From Opitutus sp. GAS368 (GTDB lineage Bacteria > Verrucomicrobiota > Verrucomicrobiia > Opitutales > Opitutaceae): a DNA stretch of 64,000 nucleotides. Location: the NCBI RefSeq assembly GCF_900104925.1, contig NZ_LT629735.1, positions 900,291 through 964,290 on the forward strand. Direction: 5' to 3'. The first letter of the stretch is position 1; every line of letters starts with the position of its first letter. Both the position numbers and the translations under genes were made by a program. Positions 1 to 64,000 of this stretch are shown here, one piece after another. Below the pieces are notes generated by a model, which did not search any database, had not been told where the DNA came from, and worked only from the letters and a program-made list of their open reading frames with translations.

Positions 1-39
1 TTGCGTCCCCCGGGGCGCGCTGCCTGCCTGAAGCCCATC

Positions 40-522
40 ATGGACAGCTTGGATCCCAAGATGCTGATCTACGGCGTCGCGTGCCTGGGCTTCTTCGCCA
101 CCTGGCTCCTGGGCCGGCAGGTCGAGACCTTGGAGAACGCCTTCGACAGCCTCCCCGCCGCTTTGGTGGCCTTCGGCGCTTTGCTCATGTCGCCGTTTTT
201 CTTTTACTATGCCTGGCAACAGGTCGGGGCCAAGGCGCGCCTGGTCCAGGAGCATCTGCCGGTGTGCGAAGCGTTGGGCCATGCCGTCGGCGCCCAAGGG
301 GGTCGCCCGCCCCGCGGCATCTGGCGTTTCGAGGCGCGGGACGATGTGAAAAACATCCTCGCCTACTACGAAGCCGTCACGACCACCGCCGGCTGGAAGG
401 TCGAACGGAAGAAAAACGGCGTGCTCCTCACCAAGGCGGGCGACTCCGCGGCCATCTGGTGGGAACCTGCCGGGGACGGGCAGCAGATCGTCATCCAGAA
501 GCCGGCTCCACCGGTGCGCTGA
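40..522 (+). CDS. Hypothetical membrane protein with two N-terminal TM segments
   Basis: No family is recognised. The chosen start is ATG at 40 (MDSLDPKM...), because the frame stays open to the window edge and an upstream TTG at base 1 is less likely. Residues about 8-25 and 42-62 are hydrophobic and look like two membrane spans. A soluble C-terminal domain of about 95 residues follows, rich in Trp and charged residues. The gene converges on the tgt region: its TGA at 520-522 lies 6 bp from a TGA on the opposite strand (529-531) that looks like the original end of tgt. Function unknown. Confidence 0.7.
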   Translation: MDSLDPKMLIYGVACLGFFATWLLGRQVETLENAFDSLPAALVAFGALLMSPFFFYYAWQQVGAKARLVQEHLPVCEALGHAVGAQGGRPPRGIWRFEARDDVKNILAYYEAVTTTAGWKVERKKNGVLLTKAGDSAAIWWEPAGDGQQIVIQKPAPPVR

Positions 523-528
523 TCGCCG

Positions 529-630
529 TCAGCCGGCAAACCCGGCGGCAGGATCGGCCCGTTCGCCGGCCTCGTAGCGCTCGATCCAGGCGCGGTGCCT
601 CGGACCGTAATTACTTGCCTCGAAACAGGC
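529..630 (-). pseudogene. Displaced remnant of the tgt 3' end
   Basis: Read on the minus strand, this stretch encodes YGPRHRAWIERYEAGE, then about 12 further residues and a TGA. The intact tgt downstream ends with the nearly identical YGPWHRAWIGRYEAGE followed by only PTMA. The nucleotide match is strongest between about 564-609 and 1234-1279. Upstream of YGP the resemblance to tgt is weak. The piece has no start codon of its own. It sits 6 bp from the convergent gene that ends at 522, so it is probably the ancestral tgt terminus, cut off when the 686-1231 gene was inserted or when a duplication took place. Confidence 0.75.
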
Positions 631-685
631 CGCAATCATCCTGACAGCCATGAGGATCGGGGCTGAGGCATTGAAGAATGCTCAA

Positions 686-1217
686 ATGAAAGTGCGATCG
701 ATCATCTATGGAATCGGGGTGTCTCTGCTCATCGTCGGAACGGCCCAGGCCGCTGAATACAGCAATCCTGAGCTCAAATTTGCGCTCACGCTGCCGGCCG
801 GATGGAAACTGTCGCCCGACCAGTTTAAAGATGATCTGAGTGCCAAACACACTGACCTGCTTTTTGATGGCCCGGTAGAAAAAACCAAAAAAGGCGACAG
901 GGATTTCTATGCATCAGTCAAGGTGCTTCCCGCGTCCGTTAGCTTGCAGCATCTAAGCGATAAAGAATCGGGCTACATCATCAACGAAGATGCGTCGCGC
1001 ACGAAAATCGCCAAAAGTGCGCTCATCCAGCACCGGGGCTTTCCGGCGCGAACACTGGAAGGACCGGCGACACCCGACGGCGATCCAGGTTATTATTATG
1101 CGCTCGCGATCAAACCTGCGGCGAATGCCGGCATCATTCTTCTGGTCGTGACTGTCGATCTGGAGACCTTGAAGGGTGCGGGCACCCGTCCGCAGATTGA
1201 TCAGCTACTCGCCAGCT

Positions 1218-1231
<14 letters not shown>
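686..1231 (+). CDS. Secreted hypothetical protein (PsbP/DUF1795-like fold possible)
   Basis: The product is 181 aa with an n-h-c signal peptide in residues 1-21 (MKVRSIIYGIG...AQA|AEY). ATG at 686 gives this signal peptide directly. The ATG at 650 would add 12 charged residues in front of it and is less likely. The mature part begins ELKFALTLPAGWKL and ends LLASFRPL, a layout seen in small PsbP/DUF1795-like secreted proteins; that assignment is inference. The gene is visibly more AT-rich than its neighbours. Its 3' end overlaps the tgt 3' end by 14 bp tail to tail, and a displaced tgt end lies on its other side, so it is probably a recent insertion. Confidence 0.75.
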
Positions 1232-2360
<1,129 letters not shown>

Positions 2361-2400
2361 GCGGGCAAATTCACGAACGTCCCGGCAAAGGCAAACGGTT

Positions 2401-2901
2401 TCAGGCCGGCGACCAAGGGCGGATTCCCCCACCCACGGGCCACCCCGCCAGCTGCTCGCGCAGACCAGCCCAGGCGGGTCCTTGGAATCCCGGCCGTTGG
2501 AGGAGGGCGCGCAGCGGTTCGATGACAAAGGGACGTTCGAACATCCGGGGATGCGGGAGCTGCAATCCGGGATCCTGTCGCGTTTCCCCGGCATAGAGCA
2601 GCAGGTCGAGGTCGATGCGGCGCGGCCCCCAGCGGACGATCCGCTTGCGCCCGAGCTCCAGCTCGATGGCCAGCAGTTCCTGCAACAAGGCCTCGGGTGT
2701 GAGGGTGGTTTCCACACCCGCCACGAGGTTCAGAAAGAGGGGCTGCTCCAGCACGCCGACCGGGTCGGACTCATATACCGGCGACAATTCCACGCCGACG
2801 ATCCCCGCGGTCGCCTGCAGCCGCCCGAGCGCAGCGCCGATGGTGCCCCAGCGATCGCCGAGGTTGGCCCCGATGCCGATAAAAGCCTGCGCCGGCTGCA
2901 T
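2401..2901 (-). CDS. folK: 6-hydroxymethyl-7,8-dihydropterin pyrophosphokinase
   Basis: FolK transfers pyrophosphate from ATP to hydroxymethyl-dihydropterin, the step before dihydropteroate synthase. The 166-aa protein shows FIGIGANLGDR, VYESDPVG, and the signature RWGPRRIDLDLLLY, followed by LPHPRMFERPFVIEPL. The start is taken at MQPAQAF (2901). The longer reading would add about 21 residues that run into the end of folB. It lies 4 bp after folB and 40 bp before tgt on the same strand, consistent with cotranscription. Confidence 0.95.
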   Translation of the reverse strand: MQPAQAFIGIGANLGDRWGTIGAALGRLQATAGIVGVELSPVYESDPVGVLEQPLFLNLVAGVETTLTPEALLQELLAIELELGRKRIVRWGPRRIDLDLLLYAGETRQDPGLQLPHPRMFERPFVIEPLRALLQRPGFQGPAWAGLREQLAGWPVGGGIRPWSPA

Positions 2902-2905
2902 GGGC

Positions 2906-3289
2906 TTATCGCCTGGATTTGCCCCGGGCGCGCCGGATCCGGACCTGCACGCCGCCAAACTCAAAATCGACCGGCGGACTCGGCTTGAGCAGTTCGATGA
3001 CCACCGCCTGCGCGGCCGGAAACGCCGCCAGCAGGCGCCGGGCGATGTCCTCGGCCAGAGCCTCGATCAGCTTGCGATGCGCCCCCTCCACGACTTCGCG
3101 CACCACGGCCTGCACCGCACAATAGTCGATGGTGTCAGCCAGCGAGTCGCTGCGGCCGGCCCGGGCGACGGAGACCTCCAGTTCCACCGTCACGCGAAAC
3201 TCCTGCCGGCGGCGGCGCTCGACCGGCAGCACGCCGTGGCAGGCGCGAAAGGTCATGTCGGTCAGGACGAGTTTGTCGGCAGGCTTCAT
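2906..3289 (-). CDS. folB: Dihydroneopterin aldolase
   Basis: FolB cleaves dihydroneopterin to hydroxymethyl-dihydropterin and glycolaldehyde in folate synthesis. The 127-aa length is typical. Visible motifs are FRACHGVLPVERRRRQEF, the ADTIDYCAV segment (substrate-binding region), and LIEALAEDIARRLL with KPSPP near the end. Its ATG overlaps the TGA of folP in an ATGA junction (3286-3289), so translation is probably coupled. A pyrimidine-rich CCTCCC stretch directly precedes the start. Confidence 0.94.
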   Translation of the reverse strand: MKPADKLVLTDMTFRACHGVLPVERRRRQEFRVTVELEVSVARAGRSDSLADTIDYCAVQAVVREVVEGAHRKLIEALAEDIARRLLAAFPAAQAVVIELLKPSPPVDFEFGGVQVRIRRARGKSRR

Positions 3290-4212
3290 GGGAGGAAATT
3301 CAGGCCCTGTTTCAGGGCGTCGGCCATGCGCACATAGCGGCGCATGGCGGCCACGTCGTGCACGCGCACCATCTGGCAGCCCTGCTGGATGCCCCAGACC
3401 AGCGTGGCGCCGGTGCCGTCGAGGCGATCGTCCACCGGCGCATCGAGCACCCGGCCGATGGTGGACTTGCGGGACGTGCCGAGCAGCACCGGGTGGCCAA
3501 GCGCGACGATTCTGCCGAGGTCGCGCACGACCGCCAGGTTTTGCGCCACGTCCTTGGCAAACCCAAAGCCCGGATCGAGCCAGATCTGGTGCCGCGGAAT
3601 CCCCGCCGCCGCCGCCAGCGTCAGGCTCAGCTGAAGATCGCGGAGCAGATCGGGCCAGAAATCGCGGTAGTCCGGCTTGAACCGGTTATGCATCACGATG
3701 ACCGGACAACCCAGCGCCGCCACCGCCCTGGCCATCGGCGTCGGCGCAGGCGGCCCGAACTTCCCCCGGCTGTCGCCCCCAGCTGCGCGTTCCGCCTCCG
3801 ACAGACTGTGCGTCAGTCCCCAGACATCGTTGACGATGTCCGCGCCGGCCCGAACGGCGGCGGTCGCGACCTCGGCCTTGTAAGTGTCGATGGAGAGCGG
3901 GATGTCGGGCCATTGCTGTCGCACGCTTTCAATCGCGGGCAGAACCCGGTCCAGTTCCATGGCGGCGGACACCGCAGCCGCTCCGGGTCGGGTGGACTCG
4001 CCCCCGATATCGAGCACATCCGCCCCTTCGGCGATCATCCGCCCCGCCCGCTCCACCACCGCCTCCGGCGTGGGCAGCTGGTTGCCATCAGAAAAGGAAT
4101 CGGGGGTGACGTTGAGGATTCCCATGACGAGCGTGCGACCACCCGGTGCGGGCAGGCTCCGCCCGTGCGGGCTCTGCCAGAATTCGGAAGTATGAGTGGA
4201 AGAGTTCAACAT
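3286..4212 (-). CDS. folP: Dihydropteroate synthase
   Basis: FolP condenses hydroxymethyl-dihydropterin pyrophosphate with p-aminobenzoate; it is the sulfonamide target. The protein is 308 aa. Motifs in order are MGILNVTPDSFSDGN (about residues 30-44), GGESTRPGA, PLSIDTYKAEVA, DIVNDVWGL, PVIVMHNR, LDPGFGFAKD and LLGTSRKSTIG. It is slightly long because of a Gly/Pro-rich insertion after DVWGL (about residues 135-165). It heads the leftward folate operon and is divergent from pabA across 85 bp, so PABA supply and PABA use may share a control region. Confidence 0.96.
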   Translation of the reverse strand: MLNSSTHTSEFWQSPHGRSLPAPGGRTLVMGILNVTPDSFSDGNQLPTPEAVVERAGRMIAEGADVLDIGGESTRPGAAAVSAAMELDRVLPAIESVRQQWPDIPLSIDTYKAEVATAAVRAGADIVNDVWGLTHSLSEAERAAGGDSRGKFGPPAPTPMARAVAALGCPVIVMHNRFKPDYRDFWPDLLRDLQLSLTLAAAAGIPRHQIWLDPGFGFAKDVAQNLAVVRDLGRIVALGHPVLLGTSRKSTIGRVLDAPVDDRLDGTGATLVWGIQQGCQMVRVHDVAAMRRYVRMADALKQGLNFLP

Positions 4213-4261
4213 GCCGGGGGCTTACAGTTACAGCCGACCTGTGACTGGCAAGTCCCGGAAC

Positions 4262-4289
4262 TTGACCCGGCTGCCAGTATGGGGATAGT
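4262..4289 (+). promoter_or_regulatory. Candidate sigma70 promoter of pabA
   Basis: TTGACC at 4262-4267 and GATAGT at 4284-4289 are separated by 16 bp in the folP/pabA divergent region. The expected transcription start falls at about 4296, only one or two bases before the GTG start at 4298. If this promoter is real, the pabA mRNA is leaderless or nearly so. The motif match is moderate. Confidence 0.35.
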
Positions 4290-4297
4290 GCAGCTTC

Positions 4298-4864
4298 GTG
4301 CTGCTGGTCATCGACAACTACGATTCCTTTACCTTCAACCTGGTTCAATACTTCGGCCAGCTGGGCGTGAGCATGCGGGTATTCCGTAATGACGAGATCA
4401 CCCCGGCCGAGGCGCTGAAGCTGAACCCCGAACGTGTGCTCATTTCGCCGGGTCCCTGCACCCCCTCCGATGCTGGTGTAAGTATCGACATCATAAAGAC
4501 TTTCGCCGGCAAGAAGCCTGTCTTGGGCGTCTGCCTCGGCCACCAGGCCATGGGCCAGCATTTCGGCGGCAAGGTCATCCGCGCCCCGCGCCAGATGCAC
4601 GGCAAGCTCTCGCCAATCAAGCACCGCAACACCGACATCTTCGCCGGCCTCCCCTCGCCCTTCACGGCCACCCGCTACCATTCGCTGCTGGTCGAGCGCT
4701 CGAGTTTCCCGGACTGCCTTGAAATCACGGCCGAGACCGCCGAGGGCGAGATCATGGGCCTCCGGCACAAACAATTCCCGGTCTTCGGGGTCCAGTTCCA
4801 TCCCGAATCCATCGCCACCGAAGGCGGCATGAGCATCCTCCAAAATTTTCTATCCCTGAATTAG
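4298..4864 (+). CDS. pabA: Glutamine amidotransferase subunit of ADC/anthranilate synthase
   Basis: This class-I glutamine amidotransferase supplies ammonia to PabB or TrpE. The 188-aa protein starts at GTG 4298 ([14 protein letters not shown], the canonical family start). The catalytic triad is visible: Cys79 in GVCLGHQ, His168 and Glu170 in VQFHPES. PabA and TrpG cannot be separated by sequence alone, and many bacteria use one protein for both pathways. Its position back to back with folP-folB-folK favours a folate role. No partner pabB or trpE is in the window. Confidence 0.92.
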
Positions 4865-4865
4865 T

Positions 4866-4941
4866 CACCACGAAACACCCGAAATACACCAAAACAAACC
4901 CGTGACCTCCTTCTTTTGTGTTTTTGGTGTATTTCGTGGTG
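4866..4941. repeat. Dispersed palindromic repeat, CACCACGAAATACAC family, copy 1
   Basis: Long imperfect inverted repeat between pabA and nrdR. The left arm starts CACCACGAAACACC and the right arm ends TGTATTTCGTGGTG, around an unrelated loop. A second copy with the same arms lies at 12483-12560. Confidence 0.85.
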
Positions 4942-4958
4942 CTCAATAATCCTCTCCC

Positions 4959-5437
<479 letters not shown>

Positions 5438-5441
<4 letters not shown>

Positions 5442-5914
5442 CGCGCTCGCCCCAACTGCGCCGGCTTCACTTCCTCAACGCGCTGTTCGCCCCGCTCACC
5501 GGGCACGACCTTTATCTGGCCCAGCAGATTGACGCGGCCATCACCAGCAGCCTCCCCGAGGCCGCGGAACGCGCCCCGGGCGACCCGGACTTCGTCAACG
5601 CCGCCGCCAAACTTTTCGCCCGGCTCTGTTCCGCCCGACCCGCCCACGGTTTCTTCCACTGGGATGCCGCCGCGGATGACGCCGGCGCTGCGCCGCTCTT
5701 CGCTCGCGCGGGCGTGATGCAGGGCCTGAAGCAGCTCTCCGCCTTTCCCGAATCGACGCTGCTGGTCACCAACCTCCGCGTCGCCCACTGCCCGCCGGCC
5801 AGGCGCTGGACCGAACGCCGCCGCCGCGACTACGACGACGCCCTGAGTTTCATCCGCGAACTCGCCGCCGCCCGCTCGCGCCGCGACGCAAATTTGAATC
5901 TTTTGTTTCTCTGA
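5438..5914 (+). CDS. Conserved-looking hypothetical protein downstream of nrdR
   Basis: The product is a 158-aa soluble protein with no recognised motif. It is Arg/Ala-rich, with no signal peptide or membrane span. A central segment (ALNLL-like helices, Phe/Trp near FFHWDAAADDAG) suggests an alpha-helical fold. It is translationally coupled to nrdR by a 4-nt overlap, so the two are probably expressed together. Function unknown. Confidence 0.7.
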
Positions 5915-5918
5915 GTCC

Positions 5919-5984
5919 CCGCGGATAACGCGGATGGACGCGGATTAAATTCATCCCATCCGCGTAAATCAGCGTAATCCGCGG
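5919..5984. repeat. Palindromic repeat, CCGCGGATAACGCGGAT type
   Basis: Inverted repeat between the unknown gene and the HIT gene. The left side is CCGCGGATAACGCGGATGG and the right side is CCATCCGCG...AATCCGCGG. It ends only 12 bp before the HIT start codon, so its right arm lies in the probable promoter or leader of that gene. Confidence 0.8.
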
Positions 5985-5996
5985 AGAATACCTCCC

Positions 5997-6341
5997 ATGT
6001 CCAAAACGATTTTCCAAAAGATCATCGACCGCGAGATTCCGGCGAAGCTCGCGCACGAGGATGAGTTCTGCATCGCCATCCACGACATCGACCCCAAGGC
6101 GCCGGTGCATGTGCTGATCATTCCGAAGAAGCTCATTCCCCGCGTTGGCGCGGCCACCGCCGCCGACCAAGCTACCCTCGGTCACCTGCTGCTGACGGCC
6201 GCTGCGCTCGCGAAGAAGCTGGGCATTGCCGAGTCCGGCTACCGTATCGTGATCAACAACGGCCGCGACGGCGGAGAAACCGTACCGCACCTGCATGTGC
6301 ACCTGCTCGGCCAGCGCCCCCTCGCCTGGCCGCCGGGCTGA
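5997..6341 (+). CDS. HIT-family nucleotide-binding protein (HinT-like)
   Basis: Histidine-triad proteins hydrolyse nucleoside phosphoramidates and related adenylylated compounds. The 114-aa length is typical of HinT. The triad HLHVHLL covers residues 98-104 (His98, His100, His102). The N terminus SKTIFQKIIDREIPAKLAHED is the standard HinT opening. The ATG follows ATACCTCCC; a GGAG lies 13 bp upstream, rather far for a Shine-Dalgarno sequence. Confidence 0.94.
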   Translation: MSKTIFQKIIDREIPAKLAHEDEFCIAIHDIDPKAPVHVLIIPKKLIPRVGAATAADQATLGHLLLTAAALAKKLGIAESGYRIVINNGRDGGETVPHLHVHLLGQRPLAWPPG

Positions 6342-6347
6342 GCGGCA

Positions 6348-6394
6348 GGGCGAATCCTCCGGATGAGCCGCGGCTCGTCGGGACGACTCGCCCT
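6348..6394. repeat. Palindromic repeat AGGGCGA...TCGCCCT
   Basis: Short inverted repeat just after the HIT stop codon. Arms AGGGCGAATCCTCC and GGACGACTCGCCCT flank GGATGAGCCGCGGCTCGTC. It is the first of several elements that fill the 289-bp gap between the convergent HIT and S9-peptidase genes. Confidence 0.7.
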
Positions 6395-6430
6395 ACCAAA
6401 GAAAGATCCCCGGGGCATTGATCGAACCAC

Positions 6431-6491
6431 CCGCGGGGGGGTCGCCCGCTCTCCAGTTATTCGTTCTGGAGCCACGGCGACCTCGCCGTGG
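6431..6491. repeat. Dispersed repeat, GGAGCCACGGCGACCTCGCCGTGG family, copy 1
   Basis: The core GGAGCCACGGCGACCTCGCC and the flanking GTCGCCCGC...CTCCA hairpin are shared with 41236-41296, 35 kb away. Both copies lie in non-coding gaps. Confidence 0.8.
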
Positions 6492-6543
6492 AATCTCAAG
6501 ACCAAGCCGGAGCAAGCTCCGGGGTATTGAACCCAAAGGGAAT

Positions 6544-6577
6544 AAAAAGCCCGCGGAATCCGCGGGCTTTATTTTTT
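6544..6577. terminator. Bidirectional intrinsic terminator
   Basis: The stem AAAGCCCGCGGA/TCCGCGGGCTTT is flanked by an A-run on the left and ATTTTTT on the right, so it can end transcription from both sides. It serves the convergent HIT gene and S9-peptidase gene. Confidence 0.8.
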
Positions 6578-6628
6578 GGAGAGCCCGGCTCCCGCCGGGC
6601 CGCGGCCCACGGGGACGTGGGCCGCTCC
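6578..6628. repeat. Dispersed repeat, GGGCCGCGG-CCA-GGACGTGG family, copy 1
   Basis: Two-hairpin unit: GCCCGGC/GCCGGGC and GGCCCACG/CGTGGGCC. The same architecture and core recur at 14153-14202. It abuts the stop codon of the S9 peptidase gene. Confidence 0.75.
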
Positions 6629-6630
6629 AC

Positions 6631-8727
6631 TTATTTCAAATATTTCGCGAGCCAAGCGTGGACCTCGCCATACCAGTAGCGGCTGTCCTCGCCGCGCAGG
6701 ATCCAGTGGCCGGCCTCGGGGAAGACGAGCAGCTTGCTCGGCACCTGCAGGCGCTGGTTCAGCGTGAACCACATGTAGGCGTTGTTCATCGGCACGCGGA
6801 AATCGAGCTCGCCGACCGAGATGAGGATGGGCGACTTGAAGCCGGTGCCCTTCGCGTGGTTGCCGGCCTGCAGTGCCGGGCTCTGCGCGCGCCACACGGG
6901 GCTGTCGCCCCAGATCGGGCCGCCGGAATTCACCTCACGCCCGAAGATGCCGTCGCTGGTGCCCCACTGCATCGTGAGGTCGGCCTCGCCGGCGTGGGAG
7001 ATGATGCACTTGTAGCGCGTGGTCGTCGCCTGCAGCCAGTTGGCCAGGTGGCCGCCGTAGCTGGCGCCGCCGGCCGCGAGGCGCGTGCCGTCGATGAAGG
7101 AATATTTCTTGATGGCCTCGTCGACGGCCTGGTTGATCTCGTCCCCGGGCGTCTTGAGCGGGTCGAGCTGGATGGCGCGAGCGAATTCCTCGCCGTAGCC
7201 GGTCGAGCCGGTGTAGTCGGTCAGAATGAGAACGTAGCCCGGCTTGGCCAGCAGATCGTAGTTCCAGCGCAGCACGAAGGCATCGTGCCACATGTTCGCC
7301 GCACCGCCGTGGATGACGGCAAAGAGCGGATACTTCTTCGCCGGGTCGAAGCCGGCGGGCTTCACGATCATGCTGTGGATGTCGCGACCCTGGGCGCTTT
7401 TGAACCAGAAGTGCTCGACCGGGAGCCAGTCGATCGCCGCGGCCTTCTCGCGGTTGATCGCGGTCAGGCGCTTCGGCACGCCGTTGAACGAATAAACCTC
7501 CTGCGGATTGGTCGTGGCCTCCCACGTCCCGGTGAGGGCGTGGCCGCCCGCGTTCAGGCCGCTGATCGTGCCGGTGGCCGGCGAGGCCTCGTCGCGCACG
7601 TCGTTGCCGGCGTAGGACACCGAATGGAGCTGTTCGAGGCCGGCGTGTTCGTAGGTGAAATAGATGCGATCGGAGCCCTCGGGCGCGGCGTAGCGCGACA
7701 CCGAGCGGTCGAGGTTTGCGGTGAGGATCTTCGGCTCGCCCTTGAGCGGCCAGGGAAAGCTCGCGAGTTTGCTCAGGTCATAGACCTTGCCGGCCTGCTC
7801 GGCCGAATAGGTGCACAGGAGCGTCTTGCCATCGGGCGAGAACGACAGCGAGCCGTAGCTGTGGGTGTCGTTGGTCAGGCGCGACGGCTCGCCACCGGCC
7901 GCAGGCACGGAGAAGATCTGGGTGTTCACGTTGGCGAAGGCGCCGTCGTTGCGGTTCAGCGCCGCGGTGAACACGACGGCCGAGCCGTCCGGCGCCCACT
8001 CGGCTTCCAGATTCTCGCCGCTGCTGCCGAACGGGCCGCCGAAACCGGGCGAGGCGGCGAGCTTGGTGCCGGCCAGCAGGTCGCGGGCGACCACACCGGC
8101 CTTGGCCTCCTGCACGAAGAGATGCGCCCGCTTGTCGTCCAGCCACGACATCCAGTAGCGCGGCGGGAAGGTCTCATAGGCCCGGGCATTGTATTTGCGG
8201 TCCTTGTGCTCCTTGGCGGCCTTCTTGTTGGCTTCGTCGTCCGTGGCGCCGGGATAGACCGAGCTCACGAACAGGAGCTTGCTGCCGTCGGGACTCCACT
8301 TGGGCGAGCCGGCACCCGTGGACAGCGACGTGACGCGCTCCGCCTCGCCGCCCCCGGCGAGATCGAGGACGTAGACCTGCCCCACCTCGTCGCCGTCGCG
8401 TTTGGCGGCGAAAGCCAGCTTGCGGCTGTCCGGCGACCAGACGACCCCGCTCTCGGCCGGCTTGCTGAAGGTGATGCGGCGCGCCGGCGTGTCGTCCGTC
8501 AGCGATTTGAGCCAGAGGTCGGAGACCGTCTCCTTGGCATCATAGGCCGGCTCGGTGACCCCGAACACGACCCACTTGCCATCGGGGCTGGGCACGGGCA
8601 CGTCGAGGCGTTTCATGAGCCATACATCCTCGTGGGTGATGACATGTTTGGTGGGCGCCTCAGCGGCGCGGAGAAGGCCGGCCGTGCAGGCCAGCAGAGA
8701 CAATACGGCGATCAATCGGATCTTCAT
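6631..8727 (-). CDS. S9-family prolyl oligopeptidase (acylaminoacyl-peptidase type), exported
   Basis: Serine peptidase with an N-terminal beta-propeller and a C-terminal alpha/beta-hydrolase domain. The product is 698 aa. A signal peptide covers residues about 1-21 (MKIRLIAVLSLLACTAGLLRA), so it is probably periplasmic. Propeller repeats of the WSPDGSKL / FSPDGKTL type run from about 50 to 330. The hydrolase domain shows the nucleophile elbow GGASYGGHLA (Ser near 557), Asp in ELDFRVPMNN and His in EAGHWI. It lies 18 bp downstream of dprA on the same strand, but the two functions appear unrelated. Confidence 0.92.
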   Translation of the reverse strand: MKIRLIAVLSLLACTAGLLRAAEAPTKHVITHEDVWLMKRLDVPVPSPDGKWVVFGVTEPAYDAKETVSDLWLKSLTDDTPARRITFSKPAESGVVWSPDSRKLAFAAKRDGDEVGQVYVLDLAGGGEAERVTSLSTGAGSPKWSPDGSKLLFVSSVYPGATDDEANKKAAKEHKDRKYNARAYETFPPRYWMSWLDDKRAHLFVQEAKAGVVARDLLAGTKLAASPGFGGPFGSSGENLEAEWAPDGSAVVFTAALNRNDGAFANVNTQIFSVPAAGGEPSRLTNDTHSYGSLSFSPDGKTLLCTYSAEQAGKVYDLSKLASFPWPLKGEPKILTANLDRSVSRYAAPEGSDRIYFTYEHAGLEQLHSVSYAGNDVRDEASPATGTISGLNAGGHALTGTWEATTNPQEVYSFNGVPKRLTAINREKAAAIDWLPVEHFWFKSAQGRDIHSMIVKPAGFDPAKKYPLFAVIHGGAANMWHDAFVLRWNYDLLAKPGYVLILTDYTGSTGYGEEFARAIQLDPLKTPGDEINQAVDEAIKKYSFIDGTRLAAGGASYGGHLANWLQATTTRYKCIISHAGEADLTMQWGTSDGIFGREVNSGGPIWGDSPVWRAQSPALQAGNHAKGTGFKSPILISVGELDFRVPMNNAYMWFTLNQRLQVPSKLLVFPEAGHWILRGEDSRYWYGEVHAWLAKYLK

Positions 8728-8745
8728 GGGGGATGAGGATGAAGG

Positions 8746-9876
8746 CTAAGAACGGGCCTCAAACGTGCCATCCGCGCGTTTTGAGACGAGCTTTTTAAGC
8801 TCCAAGCCCATGAGCGCCGCCGCCACCTCGGACGAACCCAAGCCGGTGGCGGCGGTAAGCGCATCCACCCCGAGCAGGCCGCCCCCGCTGAAAGCCGCGA
8901 TGACCCGCTGCTCCGTCGCGTCGAGCTGCGGCATGAGTTGCTCGAGCAGACCCGGCTGGCCTTCCGTGGTGATGGCTCGTGGACGCAAGCCATCGAGGTA
9001 ATTCAGCTCGTTGAGAATGTCGTCGACACCGGTAAACAGCGTCGCCCCGTCGCGGATGAGCTGGTGGCAGCCCGCGCTGCTGGGCTGGTCGATGCGGCCC
9101 GGCACGGCGTAGATGAGCCGGCCCTGCTCGCCGGCGAAACGCGCGGTGATCATCGCCCCGCCGGCCACGTCGCTCTCCACCACCACGATGGCTTCGCACA
9201 TGCCCGAGACGACGCGGTTGCGCATCGGAAAGGTCTGCTTGTCCGCCTTGCGGCCGAAGGGAAACTCCGAGAGCACGGCGCCGGTCTCGGCGATCTGGCG
9301 GTAGAGCCCGAGGTTCTCGGGCGGATAGACGATGTCGATGCCGCACCCCAACACCGCGGCGGTCTTGCCGCCCACCGACAGAGCGCCCTCGTGCGCCGCC
9401 GTGTCGATGCCCCGCGCCAAGCCGCTCACCACGCAGAAACCCAGCCGGGCGAGATCGGCGCCGAGTTTCTTCGCCACCGACTGGCCGTAGAGCGTCGTGC
9501 GCCGGCTGCCCACGACGGCGATGCACGGTTGCTCAAACAGGTAGCCGCCTTTCCGATAGAGCCCGATGGGCGGATCGTGGATTTCCTTGAGCAATTTCGG
9601 ATAGCCCTCGTCGCGCGCGGTGATGAAGGTTGCGCCGGCCTTGGCCAGCCGCTCCTCCTCCTTCGCGAGGTCAAAATGCCTCCGCCAGTTGACCAGCGCA
9701 TCGCTCGTCTCCGGGCCGACGCCGCGCACCGACTCCAGCCGGCGCTTGGGGGCCGCGAGGATGTCGCGCGGGTCGCTCCCGAACTCCTCAAGGAGCCGGT
9801 GGAGCGTGACGGGCCCGATGTTGGGCAGGTCGTTCAGGACCATGAAGGCCTGTCGCTCGGTCAATGTGTCTGCCAT
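8746..9876 (-). CDS. dprA: DNA-processing protein DprA
   Basis: DprA (Smf) binds incoming single-stranded DNA in transformation and loads RecA. The 376-aa protein starts MADTLTERQAF (ATG 9876), inside the 3' end of nnr. Domains in order are an N-terminal helix-hairpin-helix/SAM-like region (LPNIGPVTLHRLL, VRGVGPETSDAL), the extended Rossmann fold with VVGSRRTTLYGQ, VSGLARGIDTAAHEGAL and AGEQGRLIYAVPGRID, and a C-terminal winged-helix DprA_WH domain (about 315-376). No other competence gene is in the window. Overlap with nnr suggests coupled translation. Confidence 0.95.
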   Translation of the reverse strand: MADTLTERQAFMVLNDLPNIGPVTLHRLLEEFGSDPRDILAAPKRRLESVRGVGPETSDALVNWRRHFDLAKEEERLAKAGATFITARDEGYPKLLKEIHDPPIGLYRKGGYLFEQPCIAVVGSRRTTLYGQSVAKKLGADLARLGFCVVSGLARGIDTAAHEGALSVGGKTAAVLGCGIDIVYPPENLGLYRQIAETGAVLSEFPFGRKADKQTFPMRNRVVSGMCEAIVVVESDVAGGAMITARFAGEQGRLIYAVPGRIDQPSSAGCHQLIRDGATLFTGVDDILNELNYLDGLRPRAITTEGQPGLLEQLMPQLDATEQRVIAAFSGGGLLGVDALTAATGLGSSEVAAALMGLELKKLVSKRADGTFEARS

Positions 9877-11396
9877 GGCGTGGGTTTGAGCGCCGGCCCG
9901 AGCTGCTCCAGGATTTCCGAAGTTTCTACGGTGACCTGGCCGTAAGCGCGAGCCAGTAAATCGGCCGCGCGGCCATGCCAGACCACGCCCCGGCAGGCGG
10001 CCAGCCCGTGATCCCCCGGCGCCTGCGCCAGTAGCCCGCCGATCAGGCCGGCCAGGATGTCGCCGCTGCCCCCGCGCGCCAGCACCGGCCCGCCAAAGGG
10101 GCTGTGGTAGATCTTCTTGCCGTCGGTGACGCGGGTCAGCGGCCCCTTCAGCACCAGCACGCCCTGCGGCGCGGTGAAATTGCCGTCGGTGAAAAGCGCC
10201 GGCGCAATGCGTTCGAACTCGCCGGCGTGCGGCGTGCCGATGAAGGGCTTGCTGAGCACGCGAGCCACCACCTCCGGCCGCAACGCATCCGCATCCAACA
10301 CCAGCGGCACTTTCGCCTCGCCCACCAGGTGCGCGGCCAGACCGAGCGTCTCGGCCTCCGCGCCCATCCCCGGGCCGACCAGCATCGCGGTGCCTTTCGC
10401 CGCGCGCGCCTGCACCAGTTCCGCCGTCCCCGCCGCCAGGCCACCCGCGGCGGTGACAGGACAGCCCACCCACATCACCTCCGGGTGGCGGGCGGCGTAT
10501 TCCGGGGCGAACTTCTCCGGCACGAAGGCCGTGACCAGCCCGGTGCCGCTGCGCAGGGCCGCGCGCGCCGCCATGATCACGGCGCCGGGATAACTGTGCG
10601 AGCCGCCGACCACGAGCAGGTGGCCGAAGGTACGCTTGTCCGACTGCGCCGGGCGCAATTCGACCAATGGTTTCAACAGTTGCTCGATCAGTATCCGCTC
10701 GGTCGCGTCGGGCGCCGAGGCCTCCTGCAGCAGGCCGATGTCCACGTAGCGCAGCCGGCCGACCACCGCGTTGTTTCGCGGCAAAAGCACGGGATATTTC
10801 ACGCTGCCCGTCGCGTAGGTGAAGTCGGCGCGGAACGGGACCGACGCGCTGTTTTCGCCGACCCCGCTCGGCAGGTCGACGGCCGCGCGGAAGCGGATGC
10901 CGTCATGCGTGTTGACCTGCGCGAGGAGGCGAGCGACGGCCGCATCCATCGGGGGGCGGAACTGAAAACCGAAAATCCCGTCGAGGCAGAGGGCGTATTC
11001 CTGGTCCGCCGCCAGTGCCTGCCCGGCCGGGAGAATCTGCACGCGCTCCGGCGCCTGCTCCCGCAGCCAGTCGAGCGCCCGGCCGGCCAGCGGTCGCAAT
11101 TCCCCTGCGCCGAAGGCCAGCACGACGACCGCCCGGGTGTCCGGTCGCTCGTAGAGGATCGCGCGCGCGGCCAGCAGGGCGTCGCCGCCGTTATGGCCCT
11201 TGCCCGCCAGCACCAGGATGCGTCCGTGGACGGGCAGGCCGCCGATCTCCTTGTAGTCGTCGAGCACGGAGAGCGCGACCTTCGCCCCGGCTTCTTGCAT
11301 GGCCGACCACTCCAGCGACTCGTCCGTGAGCCGGGCCTTCTCCCACGCCCGGGCCTCGGCGCACGTGAGGACCGGATGGGACGCGGGCAAGGACAT
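9861..11396 (-). CDS. nnr: Bifunctional NAD(P)H-hydrate epimerase / ADP-dependent dehydratase
   Basis: The protein repairs hydrated NAD(P)H: the YjeF-N epimerase interconverts the R and S forms and the carbohydrate-kinase-like domain dehydrates the S form with ADP. The 511-aa product has both parts. The N-terminal domain (about 1-220) contains GKGHNGGDAL and AVDLPSGVGE. The C-terminal domain (about 235-505) contains GGSHSYPGAV, GPGMGAEAE, LVLDADALRP, GTPHAGEFERI and GGSGDILAGLIGG (the usual GTGDVLAG motif has Ser in place of Thr). It overlaps dprA by 16 bp. Confidence 0.93.
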   Translation of the reverse strand: MSLPASHPVLTCAEARAWEKARLTDESLEWSAMQEAGAKVALSVLDDYKEIGGLPVHGRILVLAGKGHNGGDALLAARAILYERPDTRAVVVLAFGAGELRPLAGRALDWLREQAPERVQILPAGQALAADQEYALCLDGIFGFQFRPPMDAAVARLLAQVNTHDGIRFRAAVDLPSGVGENSASVPFRADFTYATGSVKYPVLLPRNNAVVGRLRYVDIGLLQEASAPDATERILIEQLLKPLVELRPAQSDKRTFGHLLVVGGSHSYPGAVIMAARAALRSGTGLVTAFVPEKFAPEYAARHPEVMWVGCPVTAAGGLAAGTAELVQARAAKGTAMLVGPGMGAEAETLGLAAHLVGEAKVPLVLDADALRPEVVARVLSKPFIGTPHAGEFERIAPALFTDGNFTAPQGVLVLKGPLTRVTDGKKIYHSPFGGPVLARGGSGDILAGLIGGLLAQAPGDHGLAACRGVVWHGRAADLLARAYGQVTVETSEILEQLGPALKPTPWQTH

Positions 11397-11440
11397 GGCG
11401 ACACGTTACGGTGCGCGCGGCTCCGGAAAAAGCCTATTCC

Positions 11441-12064
11441 TCAGTGACTAACCGGGGTGAAGGCCTTTAGTTCCGGTTTCGGCAAGTCCACGGGCATAGA
11501 TCTTATATCAACCTTAAGCCGTGATTTATCAGTCGGCACACGTTCGTGCTCGAGCGGGTTCCCTATCCGCGACACACTCCACTGAACCGGCATGGGCTTG
11601 AAAAAAAGAAACGGATGTTCTGGTGACTCAGCCTTTAGATCTGTGTCTGCCACCATGCATGTCTCGGGGTCACTCACATAGATCAGCGCAAACGAAGAGC
11701 CACTGCCTTCGATAAATTCCGGCTCCGGGATACTACGAAACCGCACCTTTCCATTCACGCGGGTTGCCTCGAAGAAATAGGAATAGGATCGATAACCCTG
11801 ATCCCAATAAGCGAACTGCGCCTTCCCATCCTTCCATCCAGCATGCTCAGACCAGACCGCGAATAATTCCGGCATTCCCTCCCAATCCACATTGTCCGCC
11901 AGGCCCACCGCATGAAGCTTGGATTCGACTACCACTGGAGCAACTGACGGAGCCGGGTCGGGCTGATGCTGAGTGAACGTAAAGGCCAACGATACCAGAA
12001 GAAGCAGCCCACCGATCAGGCCGACTTTATTGGCCGGAATGGTGCGACTGTCAGTCGAGTTCAT
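11441..12064 (-). CDS. Hypothetical membrane-anchored protein
   Basis: The product is 207 aa, starting at MNSTDSRTIP (ATG 12064, 2 bp after acpS). A single hydrophobic span at about residues 14-30 is followed by a Pro-rich linker and an aromatic-rich soluble domain (WEGMPELFAVW, YWDQGYRSYSYFF). One Cys is present in the mature part. No family is recognised. Base composition is more AT-rich than the flanking acpS and nnr, which suggests later acquisition into the pdxJ-acpS-nnr operon. Confidence 0.7.
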   Translation of the reverse strand: MNSTDSRTIPANKVGLIGGLLLLVSLAFTFTQHQPDPAPSVAPVVVESKLHAVGLADNVDWEGMPELFAVWSEHAGWKDGKAQFAYWDQGYRSYSYFFEATRVNGKVRFRSIPEPEFIEGSGSSFALIYVSDPETCMVADTDLKAESPEHPFLFFKPMPVQWSVSRIGNPLEHERVPTDKSRLKVDIRSMPVDLPKPELKAFTPVSH

Positions 12065-12066
12065 GC

Positions 12067-12474
12067 CTAGGCCTGCTTCACCAGCGCCGCGACCGCCATC
12101 GCGTGCGAGTCGATGTGCGACAGCGAGAGCCAGACATGCGTGGCGCCGACCTGCGCGAGCAGCGCCGTGGCCTTGGCGTCGAGCCGCACGAGCGGCTCCT
12201 TGCGCGAACCGTGGTAAACCGACACCGAGGTCCAATCCAAATGCTCGCCGATCCCGGTGGTGAAGCACTTCGACACGGCCTCCTTGGCGGCCCAGCGGGC
12301 CGCGTAGTGCTTGTGCGGGTATTTCAGGCTGTTGCAGTAGGCCTGTTCCTCCTCGGTGAAGATGCGTTTCAGGAAGCGCTCCCCGTGCTTCTCCAGCACC
12401 TTCTTGATGCGCTCGGTCTCGATGAGGTCGCAACCAAGGCCGATCAGGACGCCGCCGGGGGGAAGAGTGATCAT
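12067..12474 (-). CDS. acpS: Holo-acyl-carrier-protein synthase
   Basis: AcpS transfers phosphopantetheine from CoA to apo-ACP. The 135-aa length is typical. Motifs are GLGCDLIETERI (Mg-binding Asp), FTEEEQAYC, and WAAKEAVSKCF (the second Mg/CoA motif), followed by LSLSHIDSHAMAVA. The start MITLPPGG (12474) is chosen because the longer frame runs into a repeat. pdxJ upstream on the same strand is a widespread pairing. Confidence 0.95.
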   Translation of the reverse strand: MITLPPGGVLIGLGCDLIETERIKKVLEKHGERFLKRIFTEEEQAYCNSLKYPHKHYAARWAAKEAVSKCFTTGIGEHLDWTSVSVYHGSRKEPLVRLDAKATALLAQVGATHVWLSLSHIDSHAMAVAALVKQA

Positions 12475-12482
12475 GATTTTGG

Positions 12483-12560
12483 CACCACGAAATACACGAA
12501 ACACACCAAAGAAGGAAGTACGGGGATCATGTTTTCGTGTATTTGGTGTATTTCGTGGTG
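12483..12560. repeat. Dispersed palindromic repeat, CACCACGAAATACAC family, copy 2
   Basis: Inverted repeat between pdxJ and acpS with the same arms as 4866-4941: left arm CACCACGAAATACACGAAAC, right arm ending GGTGTATTTCGTGGTG. It splits an otherwise compact operon, so the pdxJ-acpS transcript would carry a strong hairpin. Confidence 0.87.
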
Positions 12561-12568
12561 ACCGGTTT

Positions 12569-13312
12569 TCACGGATTCATCAGCGCCTTCATCGTGCGCA
12601 CCGCCTCGTCGAGCCCGGTGGACAAAGCACGGCTAATGATGCTGTGGCCGATGTTGAGCTCGTGCAGGTGCGGGATGGTGCGGACTTCCGCGATGTTGAC
12701 GTAATTGATGCCGTGGCCGGCGTTGACGACCAACCCGGCAACGTGGGCGAGCCGGGCGCCGGCGACGAGGCGGGCGAACTCGGCGGCACGACCGGCGGCG
12801 TAGTAGGCGTTGGCGTAGGCGCCGGTGTGCAACTCCACCCAAGGAGCCGTCAATCTGGCTGACATCTCGATCTGCGCCGGATCCGGGTCGATGAAGAGGC
12901 TGGTCTTGATGCCGGCGGCGTTCATGGCGTCGGTCACGCGAGCGACCTTGTCGCGGTGTTTCACGACGTCGAGCCCGCCCTCGGTGGTGATTTCCTCGCG
13001 GCTCTCGGGCACGAGGCAGACGGAGTGCGGCTTCAACTTGAGCGCGAACTCGGTCATGGCCGGCGTGCAGGCCATCTCAAGGTTGAGCCGGGTGGTCTTC
13101 GACCGACCGAGGCGCAGGACGTCCTCGTCCTGGATGTGGCGGCGATCCTCCCGCAGGTGGACAGTGATGCCGTCGGCGCCGGCCTTTTCGCACCGGAAGG
13201 CCAGTTCGACCGGATCGGGCTCGATGGCGCCGCCATGGGTGGCCCCGGCCGACCGGTAGCGGGCCTGGCGCAGCGTGGCTGCGTGGTCGATGTTGACACC
13301 GAGCAGGATCAT
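12569..13312 (-). CDS. pdxJ: Pyridoxine 5'-phosphate synthase
   Basis: PdxJ condenses deoxyxylulose phosphate with aminoacetone phosphate to form pyridoxine phosphate. The 247-aa TIM-barrel protein opens LLGVNIDHAATLRQAR and contains GADGITVHLREDRRHIQD, LNLEMACT, CLVPESREEITTEGGLD, FIDPD, VELHTGAYA and VNAGHGINYVN. All are family landmarks. It heads pdxJ-acpS-(unknown)-nnr-dprA-S9 peptidase on the minus strand. Confidence 0.96.
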   Translation of the reverse strand: MILLGVNIDHAATLRQARYRSAGATHGGAIEPDPVELAFRCEKAGADGITVHLREDRRHIQDEDVLRLGRSKTTRLNLEMACTPAMTEFALKLKPHSVCLVPESREEITTEGGLDVVKHRDKVARVTDAMNAAGIKTSLFIDPDPAQIEMSARLTAPWVELHTGAYANAYYAAGRAAEFARLVAGARLAHVAGLVVNAGHGINYVNIAEVRTIPHLHELNIGHSIISRALSTGLDEAVRTMKALMNP

Positions 13313-13330
13313 GAAGCCTGGAACATACCG

Positions 13331-13408
13331 AAATGTGGAAAGCTGGAAATCAGGAAATACAGTGCCCGGGGTTGTTTCTTACTTCCTGTTTTCCTGAGTT
13401 CCACATTT
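13331..13408. repeat. Palindromic repeat AAATGTGG...CCACATTT
   Basis: Imperfect inverted repeat in the divergent gap between pdxJ and the VC0807-family gene. The left arm reads AAATGTGGAAAGCTGGAAAT and the right arm reads TTTTCCTGAGTTCCACATTT. It lies within the probable promoter region of both genes. Confidence 0.78.
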
Positions 13409-13417
13409 TCTACCTGC

Positions 13418-14170
13418 ATGTCCGTCCCCGCTCCCAAGGCCAAGCCCGAGAATTTATTGCTCAACCTGGCCTGCAATGTGGCCCTGCCGACCGCCATCAT
13501 GAGCTGGGCCAGCGGCGACCGGGCGCTCGGGCCCAAGTGGGGCCTGCTGGTGGCGCTGATTTTCCCGCTGGGCTACGGCCTCCACGATTTCCTCCGGCGC
13601 CGGCGGTTCAACTTCATCTCGGCCATCGGCTTTGTCAGCGTGCTGATCACGGGCGGCTTCGGGCTGATGCAGCTCGATGGCTTCTGGTTCGCCGTGAAGG
13701 ACGGCGTCCTCCCGGCGCTCATCGGTCTGGCCGTGCTGGCGTCGATGAAGTCGAAGGAACCGCTGGTGCACGAGCTGCTCTACAATCCGCAGGTCATCGA
13801 CGTTGAGCGGGTGGCGGCGGAACTGGCCGCCCGCGGCAACGAAGCCGGCTTTGACCGGCTGATGCGCTCGTCGAGCTATTGGATCGCCAGCGCGATGCTG
13901 ATCAGCGCCGGGCTGAACTACGGTTTCGCCCGCGCCATCATCAAGAGTCCGCCGGGCACCGAGGCCTTCAACGGGGAACTGGCGAAGATGCACTGGGTCA
14001 GCCTGCTGGGGTTATCCGTGCCCACCATGGCCATGATGCTGTATGCGCTGTGGCGGCTCTTCAAGGGCATCGGGCAGCTGACCGGGCTGACGGTCGATGA
14101 AATCCTGCGCCAGCCGCCGGAACAAAAGACAGAAAAACCCGCTGACCCTGATGGAGGGCCCGTCTCCTGA
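13418..14170 (+). CDS. VC0807-family multi-pass membrane protein
   Basis: The product is 250 aa with about five hydrophobic spans. The order LLNLACNVALPTAIM, LGPKWGLLVALIFPLGYGL, HDFLRRRRFNFIS, LITGGFGLMQLDGFWFAVKD and LPALIGLAVLAS matches the VC0807 family of inner-membrane proteins of unknown function. The start is ATG 13418 (MSVPAPKAK), just after a palindromic repeat. The last residues (DGGPVS) are encoded by a repeat unit at 14153-14202, so the native C terminus may have been replaced. Confidence 0.85.
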   Translation: MSVPAPKAKPENLLLNLACNVALPTAIMSWASGDRALGPKWGLLVALIFPLGYGLHDFLRRRRFNFISAIGFVSVLITGGFGLMQLDGFWFAVKDGVLPALIGLAVLASMKSKEPLVHELLYNPQVIDVERVAAELAARGNEAGFDRLMRSSSYWIASAMLISAGLNYGFARAIIKSPPGTEAFNGELAKMHWVSLLGLSVPTMAMMLYALWRLFKGIGQLTGLTVDEILRQPPEQKTEKPADPDGGPVS

Positions 14171-14202
14171 CGGGCCGCGGTCCATGAGGACGTGGACCCT
14201 CC
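14153..14202. repeat. Dispersed repeat, GGGCCGCGG-CCA-GGACGTGG family, copy 2
   Basis: Two-hairpin unit like 6578-6628: GGGCCCGTC/GACGGGCC and GGTCCATG/CGTGGACC. It fills the gap between the convergent VC0807-family gene and gltA. The VC0807-family stop codon lies inside the unit, and gltA ends one base after it. Confidence 0.8.
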
Positions 14203-15501
14203 CTAGCCGCGTTTCCCGGCCGGCACGTAGTCGCGCTTGGCGGGGCCGACGTAGATCTGGCGCGGGCGGTAGATCCGGCCCTTCGGGTTCGAGGCGACCT
14301 CGCGCCAGTTGGCGATCCAGCCCGGCGAACGGCCGATGGCGAACATGACGGTGAACATGTTCGTCGGGATGCCGAGCGCGCGGAAAATAATGCCGGAGTA
14401 GAAGTCCACGTTCGGGTAGAGCTTGCGCGAGATGAAGTAGTCGTCCTTGAGCGCGGCCTGTTCAAGGTTGTGGGCGATGTCGAGCAGCGGATCGGACTTG
14501 CCGAGCTTCTTCAGCACGAGGCCGCAGGCCTCGCCGATGACCCGGGCGCGCGGGTCGAAGTTGCGGTAGACGGCGTGGCCAAACCCCATCAGGCGGTTGC
14601 TCTTGCTGCCGCCCTTGGCGGCGGCGATGAAGCGGGTGCCGTCATCGCCCTCGTCGTGGATGGACTGCAGCATCTGCATGACAGCGACGTTGGCGCCGCC
14701 ATGGAGCGGGCCGGAGAGAGCGTTGACGCCGGCGGCGAGCGAGGTGAAGAGGTTCGCGCCGCTGGAACCGACCATGCGCACGGTCGAGGTGCTGCAATTC
14801 TGCTCGTGGTCGGCGTGCATGAGCAGGATGAGGTTCAGCGCCTTGGTGACCTCGGGGATCTCCACGTAGTCCTTGTAGGGCTCCGAGAACATCATGTGCA
14901 GGAAGTTCTCGCAGAACGGCAGGTCCTTCGGGTGCATGAACGGCAGGCCCCGCGAGTGGCGGTAGATCAGGGTGCCGAGGGTGCGGATCTTCGAGATGGC
15001 CAGCGCGGCCGCGAGATCGAAGTTCTGCAGGTCCTTCTCAAAGTTGTTCGTGGCAAGGGCCGGGTAATACGCCGCGAGGGCGCCGACCAGCGACGACAGC
15101 ATGCCCATCGGCGGGGCGTCCTTGGGGAAACCCTCGAAGAGCCGCTGCATCTGCGGCTCGATGTGGGCGTTATCCCGCAGCAGGTCGCCGAACTTTTGCC
15201 GCTGCGAGGCGGTCGGGAGCTCGCCGTAGATGACGAGGTAGGCGGTCTCGACGAACTCCGACTGGGCGGCCAGCTGCTCGATCGGGTAACCGCGGTGGCG
15301 AAGGATGCCGTTGTCGCCGTCGAGGAACGTCACCTGACTTTCGCAGGAGCCGGTGTTACCGTAGCCCTGGTCGTAGAAGATGTAGCCGGTGTCCTTGCGG
15401 AGGTTGCGGGCGTCAATCGCCTGTTCCCCTTCAGTGCCGGTCATCACCGGGTAGGTCACTTCCTTGTCGTCGATCTTGATGAGGGCGTTCTTGGCGGCCA
15501 T
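14203..15501 (-). CDS. gltA: Citrate synthase (type II)
   Basis: GltA condenses oxaloacetate and acetyl-CoA at the entry of the TCA cycle. The 432-aa length fits hexameric bacterial enzymes. Landmarks are the N-terminal beta-domain (MTGTEGEQAIDARNL), GDNGILRHRGYPIEQLA, the catalytic region LLMHADHEQNCSTSTVR, SGPLHGGANVAVMQML, and MGFGHAVYRNFDPRA. The start MAAKNALIKID is chosen over a longer in-frame opening that lacks family similarity. The leader CTCTCCCCACC has no Shine-Dalgarno sequence. Confidence 0.96.
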   Translation of the reverse strand: MAAKNALIKIDDKEVTYPVMTGTEGEQAIDARNLRKDTGYIFYDQGYGNTGSCESQVTFLDGDNGILRHRGYPIEQLAAQSEFVETAYLVIYGELPTASQRQKFGDLLRDNAHIEPQMQRLFEGFPKDAPPMGMLSSLVGALAAYYPALATNNFEKDLQNFDLAAALAISKIRTLGTLIYRHSRGLPFMHPKDLPFCENFLHMMFSEPYKDYVEIPEVTKALNLILLMHADHEQNCSTSTVRMVGSSGANLFTSLAAGVNALSGPLHGGANVAVMQMLQSIHDEGDDGTRFIAAAKGGSKSNRLMGFGHAVYRNFDPRARVIGEACGLVLKKLGKSDPLLDIAHNLEQAALKDDYFISRKLYPNVDFYSGIIFRALGIPTNMFTVMFAIGRSPGWIANWREVASNPKGRIYRPRQIYVGPAKRDYVPAGKRG

Positions 15502-15645
15502 GGTGGGGAGAGTAGAAAAAAGAGCAGAAATCAGGCCCGTTGCAAAGCAAAGCCGCGGGTTTTTGCGGACCGGCGGGCGGGCATTAGGCGGGCGGATCAG
15601 GCCCATGAAAAACCCGTTGGCTGCCCGTAATGTGTCCGGTTTCTT

Positions 15646-15716
15646 GGTGGAACCCGACCTCCGGGCGGATTGGTCCGGCGCACGTCCTGAAACCCGCCCG
15701 GAGGTCGGGTTCCACC
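15646..15716. repeat. Palindromic repeat GGTGGAACCCGACCTCC...
   Basis: Near-perfect inverted repeat in the 223-bp gap upstream of gltA. The left arm is GGTGGAACCCGACCTCCGGG and the right arm is CCCGGAGGTCGGGTTCCACC. No other copy was seen in the window. The rest of this gap holds nothing recognisable. Confidence 0.8.
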
Positions 15717-15724
15717 TTCCTGGT

Positions 15725-16492
15725 TCAATTCGCCTGCAGGGGCGGCACGGCAAAATCGCTGGCGGGAAACGTCTCGTTCAAGACCACCTGCTCAAAGTTC
15801 AGGGTGACGATCCGGCCGCTTTTCTCGCGGTTGCTGACCTTGCGCGCAAACCGGATGCCATTGACGAACATCTCACCCTCCTCGCGGATCTCGACGCCGG
15901 CCTCGGTCTCGGTCTTGACCAGCCGGGCGGTGGCCTTGTCATAGTAACGGGTGAGCACGATGTTGTCGCTGTAGCTGAACACCAGCTTCACGCAGGCGAG
16001 GCCGTCCACGGTCGCATCGCCGCCCACCGTCACGGAACCGCGCAGCTTCTCGATGCCCCGGAGGAAATTGAGGTTGTCCCACGCCTGCGCCCGCAGGCGT
16101 TTGGTCTGGGTCGCATCCAGCAGGGTGAGCTGCCACTGCGTGGGATTCTTGGGGTTGGTGCGCTTCTGCCAGGCATCGTAGTCATCGAGCGCCAGCACCT
16201 CGATGAGTTCGGGGCTGGTGAAGGTGAAGCGCTGCTGCATCGGCTTCTGGAAGATGACGTCCATCGCCCGGCTGACCGTCCGGTCCACCAGCACGGCCTT
16301 GTCTGTCTCGGAAGGAACCTTCTCCGTGACCTCGATCGTGCCGACGAAGTGGACGCTCGTCACCCCCTGCAGGGCGCTCTCGCTGCCCAGGCGGGCGCGG
16401 GCGCGGGCGATCCATTGTTCGGCGGTCTGGGCGGTGGCGGGCAGGACAGCGCCCAACAGGGCGGCAACAGCCAGGACGAGACGGGCTTTCAT
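15725..16492 (-). CDS. Secreted LolA-like protein (outer-membrane lipoprotein-sorting type)
   Basis: The product is 255 aa. A signal peptide lies at residues 1-22 (MKARLVLAVAALLGAVLPATAQ). The mature region has alternating beta-strand patterns (VHFVGTIEVTEK, RFTFTSPELIEVLALDD, GRIVTLNFEQVVLN) typical of periplasmic LolA/LolB-like lipid-binding barrels. The family call is inference from this pattern and from the ending ETFPASDFAVPP. It lies between guaA and gltA with no functional link to either. Confidence 0.7.
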   Translation of the reverse strand: MKARLVLAVAALLGAVLPATAQTAEQWIARARARLGSESALQGVTSVHFVGTIEVTEKVPSETDKAVLVDRTVSRAMDVIFQKPMQQRFTFTSPELIEVLALDDYDAWQKRTNPKNPTQWQLTLLDATQTKRLRAQAWDNLNFLRGIEKLRGSVTVGGDATVDGLACVKLVFSYSDNIVLTRYYDKATARLVKTETEAGVEIREEGEMFVNGIRFARKVSNREKSGRIVTLNFEQVVLNETFPASDFAVPPLQAN

Positions 16493-16545
16493 GGGGTGGT
16501 TTGACAGTAGAATTGGGGGCGGGTGCCCCTGTGCGCAACGGGAAA

Positions 16546-18084
16546 CTACTCCCATTCGATGGTCGCCGGGGGCTTGGAGCTGATATCGAGCACCACGCGA
16601 CTGACCCCCCGCACCTCGTTGGTGATGCGGCTGGAAATCTTCTGCAACAGGTCGGGCGGCAGCCGCGCCCAATCGGCGGTCATGGCGTCGATGCTCTCCA
16701 CGATGCGGAGGGCGATGACGTAGTCGTAGGTGCGCTCGTCGCCGAAGACGCCCACGGTCTTGACGGGCAGGAACACGGCGAAGGACTGCCAGACCTTCCA
16801 GTAATGACCGGACTTCATCATCTCCTCCTGCAACACCGCGTCGGCGTTGCGGAGGATTTCCAGTTTGTCGGCGGTGATGTCGCCCATCACCCGGACGCCG
16901 AGGCCGGGGCCCGGGAACGGCTGGCGCCAGACGACCTCGCGCGGCAGGCCGAGCGCGGCGCCGACCTGGCGCACCTCGTCCTTGAAGAGCTCGCGCAGCG
17001 GCTCGATCAGCCTGAGCTTCATGCGCGCGGGCAGGCCGCCGACGTTGTGATGTGTCTTGATCAGCGAGGCGGGATTGCCCGCGATAGAAACCGACTCGAT
17101 GACGTCCGGATAGAGGGTCCCCTGCCCCAGGAACTGGGCGCCGCCGATGGACTTCAGCGACTTTTCAAAGACCTCGACGAAGGTGCGGCCGATGATCTTG
17201 CGTTTGGTCTCCGGCTCGGTGACGCCCTTGAGGCGTTTGAGGAAGAGCGGTGTCGCGTCCACGACGCGCAGGTCGATCTTGAAATTCCGCTGGTAGAGCG
17301 CCTCGACGTAGGCGCGCTCGTCCTTGCGCAGGAGACCGTTGTCCACGAACACGCAGGTGAGCTGCTTGCCGATGGCCTTGTGCAGCAGCGCAGCCGCGAC
17401 GGAGGAATCGACGCCGCCGGAGAGGCCGAGCAGCACGCGGGACCTGCCAACCTTGGCGCGGATGTCGGCAACGGCGTGGGCGATGAAGTCCTTGGTCGTC
17501 CAGTCCTGCTTCGCGCCGCAGACGCGGACGAGGAAGTTGCGAATCATGTCCACGCCGCGCTCGGTGTGGAAGACCTCTGGGTGGAACTGGATGCCGTAGA
17601 AGCGACGCTTGGGATCCTCGATGCCGGCGAAAGGCGAGTTGTCGGAAACGGCCGTCGCCACGAAGCCCGGCGGCAGCCGGGTGAGCTTGTCGCCGTGCGA
17701 GTTCCAGATGCGGAGTTTTTTGGGCAGGCCGGCGAAAAGTTTGCCGGGTTTCTTGATGGTGAGGTGGCCGTGACCGTATTCGCGGGCCTTGCTGAGGGCG
17801 ACCTTGCCGCCGAGGAAGTGCCCCATCAGCTGGACCCCATAGCAGATGCCCAACACGGGCACGCCGAGTTTGAATATCTCGGGATCGGGGTGCGGGGCCG
17901 TCTTCGCATAGACGCTCTGCGGGCCGCCGGAAAGAATGATGCCCACGACGCCCTCCTCGCGGAGCTTGGCCGCCGGCGTGCTGAAGTGGTAGATCTTCGA
18001 GTAGACCTGGCATTCGCGGATGCGCCGCGCAATGACCTGGGTGAGCTGGGAACCGAAATCGAGAACAGCAATTGTCTGCGCCAT
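16546..18084 (-). CDS. guaA: GMP synthase (glutamine-hydrolysing)
   Basis: GuaA converts XMP to GMP with ATP and glutamine. The 512-aa protein has the class-I amidotransferase domain (about 1-195; [12 protein letters not shown] with the catalytic Cys, [11 protein letters not shown] with His/Glu), the ATP pyrophosphatase domain ([18 protein letters not shown]-loop) and the C-terminal dimerisation domain ending in [12 protein letters not shown]. Length and motifs are normal. Upstream on the same strand, 47 bp away, is the M20 amidohydrolase. Confidence 0.97.
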
Positions 18085-18131
18085 GCGGGAAACTGGGAGG
18101 GTTTTTGACCGAAAGAAACCAAAAAATTACC

Positions 18132-19370
18132 TCACCCCGCCAGCAAGTCCAGCGCCCCCGCCAGCACGCGCACCCCCTGGGCGATTTCCTCCGGGGCGGT
18201 GTATTCGTCCGGCCGGTGGCTGATGCCGTCCTTCGAGGGCACAAAGATCATCGCCGTGGGGCAGACCTGGGCCATGAACAGCGAGTCGTGGTAGGCCCGG
18301 CTGATCATCCGCTGGCAGGGCAGGCCCAGGGCCGCCGCGGCCTGCTCCACCGCCGTGACGATATGCGGCGCACAGGTGGCCGGCGGGTCGGCGTTGATCA
18401 ACTGCTCCTTGAAGCCGCAGCGCCGGCGCTCCGCCGCCGCCTTGGCGGCCGTGCGGATAACCGCCAGCACGCCATCGCGTCGGGCACCGTCAATGTCGCG
18501 CACGTCGATCTCGAGCCGCACCTCGCGCGGAATGCTGTTCACCGCGCCGGGCAGCACCTGCACCAGGCCGCAGGTGGCGACGGTATCACGGCTCTGGGTG
18601 GCCAGCGCCGCCTGTTCGACCGCCTGCATGATCTCGGCGGCCGCCAGTGACGGATCGTGCCGGTCCGGCATGAGCACCGTGCCGGCGTGACCGCCCGGGC
18701 CGGTCAGGTCGACACGCAGCGCCGCGGGCGCGGCGATGGCCGTGACCACGCCGATGGGCATTTTCTTCGACTCCAGCAAGGGGCCCTGCTCGATGTGCAG
18801 CTCGACAAAGGAGTCGTAACAGCCCGGCGTCAGCCGCGTGCTTTCCAGCGTGCCGTGCATGTAGGCCTGGGCGCAGACGTCGTCCACGGACAGCCCCTGC
18901 GGGTCGCGCAGGCTGTCGATCTTCTGCCGCGAGAGTGTGCCGGCCATCAGCCGGCTACCGAGGCAGCCCAAGCCGAAGCGCGTGGGTTCCTCCGCCGTGA
19001 ACATGACCAGCTCGATCGAACGCCGCGGCCGGCGGCCCGCCCGCTGCAACGCACGGATGGCCTCCAGCCCGCCGAGAACCCCGACCACGCCGTCGAAGCG
19101 CCCGGCATTGGGAATGGCGTCGATGTGCGAACCGGTGGCAACCGGCGCCGCCGCGGGATCCGTGCCCGGCCAGCGGGCAAAGGTGTTGCCGACGGCATCC
19201 TCGCGCACGACCAGGCCGGCATCCGCATAAAGCAGCTTCAGCCATTCGCGGGCCCGCAGGTCCACCGAGCTGAACAGCACGCGTGTCACCGACGGATAGG
19301 GCGTGTCGGAGACATGCGCGAGATACTCGATCTCGTCGGTCAGCCGCTTGGTGTCGATCGACAGGCTCAT
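18132..19370 (-). CDS. M20-family amidase (allantoate amidohydrolase / N-carbamoyl-amino-acid hydrolase)
   Basis: Zinc-dependent amidohydrolase of the hydantoinase/carbamoylase subgroup of M20. The 412-aa protein shows the metal-site motifs TGSHIDAIPNAGRFDGVVGV (His, Asp), FTAEEPTRFG (Glu pair), ELHIEQGPLLE and SRAYHDSLFMAQ (His near the C terminus), plus the lid-domain region GPGGHAGTVLMPDRHDP. Candidate substrates include allantoate, ureidoglycolate or N-carbamoyl amino acids; sequence alone does not decide. Located just upstream of guaA, so a purine-salvage role is possible. Confidence 0.88.
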   Translation of the reverse strand: MSLSIDTKRLTDEIEYLAHVSDTPYPSVTRVLFSSVDLRAREWLKLLYADAGLVVREDAVGNTFARWPGTDPAAAPVATGSHIDAIPNAGRFDGVVGVLGGLEAIRALQRAGRRPRRSIELVMFTAEEPTRFGLGCLGSRLMAGTLSRQKIDSLRDPQGLSVDDVCAQAYMHGTLESTRLTPGCYDSFVELHIEQGPLLESKKMPIGVVTAIAAPAALRVDLTGPGGHAGTVLMPDRHDPSLAAAEIMQAVEQAALATQSRDTVATCGLVQVLPGAVNSIPREVRLEIDVRDIDGARRDGVLAVIRTAAKAAAERRRCGFKEQLINADPPATCAPHIVTAVEQAAAALGLPCQRMISRAYHDSLFMAQVCPTAMIFVPSKDGISHRPDEYTAPEEIAQGVRVLAGALDLLAG

Positions 19371-19448
19371 GGGGAAAGGGACGGCGTGGTCGCCACCCCT
19401 TCCCTAGCAGGTGCAATGCCGGGTCCGGCCGGAAACCGGCCCGGCCTT

Positions 19449-19526
19449 TAATGTAGGGTCGGCGCTTGCCGCCGGACCGCGCTGCACTCACAGAACGGTC
19501 CGCCGGCCAGCGGCGACCCTACATTA
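19449..19526. repeat. Dispersed palindrome, TAATGTAGGGTCG family, copy 1
   Basis: The left arm TAATGTAGGGTCGGCGCTTG and the right arm ending CGGCGACCCTACATTA enclose GCCGCCGGACCGCG and CGGTCCGCCGGC. It lies between the M20 gene and the DUF885 gene. A related unit is at 21805-21890. Confidence 0.82.
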
Positions 19527-19542
19527 CCTTGTATCAACGCGA

Positions 19543-21312
19543 CTAGCGACCGATCCAGACCTTGATGCGGGCCTCGAGCACGGCGAGGGGCAGCGCGCCT
19601 TCCATGAGGATCTGGTCGTGGAATTCCTTGATGTCGAACTTCGGACCGAGCTGCTTCTCGGCCAGGGTGCGCAGCTCGCGGATCTTCAGCTGGCCCATCT
19701 TGTAACCCAGCGCCTGGCCGGGCCAGGACATGTAACGCTCGATCTCGGCGATCTGCACCTCCGGCTTGCCACCCTCGGCCTCGGCGCCGTATTGCAGGGC
19801 CTGCTCGCGCGTCCAGCCCTTGGCGTGCAGGCCGGTGTCAACCACCAGACGGACGGCCCGGTGCATGTCGCCGAACAGCATGCCGAGGTATTGGTAGGGG
19901 TCGGCATACATGCCGAGCTCCTTGCCGATGCTCTCGGTGTAGAGGGCCCAGCCCTCGACGTAGGCGTTGTTGGCGTCGTAACGGCGGAACTTCGGCAGGC
20001 CGGTGTTCTCAAGCGTGAGGGAGATCTGGAAATGGTGGCCCGGGATCGCCTCGTGCAAGAACAGGTCCTCCATGCGCGGCGTGCGGAACTTCACCGGGTT
20101 GACGATCGGCACGTAGAAGATGCCGGGGCGCGAGCCGTCGGCGGTGCCGGCGCTGTATTCGGCCGAGGCGGTGGCCGCGCGGAATTTCTCGGTGGCGCGG
20201 ATCTCAAACCTGGTGCGCGGCAGGTGGCCGAAGAATTTCGGCACGGTGGCCATCACGCGCGCCTCGATGGCGCGATAGCCTTCGAGCACCTCCTCGTCGG
20301 TCTTGTAAGGCGCGAATTTCGGGTCGGTGGCGACGAAGTTGAGGAACTCCGGCAACGTGCCCTTGAAGCCGACCTGGGCCTGCACCTTCTCCATCTCGCC
20401 TTTGATGCGGGCGACTTCCTTCAGGCCGATCTCGTGGATCTGCTCGGGGGTGAAATCGGTGGTCGTCTGGAGCCGGACGGAATAGGCGTAGGCCTCCTTG
20501 CCGCCGGGCAGCGCGCCAATGCCGGCGGTGGCGCGGCACCTGGGCAGGTATTCGTCGCGGATGAACGCGTGCAGCCGCGCATAGGCCGGCAGCATGACGG
20601 TGCGGATGCCGGCGGCATACTCGGCGGCCAGGGCGTCGCGTTCCGCCGGGGCGAGCCCGGCCGGCAGCTTCTTCAGCGGGTTGAACAGGATGTTGGTGTC
20701 GGCATCGTCCGCCATCAATGGCACCAGTTGCGGCAGCACGCGCTCCATCAGGATGCGCGGCTGGACGACGCCCTTGGCCATGCCCTCGCGCATGTTGGCG
20801 ATGGCGGTGTCCACCCAGGCGCTGAAGCCGCGGGCGCGGCTGAGGAAGTTCCGGTAGTCCTGCGCGGTTTTGAAGGGATGCACATAGGCCCCCGAGGCCA
20901 TCTGCGCGAAGGTGAGCGTCGGGCAGCTGAACTGGTTGACGGGCAGCAGCGCGTAAATCTGCTTCGTGCCCGCCAGCCGGGTCGTGAGCGTCCACTTCAG
21001 CGTGTCGTAGCTGAGCTGGTCGGTGGCCGAGAGCTTGGCGCGGTCGAACCTGGCCAGCCCGGCGAGATACTTGGCGCACATGGCCGCGACCTTCGCGCGG
21101 TGCTCGGCCCCGATGTCGACGGGCCACACGGCCTCGTAGCGGGGATCGTTGTCGCCATTGACGGCGGCATCGACGGGGAACAGGGCGAGGTAATCCTCAT
21201 AGTAATCGTTGAGCACCGTCTGGAACGGCGAAAGGGCGCCGGTGGCATGGGCGACACCGGCGGCAAACAGGCACAGGGACAGGGACAGGGACAGGAGGAG
21301 ACGTTTGAGCAT
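19543..21312 (-). CDS. DUF885-family putative metallopeptidase, exported
   Basis: The product is 589 aa from ATG 21312 (MLKRLLLSLSLSLCLFAAG, signal peptide to about residue 24). An upstream ATG at 21336 lies in a repeat and is less likely. The DUF885 signature EDLFLHEAIPGHHFQ carries an HExxxHH-type putative zinc motif, followed by YVEGWALYTESIGKELGMY and YMSWPGQALGYKMGQLKI. These are gluzincin-like proteins of poorly known substrate, probably periplasmic. Confidence 0.9.
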   Translation of the reverse strand: MLKRLLLSLSLSLCLFAAGVAHATGALSPFQTVLNDYYEDYLALFPVDAAVNGDNDPRYEAVWPVDIGAEHRAKVAAMCAKYLAGLARFDRAKLSATDQLSYDTLKWTLTTRLAGTKQIYALLPVNQFSCPTLTFAQMASGAYVHPFKTAQDYRNFLSRARGFSAWVDTAIANMREGMAKGVVQPRILMERVLPQLVPLMADDADTNILFNPLKKLPAGLAPAERDALAAEYAAGIRTVMLPAYARLHAFIRDEYLPRCRATAGIGALPGGKEAYAYSVRLQTTTDFTPEQIHEIGLKEVARIKGEMEKVQAQVGFKGTLPEFLNFVATDPKFAPYKTDEEVLEGYRAIEARVMATVPKFFGHLPRTRFEIRATEKFRAATASAEYSAGTADGSRPGIFYVPIVNPVKFRTPRMEDLFLHEAIPGHHFQISLTLENTGLPKFRRYDANNAYVEGWALYTESIGKELGMYADPYQYLGMLFGDMHRAVRLVVDTGLHAKGWTREQALQYGAEAEGGKPEVQIAEIERYMSWPGQALGYKMGQLKIRELRTLAEKQLGPKFDIKEFHDQILMEGALPLAVLEARIKVWIGR

Positions 21313-21329
21313 GGGGAGGGATTCTTTAT

Positions 21330-21499
21330 TAACCACGGATTACATGAATGGGCACGGATAAATTCACGGGCATGTCATTCTGAGCGGAGCGAAGAATCCA
21401 GCAGGGTGTTCGGGGCGAGCATGGTTCTGGATCCTTCGCTTCGCTCAGGATGACAAACAGCGAATATCTCATCCGTGTTAATCCGTGCAATCAGTGGTC
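21330..21499. repeat. Outer palindrome TAACCACGGATTACATGAAT..., interrupted
   Basis: The left arm TAACCACGGATTACATGAAT and the right arm ATCCGTGTTAATCCGTGCAA plus TCAGTGGTCA are complementary. Their loop holds a second, unrelated palindrome (21373-21455). The unit fills the gap upstream of the DUF885 gene. Confidence 0.8.
21373..21455. repeat. Inner palindrome TGTCATTCTGAGCGGAGCGA...
   Basis: The left arm TGTCATTCTGAGCGGAGCGA, then AGAATCCAG, pairs with the right arm CTGGATCCTTCGCTTCGCTC, then AGGATGACA. It lies wholly inside the loop of the outer palindrome 21330-21499. Confidence 0.8.
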
Positions 21500-21505
21500 A
21501 AAAAA

Positions 21506-21742
21506 TCAGAACTTCAGCCGGGTGTTGGTATGGCCGCACTTCGGGCACGGGGCCGTGCCGGTGCCGGTCTTCTCCGTGTAGAGATGGTCGCAGCGGATGC
21601 AGTGGAACGTGATCTTGCGGCGCTGGGAATCGTAGAACGCCCGGTCGCGCCGGTCGTAATAGATCCAGAGCGCCCCGAACACCCCCAGCACGAGCAGGCC
21701 GTAGAGGACGACATGGAGGGTGATGTCAGGCGGCGTGACCAC
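21506..21742 (-). CDS. Small membrane protein with C-terminal zinc ribbon
   Basis: The product is 78 aa if started at GTG 21740-21742 (GAGG lies about 9 bp upstream). One TM span covers residues about 10-28, followed by a basic linker (YYDRRDRAFYDSQRRK) and a zinc-ribbon with two CxxC pairs: HCIRCDHLY and PCPKCGHTN. It ends TRLKF. It is probably a membrane-tethered zinc-ribbon protein of unknown role. It sits downstream of rplQ but is separated from it by a terminator and a repeat. Confidence 0.75.
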   Translation of the reverse strand: MVTPPDITLHVVLYGLLVLGVFGALWIYYDRRDRAFYDSQRRKITFHCIRCDHLYTEKTGTGTAPCPKCGHTNTRLKF

Positions 21743-21804
21743 GGCAGGAACCTCACATGAAGCCGCCCCGAGGCCAAGGGGAAATGCAGCTGAGGTGGTC
21801 CGGT

Positions 21805-21890
21805 TGTAGGATCGCCGCTCGTCGGCGGACCGCGAACGGGAAACGATGCCCGCAAGTGGTCGCGGCCCGTCGACCAGCGACGGCCCTACA
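21805..21890. repeat. Dispersed palindrome, TGTAGG-GTCG family, copy 2
   Basis: TGTAGGATCGCCGCTCGTCG and GTCGACCAGCGACGGCCCTA plus CA form imperfect arms. The inner GGCGGACCGCG / CGCGGCCCGTCG resembles the unit at 19449-19526. It lies between rplQ and the zinc-ribbon gene. Confidence 0.7.
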
Positions 21891-21903
21891 TTACGATCAA
21901 GAA

Positions 21904-21936
21904 ATAAAAAACGCGCCGGCGGTGAAGCCGGCGCGC
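21904..21936 (-). terminator. Intrinsic terminator of the ribosomal super-cluster (after rplQ)
   Basis: On the minus strand the stem CGCGCCGGC / GCCGGCGCG with loop TTCACC is followed by TTTTTTATTTC. This is a strong rho-independent terminator 48 bp after the rplQ stop codon. A second hairpin (AGGGCGG...CCGCCCCT, about 21951-21976) lies between. Confidence 0.88.
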
Positions 21937-21983
21937 TGAGAGTAGAATGAAAGGGCGGTTGAGGGCAACCGCCCCTACCCGAT

Positions 21984-22472
21984 TCAGGCTTTCGGAGCCT
22001 CGGGAGCGGCTTCGGTCGCCGGGGCGGCGGCCTTGGCCTTCTTGGCCCCCTTCTTCTTTGCACCCTTGGACTTCTTGTAGCCCTGGTCGTCGGCGCCGAC
22101 GAACTCGATGATCGCCATCTCGGCGGCGTCGCCGATGCGCTGCGGGCCGAGCTTGTAGATGCGGGTGTAGCCGCCGGAACGCTTGGCGAACTGGGCCGCC
22201 TTCTCGTTGAAGAGGAGCGTGACGGCACCCTCGTCGCGGATGTCCTTGAGGGCCATGCGGCGGAGGTGGAGGGCGTCGGCCTTGACGGTCGCCGCCGCGG
22301 CGTTCTTCGCCTTGGTGATGACCTTCTCAATGAAGGGGCGGAGGGCCTTGGCCTTGGTCAGCGTGGTCTCGATGCGACCGTGCTTGATCAGGCTGGCGCC
22401 CATGTTGGAGAGCATCGCCTTGCGGTGCTCGCGGGTGACGCCGAGGGAGGCGTGGTGTTTATTGTGACGCAT
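21984..22472 (-). CDS. rplQ: 50S ribosomal protein L17
   Basis: L17 lies near the peptide exit tunnel. The opening MRHNKHHASLGVTREHRKAMLSNM is canonical. The protein is 162 aa, about 40 longer than usual, owing to a Lys/Ala-rich C-terminal tail from about residue 130 (KKSKGAKKKGAKKAKAAAP...). It is the last gene of the cluster, 151 bp after rpoA, and a palindromic repeat lies between them. Confidence 0.97.
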   Translation of the reverse strand: MRHNKHHASLGVTREHRKAMLSNMGASLIKHGRIETTLTKAKALRPFIEKVITKAKNAAAATVKADALHLRRMALKDIRDEGAVTLLFNEKAAQFAKRSGGYTRIYKLGPQRIGDAAEMAIIEFVGADDQGYKKSKGAKKKGAKKAKAAAPATEAAPEAPKA

Positions 22473-22544
22473 TGGGTTTGGTAGTTATCGGTCCCCGATC
22501 GGCAATCCGGTCGCAGCGTTGGGCGGCAGCGGACGGCGCGAGGA

Positions 22545-22620
22545 CTGAATTAAGTAAGAGGGATGAAGGAAGAAACAGGAGGAGGGAATTTCTTCCTTCC
22601 TCCTTCTTAATTCTTACTTC
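22545..22620. repeat. Palindromic repeat inside the alpha operon (rpoA-rplQ gap)
   Basis: The purine-rich arm TAAGAGGGATGAAGGAAGAA pairs imperfectly with TTCTTCCTTCCTCCTTCTTA, followed by ATTCTTAC. It lies in the 151-bp space between rpoA and rplQ. These two genes are normally adjacent, so the palindrome is an addition to the operon. Confidence 0.7.
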
Positions 22621-22623
22621 CGG

Positions 22624-23625
22624 TTAAGCTTCCTTCTTGGTGTCGAGGAGGCGCTCGTCGAACTTCATGCCCAGCGACAGGCCGAGGGCTTCGAGCTTCT
22701 CCTTGATCTCGTTGAGGGACTTCTTGCCGAAGTTGCGGTATTTGAGCATCTCCTGCTCGGTCTTCATGGCCAGCTCGCCGACGGTGGTGATGTTGGCGTT
22801 GTTCAAGCAGTTCGCCGCGCGGACGGAGAGCTCGATCTCGTTGACCGACATGTTGAGGAGCTTGCGGAGCTTGTTCTGCTCCTCGGAGACCTCGGCGGCC
22901 TGGCTCTCGAACTCGTAGGCCTCCTGCGAGACGCGGTCGAACACGTCAAGGTGGTGCTTGAGGATCGAGGCGGACTGCTTGAGGGCGTCGTCCGGGGTGA
23001 TGCGGCCGTCCGTCCAGACCTCGAGCACGAGCTTGTCGTAATCGGTGATCTGGCCGACGCGGGTGTTCTCGACGGCGTAGCGGACGAGGCGGACCGGGGA
23101 GAAGAGCGAGTCGATGGCGATGACGCCGATGGCCTGGTCTTCCTTCTTGTTGCTCTCGCCGGGGCAGTAGCCGCGGCCGGTCTTGATCTCGATGTCGGCC
23201 TCGAAGGTGCGCTTGTGGTCGAGGGTGCAGATCAGCTGGTCCGGGTTGACGATCTTGATGTTGGCGTCGGCCTGGATGTCGGCGGCGGTGACGGCGCCCT
23301 CGCGGTTGACCTTGAGGTGGAGCTTCACGGCCTCGCGCTTCTCGGAGACGATGAGGATCTTCTTCAGGTTGAGGACGATGTCGGTGACATCCTCGACGAC
23401 GCCGTCGATGGACTGGAACTCGTGGTTCACGCCCTCGATCTTGATCGAGCTGATGGCGCTGCCCTCGATGGAGCTGAGCAGGACGCGGCGGAGGGAGTTG
23501 CCGACGGTGTGGCCATAGCCGGCCTCAAAGGGCTCGGCGATGAACTTGGCGTAGGTGGGCGTGGCGCCCTCCTCGACCTTGGTGAGCTTGGAGGGAATTT
23601 CGAACTTTCCGAGACGCTTGGGCAT
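22624..23625 (-). CDS. rpoA: RNA polymerase alpha subunit
   Basis: The 333-aa protein has the N-terminal assembly domain (PFEAGYGHTVGNSLRRVLLSS, SSIKIEGVNHEF) and the C-terminal domain (about 255-320) with ELSVRAANCLNNANI and KYRNFGKKSLNEIKEKL, which contact UP elements and activators. The length is normal. It lies 60 bp after rpsD, and its start follows CCGCCTCCC with no Shine-Dalgarno sequence. Confidence 0.98.
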   Translation of the reverse strand: MPKRLGKFEIPSKLTKVEEGATPTYAKFIAEPFEAGYGHTVGNSLRRVLLSSIEGSAISSIKIEGVNHEFQSIDGVVEDVTDIVLNLKKILIVSEKREAVKLHLKVNREGAVTAADIQADANIKIVNPDQLICTLDHKRTFEADIEIKTGRGYCPGESNKKEDQAIGVIAIDSLFSPVRLVRYAVENTRVGQITDYDKLVLEVWTDGRITPDDALKQSASILKHHLDVFDRVSQEAYEFESQAAEVSEEQNKLRKLLNMSVNEIELSVRAANCLNNANITTVGELAMKTEQEMLKYRNFGKKSLNEIKEKLEALGLSLGMKFDERLLDTKKEA

Positions 23626-23685
23626 GGGAGGCGGAGTTTTAAGTTTTAAGGAAAAAGGTTTAAGCGAACTGACGGAAACCAGGCG

Positions 23686-24297
23686 TTAGAAACGCGAGTA
23701 GTATTCGACGATGAGCTGTTCGTTGATGGAGGGTTCCATCTCGTCGCGGGTGGGCAGGCGGGTGACGGTGCCCTTGAGGGCCTCGTCGTTGCGGGTGAGC
23801 CAGCCGGGGACGACGCGGGCGCGGTTTTCCTCGATGGCGCGGGTGGCCAGCTGGCGGGAGGAGTTGACGGCCTTCATCTCGACCTCGTCGCCCTGGACGA
23901 CGGTGTAGCTTGCGATGTCGACCTTCTTGCCGTTGACGCGGACGTGGCCGTGGTTGACGAGCTGGCGGGCGGCGGCGCGGCTCTTGGCGAAGCCGAGGAG
24001 GTAGACGACGCTGTCGAGGCGGGTCTCGAGGAGCTGCAGGAAGCGCTCGCCGGTGACGCCGCGCTCGCGCTTGGCGATGGCGAACGTGCGGCGAAACTGG
24101 CGCTCGAGCAGGCCGTAGATGAAGCGGAGCTTCTGCTTCTCGGCGAGGCCGACGGCGTATTCGGAGAGCTTGCGGCGCGACTTCGGGCCGTGCTGGCCGG
24201 GCGGGAAATTGCGGCGCTCGAGCACCTTCGCCGAGCCAACGATGTATTGGCCGAAGCGGCGGCTGATGCGGGTGGAAGGTCCAGTATAACGGGCCAT
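23686..24297 (-). CDS. rpsD: 30S ribosomal protein S4 (zinc-free form)
   Basis: S4 nucleates 30S assembly. The 203-aa protein has the S4 RNA-binding domain (RLDSVVYLLGFAKSRAAARQLVNHGHVRVNGKKV). The N-terminal region contains no cysteine, so this is the C-minus paralogue type without the zinc knuckle. It lies 53 bp after rpsK. Confidence 0.98.
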   Translation of the reverse strand: MARYTGPSTRISRRFGQYIVGSAKVLERRNFPPGQHGPKSRRKLSEYAVGLAEKQKLRFIYGLLERQFRRTFAIAKRERGVTGERFLQLLETRLDSVVYLLGFAKSRAAARQLVNHGHVRVNGKKVDIASYTVVQGDEVEMKAVNSSRQLATRAIEENRARVVPGWLTRNDEALKGTVTRLPTRDEMEPSINEQLIVEYYSRF

Positions 24298-24350
24298 GGG
24301 ATTAGGGATTTAAAATTTGAGATGTGAGATCTGAGATTGCCCAAAGGGCC

Positions 24351-24968
24351 TCAGACGCGACGGCGCTTGCGCGGACGGCAGCCGTTGTGCGGCACCGGGG
24401 TGACGTCGATGATGGAGGAGATCTCGAGGCCGATGGCCTGGAGGCCGCGGATGGCGGAGTCGCGACCGAGGCCGGGACCGCTCACGCGGATCTGCACTTC
24501 CTTGAGGCCGTGCGCCATGGCGTTGCGGGCGGCATCCTGCGCCACGACCTGGGCGGCGTAGGCGGTGGACTTGCGCGAACCGCGGAAGTTGCACTTGCCG
24601 GCCGAGGACCAGGAGATGACGTTGCCCTTCGCGTCCGTGATGGAGACGATGGTGTTGTTGAAGGTCGCCGCGATGTTCGCGATGCCGGAGGTGATGTTCT
24701 TCGAACCCTTGGCCTTGCGGACCTTGACGGCGAGGAGCTCCTCCTTGAGGAGGTCTTCCGCGGTGACGGCCTTCGGCACGCCTCCGACGAGCTCGACGGG
24801 CTTGGTCGCGGCGGCCGGAGCGGCGGCGGCCTCGCCCTCAGCGGCGGGCTTGGCGGCCTTCGGGGCCTTGGCGGGCCTGGCCTCGGCGGCGGGGGCAGCA
24901 GCGCCGTCGACGGCGGGAGCAGCCTTCTTGGGCTTTTCTTTCTTGGGCGCGGATTTCTCTTCGGACAT
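24351..24968 (-). CDS. rpsK: 30S ribosomal protein S11 with long N-terminal extension
   Basis: S11 lies on the 30S platform near the E site. The conserved core begins near residue 78 ([18 protein letters not shown]) and contains [34 protein letters not shown] and [16 protein letters not shown]. In front of it are about 75 residues rich in Ala, Lys, Pro and Glu, giving 205 aa against about 128 usually. The first ATG is the natural start because frame and composition continue to it, but an internal start cannot be excluded. Confidence 0.96.
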
Positions 24969-24986
24969 GGAGATGGTGATTGGAGA

Positions 24987-25367
24987 TTAGACTTCCTTGG
25001 CCTTGGTGACGCCAACGGTCTTGCGCGGGCCCTTGCGGGTGCGGGCGTTGGTGCTGGTGCGCTGGCCGCGGACGGGCAGGCTGCGGCGGTGGCGGATGCC
25101 GCGGTAGCAATTGATGGCCTGAAGGCGCTTGAGGTTGCCGGCGATGTCGCGGCGGAGATCGCCCTCGACCACCCATTTGTTGTCGGTGATCACGTGCAGG
25201 ATCTTGTTCAGCTGCTCCTCGGACAGGTCCGAGGCGCGCATGTTGGCATCGAGACCGGCGGTCGCGATGATGAGGTCGGCCCGGGCCGGACCAATACCGT
25301 AGATATACCGGAGGGAATATCCGATTTTCTTTTTGGCGGGGAGTTCAACGCCGAGGAGACGAGGCAT
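24987..25367 (-). CDS. rpsM: 30S ribosomal protein S13
   Basis: S13 forms intersubunit bridges in the 30S head. The 126-aa protein opens [26 protein letters not shown] and ends in a basic tail ([19 protein letters not shown]). The upstream neighbour is map, 52 bp away. infA and rpmJ, often found between map and rpsM, are absent here. Confidence 0.98.
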
Positions 25368-25419
25368 AAGTGGAGGTTAGTTGAGAGTTGGTTGTTTGAG
25401 AGTGAGAGAGGGAAAATTT

Positions 25420-26193
25420 TCAGGTGGCGCGCGGAATCGTGAGGATCTCGGGGCCGGAATCGGTGGTGAGCACGGTGTGTTCGAAGTGGGCGGAGGGCTG
25501 CCCGTCGGTGGTGACGATGGTCCACCCGTCGCCGAGGGTGCGGACCGCGGGTCCGCCCAGGTTGACCATGGGTTCGATGGCGAGCGTCATGCCGGGCTTG
25601 ATCTTCTCGCCGGAGTTTTTCCGGCCGAAGTTCGGGATCTGCGGCTCCTCGTGCATCTGCCGGCCGACCCCGTGGCCGACCATTTCGCGGACGATGCCGA
25701 AGCCGTGGGCCTCGACGTAGGTCTGCACGGCATGGGAGATGTCGCCGATCCGGTTGCCGACCGCCGCCTGTTTGATACCCAGGTGGAGGGCCGCCTCGGT
25801 GACTTGCAACAGCTCGGCCACGCGGGGGGCGATGGCGCCGACCGGGACCGTGACGGCGTTGTCGCCGATGTAGCCGTTGTATTCAATCGTGACGTCGACC
25901 GAGATGATGTCGCCGTCGCGCAGGATGCGCTTGAGGGAGCCGATGCCGTGGACGACCTCTTCGTTGACCGAGAGGCAGGTATAGGCGGGATAGGGACGCC
26001 CGGAGCCGTGCTTGTAACCGTAGGGCGCGCTGCGCGCGCCAAACGAGGAGATGAGATCGCGGCCGATTTGGTCCAAGTCGTAGGTCGTGATACCGGGCCG
26101 GACCTGCGCCTTCAGCCGCGCGAGAATCGTCGCGGCGATGGCACAGGCTTCGCGCATCCGCCTGATCGCTTCCGGATTTTTGATCGGGATCAT
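25420..26193 (-). CDS. map: Methionine aminopeptidase, type I
   Basis: Map removes the initiator Met from nascent proteins. The 257-aa protein shows all metal ligands of the family: ISVDVTIEYNGYIGDNAVTV (two Asp), GHGVGRQMHEEP (His), MTLAIEPM (Glu) and EHTVLTT (Glu), plus the substrate His in NEEVVHGIGS. Its ATG overlaps the stop codon of the adenylate-kinase-like gene in a TGATG junction. Confidence 0.97.
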   Translation of the reverse strand: MIPIKNPEAIRRMREACAIAATILARLKAQVRPGITTYDLDQIGRDLISSFGARSAPYGYKHGSGRPYPAYTCLSVNEEVVHGIGSLKRILRDGDIISVDVTIEYNGYIGDNAVTVPVGAIAPRVAELLQVTEAALHLGIKQAAVGNRIGDISHAVQTYVEAHGFGIVREMVGHGVGRQMHEEPQIPNFGRKNSGEKIKPGMTLAIEPMVNLGGPAVRTLGDGWTIVTTDGQPSAHFEHTVLTTDSGPEILTIPRAT

Positions 26194-26633
26194 CAGGCGG
26201 CGGCGGGAAGGGCTCCGCGGAGGAGCCCCGAAGTGCGGTAGTAGGTGACGACGGGTTCCGCCGAAAGCGGATCGAGCGCGAAGCAGCCGGTGAGGGTTTC
26301 ACCGCGGGCTTCGAGCCACTCGTCGAACACCAACGCTTGGAGCAGCGTAGCCGGGAAGCCTTCGAGAAGGAATCCCGCATCGGGTTTGCGCGCCCAGAAC
26401 CACTTGCGCAGGAGCGCAAGGTGCAGCTGGTTTAGGTCCCGCGGAAGGGCGGAACGGGTGCGTCGCGAAATCTCCTGTTGCACCAGGGAAGCAGGAGAGA
26501 CGTGCTCAAGATTCAAAGAACGGCCTTGGAGAAGCAGACCCGCGAAGTGCGGGCCGGATGGACCAAGGAGAAGGAACTGGGCTTTCGCCGGGGCGAAAGT
26601 CGAAAGGGGGCTGGAGTGTTCAGTCCCTTTCAC
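26193..26633 (-). CDS. Degenerate adenylate-kinase-like protein without P-loop
   Basis: The product is 146 aa from GTG 26633. It occupies the adk slot between secY and map. Landmarks resemble AdK: LLLGPSGPHFAGLL aligns with the P-loop ILLGPPGAGKGTQA, NLEHVSPASLVQQEISRRT with the AMP-binding helix, and GFLLEGFPATLLQALVFDEWL with GFLLDGFPRT. The P-loop Lys and the Arg of GFPRT are missing, and the LID and C-terminal part are absent (about 215 aa expected). It is probably catalytically dead as a kinase. It overlaps map by 1 nt and begins 13 nt after secY, so it is still tightly embedded. Confidence 0.75.
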   Translation of the reverse strand: MKGTEHSSPLSTFAPAKAQFLLLGPSGPHFAGLLLQGRSLNLEHVSPASLVQQEISRRTRSALPRDLNQLHLALLRKWFWARKPDAGFLLEGFPATLLQALVFDEWLEARGETLTGCFALDPLSAEPVVTYYRTSGLLRGALPAAA

Positions 26634-26645
26634 CGAAGTAAAGGG

Positions 26646-28145
26646 TTAAAGAACGCGGTGCTTGATGGCCCAGGCGACCAAGCCAATCACCAATATAACC
26701 ACCATGACGGTAGTGAGTTGCATCACCGACTTGTCGCTGGCGGCTTCGCCCAGGGCGACGTTGGCGGAGGTGCTGCGGCCCCGGATGCGGCCCTTCTTCA
26801 GGAAGCCGTCATAGTGGCGCTGCAGCAGGAAGGTTTCGATCTGGCGCATCGTGTCCAAGATGACGCCGACGGTGATCAGCATGCCGGTGCCGCCGAAGAA
26901 ATAAGCGACGCGCGGCGGGACCTTGAGTTGGTAGAGCAGGCCGTCCGGGATGATCGCGATCACGGTCAGGAAGATCGCGCCGGCCAGCGTCAGGCGCGTC
27001 ATGATGAAATCGAGGAAGCTCGCGGTCGGCTCGCCCGGGCGGACGCCGGGGATGTAGCCGCCGTATTTCTTCAGGTCGTCGGCGATCTGGATCGGCTTGA
27101 ACATGACGGACACCCAGAAATAGCTGAAGAAGAGGATGAGCAGCGCCAGGCCGATGTAGTGGATCGAATAGCCCGGCAGCAGGTTGTTGGAGAACTCGAC
27201 GAGGAACGGCAGGTTGAGCGCCGCCCCGGCCTGCGACATGATCGTCTGCGGGAAGAGCAGGATGGCGTTGGCGAAGATGACCGGCATGACGCCCGAGTAA
27301 TTGACCTTGAGCGGCAGGAAGGAGCTCTGGCCGCCGTAGACCTTCTGGCCGACGACGCGCTTGGCGTATTGCACCGGGATCTTCCGCTGGCCCTGGGTGA
27401 TGGCGATGATGAGCATCGTCACGACGACGAAGAGGGTGAGCATCATGACGCCCTGCGGCAGGCCAAGCTTGGCGACGCCGACCGGGGCGAAGAAGAGCTG
27501 GTAGGTCGCGATCGCCGCGTTCGGAACGTCGGCGAGAATGCCGACGGTGATGAGCAGCGAGACGCCGTTGCCGATGCCGCGCTGGGTGATCTGCTCGCCC
27601 AGCCACATCAGCAGCATGGTGCCCGCGGTCATGTAGATGACCGAGAAGATCAGGAACATCCAGTGGCTCATGATCACGATGGTCCCGTAGTGGTTCACAT
27701 CGAAGCCGGCGAAGAGCTTGCCCGGGTTCTCGAGGGTGAAGACCAGCAGCACGCCCTGGATCAAGCAGATGGCCACCGTGAGGTAGCGGGTGTATTGCGT
27801 CAGCTTCTGGCGGCCGACGTCGCCTTCCTGCTGCAGGCGGCTGAGCGCCGGCACGACCGCGGTCATCAGCTGGAAGATGATGGACGCGCTGATGTAGGGC
27901 ATGATGCCCAGGGCGCAGATGGCGCCCTTCACGAGCGCGCCGCCCGTGAACATGTTGTAGAGGCCGACGAGGCCGCCGCCGCCGTTGGCCGTCTGCTCTT
28001 CAAAGAATTTCTGCAGCGGCAGCGGATCGATGCCGGGCAGCGGGATGTGCGCACCCACCCGGGCCACGAAGAGCAGGCCGAGCGTGTAGAGGATCCGCGA
28101 GCGGAGCTCGGGGATCTTCATGGAGTTGGCGAAGGCGGAAAACAT
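26646..28145 (-). CDS. secY: Preprotein translocase subunit SecY
   Basis: SecY forms the protein-conducting channel with SecE and SecG. The 499-aa protein has ten hydrophobic spans. Family motifs include FVARVGAHIPLPGID near the N terminus and the LQQEGDVGRQKLTQYTRYLT cytoplasmic loop. It is longer than E. coli SecY by about 55 residues, partly in the first periplasmic loop. It lies downstream of rplO, with the adenylate-kinase-like gene next. Confidence 0.97.
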   Translation of the reverse strand: MFSAFANSMKIPELRSRILYTLGLLFVARVGAHIPLPGIDPLPLQKFFEEQTANGGGGLVGLYNMFTGGALVKGAICALGIMPYISASIIFQLMTAVVPALSRLQQEGDVGRQKLTQYTRYLTVAICLIQGVLLVFTLENPGKLFAGFDVNHYGTIVIMSHWMFLIFSVIYMTAGTMLLMWLGEQITQRGIGNGVSLLITVGILADVPNAAIATYQLFFAPVGVAKLGLPQGVMMLTLFVVVTMLIIAITQGQRKIPVQYAKRVVGQKVYGGQSSFLPLKVNYSGVMPVIFANAILLFPQTIMSQAGAALNLPFLVEFSNNLLPGYSIHYIGLALLILFFSYFWVSVMFKPIQIADDLKKYGGYIPGVRPGEPTASFLDFIMTRLTLAGAIFLTVIAIIPDGLLYQLKVPPRVAYFFGGTGMLITVGVILDTMRQIETFLLQRHYDGFLKKGRIRGRSTSANVALGEAASDKSVMQLTTVMVVILVIGLVAWAIKHRVL

Positions 28146-28210
28146 TGGGGAAGAGAACGGACAGCGAGCGGTTACAGAAAGAGAGGGGCGGAGGCCCTAC
28201 CCTGCCCGGC

Positions 28211-28657
28211 TCAGGCCGTGATGGCCTGGCCGCCGGCTTTCTCGAGCTTGGCCTTGGCCGAGCCGGTGAACTTCTGGGCGGTGACCTTGAGCGCGCGGCT
28301 GATTTCGCCGTCGCCGAGGACCTTGAGCAGCTTGACGCCCGGGCGGATGAGGCCGGCGGTCGCCAGCACCTCGGCGTTCACCTCGGTGACCTTGGCGTCG
28401 AGCGCGGCGAGGTCGCCGACGTTGACGACGGCGTAGCTCGTGCGGAACTCGTAGTTGTTGAAGCCGCGGTGCGGGAGCTTGCGGTAGAGGGGCATCTGGC
28501 CGCCTTCGAAGCCGGGGCGGATGGAGCCGCCGGAGCGGCCCTTCTGGCCCTTGCCACCGACGCCGGAGGTCTTGCCGTGGCCGCCGCCTTCGCCGCAGCC
28601 GACGCGCTTCTTGCGGTGCACCGCACCCTTGACGTTGACGAGATTATGGAGACGCAT
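28211..28657 (-). CDS. rplO: 50S ribosomal protein L15
   Basis: L15 contacts 23S rRNA around the peptidyl-transferase region and exit tunnel. The 148-aa protein has the Gly-rich N-terminal arm (GCGEGGGHGKTSGVGGKGQKGRSGG) and GFEGGQMPLYRKLPHRGF. It lies 71 bp after rpsE; the usual rpmD (L30) gene is not between them. Confidence 0.98.
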   Translation of the reverse strand: MRLHNLVNVKGAVHRKKRVGCGEGGGHGKTSGVGGKGQKGRSGGSIRPGFEGGQMPLYRKLPHRGFNNYEFRTSYAVVNVGDLAALDAKVTEVNAEVLATAGLIRPGVKLLKVLGDGEISRALKVTAQKFTGSAKAKLEKAGGQAITA

Positions 28658-28728
28658 TTTCTGGATTCCTGATTTGGGCGCCGCCCCCCGGCAAAGCGCG
28701 GGGCGACTCGGATTGATGAAGTGACCGC

Positions 28729-29232
28729 TTAGGCGCGGAGGGCCCTGAAGTCTTCCTCGAGGCGCAGCTTGCGCAGGCCGTTGAGGGTCGCGTGGACGAC
28801 GGCGATGTGGTTCTTGGAACCCATCGACTTGGTGAGAACGTTGTGGACGCCCGCGGCCTCGAGGACGGCGCGGACGCCGCCGCCGGCGATGAGGCCGGTG
28901 CCGTTGGAGGCGGGGCGGAGGAACACCTTGCCGCCGTCATACTCGCCGAGGACCTCGTGCGGGATGGTGGAGCCCTTGAGCTTCACGGAGACCATGCGCT
29001 TCTTGGCGGACTCGGTGGACTTCTTGATGGCGTCGGGGACCTCGTTGGCCTTGCCGTAGCCGATGCCGACGCTGCCCTTGCCGTCACCGACGACGGAGAG
29101 CGCGGAGAAGCTGAAGCGGCGGCCGCCCTTCACGACCTTGGCGCAGCGGTTGATGAAGACGACCTTCTCGAACATGCCGGGCTCACCCGAATCATTGCCG
29201 GGGCCGGAAAAAGACCTGTTATTGTTAGCCAT
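28729..29232 (-). CDS. rpsE: 30S ribosomal protein S5
   Basis: S5 takes part in decoding fidelity and mRNA unwinding. The 167-aa protein has the double-stranded RNA-binding fold ([33 protein letters not shown]) and the C-terminal ribosomal S5 domain ([20 protein letters not shown]). It lies 9 bp after rplR. Confidence 0.98.
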
Positions 29233-29241
29233 GGGAGAGGA

Positions 29242-29604
29242 TTAGAATTGCAGGCCACCCTCGCGGGCGGCTTCGGCAAAGGTTTTGACGCGGCCGTGGT
29301 AGGGGCGACCGTTGCGGTCGAACACCACGGAGGTGATGCCGGCGGCCTTGGCCTTGGCGGCGAAGGCGACGGCGAGGGACTTGGCGCCGGAGACATTGCC
29401 CTTCGCGCCGCCCTTCTTCACCTCGGGATCGAGGGTCGAGAGGAACACGAGGGTCGCGCCGGCGTCGTCGTTGACGGCCTGCGCGTAGATGTGCTTGCCG
29501 GAGAACTTGACGCTGAGGCGCGGGCGAGCGGCGGTGCCGGTCACCTTCTTGCGGATGCGCCATTTGCGCTTCTGGAGGAGCTGGGCCTTGTAAACAGTTT
29601 TCAT
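29242..29604 (-). CDS. rplR: 50S ribosomal protein L18
   Basis: L18 binds 5S rRNA in the central protuberance. The 120-aa protein shows RIRKKVTGTAARPRLSVKFSGKH and ends FDRNGRPYHGRVKTFAEAAREGGLQF, both typical. It lies between rplF and rpsE with short spacing (14 and 9 bp). Confidence 0.98.
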   Translation of the reverse strand: MKTVYKAQLLQKRKWRIRKKVTGTAARPRLSVKFSGKHIYAQAVNDDAGATLVFLSTLDPEVKKGGAKGNVSGAKSLAVAFAAKAKAAGITSVVFDRNGRPYHGRVKTFAEAAREGGLQF

Positions 29605-29618
29605 GGTTTTGGTTCCGA

Positions 29619-30164
29619 TTAGGCGACGGTCTTGCCTTCCTTGCGACGGACGCGCTCGGCATGTTCGCCAACGATGCGGACGCCCTTGCCCTTGTAGGGC
29701 TCCGGCGGGTAGTAGGCGCGGATCTCGGCGGTGACCTGACCGACGAGCTGCTTGTCGGCGCCCTCGATCTTGAGCTTGGTCTGGTCGGTGACGGTGACCT
29801 TGATGCCCGCGGGAATCTCGTGGAGGATCGCGTGCGAGTAGCCCAGGGCGAGATCGAGCATGTTGCCCTTGAGCGCGGCCTTGAAGCCGACGCCCTGGAT
29901 CTCGAGTTCCTTGAGGTAGCCGACGCTCACGCCCTTCACCATGCCGGCGATGACGGAGCGGGCCGTGCCATACATGGCGCGGGAAAAACGGGTCTCCTCG
30001 GTGGGCGAGACGAGGACGCTGTTGTCCTTCTTCTCGATCTTCACGACGGACGCGAAAGTTTTGCTGACCTTACCCTTGGGGCCCTCGACGGACACGGTGG
30101 TACCGTTGATGTCGATCTTGACCTTGTCGGGAATGGGGACGGGTTGTTTGCCGATTCTGCTCAT
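29619..30164 (-). CDS. rplF: 50S ribosomal protein L6
   Basis: L6 lies near the factor-binding site of the 50S subunit. The 181-aa protein opens MSRIGKQPVPIPDKVK and ends with PEPYKGKGVRIVGEHAERVRRKEGKT, the L6 signature. It lies 13 bp after rpsH. AAGGA appears 11-15 bases before the start, one of the few weak Shine-Dalgarno matches in this operon. Confidence 0.98.
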   Translation of the reverse strand: MSRIGKQPVPIPDKVKIDINGTTVSVEGPKGKVSKTFASVVKIEKKDNSVLVSPTEETRFSRAMYGTARSVIAGMVKGVSVGYLKELEIQGVGFKAALKGNMLDLALGYSHAILHEIPAGIKVTVTDQTKLKIEGADKQLVGQVTAEIRAYYPPEPYKGKGVRIVGEHAERVRRKEGKTVA

Positions 30165-30177
30165 GGTGGTGTGTTCC

Positions 30178-30570
30178 TTACCAGACGGTGCAGACGAGTT
30201 CTCCGCCGAGTTTGTTGCGGCGGGCGTCCTGGTCCTTCATGAGACCCTTGGAGGTGGAAATGATCGCGATGCCCAGGCCGTTGAGGACGCGGGGAATCTC
30301 GGAGTAGCCGGAATAGAGGCGGCGGCCCGGGGTGGACGAGCGCTTGAGGCCGGTGATGACCGGGGCGCTGTCGACATATTTCATGGTGACGACGACGGTC
30401 TTGTGGCCGCGCTCGTCGGTGCCGGTGGCGACGTCACGGACGTAGCCCTCTTTCTTGAGGATGTTCGCCAGGCTCTCCTTGAGCTGGGAGTGCGGGGAGA
30501 CGCACACGGCGAGACCGGCCTTCGACGCATTGCGGAGGTGGGTCAGGAAATCACTGATCGGGTCTGTCAT
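30178..30570 (-). CDS. rpsH: 30S ribosomal protein S8
   Basis: S8 binds helix 21 of 16S rRNA and in E. coli represses the spc operon. The 130-aa protein begins MTDPISDFLTHLRNASKAG and contains STPGRRLYSGYSEIPRVLNGLGIAIISTSKG. The typical S8 ending GG-LVCTVW is present. A 129-bp gap separates it from rpsN. Confidence 0.98.
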   Translation of the reverse strand: MTDPISDFLTHLRNASKAGLAVCVSPHSQLKESLANILKKEGYVRDVATGTDERGHKTVVVTMKYVDSAPVITGLKRSSTPGRRLYSGYSEIPRVLNGLGIAIISTSKGLMKDQDARRNKLGGELVCTVW

Positions 30571-30699
30571 GGATGGATGTTTTGATGTTAGCCCGTCGGA
30601 TCATATCCGACTTCCGGCGGGAAAGTGGTTTTGCGATGGCTGATATTTCGCTCTAGAAATGCTGGTGGTGGACTGCTTTCCGGACGATCGGGCGGCAAT
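30571..30699 (-). other. 129-bp untranslated gap within the spc operon
   Basis: No gene is seen between rpsN and rpsH. The perfect inverted repeat GTCGGAT-CAT-ATCCGAC (30595-30611) could form a hairpin in the mRNA before rpsH. The gap is long for this operon, so it may hold an S8-type regulatory structure or an internal promoter; neither is proven. Confidence 0.4.
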
Positions 30700-31005
30700 T
30701 TACCAGGAGGACTTGGTTACGCCCGGGATCTTGCCGGCGAGCGCGAGCTCGCGGAGCGTGATGCGGGAGACGCCGAAGCGACGGTGGAAGCCGCGGGGCC
30801 GGCCGCTGAGCGAGCAGCGGTTGCGGATGCGGACCTTGGAGGAGTTGCGCGGCAGCTTGGCCAGCTTCTTCTGGGCGGCGAAGAACTCGTCGTCCGTCGT
30901 CGCCGGATTGGCGAGGATGGCCTTCAGCTCGGCGCGCTTGACGGCGTGCTTCTCGACGAGGCGGATGCGCTTCTTGTTACGTTCGATGGCGGAAGTTTTC
31001 GGCAT
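30700..31005 (-). CDS. rpsN: 30S ribosomal protein S14 (long, zinc-free form)
   Basis: The 101-aa protein is the long C-minus S14 type. The zinc motif CxxC...CxxC of the short form is absent; one Cys remains in [21 protein letters not shown]. It opens [19 protein letters not shown]. It lies 12 bp after rplE. Confidence 0.97.
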
Positions 31006-31017
31006 GGTCGGAAGGGT

Positions 31018-31599
31018 TTAGGCGGCGGAAGTCTTGGCGGGGGCGGCGGGCTCGATGCGGCGGAAGGGCATGCCGAGGGCCTTGAGCAGCTCGCGGGCCT
31101 CCTCGTCGGTCTCGGCGGAGGTCACGAGGGTGATGTCCATGCCCATGGAGCGCTTGTTGTTCTCGACGACGATCTCCGGGAAGATGGTGAAATCGGTGAT
31201 GCCGATGGTGTAGTTGCCCTGGCCGTCGAGCTTGTTGGGCACGCCGCGGAAGTCGCGGATGGTGGGCAGCGCCACGGCGAGCAGGCGCATGAGGAAGTGC
31301 CACATGTTCTCGCCGCGCAGGGTGACATGGCAGCCGGTGACCTGGTTGGGCTTCAGCTTGAAGTTGGCGATGGCCTTCTTCGAGCGGTTGAGCACGGGCT
31401 TCTGGCCGGCGATGAGGGCGATGTCGCGCGCGGTGTCGGCGATCTGGTTCTTGTCCGCCTCGGAGCTGATGCCGGTGTTGATCACGATCTTCTCGAGCTT
31501 CGGGATCTGGTGCTTGTTCTTGTAGCCGCGGGCGGCCATCAAGGCCGGGACGACGGACTCGGCGTAGTGTTTCTGGAGAGGAGTGGGTTGTTTGCTCAT
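31018..31599 (-). CDS. rplE: 50S ribosomal protein L5
   Basis: L5 binds 5S rRNA and P-site tRNA. The 193-aa protein contains PKLEKIVINTGI, GQKPVLNRSKKAIANFKLK, VTLRGENMWHFLMRLLAVALPTIRDFRG and GITDFTIFPEI. A short Ala-rich tail makes it slightly longer than usual. The start follows GGTCGCAACC with no Shine-Dalgarno sequence. Confidence 0.98.
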   Translation of the reverse strand: MSKQPTPLQKHYAESVVPALMAARGYKNKHQIPKLEKIVINTGISSEADKNQIADTARDIALIAGQKPVLNRSKKAIANFKLKPNQVTGCHVTLRGENMWHFLMRLLAVALPTIRDFRGVPNKLDGQGNYTIGITDFTIFPEIVVENNKRSMGMDITLVTSAETDEEARELLKALGMPFRRIEPAAPAKTSAA

Positions 31600-31662
31600 G
31601 GTTGCGACCGGATTTCCGACCCGGATGCTGATGGTTTAAGTAAGTTAGGTCCCCTCGCCCGC

Positions 31663-31944
31663 TCAGGCCTTGGCCGCCGGGGCGGCGGTCTTCTTGCGCT
31701 TCGAGGCGTCGAAGCGCGACTGGAGCATGAGGTTCGACACGTGGATCGTGCCCTCGCGCTCGGCGATCTTGCCCTGCGGGTTTTCCTGGGACTTCTTGAG
31801 GTGGCGCTTGATCATGGCCACGCCCTCGACGACCGCGCGGTTCTTGGCCGAGCGGATCTCGAGGATCTTGCCGGACTTGCCCTTGTGGGCGCCGGCAATG
31901 ACCACGACGACGTCGTTCTTCTTGATGTGGAATTTCTGGGACAT
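31663..31944 (-). CDS. rplX: 50S ribosomal protein L24
   Basis: L24 initiates 50S assembly. The 93-aa protein starts at MSQKFHIKKNDVVVVIAGAHKGKSGKIL (KOW motif) and contains IKRHLKKSQENPQGKIAEREGTIHVSN. The start at 31944 is fixed by this motif and by the rplN stop just upstream (1 bp apart). Confidence 0.97.
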   Translation of the reverse strand: MSQKFHIKKNDVVVVIAGAHKGKSGKILEIRSAKNRAVVEGVAMIKRHLKKSQENPQGKIAEREGTIHVSNLMLQSRFDASKRKKTAAPAAKA

Positions 31945-31945
31945 G

Positions 31946-32311
31946 TTAGAGGACCTCCGGCGCGAGGGAGATGATCTTCGCGTAGTTCTTGCCGCGGAGC
32001 TCGCGGGCGACGGGCCCGAAGATGCGGGTGCCCTTCGGGTTGCCGTCCTCGCCGATGATGACGACGGCGTTGGAATCGAAACGGAGGTAGCTGCCGTCGG
32101 CGCGACGCAGCGGGGCGCGGGTGCGGACAATCACGGCCTTGACGACCTCGCCCTTCTTCACGGTGGCGTCGGTGCTGCTCTCCTTGATGTTGATGGTGAT
32201 GATGTCACCGACGTGGGCGTAGCGGGAGGGATGCCCGATCTTGCCGATCATCGACGCGCGGCGCGCGCCGGTGTTGTCGGCAATATCGAGGATGGAACGC
32301 ATCTGGATCAT
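31946..32311 (-). CDS. rplN: 50S ribosomal protein L14
   Basis: L14 contributes to bridge B8 and contacts L19. The 121-aa protein opens [22 protein letters not shown], has [31 protein letters not shown] and ends [24 protein letters not shown]. All are canonical. It lies 21 bp after rpsQ. Confidence 0.98.
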
Positions 32312-32332
32312 GGTAGGGTCTCCGGCGGAGGG

Positions 32333-32689
32333 TTAGGCCTTGGCGGCCGTGACGTTGGCCTTGGTGGTCTTGGTCGGGACGGCCTCGGCAACGTCCTTCT
32401 CGGACACGGCGACGATGTCCAGGCCGACGGCGGCCTCGACGACGCGGATGACGCGCCAGCGCTTCAGGCGGCTGAGCGGGCGGGTCTCCGTGACCTCGAT
32501 CTTGTCACCGATCTTGGCCTCGTTCTTCTCGTCGTGGACGTGGAGGACGGTCTTGCGGTTGATGACCTTGTGGTAAAGCGGGTGCGGCGTCTTGTAGGGG
32601 ACGGTGACCTTGACGGACTTGTCGCCCATCTTGGAGCTGACGAAACCGATGAGGGTCTTGCGGCGGTTGTGGCGTTCGTGAGTGGACAT
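32333..32689 (-). CDS. rpsQ: 30S ribosomal protein S17 with C-terminal extension
   Basis: S17 is a primary 16S rRNA binder. The core (about 1-85) reads RRKTLIGFVSSKMGDKSVKVTV, KTPHPLYHKVINRKTVLHVHDE and IEVTETRPLSRLKRWRV. A tail of about 30 residues rich in Ala, Val, Lys and Thr extends it to 118 aa against about 85 usually. It lies 17 bp after rpmC. Confidence 0.97.
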   Translation of the reverse strand: MSTHERHNRRKTLIGFVSSKMGDKSVKVTVPYKTPHPLYHKVINRKTVLHVHDEKNEAKIGDKIEVTETRPLSRLKRWRVIRVVEAAVGLDIVAVSEKDVAEAVPTKTTKANVTAAKA

Positions 32690-32706
32690 GGGAGGATGCG
32701 GTTGGC

Positions 32707-32913
32707 TCAGGCGGCCTTGGCCTTGGCGGTTTTCTTGGCCGCGAGGGCCGTCAGGAGACGGGCGATGTCCTTGCGATAGGTGCGCAGGAGGTGCGGCTTC
32801 TCGACCTGGCCGGAGTTCTTGCGCAGGCGGAGCTGGAGGAGGGCCTCGCGGGTCTCGCGGAGCTTGGTGGTGAGCTCGCTGGGCGCGAGGTCGTGGATTT
32901 CTTTGGAAGTCAT
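32707..32913 (-). CDS. rpmC: 50S ribosomal protein L29
   Basis: L29 is at the tunnel exit near the trigger factor site. The 68-aa protein reads [20 protein letters not shown], with [20 protein letters not shown] and [12 protein letters not shown]. It lies 20 bp after rplP. Confidence 0.97.
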
Positions 32914-32933
32914 GGGAACGATTCTCCGGTTAA

Positions 32934-33359
32934 TCAGACGACGGCGCCCTCGCGAACGATGAAGCGGCAGCGGAAAGGCAGTTTGGCGTCGGCGAGGCGG
33001 AAGGCCTCCTTGGCGATGGTGGCGGGCACGCCGGCGAGCTCGAAGAGCACGGCGCCGGGTTTGATGACGGCGACGTAGAACTCGACCGGGCCCTTGCCCT
33101 GGCCCATGCGCACCTCGGCGGGCTTCTTGGTCACCGGCTTGTGCGGGAAGATGCGGATCCAGAGCTTGCCCTTGCGCTTGAGATGCCGGGCGATGCAGAC
33201 GCGGGCAGCCTCGATCTGCTGGCCGGTCATGGGGCCGCGGGACAGGGACTGCAGGCCGAATTCGCCGAAGGCGAGCGTGTTGCCGCGCTTGGCATTGCCA
33301 GCGCGGGAGCCTTTCATCGACTTGCGGTATTTGGTGCGGGCGGGAGATAGAGCAGGCAT
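32934..33359 (-). CDS. rplP: 50S ribosomal protein L16
   Basis: L16 organises the A-site region of the 50S subunit. The 141-aa protein opens [21 protein letters not shown] and contains GRPMTGQ-type motif [52 protein letters not shown] in family order. Its neighbours are rpsC (46 bp upstream) and rpmC. Confidence 0.98.
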
Positions 33360-33405
33360 GGGAGCAGGAGGCGGTAAGCGTTAAGCTTGGTGCCGGGTAA
33401 ACAGG

Positions 33406-34035
33406 TTAGTTGGCTTCGTCTTTTTTGCAGATCCAGCATTTGACACCGATCTTGCCCCAGACGGTCTGGGCCTCGGCGAAGCCGTAATCGATGTTCTCGC
33501 GCAGCGTGTGCAGCGGGATGCGGCCCTGGCGCTGCCACTCGCGGCGGGCGATGTCGGCGCCGCCGAGGCGGCCCGAGCACTGGATCTTGATGCCGTCGAT
33601 GCCGAGCGACATCGCGATCTGGATGGACTTCTTGATGGCGCGGCGGAAGGCGATGCGGCGCTCGAGCTGGAGCGCGACGTTCTCGGCGACGAGCTGGGCC
33701 TCGATCTCGGGCTTCTTCACTTCCTGGATGTCGAGGAGGACCTCCTTGCCGGTGAGCTTGCCGAGCTGGACCTTCATGTTCTCGACCTCCTGGCCCTTCT
33801 TGCCGATGACGATGCCGGGGCGGGCGGTGAAGATCTTGACGCGGACGCGGTTGCCGGCGCGCTCAATGAAGATGCGCGGCACGGAGGCCTGCTTGAGCTT
33901 CTCCATCAGCGTGGAGCGGATGATCTGGTCCTCGTGGAGGAGCTTGGCGAAATCCTTCTTGCGCGCGAACCAGCGCGACTGCCAGTTGCGGCGGACGGCG
34001 AGGCGGAAGCCTGTAGGGTTGGTCTTTTGTCCCAT
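33406..34035 (-). CDS. rpsC: 30S ribosomal protein S3
   Basis: S3 is in the 30S head and acts in mRNA entry and helicase activity. The 209-aa protein opens [22 protein letters not shown], has the KH-type domain ([24 protein letters not shown]) and the C-terminal domain with [20 protein letters not shown] and [11 protein letters not shown]. It lies 8 bp after rplV. Confidence 0.98.
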
Positions 34036-34043
34036 GGGAAAGG

Positions 34044-34385
34044 TTAGTTGGTTTTGCCGTCGGAGAGGATGATGCGGAGGTGCGACATGCGCTTGACGCG
34101 CGGCTTGGCCGAGCCCTTGGCGCCGGCCTTGAAGCGCTTGAGCACGGGGCCGTTCTCGATGAGGGCGCGGTGCACGGTGAGCTGGTCGGCGGTGATGCTG
34201 TTGTTGTTCTCGGCGTTCGCCACGGCGCTCTTGAGCGTCTTGACGAGGAGGCGGGCGGACTTGCGCGGCACGAGCGTGAGGAAGTCGATGGCCTCGTTGA
34301 CGGTGCGGCCCTGGATGAGGCGCGCGACCTCGCGGACCTTCTTGGGCGACATGCGCGCGTTGCGGGTGAGAGCTTGAATTTCCAT
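34044..34385 (-). CDS. rplV: 50S ribosomal protein L22
   Basis: L22 lines the exit tunnel with L4. The 113-aa protein starts [26 protein letters not shown] (ATG 34385) and contains NENNNSI-type core [11 protein letters not shown] and [21 protein letters not shown]. The start is set by family alignment; the frame is open further upstream through rpsS but is not coding there. Confidence 0.97.
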
Positions 34386-34411
34386 GATGGTGTCCTGGTT
34401 GGGTCGGAGCC

Positions 34412-34690
34412 TCAGATTTCCTTGCGGGTCATGCCGCCGTGCGCCTTGAAGATGCGGGTCGGGGCGAACTCGCCGAGCTTGTGCCCGACCATGTTCTCCG
34501 TGACGTAGACCGCGATGTGCGCCTTGCCGTTGTGCACACTGATGGTGTGGCCGACGAATTCGGGCGTGATGGTGGAGCGACGGGACCAGGTCTGGATGGG
34601 CTTGCGGGCGCCACCGGCCTTGGCCGCCTTCTGGATTTTTTCCAGGAGGTGGTAGTCGACAAAGAAACCTTTCTTGATGGAACGTGCCAT
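34412..34690 (-). CDS. rpsS: 30S ribosomal protein S19
   Basis: S19 pairs with S13 in the 30S head. The 92-aa protein opens [19 protein letters not shown], with [28 protein letters not shown] and [17 protein letters not shown]. It lies 18 bp after rplB. Confidence 0.98.
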
Positions 34691-34708
34691 GGTGCGGAGT
34701 CGTTGGGA

Positions 34709-35575
34709 TTACTTTTTGCCGCGCGGCGGACGGCCGTTGGCGCGAACGAGGATGAAGGAGCTGGAGAGCTTGGTGCGGCGGCGCGTCGGGAAACCCTTGG
34801 CGAGCTGGCCCCACGGCGAGACGAGGTGCTGGCGGCCGCCGCCACCCTTGGACTTGCCCTGACCGCCACCGTTCGGGTGGTCGACCGGGTTCATGGCGAC
34901 ACCGCGGACGCGGGGGCGCCGGCCGAGCCAGCGGTTGCGGCCGGCCTTGCCGAGCGAGCGCTTGCCGTGGTCGGCGTTGGAGACCTCGCCGATGGTGGCG
35001 CGGCACTTGGCGTTGACCAGGCGGGTCTCGCCCGAGGACAGGCGGATCTGCGCGTAGCCGTTTTCGACGGCGACAAGCTCGACCGAGGTGCCGGCGGCGC
35101 GGGCGATCTGGGCCCCCTTGCCGGGGATCAGCTCGACGGCGTGCAGCTTGGTGGCCGGCGGGATGGCGCCCAGCAGGAAGGAGTTGCCCGGCTTGAAGTC
35201 GTTGGTGTCGGTCTTCAGCGCGCTGTAGACGGTGTCCCCGACCTTCAGGCCGAGGGGCGCGAGGATGTAGGCCTTCGTGCCGTCGGCATAGGCAAGGAGC
35301 GCGAGCAGCGCGGTGCGGTTGGGATCATACTCGATCGCCTGGACCTTGGCGGACATGTCGAGCTTGCCGCGCTTGAAGTCGATGATGCGGTAAAGCTTCT
35401 TGTGACCGCCGCCGCGGCGGCGGGAGGTGATGCGGCCGTAGGTGTTGCGGCCGCCGGTCTTGCTCTTCGACTCGACGAGCGAACGCTCGGGACGCTTGTC
35501 GGTGATCTCGGCCGGGCGGTTCAGCGTGGTGAACCGGAGGGACGCGGTGAGGGGACGGAAGGATTTAAGGGCCAT
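34709..35575 (-). CDS. rplB: 50S ribosomal protein L2
   Basis: L2 is essential for subunit joining and peptidyl transfer. The 288-aa protein shows TSRRRGGGHKKLYRIIDFKR, the SH3-like core (VEYDPNRTALLALL-type IEYDPNRTALLALLAY) and the catalytic-region motif RGVAMNPVDHPNGGGQGKSKGG. The length is slightly above usual. It lies 19 bp after rplW. Confidence 0.98.
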   Translation of the reverse strand: MALKSFRPLTASLRFTTLNRPAEITDKRPERSLVESKSKTGGRNTYGRITSRRRGGGHKKLYRIIDFKRGKLDMSAKVQAIEYDPNRTALLALLAYADGTKAYILAPLGLKVGDTVYSALKTDTNDFKPGNSFLLGAIPPATKLHAVELIPGKGAQIARAAGTSVELVAVENGYAQIRLSSGETRLVNAKCRATIGEVSNADHGKRSLGKAGRNRWLGRRPRVRGVAMNPVDHPNGGGQGKSKGGGGRQHLVSPWGQLAKGFPTRRRTKLSSSFILVRANGRPPRGKK

Positions 35576-35594
35576 GGTGGGTGGACTCCGGGAA

Positions 35595-35879
35595 TCAGGT
35601 GAGTTCGATCTTGTCGCCCGTCTTGAGGGTGACGATGGCGCGCTTGCTGTCGGACGCGGTGATCGGGCGGCCCTGGCGCGAACGCTTCGGCTTGCCCTTG
35701 CGGTTCTGGATGTTCACGCGGGTGACGGTGACCTTGAAGGTCTGCTCGACGGCCGCGCGCACGGTGTGCTTCGTCGCGGACGGATACACCTCGAAGGTGT
35801 ATTGGCCGTAGTTCGAGGAGAGCTTGTTCGACTTCTCCGTCAGGCGGATGGTTTTGAGAATCTGTTCGGCGTTAATCAT
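35595..35879 (-). CDS. rplW: 50S ribosomal protein L23
   Basis: L23 docks trigger factor and SRP at the tunnel exit. The 94-aa protein shows TIRLTEKSNKLSSNYGQYTFEVYPSATKHTVRAAVEQTFKVTVTRVNI in family order. Its ATG overlaps the rplD stop codon by 4 nt. GGAGG 8 bases upstream, within rplD, is a real Shine-Dalgarno sequence. Confidence 0.97.
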   Translation of the reverse strand: MINAEQILKTIRLTEKSNKLSSNYGQYTFEVYPSATKHTVRAAVEQTFKVTVTRVNIQNRKGKPKRSRQGRPITASDSKRAIVTLKTGDKIELT

Positions 35880-36508
35880 GACTGACCTCCGTTGGCGCGG
35901 GCGATGATCTGCTCGAGGGCCTTGCTGGAAACAACGATCCAGCTGTAGGCGACGAGATCGAGGGTGTTGAGCTTCGAGGCGTCCTGCAGGGTGACGCGGT
36001 CGAGGTTGCGCGCGGCGCGCTGGGCCTCGGTCGTGAAGGGGGCGTCGACGATGAGCACCTTGCCCTTGGGGGCGATGCGGGCGATGACCTGGCCCATCAG
36101 CTTCGTCTTGGCCTGCTTCGGCGCGAAGTTCTCGATGACGCTGATGTCACCGGCGGTCGCGCGGTCGAACAGGGCGCGGCCGAAGGCTAGGGTCTTGACC
36201 TTGCCGTTGATCTTCTTGGAGAAGTCGCGGGGCTTCGGACCGAACACGACGCCGCCGCCGGACCACAGGGGGGAGCGGATGGAGCCGGCGCGGGCGCGGC
36301 CGGTGCCCTTCTGGGCCCACGGCTTCTTGCCGCCGCCGCTGACTTCGCCGCGGGTCTTGGTCGAGCGCGTGCCCTGGCGGGCGTTGGCGCGGTGGGCGAC
36401 GACGACTTCCTTGACGGCCTGGAGGCCGCGGGAGCCTTCAAAGGTCGGGAGGTTGAATTCCTTCTCGGAACTCTTGGTGGCGTCGGACGTGAAAATTTTG
36501 AGCTTCAT
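35876..36508 (-). CDS. rplD: 50S ribosomal protein L4
   Basis: L4 lines the exit tunnel and in E. coli also represses the S10 operon. The 210-aa protein has VVAHRANARQGTRSTKTRGEVSGGGKKPWAQKGTGRARAGSIRSPLW in family order and VFGPKPRDFSKKIN. It lies 21 bp after rplC. Confidence 0.98.
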   Translation of the reverse strand: MKLKIFTSDATKSSEKEFNLPTFEGSRGLQAVKEVVVAHRANARQGTRSTKTRGEVSGGGKKPWAQKGTGRARAGSIRSPLWSGGGVVFGPKPRDFSKKINGKVKTLAFGRALFDRATAGDISVIENFAPKQAKTKLMGQVIARIAPKGKVLIVDAPFTTEAQRAARNLDRVTLQDASKLNTLDLVAYSWIVVSSKALEQIIARANGGQS

Positions 36509-36529
36509 GGATTACGTTCTCCGGTGGAC

Positions 36530-37180
36530 TTAGGCTTTCTTGGCCGGCTTGGCCTTCTTGCCGGAGCGGATGATGACATCGTCGCCGTTGGCGCCGGGGA
36601 TGGCGCCCTTGACGAGGATGAGGTTCTTGTCGGCGATGATCTTCACGACGCGCAGGTTCTGCACGGTGCGCATATCGGTGCCCATGTGGCCGGGCATGCG
36701 CTGGTTTTTCCAGGAACGGCCGGGGGTCTGGCGCATGCCGATGGAGCCGATGCGGCGATGGAACATGGAGCCGTGGGAGGCGGGGCCGCCGCCGACGCGG
36801 AAGCGCTTCACGACGCCCTGGAAGCCCTTGCCCTTGGAGACGCCGAGCACGTCGACGATCTGGCCCTCGGCGAAGACCGCGACCGTGAGGACGTCGCCGG
36901 CCTTGCCGGAGAACGCCTCGGGGAGGCGGACTTCGTTGAGCACGCGGGGCGTGGCCTCGAGGCCGGCCTTCTTGGCGTGATTGGCCTCGGCCTTGGAGGC
37001 GTTCTTCGCCTTCTGGGCACCGAAGCCGAGTTGCACGGCATTGTAGCCGTCAGACTCAACCGTCTTGATTTGGACGACCGGGCACGGGCCGGCTTCCACC
37101 ACGGTGACCGGGATCAGGACGTTTTGCGCGTCGTAGACCTGGGTCATGCCGATTTTTTTACCGAGTAATGTAGCGATCAT
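36530..37180 (-). CDS. rplC: 50S ribosomal protein L3
   Basis: L3 is an early 50S assembly protein near the peptidyl-transferase centre. The 216-aa protein opens MIATLLGKKIGMTQVYDAQNV and has the signature FRVGGGPASHGSMFHRRIGSIGMRQTPGRSWKNQRMPGHMG in family order, including the Gln that is methylated in many bacteria. A 104-bp structured gap precedes it. Confidence 0.98.
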   Translation of the reverse strand: MIATLLGKKIGMTQVYDAQNVLIPVTVVEAGPCPVVQIKTVESDGYNAVQLGFGAQKAKNASKAEANHAKKAGLEATPRVLNEVRLPEAFSGKAGDVLTVAVFAEGQIVDVLGVSKGKGFQGVVKRFRVGGGPASHGSMFHRRIGSIGMRQTPGRSWKNQRMPGHMGTDMRTVQNLRVVKIIADKNLILVKGAIPGANGDDVIIRSGKKAKPAKKA

Positions 37181-37182
37181 GG

Positions 37183-37231
37183 GCTAAGTGGTAGGTGGCG
37201 CAGGGCGCCGTTTGTTTAGACCTACTTTAGC
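37183..37231 (-). promoter_or_regulatory. Structured leader between rpsJ and rplC
   Basis: Nested complementarity in the 104-bp rpsJ-rplC gap: outer GCTAAG/TTTAGC, middle GTAGGT/ACCTAC and inner GGCGC/GCGCC. A second hairpin, GCCGGGGTGAGCCGGC, lies next to it (about 37236-37252). The position suggests a translational control element for the S10 operon or an internal transcription start. Function is inference. Confidence 0.4.
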
Positions 37232-37284
37232 AAGGGCCGGGGTGAGCCGGCTGGCTTGGCTAAGATGGTTGTGGGTTTAAAAAG

Positions 37285-37593
37285 TTATACGTTGATGGTG
37301 ATATCGACGCCGGACGGAAGGTTGAGCTTCTTGAGTTCGTCGACGGTCTGGGCGGTGGGCTCCAGGATGTCGATGAGGCGCTTGTGCGTGCGGGATTCGA
37401 ACTGCTCCATGGACTTCTTGTCCACGTGCGGGGAGCGGTTGACCGACAGCTTCACGATGTGCGTGGGCAGCGGGATGGGACCCGAGACGCGGGCGCCGGA
37501 GCGCTTGGCGGTTTCGACGATTTCGAGGGCCGACTGGTCGATGACCCGATAGTCGTAGCCCTGGAGTTTGATGCGAATGCGTTGGCCTTTCAT
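37285..37593 (-). CDS. rpsJ: 30S ribosomal protein S10
   Basis: S10 is a 30S head protein and the NusE antitermination factor. The 102-aa protein contains [40 protein letters not shown] in family order and the [14 protein letters not shown] segment. It lies 28 bp after fusA. tuf, often found between these two genes, is absent here. Confidence 0.98.
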
Positions 37594-37621
37594 GGCGGGA
37601 TAAAGAACGAGGGTTGAAAAA

Positions 37622-39817
37622 TCAGGTGCGAGCGGGGCCCTTGGCGTTGGACTCCACGATCTTGGCGAGCTGCGAATTCGGGACCTGCGCGAAGTGCGAA
37701 GGCGTGATGGACGCGCTGGCGCGGCCCTTCGAAAGCGACCGGATGTCGGTGACGTAGCCGAAGAGGAGTTCGAGCGGCACGTGGGCGGTGATGATGCACG
37801 CGCCGGCCTTGTTATCCATGCCCTGGATCTGGCCGCGGCGACGGTTGATGTCGCCCATCAGGTCGCCCTGATATTCTTCCGGGGTGGTGACCTCGACGCC
37901 CATGATGGGCTCGAGCAGGATCGGGTTGGCCTTCTTCATCGCGTCCTTGAACGCGAAGATGCCGGCCATCTTGAACGCCATTTCGGACGAGTCGACCTCG
38001 TGGAACGAACCGTCGACGATCTTGATGATGACGTCGACCACCGGGAAGCCGGCGATGACGCCGTTGTTGGCGCCCTCGAGGATGCCGTCGGTCGACGGCT
38101 TGATGAATTCCTTCGGGATGGAACCGCCGACGGTCTCGTTGATGACCTCGACGCCCTTCCCCTTCTCATTCGGCTCCATCCGGATGACGACATGGCCGTA
38201 TTGGCCCTTGCCGCCGGACTGGCGGATGAACTTACCCTCGCCGTCGGCCGCCTTCTGGATGGTCTCGCGGTAGGCGATCTGGGGCTTGCCGGAAGTGGCC
38301 TCGACCTTGAACTCACGCTTCATGCGGTCGATGATGATCTCGAGGTGCAGTTCGCCCATGCCGGCGAGGATGGTCTGGCCCGTGTCCTGGTCGGTCTTGA
38401 CGCGCAGGGTCGGGTCCTCGGCAACGAGGCGCTGGAGCGCGACGCCGAGCTTTTCCTGGTCGGCCTTGGAGTTCGGCTCGATGGACATCGAGATGACGGG
38501 CTCCGGGAAGGACGGTGGTTCGAGGCGGATGTCGAAATCCTCGTCGCACAGGGTGTCGCCGGTGATGACGTCCTTGACGCCGACGACGGCGCAAATGTCA
38601 CCCGCGTAGGCGACCTCGATTTCCTCGCGCTCGATGGCGCGCATGAGGACGAGACGGGACACGCGCTCGGTGCGGCGGGTGCGGGGATTGTAGAGGGACA
38701 TGCCGCGCGGCAGCTGGCCGGTGTAGACGCGGAAGAACACGAGGCGGCCGACGAACGGGTCGTTCCAGAGCTTGAACGCGAGACCGGCCATCTTGGCCTT
38801 GTCGCTGACGACCGCCTCGACCGGCTTGCCGTCGCTGTCCTGGCCCTGCATGGGCGGGACGTCGATCGGGCTCGGGAGGTAGTTGACGACACAATCCAGC
38901 AGGCGCTGCACGCCCTTCTTCTTGAAGGCGGAGCCAGGGAACACGCCGGTGAACTGGAGGGAAATGGTGGCCTTGCGGACGCCGAGCATCAGCTGCTCGA
39001 CGCTGATCTCCTCGCCATTGAGATACTTCTCGGCGATGACATCGTCGAAGTCGGACACGGCCTCGATGAGCTTGTCGCGATACTCCTTGGTCTGCGCCTT
39101 CATGGCCTCGGGGACCTCCATCGTGACCGGCTTCATGCCGAGCGGGTCGGCCGGGTTGTCCTCGAAGGAATAGGCGACGTTCTGCACGAGATCGACGAGA
39201 CCGGTGAAGTTCTCCTCGGCGCCGATCGGCAGGTAGAGGGCGTGGGCGTTCGCCTTGAGCTTGTTGCGGATGTCGTCGATGCAGCGGAAGAAATTCGCGC
39301 CGACGCGATCCATCTTGTTGATGAAAGCGATGCGGGGGACGCGGTATTTGTTGGCCTGGCGCCAGACGGTCTCGGACTGGGGCTGCACGCCGGCGACGGC
39401 GTCGAACACGGCGACGGCGCCGTCGAGCACGCGGAGCGAGCGCTCCACCTCGGCCGTGAAGTCCACGTGTCCGGGGGTGTCGATGATGTTAATGCGCTGC
39501 TTGATGCCCTTCCAGGGGCCCCAGGAGGCGTTCCAGGCGCAGGAAATGGCGGCGGCGGTGATCGTGATGCCGCGCTCGCGCTCCTGCTCCATCCAGTCGG
39601 TCACCGTGGTGCCCTCGTGGACCTCGCCCATCTTGTGGACGGCGCCGGAGTAGAAAAGAATGCGCTCGGTCGTCGTGGTCTTGCCGGCGTCGATGTGCGC
39701 GGCGATGCCGATGTTGCGGGTCCACTCGAGCGGGAACGGACGGTCCTTCGAGTTGACGGGCGAGGTCTTCGCCTTGTCGGTGACGACGGTGATGTTGATG
39801 GGAGAAGCGACGGACAT
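37622..39817 (-). CDS. fusA: Elongation factor G
   Basis: EF-G drives translocation and ribosome recycling. The 731-aa protein has the G domain with [17 protein letters not shown], a normal switch I ([12 protein letters not shown]), IDTPGHVDF and [12 protein letters not shown], then domains II-V including [18 protein letters not shown]. It is longer than usual because of about 28 extra N-terminal residues and a short insertion ([16 protein letters not shown]) before the DTPGH motif. The start at MSVASPINI is the only Met before the G1 motif in a natural position. It lies 13 bp after rpsG. Confidence 0.97.
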
Positions 39818-39830
39818 GCGAAAAGATTCC

Positions 39831-40304
39831 TTACCAGCGGAGATGGGCGAAGGCGCGGTTGGCCTGGGCCATCTTGTGCATCTCTTCCTTCTTCTTCACG
39901 ACGGAGCCGGTGTTGTTGTAGGCGTCGATGATCTCGGAGGCGATCGCCTCGCGCATCGGGATGCCCTTGCGGCCGGTGGCGGCGTCCACGATCCAGCGGA
40001 GGGCCAGGGACTCCTGGCGCTCAAATGAAATTTCCACGGGCACCTGGTAGGTGGCGCCACCAACGCGGCGGCTCTTGACCTCGAGCTTCGGGCGGGCGTT
40101 TTCCATCGCGCCCATCAGCAGGTCGACCGGGTCGCCCTTCTGGAGCTTCTCGCTCACCTTCTCGAAGGCACCGTAGACGATGCGCTCGGCGAGCGTGCGC
40201 TTGCCGCTCTTCATGATGACGTTGATGAGGTGCGTGACCAGAGCGCTGTTATAGCGGACATCCGGCACGGTGGGGCGGTGAGTAGCTCTGCGGCGGCGTG
40301 ACAT
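39831..40304 (-). CDS. rpsG: 30S ribosomal protein S7
   Basis: S7 nucleates the 30S head and represses the str operon in E. coli. The 157-aa protein opens MSRRRRATHRPTVPDVRYNSALVTHLINVIMKSGKRTLAERIVY in family order and ends with the KKKEEMHKMAQANRAFAHLRW motif. It lies 23 bp after rpsL. Confidence 0.98.
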   Translation of the reverse strand: MSRRRRATHRPTVPDVRYNSALVTHLINVIMKSGKRTLAERIVYGAFEKVSEKLQKGDPVDLLMGAMENARPKLEVKSRRVGGATYQVPVEISFERQESLALRWIVDAATGRKGIPMREAIASEIIDAYNNTGSVVKKKEEMHKMAQANRAFAHLRW

Positions 40305-40327
40305 GGCGGCTTAGAAAAGAACGGGGG

Positions 40328-40711
40328 TTAGGCCTTGGCGGCTTTCGGGCGTTTGACGCCGTATTTGGAACGGGAGCGGCGGCGCTTCTCCACGCCGGTG
40401 GCGTCGAGGGTGCCACGCACGATGTGGTAGCGGACGCCGGGGAGATCCTTCACGCGGCCACCGCGCACGAGCACGATCGAGTGCTCCTGGAGGTTGTGGC
40501 CCTCGTCGGGGATGTAGGAGATGACCTCCGTGCCATTCGTGAGGCGGACCTTGGCGACCTTGCGGATGGCCGAGTTCGGCTTCTTCGGCGTGCGGGTCAT
40601 GACCTGCACACAGACGCCGCGGCGGAAGGGGTTACCCTGCAACGCCGGAGCCTTGGACTTCGCAACGACTTTGCGGCGTCCCTTTCTCACGAGTTGGTTG
40701 ATGGTTGGCAT
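40328..40711 (-). CDS. rpsL: 30S ribosomal protein S12
   Basis: S12 governs decoding accuracy and is the streptomycin site. The 127-aa protein starts [12 protein letters not shown] (ATG 40711) and contains [19 protein letters not shown] (the Lys involved in streptomycin sensitivity is wild type) and [28 protein letters not shown] (methylthio-Asp region). The 24-codon upstream extension of the frame is not family-like and is excluded. It is the first gene of the str unit. Confidence 0.98.
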
Positions 40712-41045
40712 GTAATTGAATGGAAGGTTGGTAAAAGTGGAAAAGGCGCGGAACCTACCGGAGACGAAGCCTCCGGCAAGCACTATTTCGCGCTTTATGT
40801 GGAAACACGAATTTCGGAGGGAAACCGCCCGAAATCGTGGCGTCTCAGGTGCCTCGCCAGTTTGGCTGACGCGGCTGTAAGTGACGAATGGGACGGTTAG
40901 GAAAGCAGGCGGCTTCCACCCCTATCAAGAGTTAAATCAAAAAAAGTCGTGGAAAGTTATTCACAGGTCCTCCGGGACCCGAAAACTCAATTGTAAAAAC
41001 GACCCTGCCCTGTTCTTTTCCGTCTGTTCACGTCACAGCACTCTG

Positions 41046-41076
41046 ACCCGCCGTCGCCCTACGGGCTATGGCGGGT
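41046..41076. repeat. Palindrome ACCCGCC...GGCGGGT
   Basis: Short hairpin ACCCGCC-GTCGCCCTACGGGCTAT-GGCGGGT in the rpoC-rpsL gap, with a second internal stem GCCC/GGGC. Only one copy is seen in the window. Confidence 0.65.
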
Positions 41077-41097
41077 TGGTTTGGGACAAGCCCAAAC

Positions 41098-41130
41098 CAA
41101 AAAGAACGCCCGGCCGGTGAAGGCCGGGCG
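41098..41130 (-). terminator. Second intrinsic terminator downstream of rpoC
   Basis: On the minus strand CGCCCGGCC-TTCACC-GGCCGGGCG is followed by TTCTTTTTGG. It lies about 190 bp after the primary rpoC terminator and would insulate the str unit from rpoBC read-through. Confidence 0.72.
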
Positions 41131-41235
41131 AGAAGACACTCGGGAGCTAGGCTCTACCGGCATCTTTTGGCGGGAGGACCTCTAAGGTCGCCATTTCGAA
41201 GCGAAAAACAAGTCGTTTTTCGGCGGCGCCTCCCT

Positions 41236-41296
41236 CGCGGGCGAGGTCGCCCGCGCTCCAATTCTCCGATCTGGAGCCACGGCGACCTCGCCGTGG
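41236..41296. repeat. Dispersed repeat, GGAGCCACGGCGACCTCGCCGTGG family, copy 2
   Basis: It shares GTCGCCCGC, CTCCA, CTGGAGCCACGGCGACCTCG and CCGTGG with 6431-6491. The unit has two hairpins, CGGGCGA-GG-TCGCCCG and CCACGGCGACCTCGCCGTGG. Confidence 0.82.
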
Positions 41297-41316
41297 GATC
41301 GGCCGCAACGTGAACA

Positions 41317-41347
41317 AGAAAAAGCCGCGGACTTTCGTCCGCGGCTT
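41317..41347 (-). terminator. Intrinsic terminator of rpoC
   Basis: On the minus strand the stem AAGCCGCGGAC-GAAA-GTCCGCGGCTT runs directly into TTTTTCT. It lies about 22 bp after the rpoC stop codon. Confidence 0.9.
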
Positions 41348-41368
41348 CGAAGTGTTTTGGCTGGGAGC

Positions 41369-45496
<4,128 letters not shown>

Positions 45497-45527
45497 TATG
45501 ATTTTGCTCCCAGTATTGTGTTAAGGG

Positions 45528-49322
<3,795 letters not shown>

Positions 49323-49450
49323 GGAATTTCCCGTTTAAGTGTGAGACGAAAAGAAAGAGACAGAACTCAGCGGTTCAGGAGTGAACCACCGGCAATGGTG
49401 CGCACGGACGCAGGGCCTCGATGCGCGGAAAGAACGGAAGAAAAGCCGAA

Positions 49451-49480
49451 AGACAGGCCGCGGTTGGACACGGCCTGTCT
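49451..49480 (-). promoter_or_regulatory. Attenuator-like hairpin between rplL and rpoB
   Basis: AGACAGGCCG and CGGCCTGTCT form a 10-bp perfect stem with loop CGGTTGGACA. On the transcript it is followed by the T-rich stretch TTCGGCTTTTCTT. A partial terminator between rplL and rpoB is typical of other bacteria, where it lowers rpoBC expression relative to L7/L12; that role is inferred here. Confidence 0.65.
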
Positions 49481-49522
49481 CGGCGAATTGAGATGCTTTG
49501 CGGAAGAAAACGCCAAGAGCGG

Positions 49523-49909
49523 TTACTTGAGCTCCACTTTGGCGCCGGCGGCCTCGAGCTTCTTCTTGAGATCCTCGGCTTCGGTCTTGTTGACGCCTTC
49601 CTTGACGTTCTTCGGGGCGGCCTCGACGAGATCCTTGGCCTCCTTGAGGCCGAGACCCGTGATGGCACGGACTTCCTTGATGACGCCAATCTTGTTCGCG
49701 CCGGCCTCCTTGAGGACGACGGTGAACTCGGTCTGCGCCTCGGCAGCCGGAGCGCCGGCGGCGGCAGCGCCACCCGCGGGAGCGGCGGCGACGGCAGCGG
49801 CGGCGGACACGCCCCACTTCGTCTCGAGATCCTTGACGAGGGCGGCGAGTTCGAGAATCGGCTGGGCGGACAGCCATTCAATGACTTGGTCTTTGGTGAT
49901 GTTGCTCAT
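49523..49909 (-). CDS. rplL: 50S ribosomal protein L7/L12
   Basis: The 128-aa stalk protein recruits elongation factors. It has the N-terminal dimerisation helices (about 1-35), an Ala/Gly/Pro-rich hinge (about 36-55) and the C-terminal domain with [37 protein letters not shown] clear Shine-Dalgarno sequence (CAGGAGA) lies before the ATG. Confidence 0.98.
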
Positions 49910-50034
49910 GGTATTTTCTCCTGAAGCGGATAGCGGTCTCGGGTGAAACGCGTTTAAGGGACGTATCCCCTAGCCTCTTCGTTGGATGTATTGCTTCCCG
50001 GCTTGCGCCGGAAAAATTGGGTTGGATGGGTGGG

Positions 50035-50532
50035 TTAGGCGGCCGGAGCAGCGGGCTGCTCCTTCTTGATCTTGGCGTCGAGCACGCGGACGAAGGCCGC
50101 GCCCTGCATCGTGAGCAGGCCGAGGAACATCGAGCGCAGGGCGTCGAAGGAAGGCAGGTCGGCGAGTTTCGCCAGGTCGGCGGCCGTCATGAGCTTCTTG
50201 TCCATGACGCCCACCTTGACCTCGAGCTTCTGCTTTTCCTCGATGAACTTCTTCAGCGCCTTGGCGACACCGGCGGGATTCTTGCCGCCGACGACGACGG
50301 CCGTCTGGCCGCTGAGGGACTTGTCCAGGTCGGGCAGGCCCAGGGCTTTGGCCGCGACGCGAAACGAGCTGTTCTTGACGACGTGGAACTCGGCCTTCTC
50401 CGGGGCGAGGCGCTTGCGCAGCTCGGCCGCGTCGGCGACGGTGAGTTTCGTGAAGTTGGTGAGGATGACGTAGTCGGACTTCTTCAGGTGCCCGCTGACT
50501 TCGTCGATCAGGTATTGTTTTTCGGCTCTCAT
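50035..50532 (-). CDS. rplJ: 50S ribosomal protein L10
   Basis: L10 anchors L7/L12 to the stalk base. The 165-aa protein opens MRAEKQYLIDEVSGHLKKSDYVILTNFTKLT and contains RKRLAPEKAEFHVVKNSSF. AAGGAG before the ATG is a good Shine-Dalgarno sequence. It lies 10 bp after rplA and 125 bp before rplL. Confidence 0.97.
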   Translation of the reverse strand: MRAEKQYLIDEVSGHLKKSDYVILTNFTKLTVADAAELRKRLAPEKAEFHVVKNSSFRVAAKALGLPDLDKSLSGQTAVVVGGKNPAGVAKALKKFIEEKQKLEVKVGVMDKKLMTAADLAKLADLPSFDALRSMFLGLLTMQGAAFVRVLDAKIKKEQPAAPAA

Positions 50533-50542
50533 GGTGGGCTCC

Positions 50543-51238
50543 TTAGAATTTGTTGAACTCGGTGGCCGCGAGCTTCACGCCCGGGCTCATGGAGGACGAG
50601 AGCGTGACGCTCTTGATGTAGTGGCCCTTGAACGTGGCCGGCTTGGCCTTGCCCACGGCCTCGAGGACCGCGGAGACGTTCTCGGTGATCTGGTCGGCGG
50701 TGAACGAGCGCTTGCCGACGCCGACGCCGATGTTGGCGGTCTTGTCGACCTTGAACTCGACGCGGCCGGCCTTCACGGCCTTGATGCCCGCGGCGATGTC
50801 GTCGGTGACGGTGCCGGACTTCGGGTTCGGCATGAGACCCTTGGGGCCGAGGACGCGGGCCAGGGTGCGGACCTGCTTCATGGCCTCGGTCGTCGCGATG
50901 GCGACGTCGAAGTCGAGCCAGCCGGCGTTGATCTTGGTCATCAGCTCGGCGAGGCCGGCATGGTCGGCGCCCGCGGCGAGGGCCTTGTCCGCGTCGTCGG
51001 TGAAGACGATCACGCGGACCTTCTTGCCGGAACCGTTGGGCAGCGGCGTGGTGCCGCGCACCATCTGGTCGCCCTGGGCGGGATCAACGCCGAGGCGGAA
51101 GGACAGCTCGACGGTCTCGTCGAACTTGGCCTTCGGGAATTTGGTCAGGATCTCCACGGCTTCCTTGAGGGGATATTCCTTGGAGAGGTCAACGGCCGAG
51201 GCGGCGCTGCGGTATCTTTTGCTTTGTTTGACGGGCAT
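50543..51238 (-). CDS. rplA: 50S ribosomal protein L1
   Basis: L1 forms the mobile stalk for E-site tRNA release and represses the L11 operon in E. coli. The 231-aa protein contains YPLKEAVEILTKF, ELSFRLGVDP, the family signature VLGPKGLMPNPKSGTVT and INAGWLDFDVAIAT. AAGGAG precedes the ATG. It is separated from rplK by 136 bp that carry a palindromic repeat. Confidence 0.98.
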   Translation of the reverse strand: MPVKQSKRYRSAASAVDLSKEYPLKEAVEILTKFPKAKFDETVELSFRLGVDPAQGDQMVRGTTPLPNGSGKKVRVIVFTDDADKALAAGADHAGLAELMTKINAGWLDFDVAIATTEAMKQVRTLARVLGPKGLMPNPKSGTVTDDIAAGIKAVKAGRVEFKVDKTANIGVGVGKRSFTADQITENVSAVLEAVGKAKPATFKGHYIKSVTLSSSMSPGVKLAATEFNKF

Positions 51239-51302
51239 TTTTGACTCCTTGCGGTGCGAACGTCCGTGAGGACTCCCGCGGTGAGTTGGGTTTGTTTTTC
51301 CT

Positions 51303-51350
51303 GTAGGCCGGGCTTTACGCCCGACGTGTCGGGGATAAACCCCGACCTAC
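51303..51350. repeat. Palindromic repeat between rplK and rplA
   Basis: Arms GTAGG/CCTAC enclose two small hairpins, CGGGCTTTACGCCCG and CGGGGATAAACCCCG. The unit lies in the middle of the normally compact L11-L1 operon, so the rplK-rplA mRNA must carry it. Confidence 0.82.
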
Positions 51351-51374
51351 AAAATTAATTGGGTGATTATTGGT

Positions 51375-51800
51375 TTAGTCGACGACTTCGATGCCCATGT
51401 TGCGGGCGGTGCCGGCGATCATGCGGATGGCGGCCTCTTCGCTGTTGGCGTTGAGGTCAGCCTTCTTGAGCTTGATGATCTCGATGATCTGCTTGCGGGT
51501 GACCTTGCCGACCTTGTCCATGTTGGGCTTGGCCGAGCCGGCCGCGATGCCGGCGGCCTTCTTGAGGAGCACGGACGCCGGGGGCGACTTGAGGATGAAG
51601 GTGAAGGACTTGTCGGAGTAGACCGTGATGACGACCGGAATGATCATGCCATTCTGGTCCTTGGTCTTCGCGTTAAACTCCTTGCAGAAGCCCATGATGT
51701 TGACGCCCTGGGCGCCGAGGGCGGGGCCGACCGGGGGCGCCGGATTGGCGGCACCGGCGGGGAGCTGGAGACGGACGTAACCTTGAATTTTCTTGGCCAT
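51375..51800 (-). CDS. rplK: 50S ribosomal protein L11
   Basis: L11 forms the GTPase-associated centre with 23S rRNA and is needed for the RelA response. The 141-aa protein shows [21 protein letters not shown] (N-terminal domain with the thiostrepton-site prolines), [15 protein letters not shown] and a C-terminal RNA-binding domain ending [10 protein letters not shown]. Confidence 0.98.
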
Positions 51801-51841
51801 GGTGAGGGAGGGAGGACTGGTTGGTAGGGAGGGCGGCTGGA

Positions 51842-52417
51842 TCAGCTTTCAGAGGCGCGCTGGACCTGCCAGTATTCGAGTTCGACGGGCGTAAACCGAC
51901 CGAAAATGGAGACGGAAATCTTGAGCTTGCCGCGGGCGGGGTCGACCTCGTCGACGCGGCCCGTGAGGTTGGCGAAGGCGCCGTCGGTGATCTTGACCTC
52001 CTCGCCGACTTCGAAGGTGACCTTCGGGATTTCCTTGCCCGAGGCGGCCTCGATGCGGGCCTTGATCTCGTCGATCTCAGCCTGGCGCAGGGGCGCGGGC
52101 TTGTCGCCGCCGACGAAGCCGATGACGCCGCCGGCATCCTTGACGAAGTAGAACGGCTTGATGATCACCTGGGCGTTCTCATCGAACAGCTTCATGTTGA
52201 TGAACACGTAGCCCGGGTAGAGCTTGCGGACCTTGGTCGACTTCTTGCCCCCCTTGACCTCGGACACGACCTCCGTGGGCAGCAGCACCTCGGTGATGAA
52301 GTCATCGAGTTCCTCGGCCTTCTTGAACTTCTCGATGTAGTTCTTCACCTTGTTCTCCTGGCCGGAGAGGGTGTGGAGCGCGAACCATTGGGCGCCGGTG
52401 GAGGTCTGGGTGGTCAT
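51842..52417 (-). CDS. nusG: Transcription elongation/termination factor NusG
   Basis: NusG binds RNA polymerase and couples it to ribosomes or Rho. The 191-aa protein has the NGN domain ([30 protein letters not shown]) and the C-terminal KOW domain ([21 protein letters not shown]). It lies 12 bp after secE and 41 bp before rplK. Confidence 0.97.
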
Positions 52418-52429
52418 CGGGCGGAAGGT

Positions 52430-52636
52430 TTAGCGGCTGACGAGCGAGGTCACGGCGTCGACCACGTTGTAGAGGGCGAAGTCGCTGATGCTGGTGAAGA
52501 GGCCGAGCAGCACGCACGCGACGATCACGACGATCGTCGAATCCTTGAGCTCGGACTTGGTCGGCCAGCTGGCTTTCTGCAGCTCGCCAACGAGCTCGCT
52601 GGCGAAGATGCGGACGGTGCGGAAGGGATTGGCCAT
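52430..52636 (-). CDS. secE: Preprotein translocase subunit SecE
   Basis: The 68-aa single-span SecE has the conserved amphipathic ELVGELQKASWPTKSEL segment followed by one TM helix (about 35-57). It stabilises SecY. The small one-helix form is usual outside enterobacteria. It lies just after tRNA-Trp. Confidence 0.96.
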   Translation of the reverse strand: MANPFRTVRIFASELVGELQKASWPTKSELKDSTIVVIVACVLLGLFTSISDFALYNVVDAVTSLVSR

Positions 52637-52664
52637 GGGAGCGGAAGTGAGAGGAGGCGGGAGG

Positions 52665-52740
52665 TGGCAGGCGCGGAGGGAATCGAACCCCCAACCAACG
52701 GTTTTGGAGACCGCTACTCTACCAATTGAGCTACGCGCCT
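52665..52740 (-). tRNA. tRNA-Trp (CCA anticodon)
   Basis: The cloverleaf folds: acceptor AGGCGCG/CGCGCCT, D arm with GCTCAATTGGTAGAGT, anticodon loop CTCCAAA (anticodon CCA) and T arm GGGGGTTCGATTCCCTC. The discriminator is G and the 3' CCA is encoded. It lies between tuf and secE and is probably processed from the tuf-secE transcript. Confidence 0.96.
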
Positions 52741-52828
52741 GTGGTTATGATTCTATTTCTTTTAGACGACACAGCCGGGACCCCCAAAAGGAGCCCCGGC
52801 AGCGTCAGTCGGAAGAGGTTAAGGACGC

Positions 52829-54019
52829 TTATTCGACGATCTCGGTCACGCGGCCGGCACCGATGGTGCGGCCACCTTCGCGGATGGCGAACTTCTGGGT
52901 CTTCTCCATGGCGATCGGCACGATCAGGTCGATGTCGACGGCGATGTTGTCACCCGGCATGATCATCTCCACGCCCTTCGGCAGGTTGACGACGCCGGTC
53001 ACGTCCGTGGTGCGGAAGTAGAACTGGGGACGGTAGCCGTTGAAGAACGGCGTGTGGCGGCCGCCCTCGTCCTTCGAGAGGACGTAGATCTCGGCCTTGG
53101 CCTTCTTGTGCGGCTTGATGGACTTCGGGGCGGCGATGACCTGGCCGCGCTCGATGCCTTCCTTTTCAATGCCGCGGAGCAGGATGCCAACGTTGTCGCC
53201 GGCCTGGCCCTGGTCGAGGAGCTTGCGGAACATCTCGATGCCGGTGACGACGGTCGTGGTCGTGTCCTTGAGGCCGACGATCTCGACGGTGTCGTTGAGC
53301 TTGCAGATACCGCGCTCGATACGGCCGGTCGCGACGGTGCCGCGGCCGGTGATCGAGAAGACGTCCTCGACGGACATCAGGAAGGGCTTGTCGAGCTCGC
53401 GCGCGGGTTCGGCGATCTCGTTGTCCAATGCCTCCATGAGCGCCTGAATCGCGGCCAGGCCCTCGGGCTTGCCCTCGAGCGCGGCGGTGGCGGAGCCACG
53501 GATGATCTTGGCGGCCTTGCCGTCGAATTGATACTTGGTGAGGAGATCGCGGATTTCCTCTTCGACGAGCTCGATGAGATCCTTGTCGTCGATGAGGTCG
53601 ACCTTGTTCAGGAACACCACCAGCTTCGGCACGCCAACCTGGCGGGCGAGGAGGATGTGCTCGCGGGTCTGCGGCATCGGGCCGTCAGCCGCGGAGACCA
53701 CGAGGATGCCACCGTCCATCTGGGCGGCGCCGGTGATCATGTTCTTGACGAAGTCGGCGTGGCCGGGGCAGTCGACGTGCGCGTAGTGGCGCTTATCGGA
53801 CTCATACTCCACGTGGGCGACCGAGATCGTGACGATCTTGGAGGCATCACGCACGGTGCCGCCCTTGGCGATGTCCGCGTAAGTCTTGACCTCAGCAAGA
53901 CCCTTGCGGGCCTGCGCGGAGAGAATCGCGGTCGTCAGGGTCGTCTTGCCGTGATCGACGTGACCGATGGTGCCGACATTGACGTGCGGCTTCTTGCGTT
54001 CGAATGTTCCTTTAGCCAT
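52829..54019 (-). CDS. tuf: Elongation factor Tu with non-canonical switch I
   Basis: EF-Tu delivers aminoacyl-tRNA to the ribosome. The 396-aa protein has [10 protein letters not shown] (P-loop), [12 protein letters not shown] (switch II with the catalytic His), NKVDLIDD (G4) and normal domains II and III. Switch I departs from the family: the nearly universal (E/K)ARGITI is replaced by RDASKIVTI (residues 58-65). Thr64, the Mg-binding Thr, is kept, but Arg and Gly are Lys61 and Ile62. Domain II and III motifs are standard ([27 protein letters not shown]). It is the only tuf in the window and sits between tRNA-Thr and tRNA-Trp. Confidence 0.97.
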
Positions 54020-54089
54020 ATGGAGTAGTAGTTTAGTTAGGTATTGAAGTTGTTGATCTTGATTAACGTCGGAGATCAGCGACGCCCCC

Positions 54090-54165
54090 TGGAGCCCAGA
54101 ACCGGATTCGAACCGGCGACCTCGTCCTTACCAAGAACGTGCTCTACCAACTGAGCTATCTGGGC
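54090..54165 (-). tRNA. tRNA-Thr (GGT anticodon)
   Basis: Acceptor GCCCAGA/TCTGGGC, D arm GCTCAGTTGGTAGAGC, anticodon loop TTGGTAA (anticodon GGU, Thr), T arm GCCGGTTCGAATCCGGT, discriminator T and encoded CCA. It is the first gene of the tuf-secE-nusG-rplKAJL-rpoBC unit, an arrangement similar to thrT-tufB in other bacteria. Confidence 0.96.
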
Positions 54166-54201
54166 AGACCAAGTCATTGGCAAAAAACAAAGAGAACGAC
54201 G

Positions 54202-54230
54202 AAGAAACGATTCCCAAAATGGACCGTCAA
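54202..54230 (-). promoter_or_regulatory. Candidate promoter of the tRNA-Thr/tuf unit
   Basis: On the minus strand TTGACG (54225-54230) is followed by a 17-bp spacer and TTTCTT (54202-54207). The -35 is good and the -10 is poor. The expected start lies about 30 bp before tRNA-Thr. No other candidate in the 94-bp gap looks better. Confidence 0.35.
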
Positions 54231-54259
54231 CTAGATTCTTACAAATTCCCCAAAAAACC

Positions 54260-54991
54260 TTAAGGCCCCACCAAAACCCGATAACGGCCTGGGTTCAGAC
54301 GTTCGCCCAGCCGGAGAGTTTTTACAAGATAGGATCGGAAAAAGGCGTCCACTTCTTCCCACCCCGAGCCGCTCGTCACGACGGGCTCCCCCACTACTCC
54401 GGCATTGCTGATTAAGACTAGAAATTCCAACGGGGCGTAATCCAAGCGGGGCGGAGAAAATCCGCTAAGAGATTGATCTATAATTGGTTTGCTATCATTG
54501 AAGCCCCGGACCTCCAAAAAACCAACCCGGACCGGCAAGCTCGGCCGGGCCACATCGATCTGCCCAAACCCGGCGAAAGGCGCCTCGTTGCCTTGGGCGA
54601 GAACGTCCGACAGCTTTTCCGGCGCTGGCGTGGTTTCAGCCCCGTAGAGCTTCAACTTCTGATCGGCAAAGGTCATGACCGGGTCAAAGCTACCGAAAAC
54701 CTGCCCCGGCTGCCGGCGCAGCCTGGCCGGCAACGGCCGCTGGCCGTAATTCCATTCCGTCGGGAAAAACAGCGGCTTGGGGTCATACAGCTGCGCCCGC
54801 TCCCGGAGAATCACATCATCCGGGTTTGTGCTGGCGCCGGTCAGCCGCACGAATGGCACCGTGATCGCCGGCGTTACGGCCATTGCCGGCGGTTTGGTCC
54901 GCATCCCCATCCACCACATACCGGTGACGGCGATCCCGCAGGCCAGGCTGACCCAGACGCGTCGCTTCACCTCGATTTTGCCGATGCGCAT
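54260..54991 (-). CDS. TonB-like membrane-anchored protein, last gene of the ExbBD operon
   Basis: The product is 243 aa with one N-terminal TM span (about 12-30) after a basic start (MRIGKIEVKRR), so it is anchored in the inner membrane. A linker and a C-terminal domain (about 185-243: PLEFLVLISNAGVVGEPVVTSGSGWEEVDAFF...) resemble the beta-alpha-beta TonB C-terminal fold in outline, without a clear TonB motif. Its place after exbD supports an energy-transducer role; the call is inference. Base composition is more AT-rich than the neighbours. Confidence 0.6.
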   Translation of the reverse strand: MRIGKIEVKRRVWVSLACGIAVTGMWWMGMRTKPPAMAVTPAITVPFVRLTGASTNPDDVILRERAQLYDPKPLFFPTEWNYGQRPLPARLRRQPGQVFGSFDPVMTFADQKLKLYGAETTPAPEKLSDVLAQGNEAPFAGFGQIDVARPSLPVRVGFLEVRGFNDSKPIIDQSLSGFSPPRLDYAPLEFLVLISNAGVVGEPVVTSGSGWEEVDAFFRSYLVKTLRLGERLNPGRYRVLVGP

Positions 54992-55003
54992 CGTTCCTCC
55001 CGT

Positions 55004-55459
55004 CTATCGCGGCGCCGCCGCAGGGATGGGGGACTCCGTTGGCACGACAATGTAAGCGAAGCCCACGGCCTTGGCCATGGTGCACAAATCCAGAATCGAC
55101 TGCCACGATACCTGCCGGTCCGCATTCACCTGCATCACGGCACCCGGATGTTTTTTGATGTAGGCTTCCATTTGCTTCCTTAATTCCGTCATGGAATAAA
55201 TACCATCCTCGAACATGACGACGTTGTCCCGCTGGTAGCTCACCACCACGTAGGTGGCCCCGGCGCCCACAGCCGGCTGGACCGGCACTGCTGCGCCATC
55301 CGTCCCCACCCCGATCACTATGCCGGGCGCAAGGACGAAGCGTGAACCCAGCAGGCTGAAAAACAGCACAATCATCCCGACATTCACCCACGCGACGAAA
55401 TTCAGGTCGCGCGGCGGCGGACTCATCCGCGACTCCAGGTCGAGCGGGCGCGTGATCAT
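55004..55459 (-). CDS. exbD: ExbD/TolR-family protein with Asn at the proton-path position
   Basis: ExbD works with ExbB as a stator that uses the proton-motive force. The 151-aa protein has one TM span (about residues 21-42, FVAWVNVGMIVLFFSLLGSR) and a periplasmic domain (about 85-140, VMQVNADRQVSWQSILDLCTMAKAVGFAYIVV). The family's essential Asp in the TM helix (LVDV in typical ExbD) is Asn26 (WVNV). No other acidic residue lies in the helix. It overlaps exbB by 4 nt (ATGA) and lies 12 bp before the TonB-like gene. Confidence 0.88.
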   Translation of the reverse strand: MITRPLDLESRMSPPPRDLNFVAWVNVGMIVLFFSLLGSRFVLAPGIVIGVGTDGAAVPVQPAVGAGATYVVVSYQRDNVVMFEDGIYSMTELRKQMEAYIKKHPGAVMQVNADRQVSWQSILDLCTMAKAVGFAYIVVPTESPIPAAAPR

Positions 55460-56100
55460 TTTTTCTCCCCGGGATCGCCGCGGTAGTCGCGCAGCAAAAA
55501 ACGCATGAGTTCGCTGCCCGCCCATTCCATGTCCTGCACGAGCGCCCGCACGCGGCCCGTGAGAAAATGCCGCGCCAGGAGCGCCGGGATCGCCACGACC
55601 ACGCCGGCCGCCGCCGTGAGCAGCGCCTCCCACATGCCACCGGCCAGCACGACGGGCGTCGCGTAGTTGCCGCCCTGGTTGAAGAGCCAGAAGGTCTTGA
55701 TCATCCCGAGGAGCGTGCCCAGCAGCCCGAACAACGGCGCGATCTGCGCGATGGCCGCGAGCGCGCTGATGCGCCGCTCCAGCACCGGGATCTCGACGAT
55801 CGCCGCCTCCTGGATGGCGAAGCGCATCGCCTGCTCGTCGTCCGTGGCGTGCCGCAGCCCGGCCTTCACGACCTTGGCCACCGGCCCGGGCGTCTCTTCG
55901 CACAGGGTCAGGGCCTCCATCAGCCGCTGTTTCTGCAGCAGATTCTTGATGCCGCCGAGGAATTCCGTCGAACGGATCTGGCCGCGGTGCAGGAACAGCG
56001 CGCGCTCGATGAAAAGGACGATCGCCGCCAGCCCGAGCAGGACAAGCAGCCACATCACGGGGCCGCCCTTGGCGAAGACACTGTAGCTGAAAGCCGTCAT
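55456..56100 (-). CDS. exbB: ExbB/TolQ/MotA-family proton channel protein
   Basis: The 214-aa protein has three TM spans. The first is near 15-35. The second and third carry the family motifs APLFGLLGTLLGMIKTF (Thr) and WEALLTAAAGVVVAIPALLA (Glu and Thr). The key channel residues seen in ExbB are present, in contrast to its ExbD partner. It lies 52 bp after the TPR gene on the same strand and is coupled to exbD. Confidence 0.93.
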   Translation of the reverse strand: MTAFSYSVFAKGGPVMWLLVLLGLAAIVLFIERALFLHRGQIRSTEFLGGIKNLLQKQRLMEALTLCEETPGPVAKVVKAGLRHATDDEQAMRFAIQEAAIVEIPVLERRISALAAIAQIAPLFGLLGTLLGMIKTFWLFNQGGNYATPVVLAGGMWEALLTAAAGVVVAIPALLARHFLTGRVRALVQDMEWAGSELMRFLLRDYRGDPGEKK

Positions 56101-56152
56101 GGGGTGCCGCGCATCATGCGACGGGGCCGGGGCGCGTAAATGCCAAAGCTCG

Positions 56153-58756
56153 TCACGGCTTGGTCCCTCCCGCCGCGCCGAACCGGGCCAGCTTGGCCTG
56201 CGCCTGCGCGGCGCCGGCGAGCTTATGGTCCACGATCAACTGGTAGGCGCGCTGCGCCTCGTCGAGCCGGCCGGCATCCTCGTGGATCTGGCCCAGCTCG
56301 AGCAGCGCGCGCGAAACCCAGTAGCGCCCCTTGGCGCCAAGCTTCGCCGCCTGCGCGGGGTCGAGCAGGAACGCGTCCACCACCGACCAGAACACCGTCT
56401 GCGCCTTGGCCGGCTGCGTGCGCTTGGCCAGCGCATAGCCCCACTTGTAGCCCGCCTCGGCGCGCAGGTCGACCGGCGCCGACGGCAGGTCGCGCAACCG
56501 CTCGAAAATCGCCGCGGCGCTCTCGTAGTTCACCACGCTGTTGGCCCCCTGCGCGAAGAGGCTGTCGGCCAGCGCGAGCTGCGCGAGCAGCACGTCGGGA
56601 TGGAGGCTGTAGTTGTTGATGAGATCCTCATACACCTGCCGGGCCTGCGGGAAAAAGTTCAGCTTCCGCAGCAGGTCGCCCTGCTTCAGCCGCGCATAGA
56701 ACACCAGTTCGTCCCGCGGGTAGGTCTTGATCAGCGTCTCCAGCAGCTTGTTGGCCTCCTCCAGCTGCCGGTCGAGGCCCTGCCGCTCGAGGTTGAGCGC
56801 CGCCTCATACAGCGCCAGCGGGGCGTATTCGCTCTGCCGGTATTCCGGCGTGTCCACGAAGCTGATGAGCACGCGCTGCGCCCCGGCCATGTCGCCGCGC
56901 TGCGTCAGGTGGCCGGCCTGCACCAGGTAGGAATACTGGGCCGCGGCGGTGGTGCGGTAATCGGCGCGCAGCTGGTCGAGCAGCGCCACGCCCTCGGTGT
57001 CGCGGCCGAGCGCGAGCAGCGCCTGGGCCTTCAGCAGCTGGGCCGTGCTGGTGACATTGACGCGGAGCGCCTCCTCCAGCGGCCCGCCCTTTTGCAGCAG
57101 CGCCAGCAATTCGTCCGCCTGCCGCAGCGCCGTGTCGGGCTGGCTGTTGTCGAACGACAGCTTGGCGCGCAGCCACATGAGCCGGATGCGCAATTCCTCC
57201 GGCACGCCCTGGGCGCCGCCGGCCAGCAACCGCTCCACGCGGGCCTGGGCCGCCGCCGCCTGGCCGCGCGCCTGCATCTCCTTGATCAGGTTCCATTCCG
57301 CCTGCCAGCGGCTCAACGCATCGAAGCCGGCCAGCGTCGAGGACTCGTCCAGCTGCTTCGCCGCCGCGTCGAGCTGGTCGGCCCGGATGTCGGAGAGCAC
57401 CCGTTGAAAAATCAGGGTGCCGGCTTTTTCGACCGCCGGCAGCTCGTGCAGCGCCGCCGCGTAGGCGTCGGCGGCGTTCTTGTAGTCCTCCGAGCGGAAA
57501 AACGCCTCGGCCAGCAGCACGCCGAGCTCGGCGTGCTCCCGGCCCTCGGGGATGACCGCGCGCAGTTGCACGGCGACGTCCGCCGCCGAGCGGTAGCGCT
57601 TCAAGTCCCACGCCACCGCCAGCCGCACGCCCAGCGCCTCGGGTTTGAGCGGTGAGCCCGGATAACGTTCCAGCAAGGCCCGCGCGTCCTCCTCGGCGGG
57701 CGCGTAATCCTGGTCCACCAGTGCCGCCCGCCCCCGCGCCAGGATCAGGTCCTCGATGATCGGGTGTTGGGTGGGTGCGCTGATGAGGTCGCTCAGGTCG
57801 CGCCGCAGTTGGAGGCGCTCCGCCGGAGTCTTCGCCCCGCGCGCCAACAGCTGCAAAGCCAGTCGTTGGGTGTCCGGCCGCTGGCCGTCGCGCAGCAGTT
57901 GCCGGAAGGCCTGGTGGCCCGCCACGCTGCCCTCGCCGGCGATGAGCCCCAGCATCAGGCCGAGCTGGTCGGCCGCGTCACGCTCCGTCGGCGGCAGCAC
58001 GGACAGCTGGCGCTGTAGCACCGCCTGCGCCTCCGCCGCCCGGCCAAGGCCGGCCAGCGCCGCCGCGTAGGTGCGCACATAGGTGTAGCCGGTGCGCTGG
58101 CCCTGGAAACGCTCCATGTTGCCCCGCAGGGTCGCGAGCTGGGCTTCGTTGGCCCGCCCCAGGCGCAGCCGCGACTGCTCCTGGCCGAGCACAAAGCGCG
58201 CGCGCTGCAGATCCGACACCGCGGCCCGCCCCGCCTGGTCATAAAGATTGTTCGCCGGCACGATCTCGCCCTCGGCATCGGCCACGCTGGCCTGCAGGAA
58301 AAGCCACCAGCCGCGGTCGGCCGCCGGCAGGTCATCGGCCTTGCCCGCCGCCAGCGCCGCCTTGGCCGCGGCGGTGCGCCGGCCCGTCACGGCAATGAGG
58401 CCGGCGCGCAGCTGATAGGCGGTGTTGCGCGGGCCGTCGTAACCCTGCAGCGTGCTTTCCGCCGGGCCCAGCTCGCCGGCATCAAGCAGGGCCGTCACCA
58501 GCGCCAGGGTCACCCGCTGCTTCGTCTCCGCCGGCAACGCCGGATCGCGCAGCAGTTCCCGGAAACCGGCGGCCGCCGTCGCGGGAAACCCGGCCTGCAG
58601 CGCGGCGTTTGCCCGCCCCTCCGCCACGATCCAGCCGCCCGGCACCAGCTGGGCCGTGGCCTGGTCGGGGACCAGCGGGCTCGGTCCGGCCACCTGGGCC
58701 GTGAGCCGCGCGGCGGCCAGCGACAGCGAAAGCAAGAGGAGGCGCGCCAACTTCAT
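56153..58756 (-). CDS. Large secreted TPR protein, first gene of the ExbBD operon
   Basis: The product is 867 aa. A signal peptide occupies residues 1-20 (MKLARLLLLSLSLAAARLTA). The rest is almost all alpha-helical with degenerate tetratricopeptide repeats, Ala/Leu/Gln-rich (for example DLPAADRGWWLFLQASVADAEGE, ALEEALRV...LLKAQALLALG). Near the C terminus, repeats such as AQAAKLGAKGRYWVSRALLELGQIHEDAGRLDEAQRAY fit YfgC/BamD-like TPR units. It is probably periplasmic. Linkage to ExbB/ExbD/TonB-like genes suggests it is part of, or powered by, that stator complex. Confidence 0.85.
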   Translation of the reverse strand: MKLARLLLLSLSLAAARLTAQVAGPSPLVPDQATAQLVPGGWIVAEGRANAALQAGFPATAAAGFRELLRDPALPAETKQRVTLALVTALLDAGELGPAESTLQGYDGPRNTAYQLRAGLIAVTGRRTAAAKAALAAGKADDLPAADRGWWLFLQASVADAEGEIVPANNLYDQAGRAAVSDLQRARFVLGQEQSRLRLGRANEAQLATLRGNMERFQGQRTGYTYVRTYAAALAGLGRAAEAQAVLQRQLSVLPPTERDAADQLGLMLGLIAGEGSVAGHQAFRQLLRDGQRPDTQRLALQLLARGAKTPAERLQLRRDLSDLISAPTQHPIIEDLILARGRAALVDQDYAPAEEDARALLERYPGSPLKPEALGVRLAVAWDLKRYRSAADVAVQLRAVIPEGREHAELGVLLAEAFFRSEDYKNAADAYAAALHELPAVEKAGTLIFQRVLSDIRADQLDAAAKQLDESSTLAGFDALSRWQAEWNLIKEMQARGQAAAAQARVERLLAGGAQGVPEELRIRLMWLRAKLSFDNSQPDTALRQADELLALLQKGGPLEEALRVNVTSTAQLLKAQALLALGRDTEGVALLDQLRADYRTTAAAQYSYLVQAGHLTQRGDMAGAQRVLISFVDTPEYRQSEYAPLALYEAALNLERQGLDRQLEEANKLLETLIKTYPRDELVFYARLKQGDLLRKLNFFPQARQVYEDLINNYSLHPDVLLAQLALADSLFAQGANSVVNYESAAAIFERLRDLPSAPVDLRAEAGYKWGYALAKRTQPAKAQTVFWSVVDAFLLDPAQAAKLGAKGRYWVSRALLELGQIHEDAGRLDEAQRAYQLIVDHKLAGAAQAQAKLARFGAAGGTKP

Positions 58757-58910
58757 ATGAATGGCTTGAGCGTGCAGCCCCGGCCCCGGGTGGCAAGCCT
58801 CGGGCGGCGGCGGGCCGGTTGAAATTATCCCCCGCCGTGTAACGGAAAACTTCTCGCGCCACCCCGGGGCATCGGGCAACCTACGCCATCAGTCCCAACC
58901 CAATCACCCT

Positions 58911-59513
58911 ATGAGTGCTGTTCTGATCGTTCTCGGAGTCCTGCTCCTTGTCGCTGTCGTCCTCGGCCTGTGGGTCGCGGGCATCTACAACTCGCTCGTC
59001 ACCCTGCGCAACCGTTTCAAGAACGCCTTCGCCCAGATCGACGTCCAGCTCAAGCGCCGCTACGATCTCATCCCCAACCTCGTCGAGGTCGCCAAGGGCT
59101 ACATGAAGCATGAGAGCGGCACGCTCGAGGCCGTCATCAAGGCCCGCAACGTGGCCTACGCCGCCTCCCAGGCCGCCGCCGCCAACCCGGCCGACGCCGG
59201 CGCGGTGAAGAACCTCCTCGGCGCCGAGTCCGGCCTCGCGGGCGCGATGTCCCGCCTCATGGTCGTCTCCGAGCAATACCCCGACCTCAAGGCCAACCAG
59301 AACATGATGCAGCTCATCGAGGAGATGACCTCCACGGAAAACAAGATCTCGTTCGCCCGGCAGGCCTACAACGACTCGGTCATGACCTACAACACGACCC
59401 GCGAGTCCTTCCCGACCAACGTCCTCGCCGGCATGTTCAACTTCGCCGAGGCCCAGCTCTTCCAGATCGAGAACGCCGCGGAGCGCGCCGCCCCGCAGGT
59501 CAAATTCACCTGA
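58911..59513 (+). CDS. lemA: LemA-family protein
   Basis: The 200-aa protein has one N-terminal TM span (about 3-25) and an alpha-helical coiled domain with YNSLVTLRNRFKNAFAQIDVQLKRRYDLIPNLVE and YNDSVMTYNTTRESFPTNVLAGMF, the LemA signatures. Its biochemical role is poorly known. The association with an M48 protease two genes downstream is common and suggests a shared envelope function. Confidence 0.94.
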   Translation: MSAVLIVLGVLLLVAVVLGLWVAGIYNSLVTLRNRFKNAFAQIDVQLKRRYDLIPNLVEVAKGYMKHESGTLEAVIKARNVAYAASQAAAANPADAGAVKNLLGAESGLAGAMSRLMVVSEQYPDLKANQNMMQLIEEMTSTENKISFARQAYNDSVMTYNTTRESFPTNVLAGMFNFAEAQLFQIENAAERAAPQVKFT

Positions 59514-59516
59514 GCC

Positions 59517-59840
59517 ATGCTCAACACGACCAACCCCTCCCTCGCCGGCCAGCGGGTGGTGAAAGAACTCGGCACGGTGCGTGGCATCGTCGTCCGTTCG
59601 CGCTCGATCATCGGCAACCTCGGCGCCGGCCTGCAGACGATCTTCGGCGGCGACATCTCCCTCTACACCGAACTGTGCGAACGCGCCCGGCAGGACGCCT
59701 ATGAGCGCATGTGCGCCCACGCCGCCGCGCTGGGCGCCAACGCCATCATCGGCTTGCGCTACGATGCCACCGAAATCGGCACCGGCATCACCGAGGTGCT
59801 CTGCTATGGCACGGCGGTCGTGGTGGAGCCGGCCCTCTAG
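59517..59840 (+). CDS. YbjQ-family (DUF74) protein
   Basis: The 107-aa protein has the family motifs [27 protein letters not shown] and [29 protein letters not shown], ending [12 protein letters not shown]. YbjQ proteins form pentamers of unknown function. It lies 3 bp after lemA and 15 bp before the M48 gene, so the three are one operon. Confidence 0.93.
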
Positions 59841-59855
59841 GAAAATCCACCGGGC

Positions 59856-61859
59856 ATGGACTTCTTCGAGGCCCAGGAACACGCGCGGAAGCGGACCCAC
59901 CGGCTTGTCTTCCTCTTCGTGTTCGCGGTGCTCGGCACGATCCTGGCCGGCTACGCGGCCGCCTGGTTCCTGCTCGGCAGCGTTGGCTCCTACCAAGGCT
60001 ATGGCCGGCGGATTTACCGCGAGGAGGTCTCGTCATCCCGGCCGCTGTTCGACCCGAAGCTTCTCCTCGCGGTCGCCGGCGGCACCGTCGCCGTCGTCAG
60101 CCTCGCCTCGCTCTACAAATGGTCGCAGATGCGCGAGGGTGGCGCGGCCATCGCCGAGCTGGCCGGGGGCCGGCCACTCGACCCGAAGACCACCGACCTC
60201 CGCGAACGGAAGCTGCTCAATGTCGTCGAGGAGATGGCCATCGCCTCGGGCATCCCCATGCCGGCCGTCTACGTGCTCGAGGACGAGCCCGGGCTCAACG
60301 CCTTTGCCGCCGGGTTCACCACCAGCGACGCCGCCGTGACCGTCACCCGCGGTGCGCTTGACAAGCTCACGCGCGACGAGCTGCAGGGTGTCATCGGCCA
60401 CGAATTCAGCCACATCCTCAACGGCGACATGCGGCTCAATGTCCGCATCACCGCCATCGTCTTCGGCATCCTCGTCATCGGTCTGCTGGGCCGCGGCCTC
60501 CTGCAGTCGCTCGGCCGCGGCCGGGTCAGCGGGGGCGACGGGAAGAAGGGCGGTGGCATCGCCGGCCTCCTCGTCGTCGGCCTGGCGCTGATGATCATCG
60601 GCTACGTGGGCTACTTTTTCGGCCGGCTCATCCAGGCCGCCGTGTCCCGCCAGCGCGAGTTCCTGGCCGACGCCTCGGCGGTCCAGTTCACCCGCAACCC
60701 GGGCGGCATCACCGGCGCGCTCAAGAAAATCGGCGGCTATGCCATCGGTGGGAACGTCATCGGCGGGAACACGGCCGAAATCAGCCACTTTTTCTTCGCC
60801 CAGGCCTTCCAGTCCAACTTCGGCGGACTGTGGGCCACCCATCCGCCGCTCGACGAGCGCATCCGCGCGGTCGACCCGTCATGGGACGGCAAGCTCTTCG
60901 AGCCCGAGCAGGTGGTGGACATCGCCCACGAGTCTTCCGCCATCGCGGGCTTCGGGGGAGGCCAGCGATTTTCCGCCGCCGAGACCCTCGAACGCGTGCA
61001 GGCCGCCCCCGCCGACCTCCCCCCGGTGTTGCCCGTGAAACCCATCGCCTTCAAGCCGGTCAAGATCGTCGCCAACCTCGGCGCGCTTACCGAGGCGCAT
61101 TTTCGCCACGCCCAGCAGCTGCTCGACAACATCCCCGCCCGGCTGCGCGAGTCCACCCGCGATCCGGTCGCGGCCCAGGTGCTCGTCTATGGCCTGTTGC
61201 TCAGCGGCGACAAGGCCGCGCGCGACCTCCAGCAGGAGCTCGTGGCCAAGCACGCCGGCCCGGAAGCCGCCGCCGCGCTCGCCGCGCAGCGCCCGGCCCT
61301 CAGCCTGCTCGACGCCGAGGCGCGCCTGCCCCTGCTGCAGCTGGCCCTGCCGGCATTGCGGTCGCTCGATGCCACGGCACTCGATCGTTTCTTCACCACG
61401 CTCGATGAACTTGTGCATGCCGACGGCAAGGTCACGCCGTTCGAATACGCCATGCAGAAGTTGCTGCTGAGCCAGCTGCAGCTCGCGCAAAAGCCGGTGC
61501 GGCGCGTGCAATTCGATTCGTTCGACGCCGTGAAGGGCGAGATCGGCGTCGTGCTCTCCGCCCTGGCCTACTTCAGTCCGAAGGATTCCGCCGGCGCCTT
61601 TGCCGAGGGCGCCGGGCAGATGCCCGTCATCCGCGACCAGCTCACCCTTCTGGCACCGGCCGCCTGCGGCCTGGAGCAGGTGGATGCCGCGCTCGACAAG
61701 CTCGCGGTCAGCAGCATGCCCATCAAACAGCGTCTGCTGGTCGCCGCCGGTCATGTGATTGCCAGCGACGGCACCGTGACCGTGGAGGAAGGCGAGCTCT
61801 ACCGGGCCTTCGCCGCCACGCTTGACTGCCCGATGCCCGCCCTGGGCCAGACGATCTGA
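59856..61859 (+). CDS. M48-family (HtpX-like) metallopeptidase with TerB-like C-terminal domain
   Basis: The 667-aa protein is about twice the length of HtpX. Residues 1-350 hold the peptidase: TM spans near 22-45 and 68-86, the zinc motif HEFSH at 182-186, further spans near 200-260, and the third ligand Glu in REFLADASAVQFTR (about 268). The C-terminal half (about 380-667) contains two ADGKVTPFE / SDGTVTVEE motifs typical of TerB-like helical domains. The protease may clear damaged membrane proteins. It is the last gene of lemA-ybjQ-M48. Confidence 0.92.
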   Translation: MDFFEAQEHARKRTHRLVFLFVFAVLGTILAGYAAAWFLLGSVGSYQGYGRRIYREEVSSSRPLFDPKLLLAVAGGTVAVVSLASLYKWSQMREGGAAIAELAGGRPLDPKTTDLRERKLLNVVEEMAIASGIPMPAVYVLEDEPGLNAFAAGFTTSDAAVTVTRGALDKLTRDELQGVIGHEFSHILNGDMRLNVRITAIVFGILVIGLLGRGLLQSLGRGRVSGGDGKKGGGIAGLLVVGLALMIIGYVGYFFGRLIQAAVSRQREFLADASAVQFTRNPGGITGALKKIGGYAIGGNVIGGNTAEISHFFFAQAFQSNFGGLWATHPPLDERIRAVDPSWDGKLFEPEQVVDIAHESSAIAGFGGGQRFSAAETLERVQAAPADLPPVLPVKPIAFKPVKIVANLGALTEAHFRHAQQLLDNIPARLRESTRDPVAAQVLVYGLLLSGDKAARDLQQELVAKHAGPEAAAALAAQRPALSLLDAEARLPLLQLALPALRSLDATALDRFFTTLDELVHADGKVTPFEYAMQKLLLSQLQLAQKPVRRVQFDSFDAVKGEIGVVLSALAYFSPKDSAGAFAEGAGQMPVIRDQLTLLAPAACGLEQVDAALDKLAVSSMPIKQRLLVAAGHVIASDGTVTVEEGELYRAFAATLDCPMPALGQTI

Positions 61860-62195
61860 TCAGCGGTGCTGGACCGGCGGTTCCGGCGGCGCAAGCTTGG
61901 GCTCCGGACGAAGCCACGCGATCAGCAGCGCGACCATGATCGAACCGGCGATCAGGCTGCGGGCGTAGAGCTTCCGCTTCGCCTGGTCGGGCAGCCAGAG
62001 CGGCTCCTTCTTGCTCAGCCACGAGAACAGGAAAATCGGGATCAGGAGCACGTAGAGCCAGTGGATCCCGAGCGCCGCGAGCAGGTGGTGAAAACCGCCC
62101 GCGATCGACGCCCCGAGCAGCACCGAGGCGAACAGCAGCGCGAAGGTCACGCTGTTGCCCTTGAACCCGCGCCAAAGCCAGAGGGGATTGACCAT
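61860..62195 (-). CDS. Small hypothetical membrane protein
   Basis: The 111-aa protein (ATG 62195, MVNPLWLWRGFKGN) has three hydrophobic stretches (about 15-34, 40-57, 78-95) and a Pro-rich C-terminal tail (PEPKLAPPEPPVQHR). No family is recognised. It converges with the M48 gene with no spacing and is divergent from sufE across 52 bp. Confidence 0.7.
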   Translation of the reverse strand: MVNPLWLWRGFKGNSVTFALLFASVLLGASIAGGFHHLLAALGIHWLYVLLIPIFLFSWLSKKEPLWLPDQAKRKLYARSLIAGSIMVALLIAWLRPEPKLAPPEPPVQHR

Positions 62196-62247
62196 ACGAC
62201 AATACAAGCGGTCACCGCCCCTGCTTGCAAGCCGGCCGCCAGCGGCC

Positions 62248-62679
62248 ATGCTGGCGGTCGTGTCACTCGTCGAAAAGCAGTCCCAGCTTGTGGCCGATTA
62301 CGAGATCATCCCCGACCCGCAGGAACGGCTCGCCGCCGTGGTCGACCAGGCGCGCAAACGCCCGCCCCTGCCCGACACCGCCCGCACCGAGGCCAACCGC
62401 GTGAAGGGCTGCGTGTCACTCGCGTGGATCGTCGGCGAGCTGCGCGACGGCCGCTGCTTCTTCCGCAGCGACGCCGATTCGCCACTCGTGCGCGGCCTGC
62501 TCGTGCTGCTGTGCGATTTCTACAGCGGCGCCACGCCCGCGGAGGTGATGGCGACCGAACCCGCCCTTTTGGAGGAGCTGGGGCTCGCCCGCAACCTCTC
62601 ACCCACCCGGCTCAACGGGTTGCGTTCGGTCCGGGCAAAAATCCGTGAATTCGCCGCGGCCGCCGCCCAAGCCCCTTAG
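62248..62679 (+). CDS. sufE: SufE-like sulfur acceptor protein
   Basis: SufE accepts persulfide sulfur from SufS for Fe-S cluster assembly. The 143-aa protein has the acceptor cysteine Cys55 in NRVKGCVSLAW and a fold-typical FYSGATPAEVM and NLSPTRLNGLRSVRAKI. The start at 62248 is the first Met with family-like sequence; 31 upstream codons would run into the divergent gene's promoter. No SufS or other suf gene is in the window. Confidence 0.9.
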   Translation: MLAVVSLVEKQSQLVADYEIIPDPQERLAAVVDQARKRPPLPDTARTEANRVKGCVSLAWIVGELRDGRCFFRSDADSPLVRGLLVLLCDFYSGATPAEVMATEPALLEELGLARNLSPTRLNGLRSVRAKIREFAAAAAQAP

Positions 62680-62731
62680 GGCGAAACCTTGCTCTAGGCC
62701 CCCCCGTCATAAGGCTCAACCAGTCACCCCG

Positions 62732-64000
62732 ATGTCCGACGACCATCATCACCATCATCATCCGTGTTGCGGCATTTCGACCAACCCCGCGGACTATTTC
62801 CTGACCCGCCGCCAGTTTCTGAACCGCGTCGGCATGGGCGTGGGCGGCCTGAGCCTCGCCGCGCTGCTCGACCCGCTCAACCTGGTCGCCGCCCCCGGCG
62901 ACATCGTCACGTCGGCCGGAAACCCCATGGCGCCTCACGCGCCCCAGTTCCCGGGCAAGGCCAAGGCCGTCATCCACATCTTCGCCCAGGGCGCGCCGTC
63001 GCACGTCGATACTTGGGACTACAAGCCGATGCTGACGAAGATGAACAACAAGACCATCGGCGGCGACGGCGTGGCGATGGGCTCGCCGTTCAAGTTCGCC
63101 CCCTACGGCAAGTCCGGCCTCGAGGTCAGCGAGCTGTTTGCCAAGACCGCGGCGCATGCCGACGACCTCGCCGTCATCAAGTCGATGTATACCGACATTC
63201 CGGCGCACGAGGTCGCCACGGTGTTCATGAACACCGGCTCGCTCCGCATCACCAAGCCCAGCCTCGGCGCGTGGACCGTCTACGGCCTGGGCAGCGAGAA
63301 CCAGAACCTTCCCGGCTTCATCTCCCTGCGCACCGGCGGGCTGCCCCCCGGCGGCGCCACGAACTACGGCTCGGCCTTCCTGCCGGGTGTCTACCAGGGC
63401 ACCAGCGTCAACACCCAGGCGCAGAATGTGCAGCAGATGATCCAGAACATCCGCAACAACTATGTCTCCAAGGCCGAGCAGCGCCGCCAGCTCGACTTCA
63501 TCCACTCGCTCAACGCCCTCCACGAGGAAAACCTGCAGAAGGACGCTGCGCTCGAGTCGCGCCTCCAATCTTCCGAGATCGCCTTCCGCATGCAGGCGGA
63601 GGCCACCGATGTGTTCGACATCAACAAGGAGCCGGCCGACGTCCGCGCCGCCTACGGCAACAGCCAGCCGGGCAAGCAGCTGCTCATCGCGCGCCGCCTC
63701 GTCGAGCGCGGCGTGCGCTTCGTCCAGGTCTGGCACACCGGCTGGGACCACCACCAGGACCTCGAGGACCGCATCACCACCAAGGCGGGTGAGATCGACC
63801 AGCCGCTGGCCGCGCTCCTCACCGACCTCAAGCAACGCGGCCTGCTCGACTCCACGCTGGTCATCTGGGGCGGCGAGTTCGGCCGCAAGCCGACCAAGGA
63901 CAAAAACGGCGGCGAGAATCCCGGTCGCGACCACAACGCCAAGGCCTTCTCCGTCGTCATGGCGGGCGGTGGCGTGAAGGGCGGCGTGGTCCACGGCGCG
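62732..64000 (+). CDS. DUF1501 protein with Tat-type signal, partial at the window edge
   Basis: The gene runs off the window, so 423 codons are seen. N-terminal MSDDHHHHHHPCCG contains six consecutive histidines and two cysteines. A twin-arginine signal (LTRRQFLNRVGMG) and hydrophobic stretch (GLSLAALL) follow at about 25-48. The body has HIFAQGAPSHVDTWDYKP, DDLAVIKSMYTDIPAH, GVRFVQVWHTGWDHHQDL and LVIWGGEFGRKPT, the DUF1501 landmarks (sulfatase-like fold, exported). These proteins often pair with a DUF1553/DUF1549 partner, which is not in view. Confidence 0.9.
   Translation, partial: MSDDHHHHHHPCCGISTNPADYFLTRRQFLNRVGMGVGGLSLAALLDPLNLVAAPGDIVTSAGNPMAPHAPQFPGKAKAVIHIFAQGAPSHVDTWDYKPMLTKMNNKTIGGDGVAMGSPFKFAPYGKSGLEVSELFAKTAAHADDLAVIKSMYTDIPAHEVATVFMNTGSLRITKPSLGAWTVYGLGSENQNLPGFISLRTGGLPPGGATNYGSAFLPGVYQGTSVNTQAQNVQQMIQNIRNNYVSKAEQRRQLDFIHSLNALHEENLQKDAALESRLQSSEIAFRMQAEATDVFDINKEPADVRAAYGNSQPGKQLLIARRLVERGVRFVQVWHTGWDHHQDLEDRITTKAGEIDQPLAALLTDLKQRGLLDSTLVIWGGEFGRKPTKDKNGGENPGRDHNAKAFSVVMAGGGVKGGVVHGA

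Follow-up and report, generated by a model that had tools for sequence, protein, structure and literature searches.

A recurring alternative form of switch I in the only EF-Tu of Opitutus sp. GAS368

The only tuf gene of Opitutus sp. GAS368 encodes an EF-Tu with an alternative switch I, which we call class B: it is the usual form in the order to which this organism belongs, and one of three recurring forms that are patchily distributed over the six phyla sampled. The gene lies in a 64,000-nucleotide stretch of the genome, referred to here as the window. The original prediction, that KIVTI stands in place of RGITI in EF-Tu, describes the sequence correctly. The observation is sound and, for this clade, ordinary; what is notable is the spread over phyla of a second type of switch I that is well defined.

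The switch I core of the window's EF-Tu is two residues longer than that of E. coli (DNAPEEKARGITI), and the equivalent of Thr61 stands 17 residues past the aromatic residue at E. coli position 46, compared to 15 in the canonical protein. Canonical D50, P53, R58 and G59 are all lost, and where canonical EF-Tu has RGITI the protein has KIVTI. The earlier reading of this segment had the altered letters right (Arg and Gly to Lys and Ile, preceded by GGTVRD) but overlooked the two-residue extra length and put the Arg of RD at 58, one position too high; it is residue 57. It also held that the other GTPase elements are normal, which they are: the P-loop GHVDHGKT, the Mg-binding Thr64 (equivalent to Thr61), the DCPGH of switch II and the NKVD of G4 are all intact. 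The P-loop Asp of the monovalent-cation site is kept as Asp22. The switch I Gly of that site is absent, its place being taken by Ile62 when counted back without gaps from Thr64; the carbonyl of Ile62 could still bind a cation. In G5, the window's EF-Tu reads SAT compared to SAL in E. coli (53486-53488; residue 178, E. coli 175).

The protein scores 662.1 bits against TIGR00485, above the equivalog cut-off of 522.4 bits, and contains the GTPase domain together with domains 2 and 3 (PF00009, PF03144 and PF03143). Its closest named relatives by EF-Tu, at 95% identity, are Lacunisphaera and other Opitutia. A second, canonical tuf was sought in the 4.15 Mb single-contig genome and none was found; the six other matches are 29–34% identical and fit other GTPases. 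The class B form therefore serves as EF-Tu, and it must work because it is the only one the cell has. Presumably it is the ordinary housekeeping EF-Tu of the cell and essential, and as the product of the only tuf it would deliver aminoacyl-tRNA to the ribosome. With rpsJ as the ORF next to fusA, no tuf occupies the tufA position of the str operon (Table 1). An assembly error as the source of the variant is ruled out, since each of the 30 loci read in this order (33 genomes matched) is class B, including five that come from other genomes assembled as a single contig.

Table 1. Features of the tuf region and related genes in the window (positions of the window)
Feature	Coordinates	Strand	Basis or comment
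tuf, EF-Tu, 396 aa, sole copy in genome	52829..54019	-	TIGR00485 and Pfam GTP_EFTU, D2, D3
Class B switch I core, residues 51-65	53825..53869	-	Translation and comparison with canonical form
Leu142 codon (E. coli 139)	53594..53596	-	Directly after G4 NKVD; class-linked site
Val21 codon (E. coli Val20)	53957..53959	-	Beside P-loop Asp; co-varies with residue 59 in class B/C
tRNA-Thr (ggt)	54090..54165	-	Upstream of tuf; tufB-type locus
tRNA-Trp (cca)	52665..52740	-	Downstream of tuf
nusG ORF	51842..52417	-	tufB-type context, then rplK, rplA, rplJ; named from sequence
fusA, EF-G	37622..39817	-	Switch I ERERGITI
rpsJ, ORF next to fusA	37285-37593		Named from sequence

As had been predicted, the EF-G of the same genome retains RGITI. 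Six other GTPases of translational type were read in this genome and named from sequence; five have xGI[TS]I and the IF-2-like one has GGITQ; a seventh Pfam match reads as Der-like. Because five of these six share xGI[TS]I, RGITI is likely to be the ancestral form of switch I.

Across six phyla, 351 of the 354 EF-Tu proteins read fall into three forms. Class A (117 proteins) is APEExxRGITI; class B (140), two residues longer, is GGTVRDxxKxVTI; and class C (94), five residues longer, is exemplified by ASESQGRRDxTKILTI. These counts include repeats, and some genomes were taken twice; among the 336 non-identical proteins the numbers are 111, 132 and 90. Where it was measured, the spacing from position 46 to Thr61 is 15 in 115 of 116 class A proteins, 17 in 117/117 of class B and 20 in 94/94 of class C. 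Counting back from Thr61, the residues that are invariant in addition to the defining ones are P53 and E54 in class A (defined by R58-G59) and T61 in classes B and C (defined by R54, D55 and K58). Residues that define a class (R-G of A; R, D and K of B and C) are invariant by construction, but it is not by construction that only 3 of the 354 proteins lie outside all classes. K and D are placed at 58 and 55 by an ungapped count from Thr61, which makes this a putative structural correspondence. The 15 switch I residues of the window's EF-Tu recur identically in a protein of Patescibacteria (L095) and one of Planctomycetota (L191).

Among the loci read, Verrucomicrobiota (in the sense of GTDB) contributed 30 B, 25 A and 35 C; Planctomycetota 18 B, 23 A, 5 C and 2 near-B; Gemmatimonadota 20 C and 8 A; Elusimicrobiota 16 C and 14 B; Patescibacteria 25 A, 4 B and 1 C; and Acidobacteriota 36 A, 12 C and 1 eroded. 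The two near-B proteins and the eroded one were counted neither as A nor as B/C. Because loci were taken as the best matches to a class-B query, together with chosen families, class A is under-sampled and these counts are not prevalences. Within the taxonomic class that includes the window's order, the 12 loci read from other orders (33 genomes matched) are all class A. Of the best 80 of 583 loci retrieved with the class-B query, 75 are B (one of them, L038, partial), 5 are C and none has RGITI; they are titled Opitutia, Planctomycetes (Pirellulales, Phycisphaerales, Kuenenia), Elusimicrobia, Shapirobacteria, Gemmatimonadetes and Lentisphaerae. Where a Verrucomicrobiota genome had a tuf match, it was one per genome (186/194). 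Genomes with no match numbered 8/194 in Verrucomicrobiota, 4/59 in Planctomycetota, 12/41 in Gemmatimonadota, 6/31 in Elusimicrobiota, 4/59 in Patescibacteria and 19/60 in Acidobacteriota, and the final pattern passed over L038 (which lacks residues 1-46), L194, L210, L241, L242 and one of the 50 Acidobacteriota loci.

To call RGITI near-universal, as the original prediction did, is thus too strong, with two other forms common in the sampled phyla. Nor is the variant rare: beyond the window's order, class B recurs in Planctomycetota, Elusimicrobiota and Patescibacteria, and class C, the longer form, is common among the other Verrucomicrobiota, Gemmatimonadota, Elusimicrobiota and Acidobacteriota. 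Since 234 of the 351 classified loci lack RGITI (in a sample biased toward class B), we would not treat this motif as defining the EF-Tu family. One outcome that the prediction named as refuting it, that the variant is already described as the norm for its clade, holds in spirit given the 30 loci of the order, although no paper describing it for Opitutia came to light.

Several individual proteins deserve mention. Two Planctomycetota proteins, L201 and L213, are the near-B forms and lack RD (GGTQHGADKILTI and GGEQRGETKILTI). Three Acidobacteriota proteins (L344, L346 and L354) carry a class C variant, KADAK[TN]FRRDATKILTV, in place of KASESQGRRD. One planctomycete has two class B EF-Tus (L188 and L305), of which one is strongly diverged and 60% identical to the window's (L305 lies on G249 C1 at ~6.634 Mb). 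A metagenome-assembled genome titled Acidobacteria (G581; loci L038 and L341) has, besides its own class C tuf, a short contig whose tuf shares 97% identity with that of the window and which is probably Opitutaceae contamination.

The history of the classes was examined in EF-Tu trees with switch I masked. In a 173-row tree (thinned at 87% identity), phylum requires 4 changes, which is the minimum, and class 12; in a 111-row tree (thinned at 82% identity from 303 rows, plus 6 references), the numbers are 5 and 16; and with Acidobacteriota added they are 9 (minimum 5) and 17. A 154-row tree leaves out six repeated Acidobacteriota rows. The backbones are weak: of 170 inner branches, 22 are starred, and the class changes that starred branches force number only 2 with 173 rows and 5 with 111 rows. 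A single clade of all B and C was rejected overall (AU p 0.0024) and within Patescibacteria (AU p 0.0055). Within Planctomycetota it was not rejected (AU p 0.59, without the long branches L305 and L312 and the two near-B proteins); here the constrained tree outscored the free one, which indicates that the quick search misses trees.

Switch I class is independent of the tuf locus. Verrucomicrobiota of classes A, B and C have tuf in the tuf-secE locus (142/150, with 8 lacking a locus call), and Patescibacteria of all three classes have it in the str operon (29/32, with 3 lacking a call), both judged by short protein motifs. Because A, B and C share one locus within a phylum, we reject as a general rule the idea of two old paralogs sorted by locus, with tufA of one class and tufB of the other. 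Such sorting does hold in two-class Acidobacteriota where the contig allows it to be seen, and Elusimicrobiota lean likewise.

Three Acidobacteriota genomes (G583, G613 and G639) each hold one class C and one class A tuf, 75–76% identical. The class C gene follows fusA in G583 and G613, the contig of G639 ending too near for a call, and in all three genomes the class A gene is flanked by tRNA-Thr and tRNA-Trp, with the L11 gene nearby. A fourth genome, G599, again has its class C tuf after fusA; the tuf at its tRNA/L11 locus is eroded in switch I. This copy (L376, on contig C204) reads KAGEQKAAGVPLNS, with Thr61 apparently changed to Pro and the reading frame intact; it is either a decaying or a repurposed EF-Tu. 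We infer that the two-class genomes are a step toward tuf replacement, and they could make the replacement of a motif directly observable. Mixed classes were not found among two-copy Gemmatimonadota, Elusimicrobiota and Patescibacteria, in which 10 of 10 second copies are of the same class as the first.

Shifts in class accompany a shift at residue 139 (E. coli numbering). Leu at this position co-changes on 9 of the 12 branches where class changes; a binomial calculated on the best tree gives p about 5e-9, and a permutation p 0.0005. Of the 812 column/residue states tested, this is the only strong class signal outside switch I; residues 119 and 179 give weaker signals (1e-4 to 2e-4). The Treekit independent-pairs test had too few starred pairs for significance. 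In Acidobacteriota class C, residue 139 is K, A or V, with Leu in 1/12, so a rule of Leu in B and C fails there. Recast as 'no Met/Gln' after some Acidobacteriota sequences were known (this phylum lay outside the scan), the rule gives Met or Gln in 89/117 class A proteins and 0/234 of classes B and C over all six phyla: 64/81 A and 0/222 B/C in five phyla, and 25/36 A and 0/12 C in Acidobacteriota. Among non-identical proteins the figures are 63/80 and 0/211 in the five phyla and 22/31 and 0/11 in Acidobacteriota. The expectation that the switch I change would be matched by another change, in EF-Ts or ribosomal proteins, is therefore borne out in part: there is such a change, but it is located inside EF-Tu itself. 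Any covariation with EF-Ts, L11 or L7/L12 inside a single phylum would be confounded with a small number of clades.

A looser association was seen between residues 20 and 59. In classes B and C, Thr59 occurs with Ile20 in 25/32 proteins and Ile59 with Val20 in 54/61; the pair shares 4 change branches compared to 0.2 expected, and with only 3 starred independent pairs this is not significant. Residues 20 and 60 form the hydrophobic gate. Residues 134 and 247 were flagged by a phylum-stratified scan, and neither changes with class on the tree. The altered antibiotic response that had been anticipated finds no counterpart in the sequence, as the positions of the kirromycin, GE2270A and pulvomycin sites are all canonical.

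We consider it probable that class B is an alternative EF-Tu switch I with class C as its longer sister, and that the classes are exchanged by way of a stage with two tuf genes, with switch I repositioned. A different account is that Opitutia received an entire class B tuf from a Planctomycetota-like donor, and that the patchiness elsewhere reflects whole-gene transfer into the resident locus. A clade of Opitutia B and Planctomycetota B was not rejected (AU p 0.18, without L305 and L312 and with the first 12 Planctomycetota A rows only), so transfer of this kind may have taken place in the window's order, and the dissimilar tuf pairs of Acidobacteriota are proof that a single cell can contain two classes. 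As a general account it seems unlikely to us: the best masked trees place the A, B and C proteins of Verrucomicrobiota in one group (support 85, unstarred), one B and C clade is rejected overall and in Patescibacteria, and the genes lie in the usual tuf locus of their phylum whatever their class, where this is resolved. Moreover, it is mainly at E. coli residues about 48–63 that B and C proteins resemble each other across phyla more than they resemble class A of their own phylum.

The shortness of this tract would also suit convergence, in which RGITI was replaced many times independently by the same RDxxKxxTI through point mutations and short insertions; the existence in Planctomycetota of two near-B proteins that lack RD also speaks for it. 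However, the spacings measured are 15, 17 or 20 in all but one protein, and 15 identical residues are common to proteins of three phyla; both would be hard to reach repeatedly, and we judge convergence improbable. Still less credible is protease evasion, whereby the loss of Gly59 in B and C would protect from Lit-like enzymes. Lit cleaves EF-Tu between Gly59 and Ile60 (PMC3014915), and Gly is indeed absent there in B and C. Yet Lit-family peptidases (PF10463) are rare, being found in 3 of 387 Verrucomicrobiota genomes (G140, G162 and G415), and the EF-Tu of G140 and of G162 is itself of class B or C and lacks the cleavage site, the EF-Tu of the third lying outside the loci read. Neither the rarity of the peptidase nor the classes in G140 and G162 supports evasion.

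Returning to exchange through a two-tuf stage, the most likely route of a class change would run through two coexisting tuf genes, with local conversion, whole-gene transfer or both, and end in the loss of one copy; some Acidobacteriota may still show the stage of coexistence. In the protein, counting back from Thr61, EExxRG would become RDxxK[T/I], and the acid-base pair at 55 and 58 would be kept as D-K instead of E-R. Switch I would still close on Mg-GTP through Thr61, leaving a protein that works as EF-Tu. It would be positioned differently, with Gly59 replaced by Ile, Thr or Val and the hydrophobic gate repacked. An AlphaFold model of the window's EF-Tu adopts the GTP arrangement (TM 0.93 to 1EXM and about 0.55 to GDP forms), although switch I itself has pLDDT <50 and is unreliable there.

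In translational GTPases, the P-loop Asp and the main-chain carbonyl of the switch I Gly hold a monovalent cation (PMC4342817 section 12). PMC4509514 describes the same Asp/Gly site, states that the cation adds little to catalysis and names a switch I gate residue. With the P-loop Asp kept and the switch I Gly lost, an altered cation site and gate in class B is a guess, though a testable one. It is tempting to go further and regard switch I as an exchangeable module, with three discrete versions swapped, in several phyla, among otherwise vertically inherited EF-Tus through mixed tuf pairs. We think this less likely than not; if true, the versions would differ in cation and gate chemistry, each demanding its own kind of residue 139.

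Models of GTP hydrolysis and tRNA release by EF-Tu treat RGITI as universal. A widespread class that naturally lacks its Arg and Gly offers a means to test what in switch I is required, and also the proposed role of the monovalent cation and how highly conserved proteins change a core motif. By title or abstract in the open-access literature, we found no description of the classes and their cross-phylum pattern, of the link to residue 139 or of the two-class genomes. The variant goes unmentioned in the relevant passages of PMC1780047 and PMC4342817, and in those of PMC3444138 EF-Tu serves as a tree marker only.

In its domains, P-loop, Thr61, DCPGH, NKxD, length and locus, the window's protein is like canonical EF-Tu (TIGR00485; E. 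coli, Thermus), and it is 62–65% identical to the solved E. coli and Thermus proteins, with a GTP-form fold. It differs from them in the two additional residues of switch I, in having A and G for D50 and P53 (aligned from the left) and D, K and I for E55, R58 and G59 (counted back from Thr61), and in Leu at 139 and SAT instead of SAL in G5. The motif itself has probably been in databases for a long time; UniProt entries of Rhodopirellula, Opitutus and Gemmatimonas presumably already show these switch I forms. Jenkins and Fuerst reportedly described in 2001 a 'unique 11-amino-acid motif' in planctomycete EF-Tu and called it planctomycete-only. In class B proteins of Planctomycetota, the 11 residues GGTVRDATKTV would match such a motif. 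Whereas that motif is reportedly confined to planctomycetes, class B is found here also in Opitutia, Elusimicrobiota and Patescibacteria. Finally, EFGII, Ria1, Snu114, eEF2, aIF5B and eIF2gamma deviate at the cation-binding Gly of switch I (PMC4342817 section 12). These are like the window's EF-Tu in that the Gly is not conserved, but they belong to other subfamilies, whereas here it is the main EF-Tu that deviates, with its P-loop Asp kept.

What the first reader, a model, noticed from the sequence alone, without database searches (positions are those of the whole stretch)
55382..55384. ExbD with Asn at the essential proton-coupling Asp
The TM helix reads FVAWVNVGMIVLFF. The position of the conserved Asp (LVDV in ExbD/TolR) is Asn26, codon AAT. 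In E. coli ExbD an Asp-to-Asn change at this site abolishes function. ExbB here keeps its channel Thr/Glu residues, and the operon (TPR protein, ExbB, ExbD, TonB-like) looks intact. The complex may be a structural scaffold, use another residue or ion, or be a regulatory variant.
Basis: partly seen in the sequence, partly recalled or inferred. Interest (0 to 1): 0.65.

Follow-up and report, generated by a model that had tools for sequence, protein, structure and literature searches.

The report
Proton motor lacking its proton-binding residue
A membrane protein that normally helps turn a proton current into mechanical force has permanently swapped its essential acidic residue for a neutral one across a whole bacterial family, and relatives have done the same several more times, which suggests that an ancient motor was repeatedly converted into a conserved non-motor part of the cell envelope.

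Summary
In detail: the ExbD-type protein at 55004-55459 (-) has Asn26 (codon AAT, 55382-55384) at the site of the essential Asp. It is neither an error nor a recent mutation. In the family (by named relatives, Opitutaceae) Asn is fixed in 137 of 146 distinct sequences with a readable site, with 2 Ser. Seven early-branching members and most families of the order keep Asp, so Asn is derived, from one change in this family. The site is the 5th most conserved of 139 ExbD columns; dN/dS is 0.01-0.2. Other lineages of the order and class independently carry N, S, A, C, T, L or G.

ExbB 181 keeps a hydroxyl in 51/51 Asp-type partners but 99/172 non-Asp ones. The TonB-like partner's transmembrane His is present in 37/47 Asp-type operons and 0/144 others. 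About a dozen 0.7-1.1 Mb genomes keep this non-Asp ExbD as their only detectable ExbD.

Best reading: a 5:2 complex uncoupled from the proton motive force, locked in a protonated-like state and retained as an envelope scaffold. Function is inferred, not shown.

The parts
55004..55459 (-). ExbD/TolR-family protein (151 aa), Asn instead of the proton-binding Asp
   Evidence: Pfam PF02472 27.3 bits over cut-off; PDB profile match to ExbD E 2.5e-9; model with TM helix 20-36 and a periplasmic domain
55382..55384 (-). Asn26 codon AAT, the position of Asp25 of E. coli ExbD
   Evidence: sequence; alignments
55456..56100 (-). ExbB/TolQ-family protein (214 aa), overlaps exbD by 4 nt
   Evidence: Pfam MotA_ExbB 1.2e-27; NCBIfam best match TolQ 1e-20, below cut-off
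55612..55614 (-). ExbB Ala163 at the position of the essential Thr181
   Evidence: alignment to E. coli ExbB, ungapped from E176 to G184
55714..55716 (-). ExbB Thr129 at the position of Thr148 (kept)
55627..55629 (-). ExbB Glu158 at the position of Glu176 (kept here, Gln in most relatives)
54260..54991 (-). TonB/TolA-like protein: N-terminal TM helix without the His, disordered linker, C-terminal domain
   Evidence: AlphaFold2 model; five best structural matches are TonB/TolA C-terminal domains, Z 4.5-5.2; His column 0/144 in non-Asp operons; no Pfam match
56153..58879 (-). TPR protein (start probably at the internal ATG near 58756, signal peptide MKLARLLLLSLSLAAARLTAQ); YbgF/CpoB-like and BamD-like repeats
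   Evidence: Pfam TPR_6 6.8e-10; NCBIfam tol_pal_ybgF 1.7e-16, below cut-off

Best explanation
This is a Tol/Ton-like 5:2 complex (ExbB pentamer, ExbD dimer, plus a TPR protein and a TonB/TolA-like tether) that was a proton-driven motor in the ancestor and lost its coupling to the proton motive force at the base of the core Opitutaceae, and independently in other lineages of the order and class. Asn26 is a fixed mimic of protonated Asp, so the axle can no longer bind and release protons. ExbB T181 and the tether's TM His, both needed for coupling, were then free to drift. The complex is kept under purifying selection for something other than energy coupling, most likely a passive cross-envelope scaffold joining the inner membrane to the peptidoglycan or outer membrane. 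Shown: fixation and polarity of the substitution, its repetition, the covariation, purifying selection, and retention as the only detectable ExbD in reduced genomes. Inferred: absence of proton flow, the locked state, and the scaffold role.
For: Asn fixed in the family, with Asp in seven basal members and most other families; one D-to-N change on the family tree. Site ranks 5th of 139 in conservation; dN/dS 0.01-0.2. ExbB 181 keeps Thr/Ser in 51/51 D-types and 99/172 non-D types, Fisher 8e-11 without phylogeny; no hydroxyl change at 148/181 on 31.4 units of Asp tree length vs 13 on 36.0 units of non-Asp length, about 3e-4; 14 changes of the 181 hydroxyl state on the family tree, while all 7 Asp-type members keep Thr. 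TonB-like His in 37/47 D and 0/144 non-D. In f7 and f27 D, T148 and T181 are nearly all gone (N/S/A/C with V or I). In 12 genomes of 0.7-1.1 Mb the only detectable ExbD is the non-Asp one; of 16 genomes scanned only the window's and G161 have a TonB-dependent receptor match, and none of 16 has TolB. Literature: Asp 'absolutely required' (PMC12905483), ExbD D25N inactive (PMC11658791), D/T148/T181 the shared proton path (PMC12965293), MotB D22N a protonation mimic (PMC9389320).
Against: No experiment. The window's own ExbB has Glu at 176 and T148 intact, so residual proton passage is possible. T181 is still Thr or Ser in more than half of non-Asp ExbBs, so decay is incomplete. The independent-pairs test has too few pairs to be significant, and the deep root of the order tree is uncertain. 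The scaffold function has no direct support. 'Only ExbD' rests on Pfam detection in incomplete MAGs (83-95% complete).
Confidence: 0.62

Rival explanations
1. Still a proton motor, but the protonatable residue has moved to the ring, as in GldLM, where a Glu of the A subunit (GldL E49) couples to the proton gradient. Here ExbB E158 (E176) would take the role.
For: Window ExbB has Glu there while the closest Asp-type relatives have Gln; the window's 19-member subclade has E in 15; GldL E49 is essential for that motor (PMC8986121).
Against: In the same subclade 2 are Val and 2 Gln; across non-Asp ExbBs it is Q 100, E 34, S 11, A 8, R 5, M 3, H 2, V 2 and others. No other acidic pore residue is newly conserved. 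T181 is Ala in all 19 of that subclade.
Confidence: 0.15
2. A regulatory subunit: Asn-type ExbD joins pentamers or dimers with Asp-type ExbBD of the same cell and tunes them.
For: The window genome has four other ExbDs, all with Asp, and 43 TonB-dependent receptor matches.
Against: It has its own adjacent ExbB, TPR and TonB-like genes; in about a dozen reduced genomes there is no other detectable ExbD to regulate.
Confidence: 0.1
3. Coupled to another ion or energy source, with the Asn carbonyl or hydroxyl groups coordinating Na+.
For: Asn is strongly conserved within the family, so its side chain matters.
Against: PomB and other Na+ motors keep the Asp (established knowledge). Other lineages have Leu, Ala or Gly at the site, several with Ala, Val or Ile in ExbB, which cannot coordinate an ion.
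Confidence: 0.05
4. Recent mutation, pseudogene or sequencing error.
For: None beyond the unusual residue.
Against: Fixed in 137 of 146 readable distinct family sequences, AAC and AAT codons both used, low dN/dS.
Confidence: 0.01

Closest known systems
ExbB-ExbD-TonB (Ton motor)
   Same: ExbB and ExbD are homologs by Pfam and PDB profile; the downstream protein has the TonB topology and a TonB/TolA-like C-terminal domain
   Different: Asp25 is Asn, T181 is Ala, the TonB-like TM lacks the His of the SHLS motif; TPR gene in the operon; kept in genomes without TonB-dependent receptors
TolQ-TolR-TolA with YbgF/CpoB (Tol-Pal)
   Same: ExbB scores best with TolQ; the TPR protein scores with YbgF; motor, tether and TPR partner in one operon
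   Different: No TolB_N match in any of 16 genomes tested; no Asp23 equivalent; all scores far below equivalog cut-offs
PVC TPR-TolQ-TolR-TolR-vWA operons (PMC12204202)
   Same: TPR gene followed by tolQ- and tolR-like genes and a force-transducer-like gene, in Verrucomicrobia among others
   Different: Single ExbD, TonB/TolA-like rather than vWA C-terminal domain, coupling residues lost; the passages of that paper that I read do not mention Asp-less tolR genes
MotB D22N / ExbD D25N laboratory mutants
   Same: Same chemical change; MotB D22N is used as a protonation mimic and ExbD D25N is inactive
   Different: Here the change is natural, ancient, fixed and under purifying selection
GldLM (type 9 secretion motor)
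   Same: A 5:2 motor in which the essential acid sits on the ring subunit GldL
   Different: There the ring Glu is strictly conserved; here the candidate ring Glu is not

Membership tests
ExbD/TolR family (PF02472) | profile match over the curated cut-off | tested here: met
   27.3 bits vs 25.4; 26.7 bits in the genome search
ExbD/TolR family (PF02472) | one TM helix followed by a periplasmic ExbD domain | tested here: met
   model helix 20-36 and beta-alpha domain 70-138; PDB profile match to periplasmic ExbD structures
ExbD/TolR family (PF02472) | proton-binding Asp in the TM helix | tested here: not met
   Asn26
PMF-driven 5:2 motor | Asp plus Thr148 and Thr181 of the ring | tested here: not met
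   Asn26 and Ala163; only the Thr148 equivalent kept
PMF-driven 5:2 motor | ion flux driving rotation or force | not testable with these tools
   needs flux or in vivo assays
PMF-driven 5:2 motor | five ring subunits around two axle subunits | not testable with these tools
   no complex prediction offered; inferred from homology
TonB/TolA force transducer | TM helix with SHLS-motif His | tested here: not met
   His column 0/144 in non-Asp operons, 37/47 in Asp operons
TonB/TolA force transducer | TonB/TolA C-terminal fold | tested here: inconclusive
   top five VIA-align rows are TonB/TolA CTDs at Z 4.5-5.2; Foldseek E 0.8 at best; no Pfam TonB_C match
Tol-Pal system | TolB present in the genome | tested here: not met
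   no PF04052 match in 16 genomes including the window's; control genomes positive

The most novel reading that the evidence does not exclude
A whole bacterial class carries a pseudo-motor: an ExbBD complex that repeatedly lost the residues for proton coupling but is maintained as an envelope component, to the point of being the only detectable ExbBD kept by some reduced genomes. This would be the pseudoenzyme equivalent of a rotary motor.
Probability: 0.55. Interest if true: 0.78.

Novelty: new variant of a known kind. Interest (0 to 1): 0.66.

Why it matters
The Asp is described as absolutely required in ExbD, TolR and MotB. A natural, old and conserved set of homologs without it separates the structural role of these 5:2 complexes from their motor role, and offers natural controls for mechanism: which parts of the Ton/Tol complex are under selection once proton coupling is gone. 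It also warns that an ExbD annotation does not mean an energised transport system, and points to an envelope function in this order that is kept when TonB receptors, the tether and the TPR protein are gone.

Tried and rejected
Recent mutation, error and pseudogene were rejected. ExbB E176 as a universal replacement acid was rejected for the clade as a whole, but not for the window's subclade. A newly gained conserved ExbB His near the cytoplasmic end of TM3 (92% in N-types) was considered as an alternative titratable site, but the window has Leu there. treekit independent pairs gave too few pairs to test covariation, so a branch-length comparison was used instead. Pfam and PDB sequence searches did not recognise the TonB-like protein; only the structural comparison did, weakly. 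NCBIfam gave no equivalog above its cut-off for any of the four proteins. Literature searches found no report of natural Asp-less ExbD or TolR among the papers held; subscription papers are not covered.

Full report
CHECK OF THE OBSERVATION. The minus-strand ORF 55004-55459 encodes a 151-residue ExbD/TolR-family protein. It passes the Pfam gathering score (27.3 vs 25.4 bits), and its family profile matches solved ExbD structures (7ajq, E 2.5e-9). Codon 26, at 55382-55384, is AAT, Asn. It aligns with the Asp of orthologs and of the four other ExbDs of the same 4.15 Mb genome, all of which have Asp. An AlphaFold2 model places it inside the only TM helix, residues 20-36. The operon, read on the minus strand, is TPR protein, ExbB, ExbD (4-nt overlap with exbB), TonB-like protein. 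Counted from the Glu at 176, the window ExbB reads E-A-L-L-T-A where E. coli reads E-A-L-L-A-T, so position 181 is Ala163.

HOW OLD AND HOW GENERAL. A search of 150 genomes of the same family found the protein in 143. Named relatives place the window in Opitutaceae, nearest to Lacunisphaera-like MAGs. After removal of identical sequences the family set has 137 Asn, 2 Ser and 7 Asp. The Asp sequences form the sister group of the Asn clade. The family tree needs one D-to-N change, and Asp is the state in most other families of the order, so Asn is derived in this lineage. Within Asn-types the site is the 5th most conserved of 139 columns, both Asn codons are used, and dN/dS of close pairs is 0.01-0.2. 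The Asn is therefore selected, not merely tolerated.

REPEATED LOSS. In the order, other families carry Asn (f7, f13, f19, f23, f25, f26), Ser, Ala or Cys (f27), Ala (f15), Cys (one f7 member), or Leu, Ala, Thr and Ser (f19) at the site. The tree of 117 sequences needs at least four Asp/non-Asp changes, and 14 changes of residue at the site. Its deep root is uncertain. Outside the order, in the same class, Asn, Thr or Gly occur in f29, f31, f32, f33, f35, f45, f56, f58 and f65, sometimes in the same family as Asp.

COVARIATION WITH THE REST OF THE MACHINE. Published work names ExbD Asp25 with ExbB Thr148 and Thr181 as the shared proton path (PMC12965293) and calls the Asp absolutely required (PMC12905483). 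In all 51 Asp-type partners ExbB 181 is Thr or Ser; in 172 non-Asp partners it is Thr or Ser in 99 and Ala, Ile, Val, Met, Leu or Phe in 73 (Fisher 8e-11, which ignores phylogeny). With phylogeny taken into account through branch lengths, no hydroxyl change at 148 or 181 falls on 31.4 units of Asp-Asp tree length and 13 counts fall on 36.0 units of non-Asp length, a chance of about 3e-4 under equal rates and independence of the two sites. For 181 alone, 8 changes give 0.007. In f7 and f27 Thr148 is mostly Val or Ile and 181 mostly Ile. The TM helix of the TonB-like partner has a His, part of the SHLS motif that contacts the motor (PMC12905483; PMC12204202), in 37 of 47 Asp-type operons and in none of 144 non-Asp ones. 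Three proteins of the complex thus show loss of coupling features together. Whether His loss came with or after Asp loss cannot be told from these data, and some Asp-type families also lack the His.

RETENTION IN REDUCED GENOMES. In twelve genomes of 0.7-1.1 Mb from f7, f25, f26 and f27 the only detectable ExbD is the non-Asp one, with a single ExbB in nearly all. Those scanned have no TonB-dependent receptor match and no TolB. In f7, f25 and f27 the TonB-like and TPR genes are no longer adjacent. The ExbB-ExbD pair is therefore the part kept longest. Two cautions apply: the genomes are 83-95% complete MAGs, and detection depends on the Pfam model.

WHAT THE TONB-LIKE GENE IS. It has no Pfam match. 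Its model has a TM helix, a low-confidence linker and a confident C-terminal domain. The best five structural alignments are all TonB or TolA C-terminal domains, Z 4.5-5.2, against a Foldseek best E of 0.8. I treat TonB/TolA-likeness as probable, not proven.

MECHANISM. MotB D22N is used as a mimic of the protonated state (PMC9389320) and ExbD D25N is inactive in E. coli (PMC11658791). By inference Asn26 holds the axle in the neutral state, so no protonation cycle can drive rotation. Conservation of ExbB fold residues, of the ExbD periplasmic domain and of Asn itself means that the assembled complex is still needed. A passive envelope scaffold is the simplest remaining role. The main rival is a relocated acid on the ring, as in GldLM (PMC8986121). 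In the window's own subclade of 19, ExbB 176 is Glu in 15, Val in 2 and Gln in 2, and it is Gln in most non-Asp ExbBs, so it is not a general replacement.

NOVELTY. The protein belongs to the ExbD family by sequence and fold, but fails the defining Asp test. I file it as a new variant of a known kind: a natural, ancient, repeatedly evolved Asp-less 5:2 complex. Searches of the held papers found no earlier report.

Noticed in passing
ExbB 55456-56100, TM3 'AIPALLARHFL': Asn-type ExbBs of the family have gained a His (AIPAHLA, 92%) near the cytoplasmic end of TM3 that Asp-types mostly lack; the window's own copy has Leu there.
   Followed up: partly
54260-54991 and orthologs in other families: The TonB-like proteins share a strongly conserved periplasmic motif (D-S/P-x-P-L-F-L-P-T-x-W-N) that Pfam does not recognise, in both Asp and non-Asp operons.
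   Followed up: no
L298, L244 (f19): A family with Leu, Ala, Thr, Asn or Ser at the site; members with an ExbB found keep a 930-1040 aa upstream ORF at the TPR position but lack the TonB-like gene; in L298 an undecaprenyl diphosphate synthase-like ORF and a membrane protein ORF follow directly.
   Followed up: no
45735-49946 (+): A 1403-codon open frame runs antisense to rpoB and rplL; probably a by-product of high G+C codon use.
   Followed up: no
54090-54165 (-): tRNA-Thr(GGT) separates the motor operon from tuf and the ribosomal protein and rpoB cluster.
   Followed up: yes
G000:C1:2976486-2977334 (L001, L004): A second ExbB with two adjacent ExbDs (both Asp) in the same genome, like the PVC tolQ-tolR-tolR operons of PMC12204202.
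   Followed up: partly
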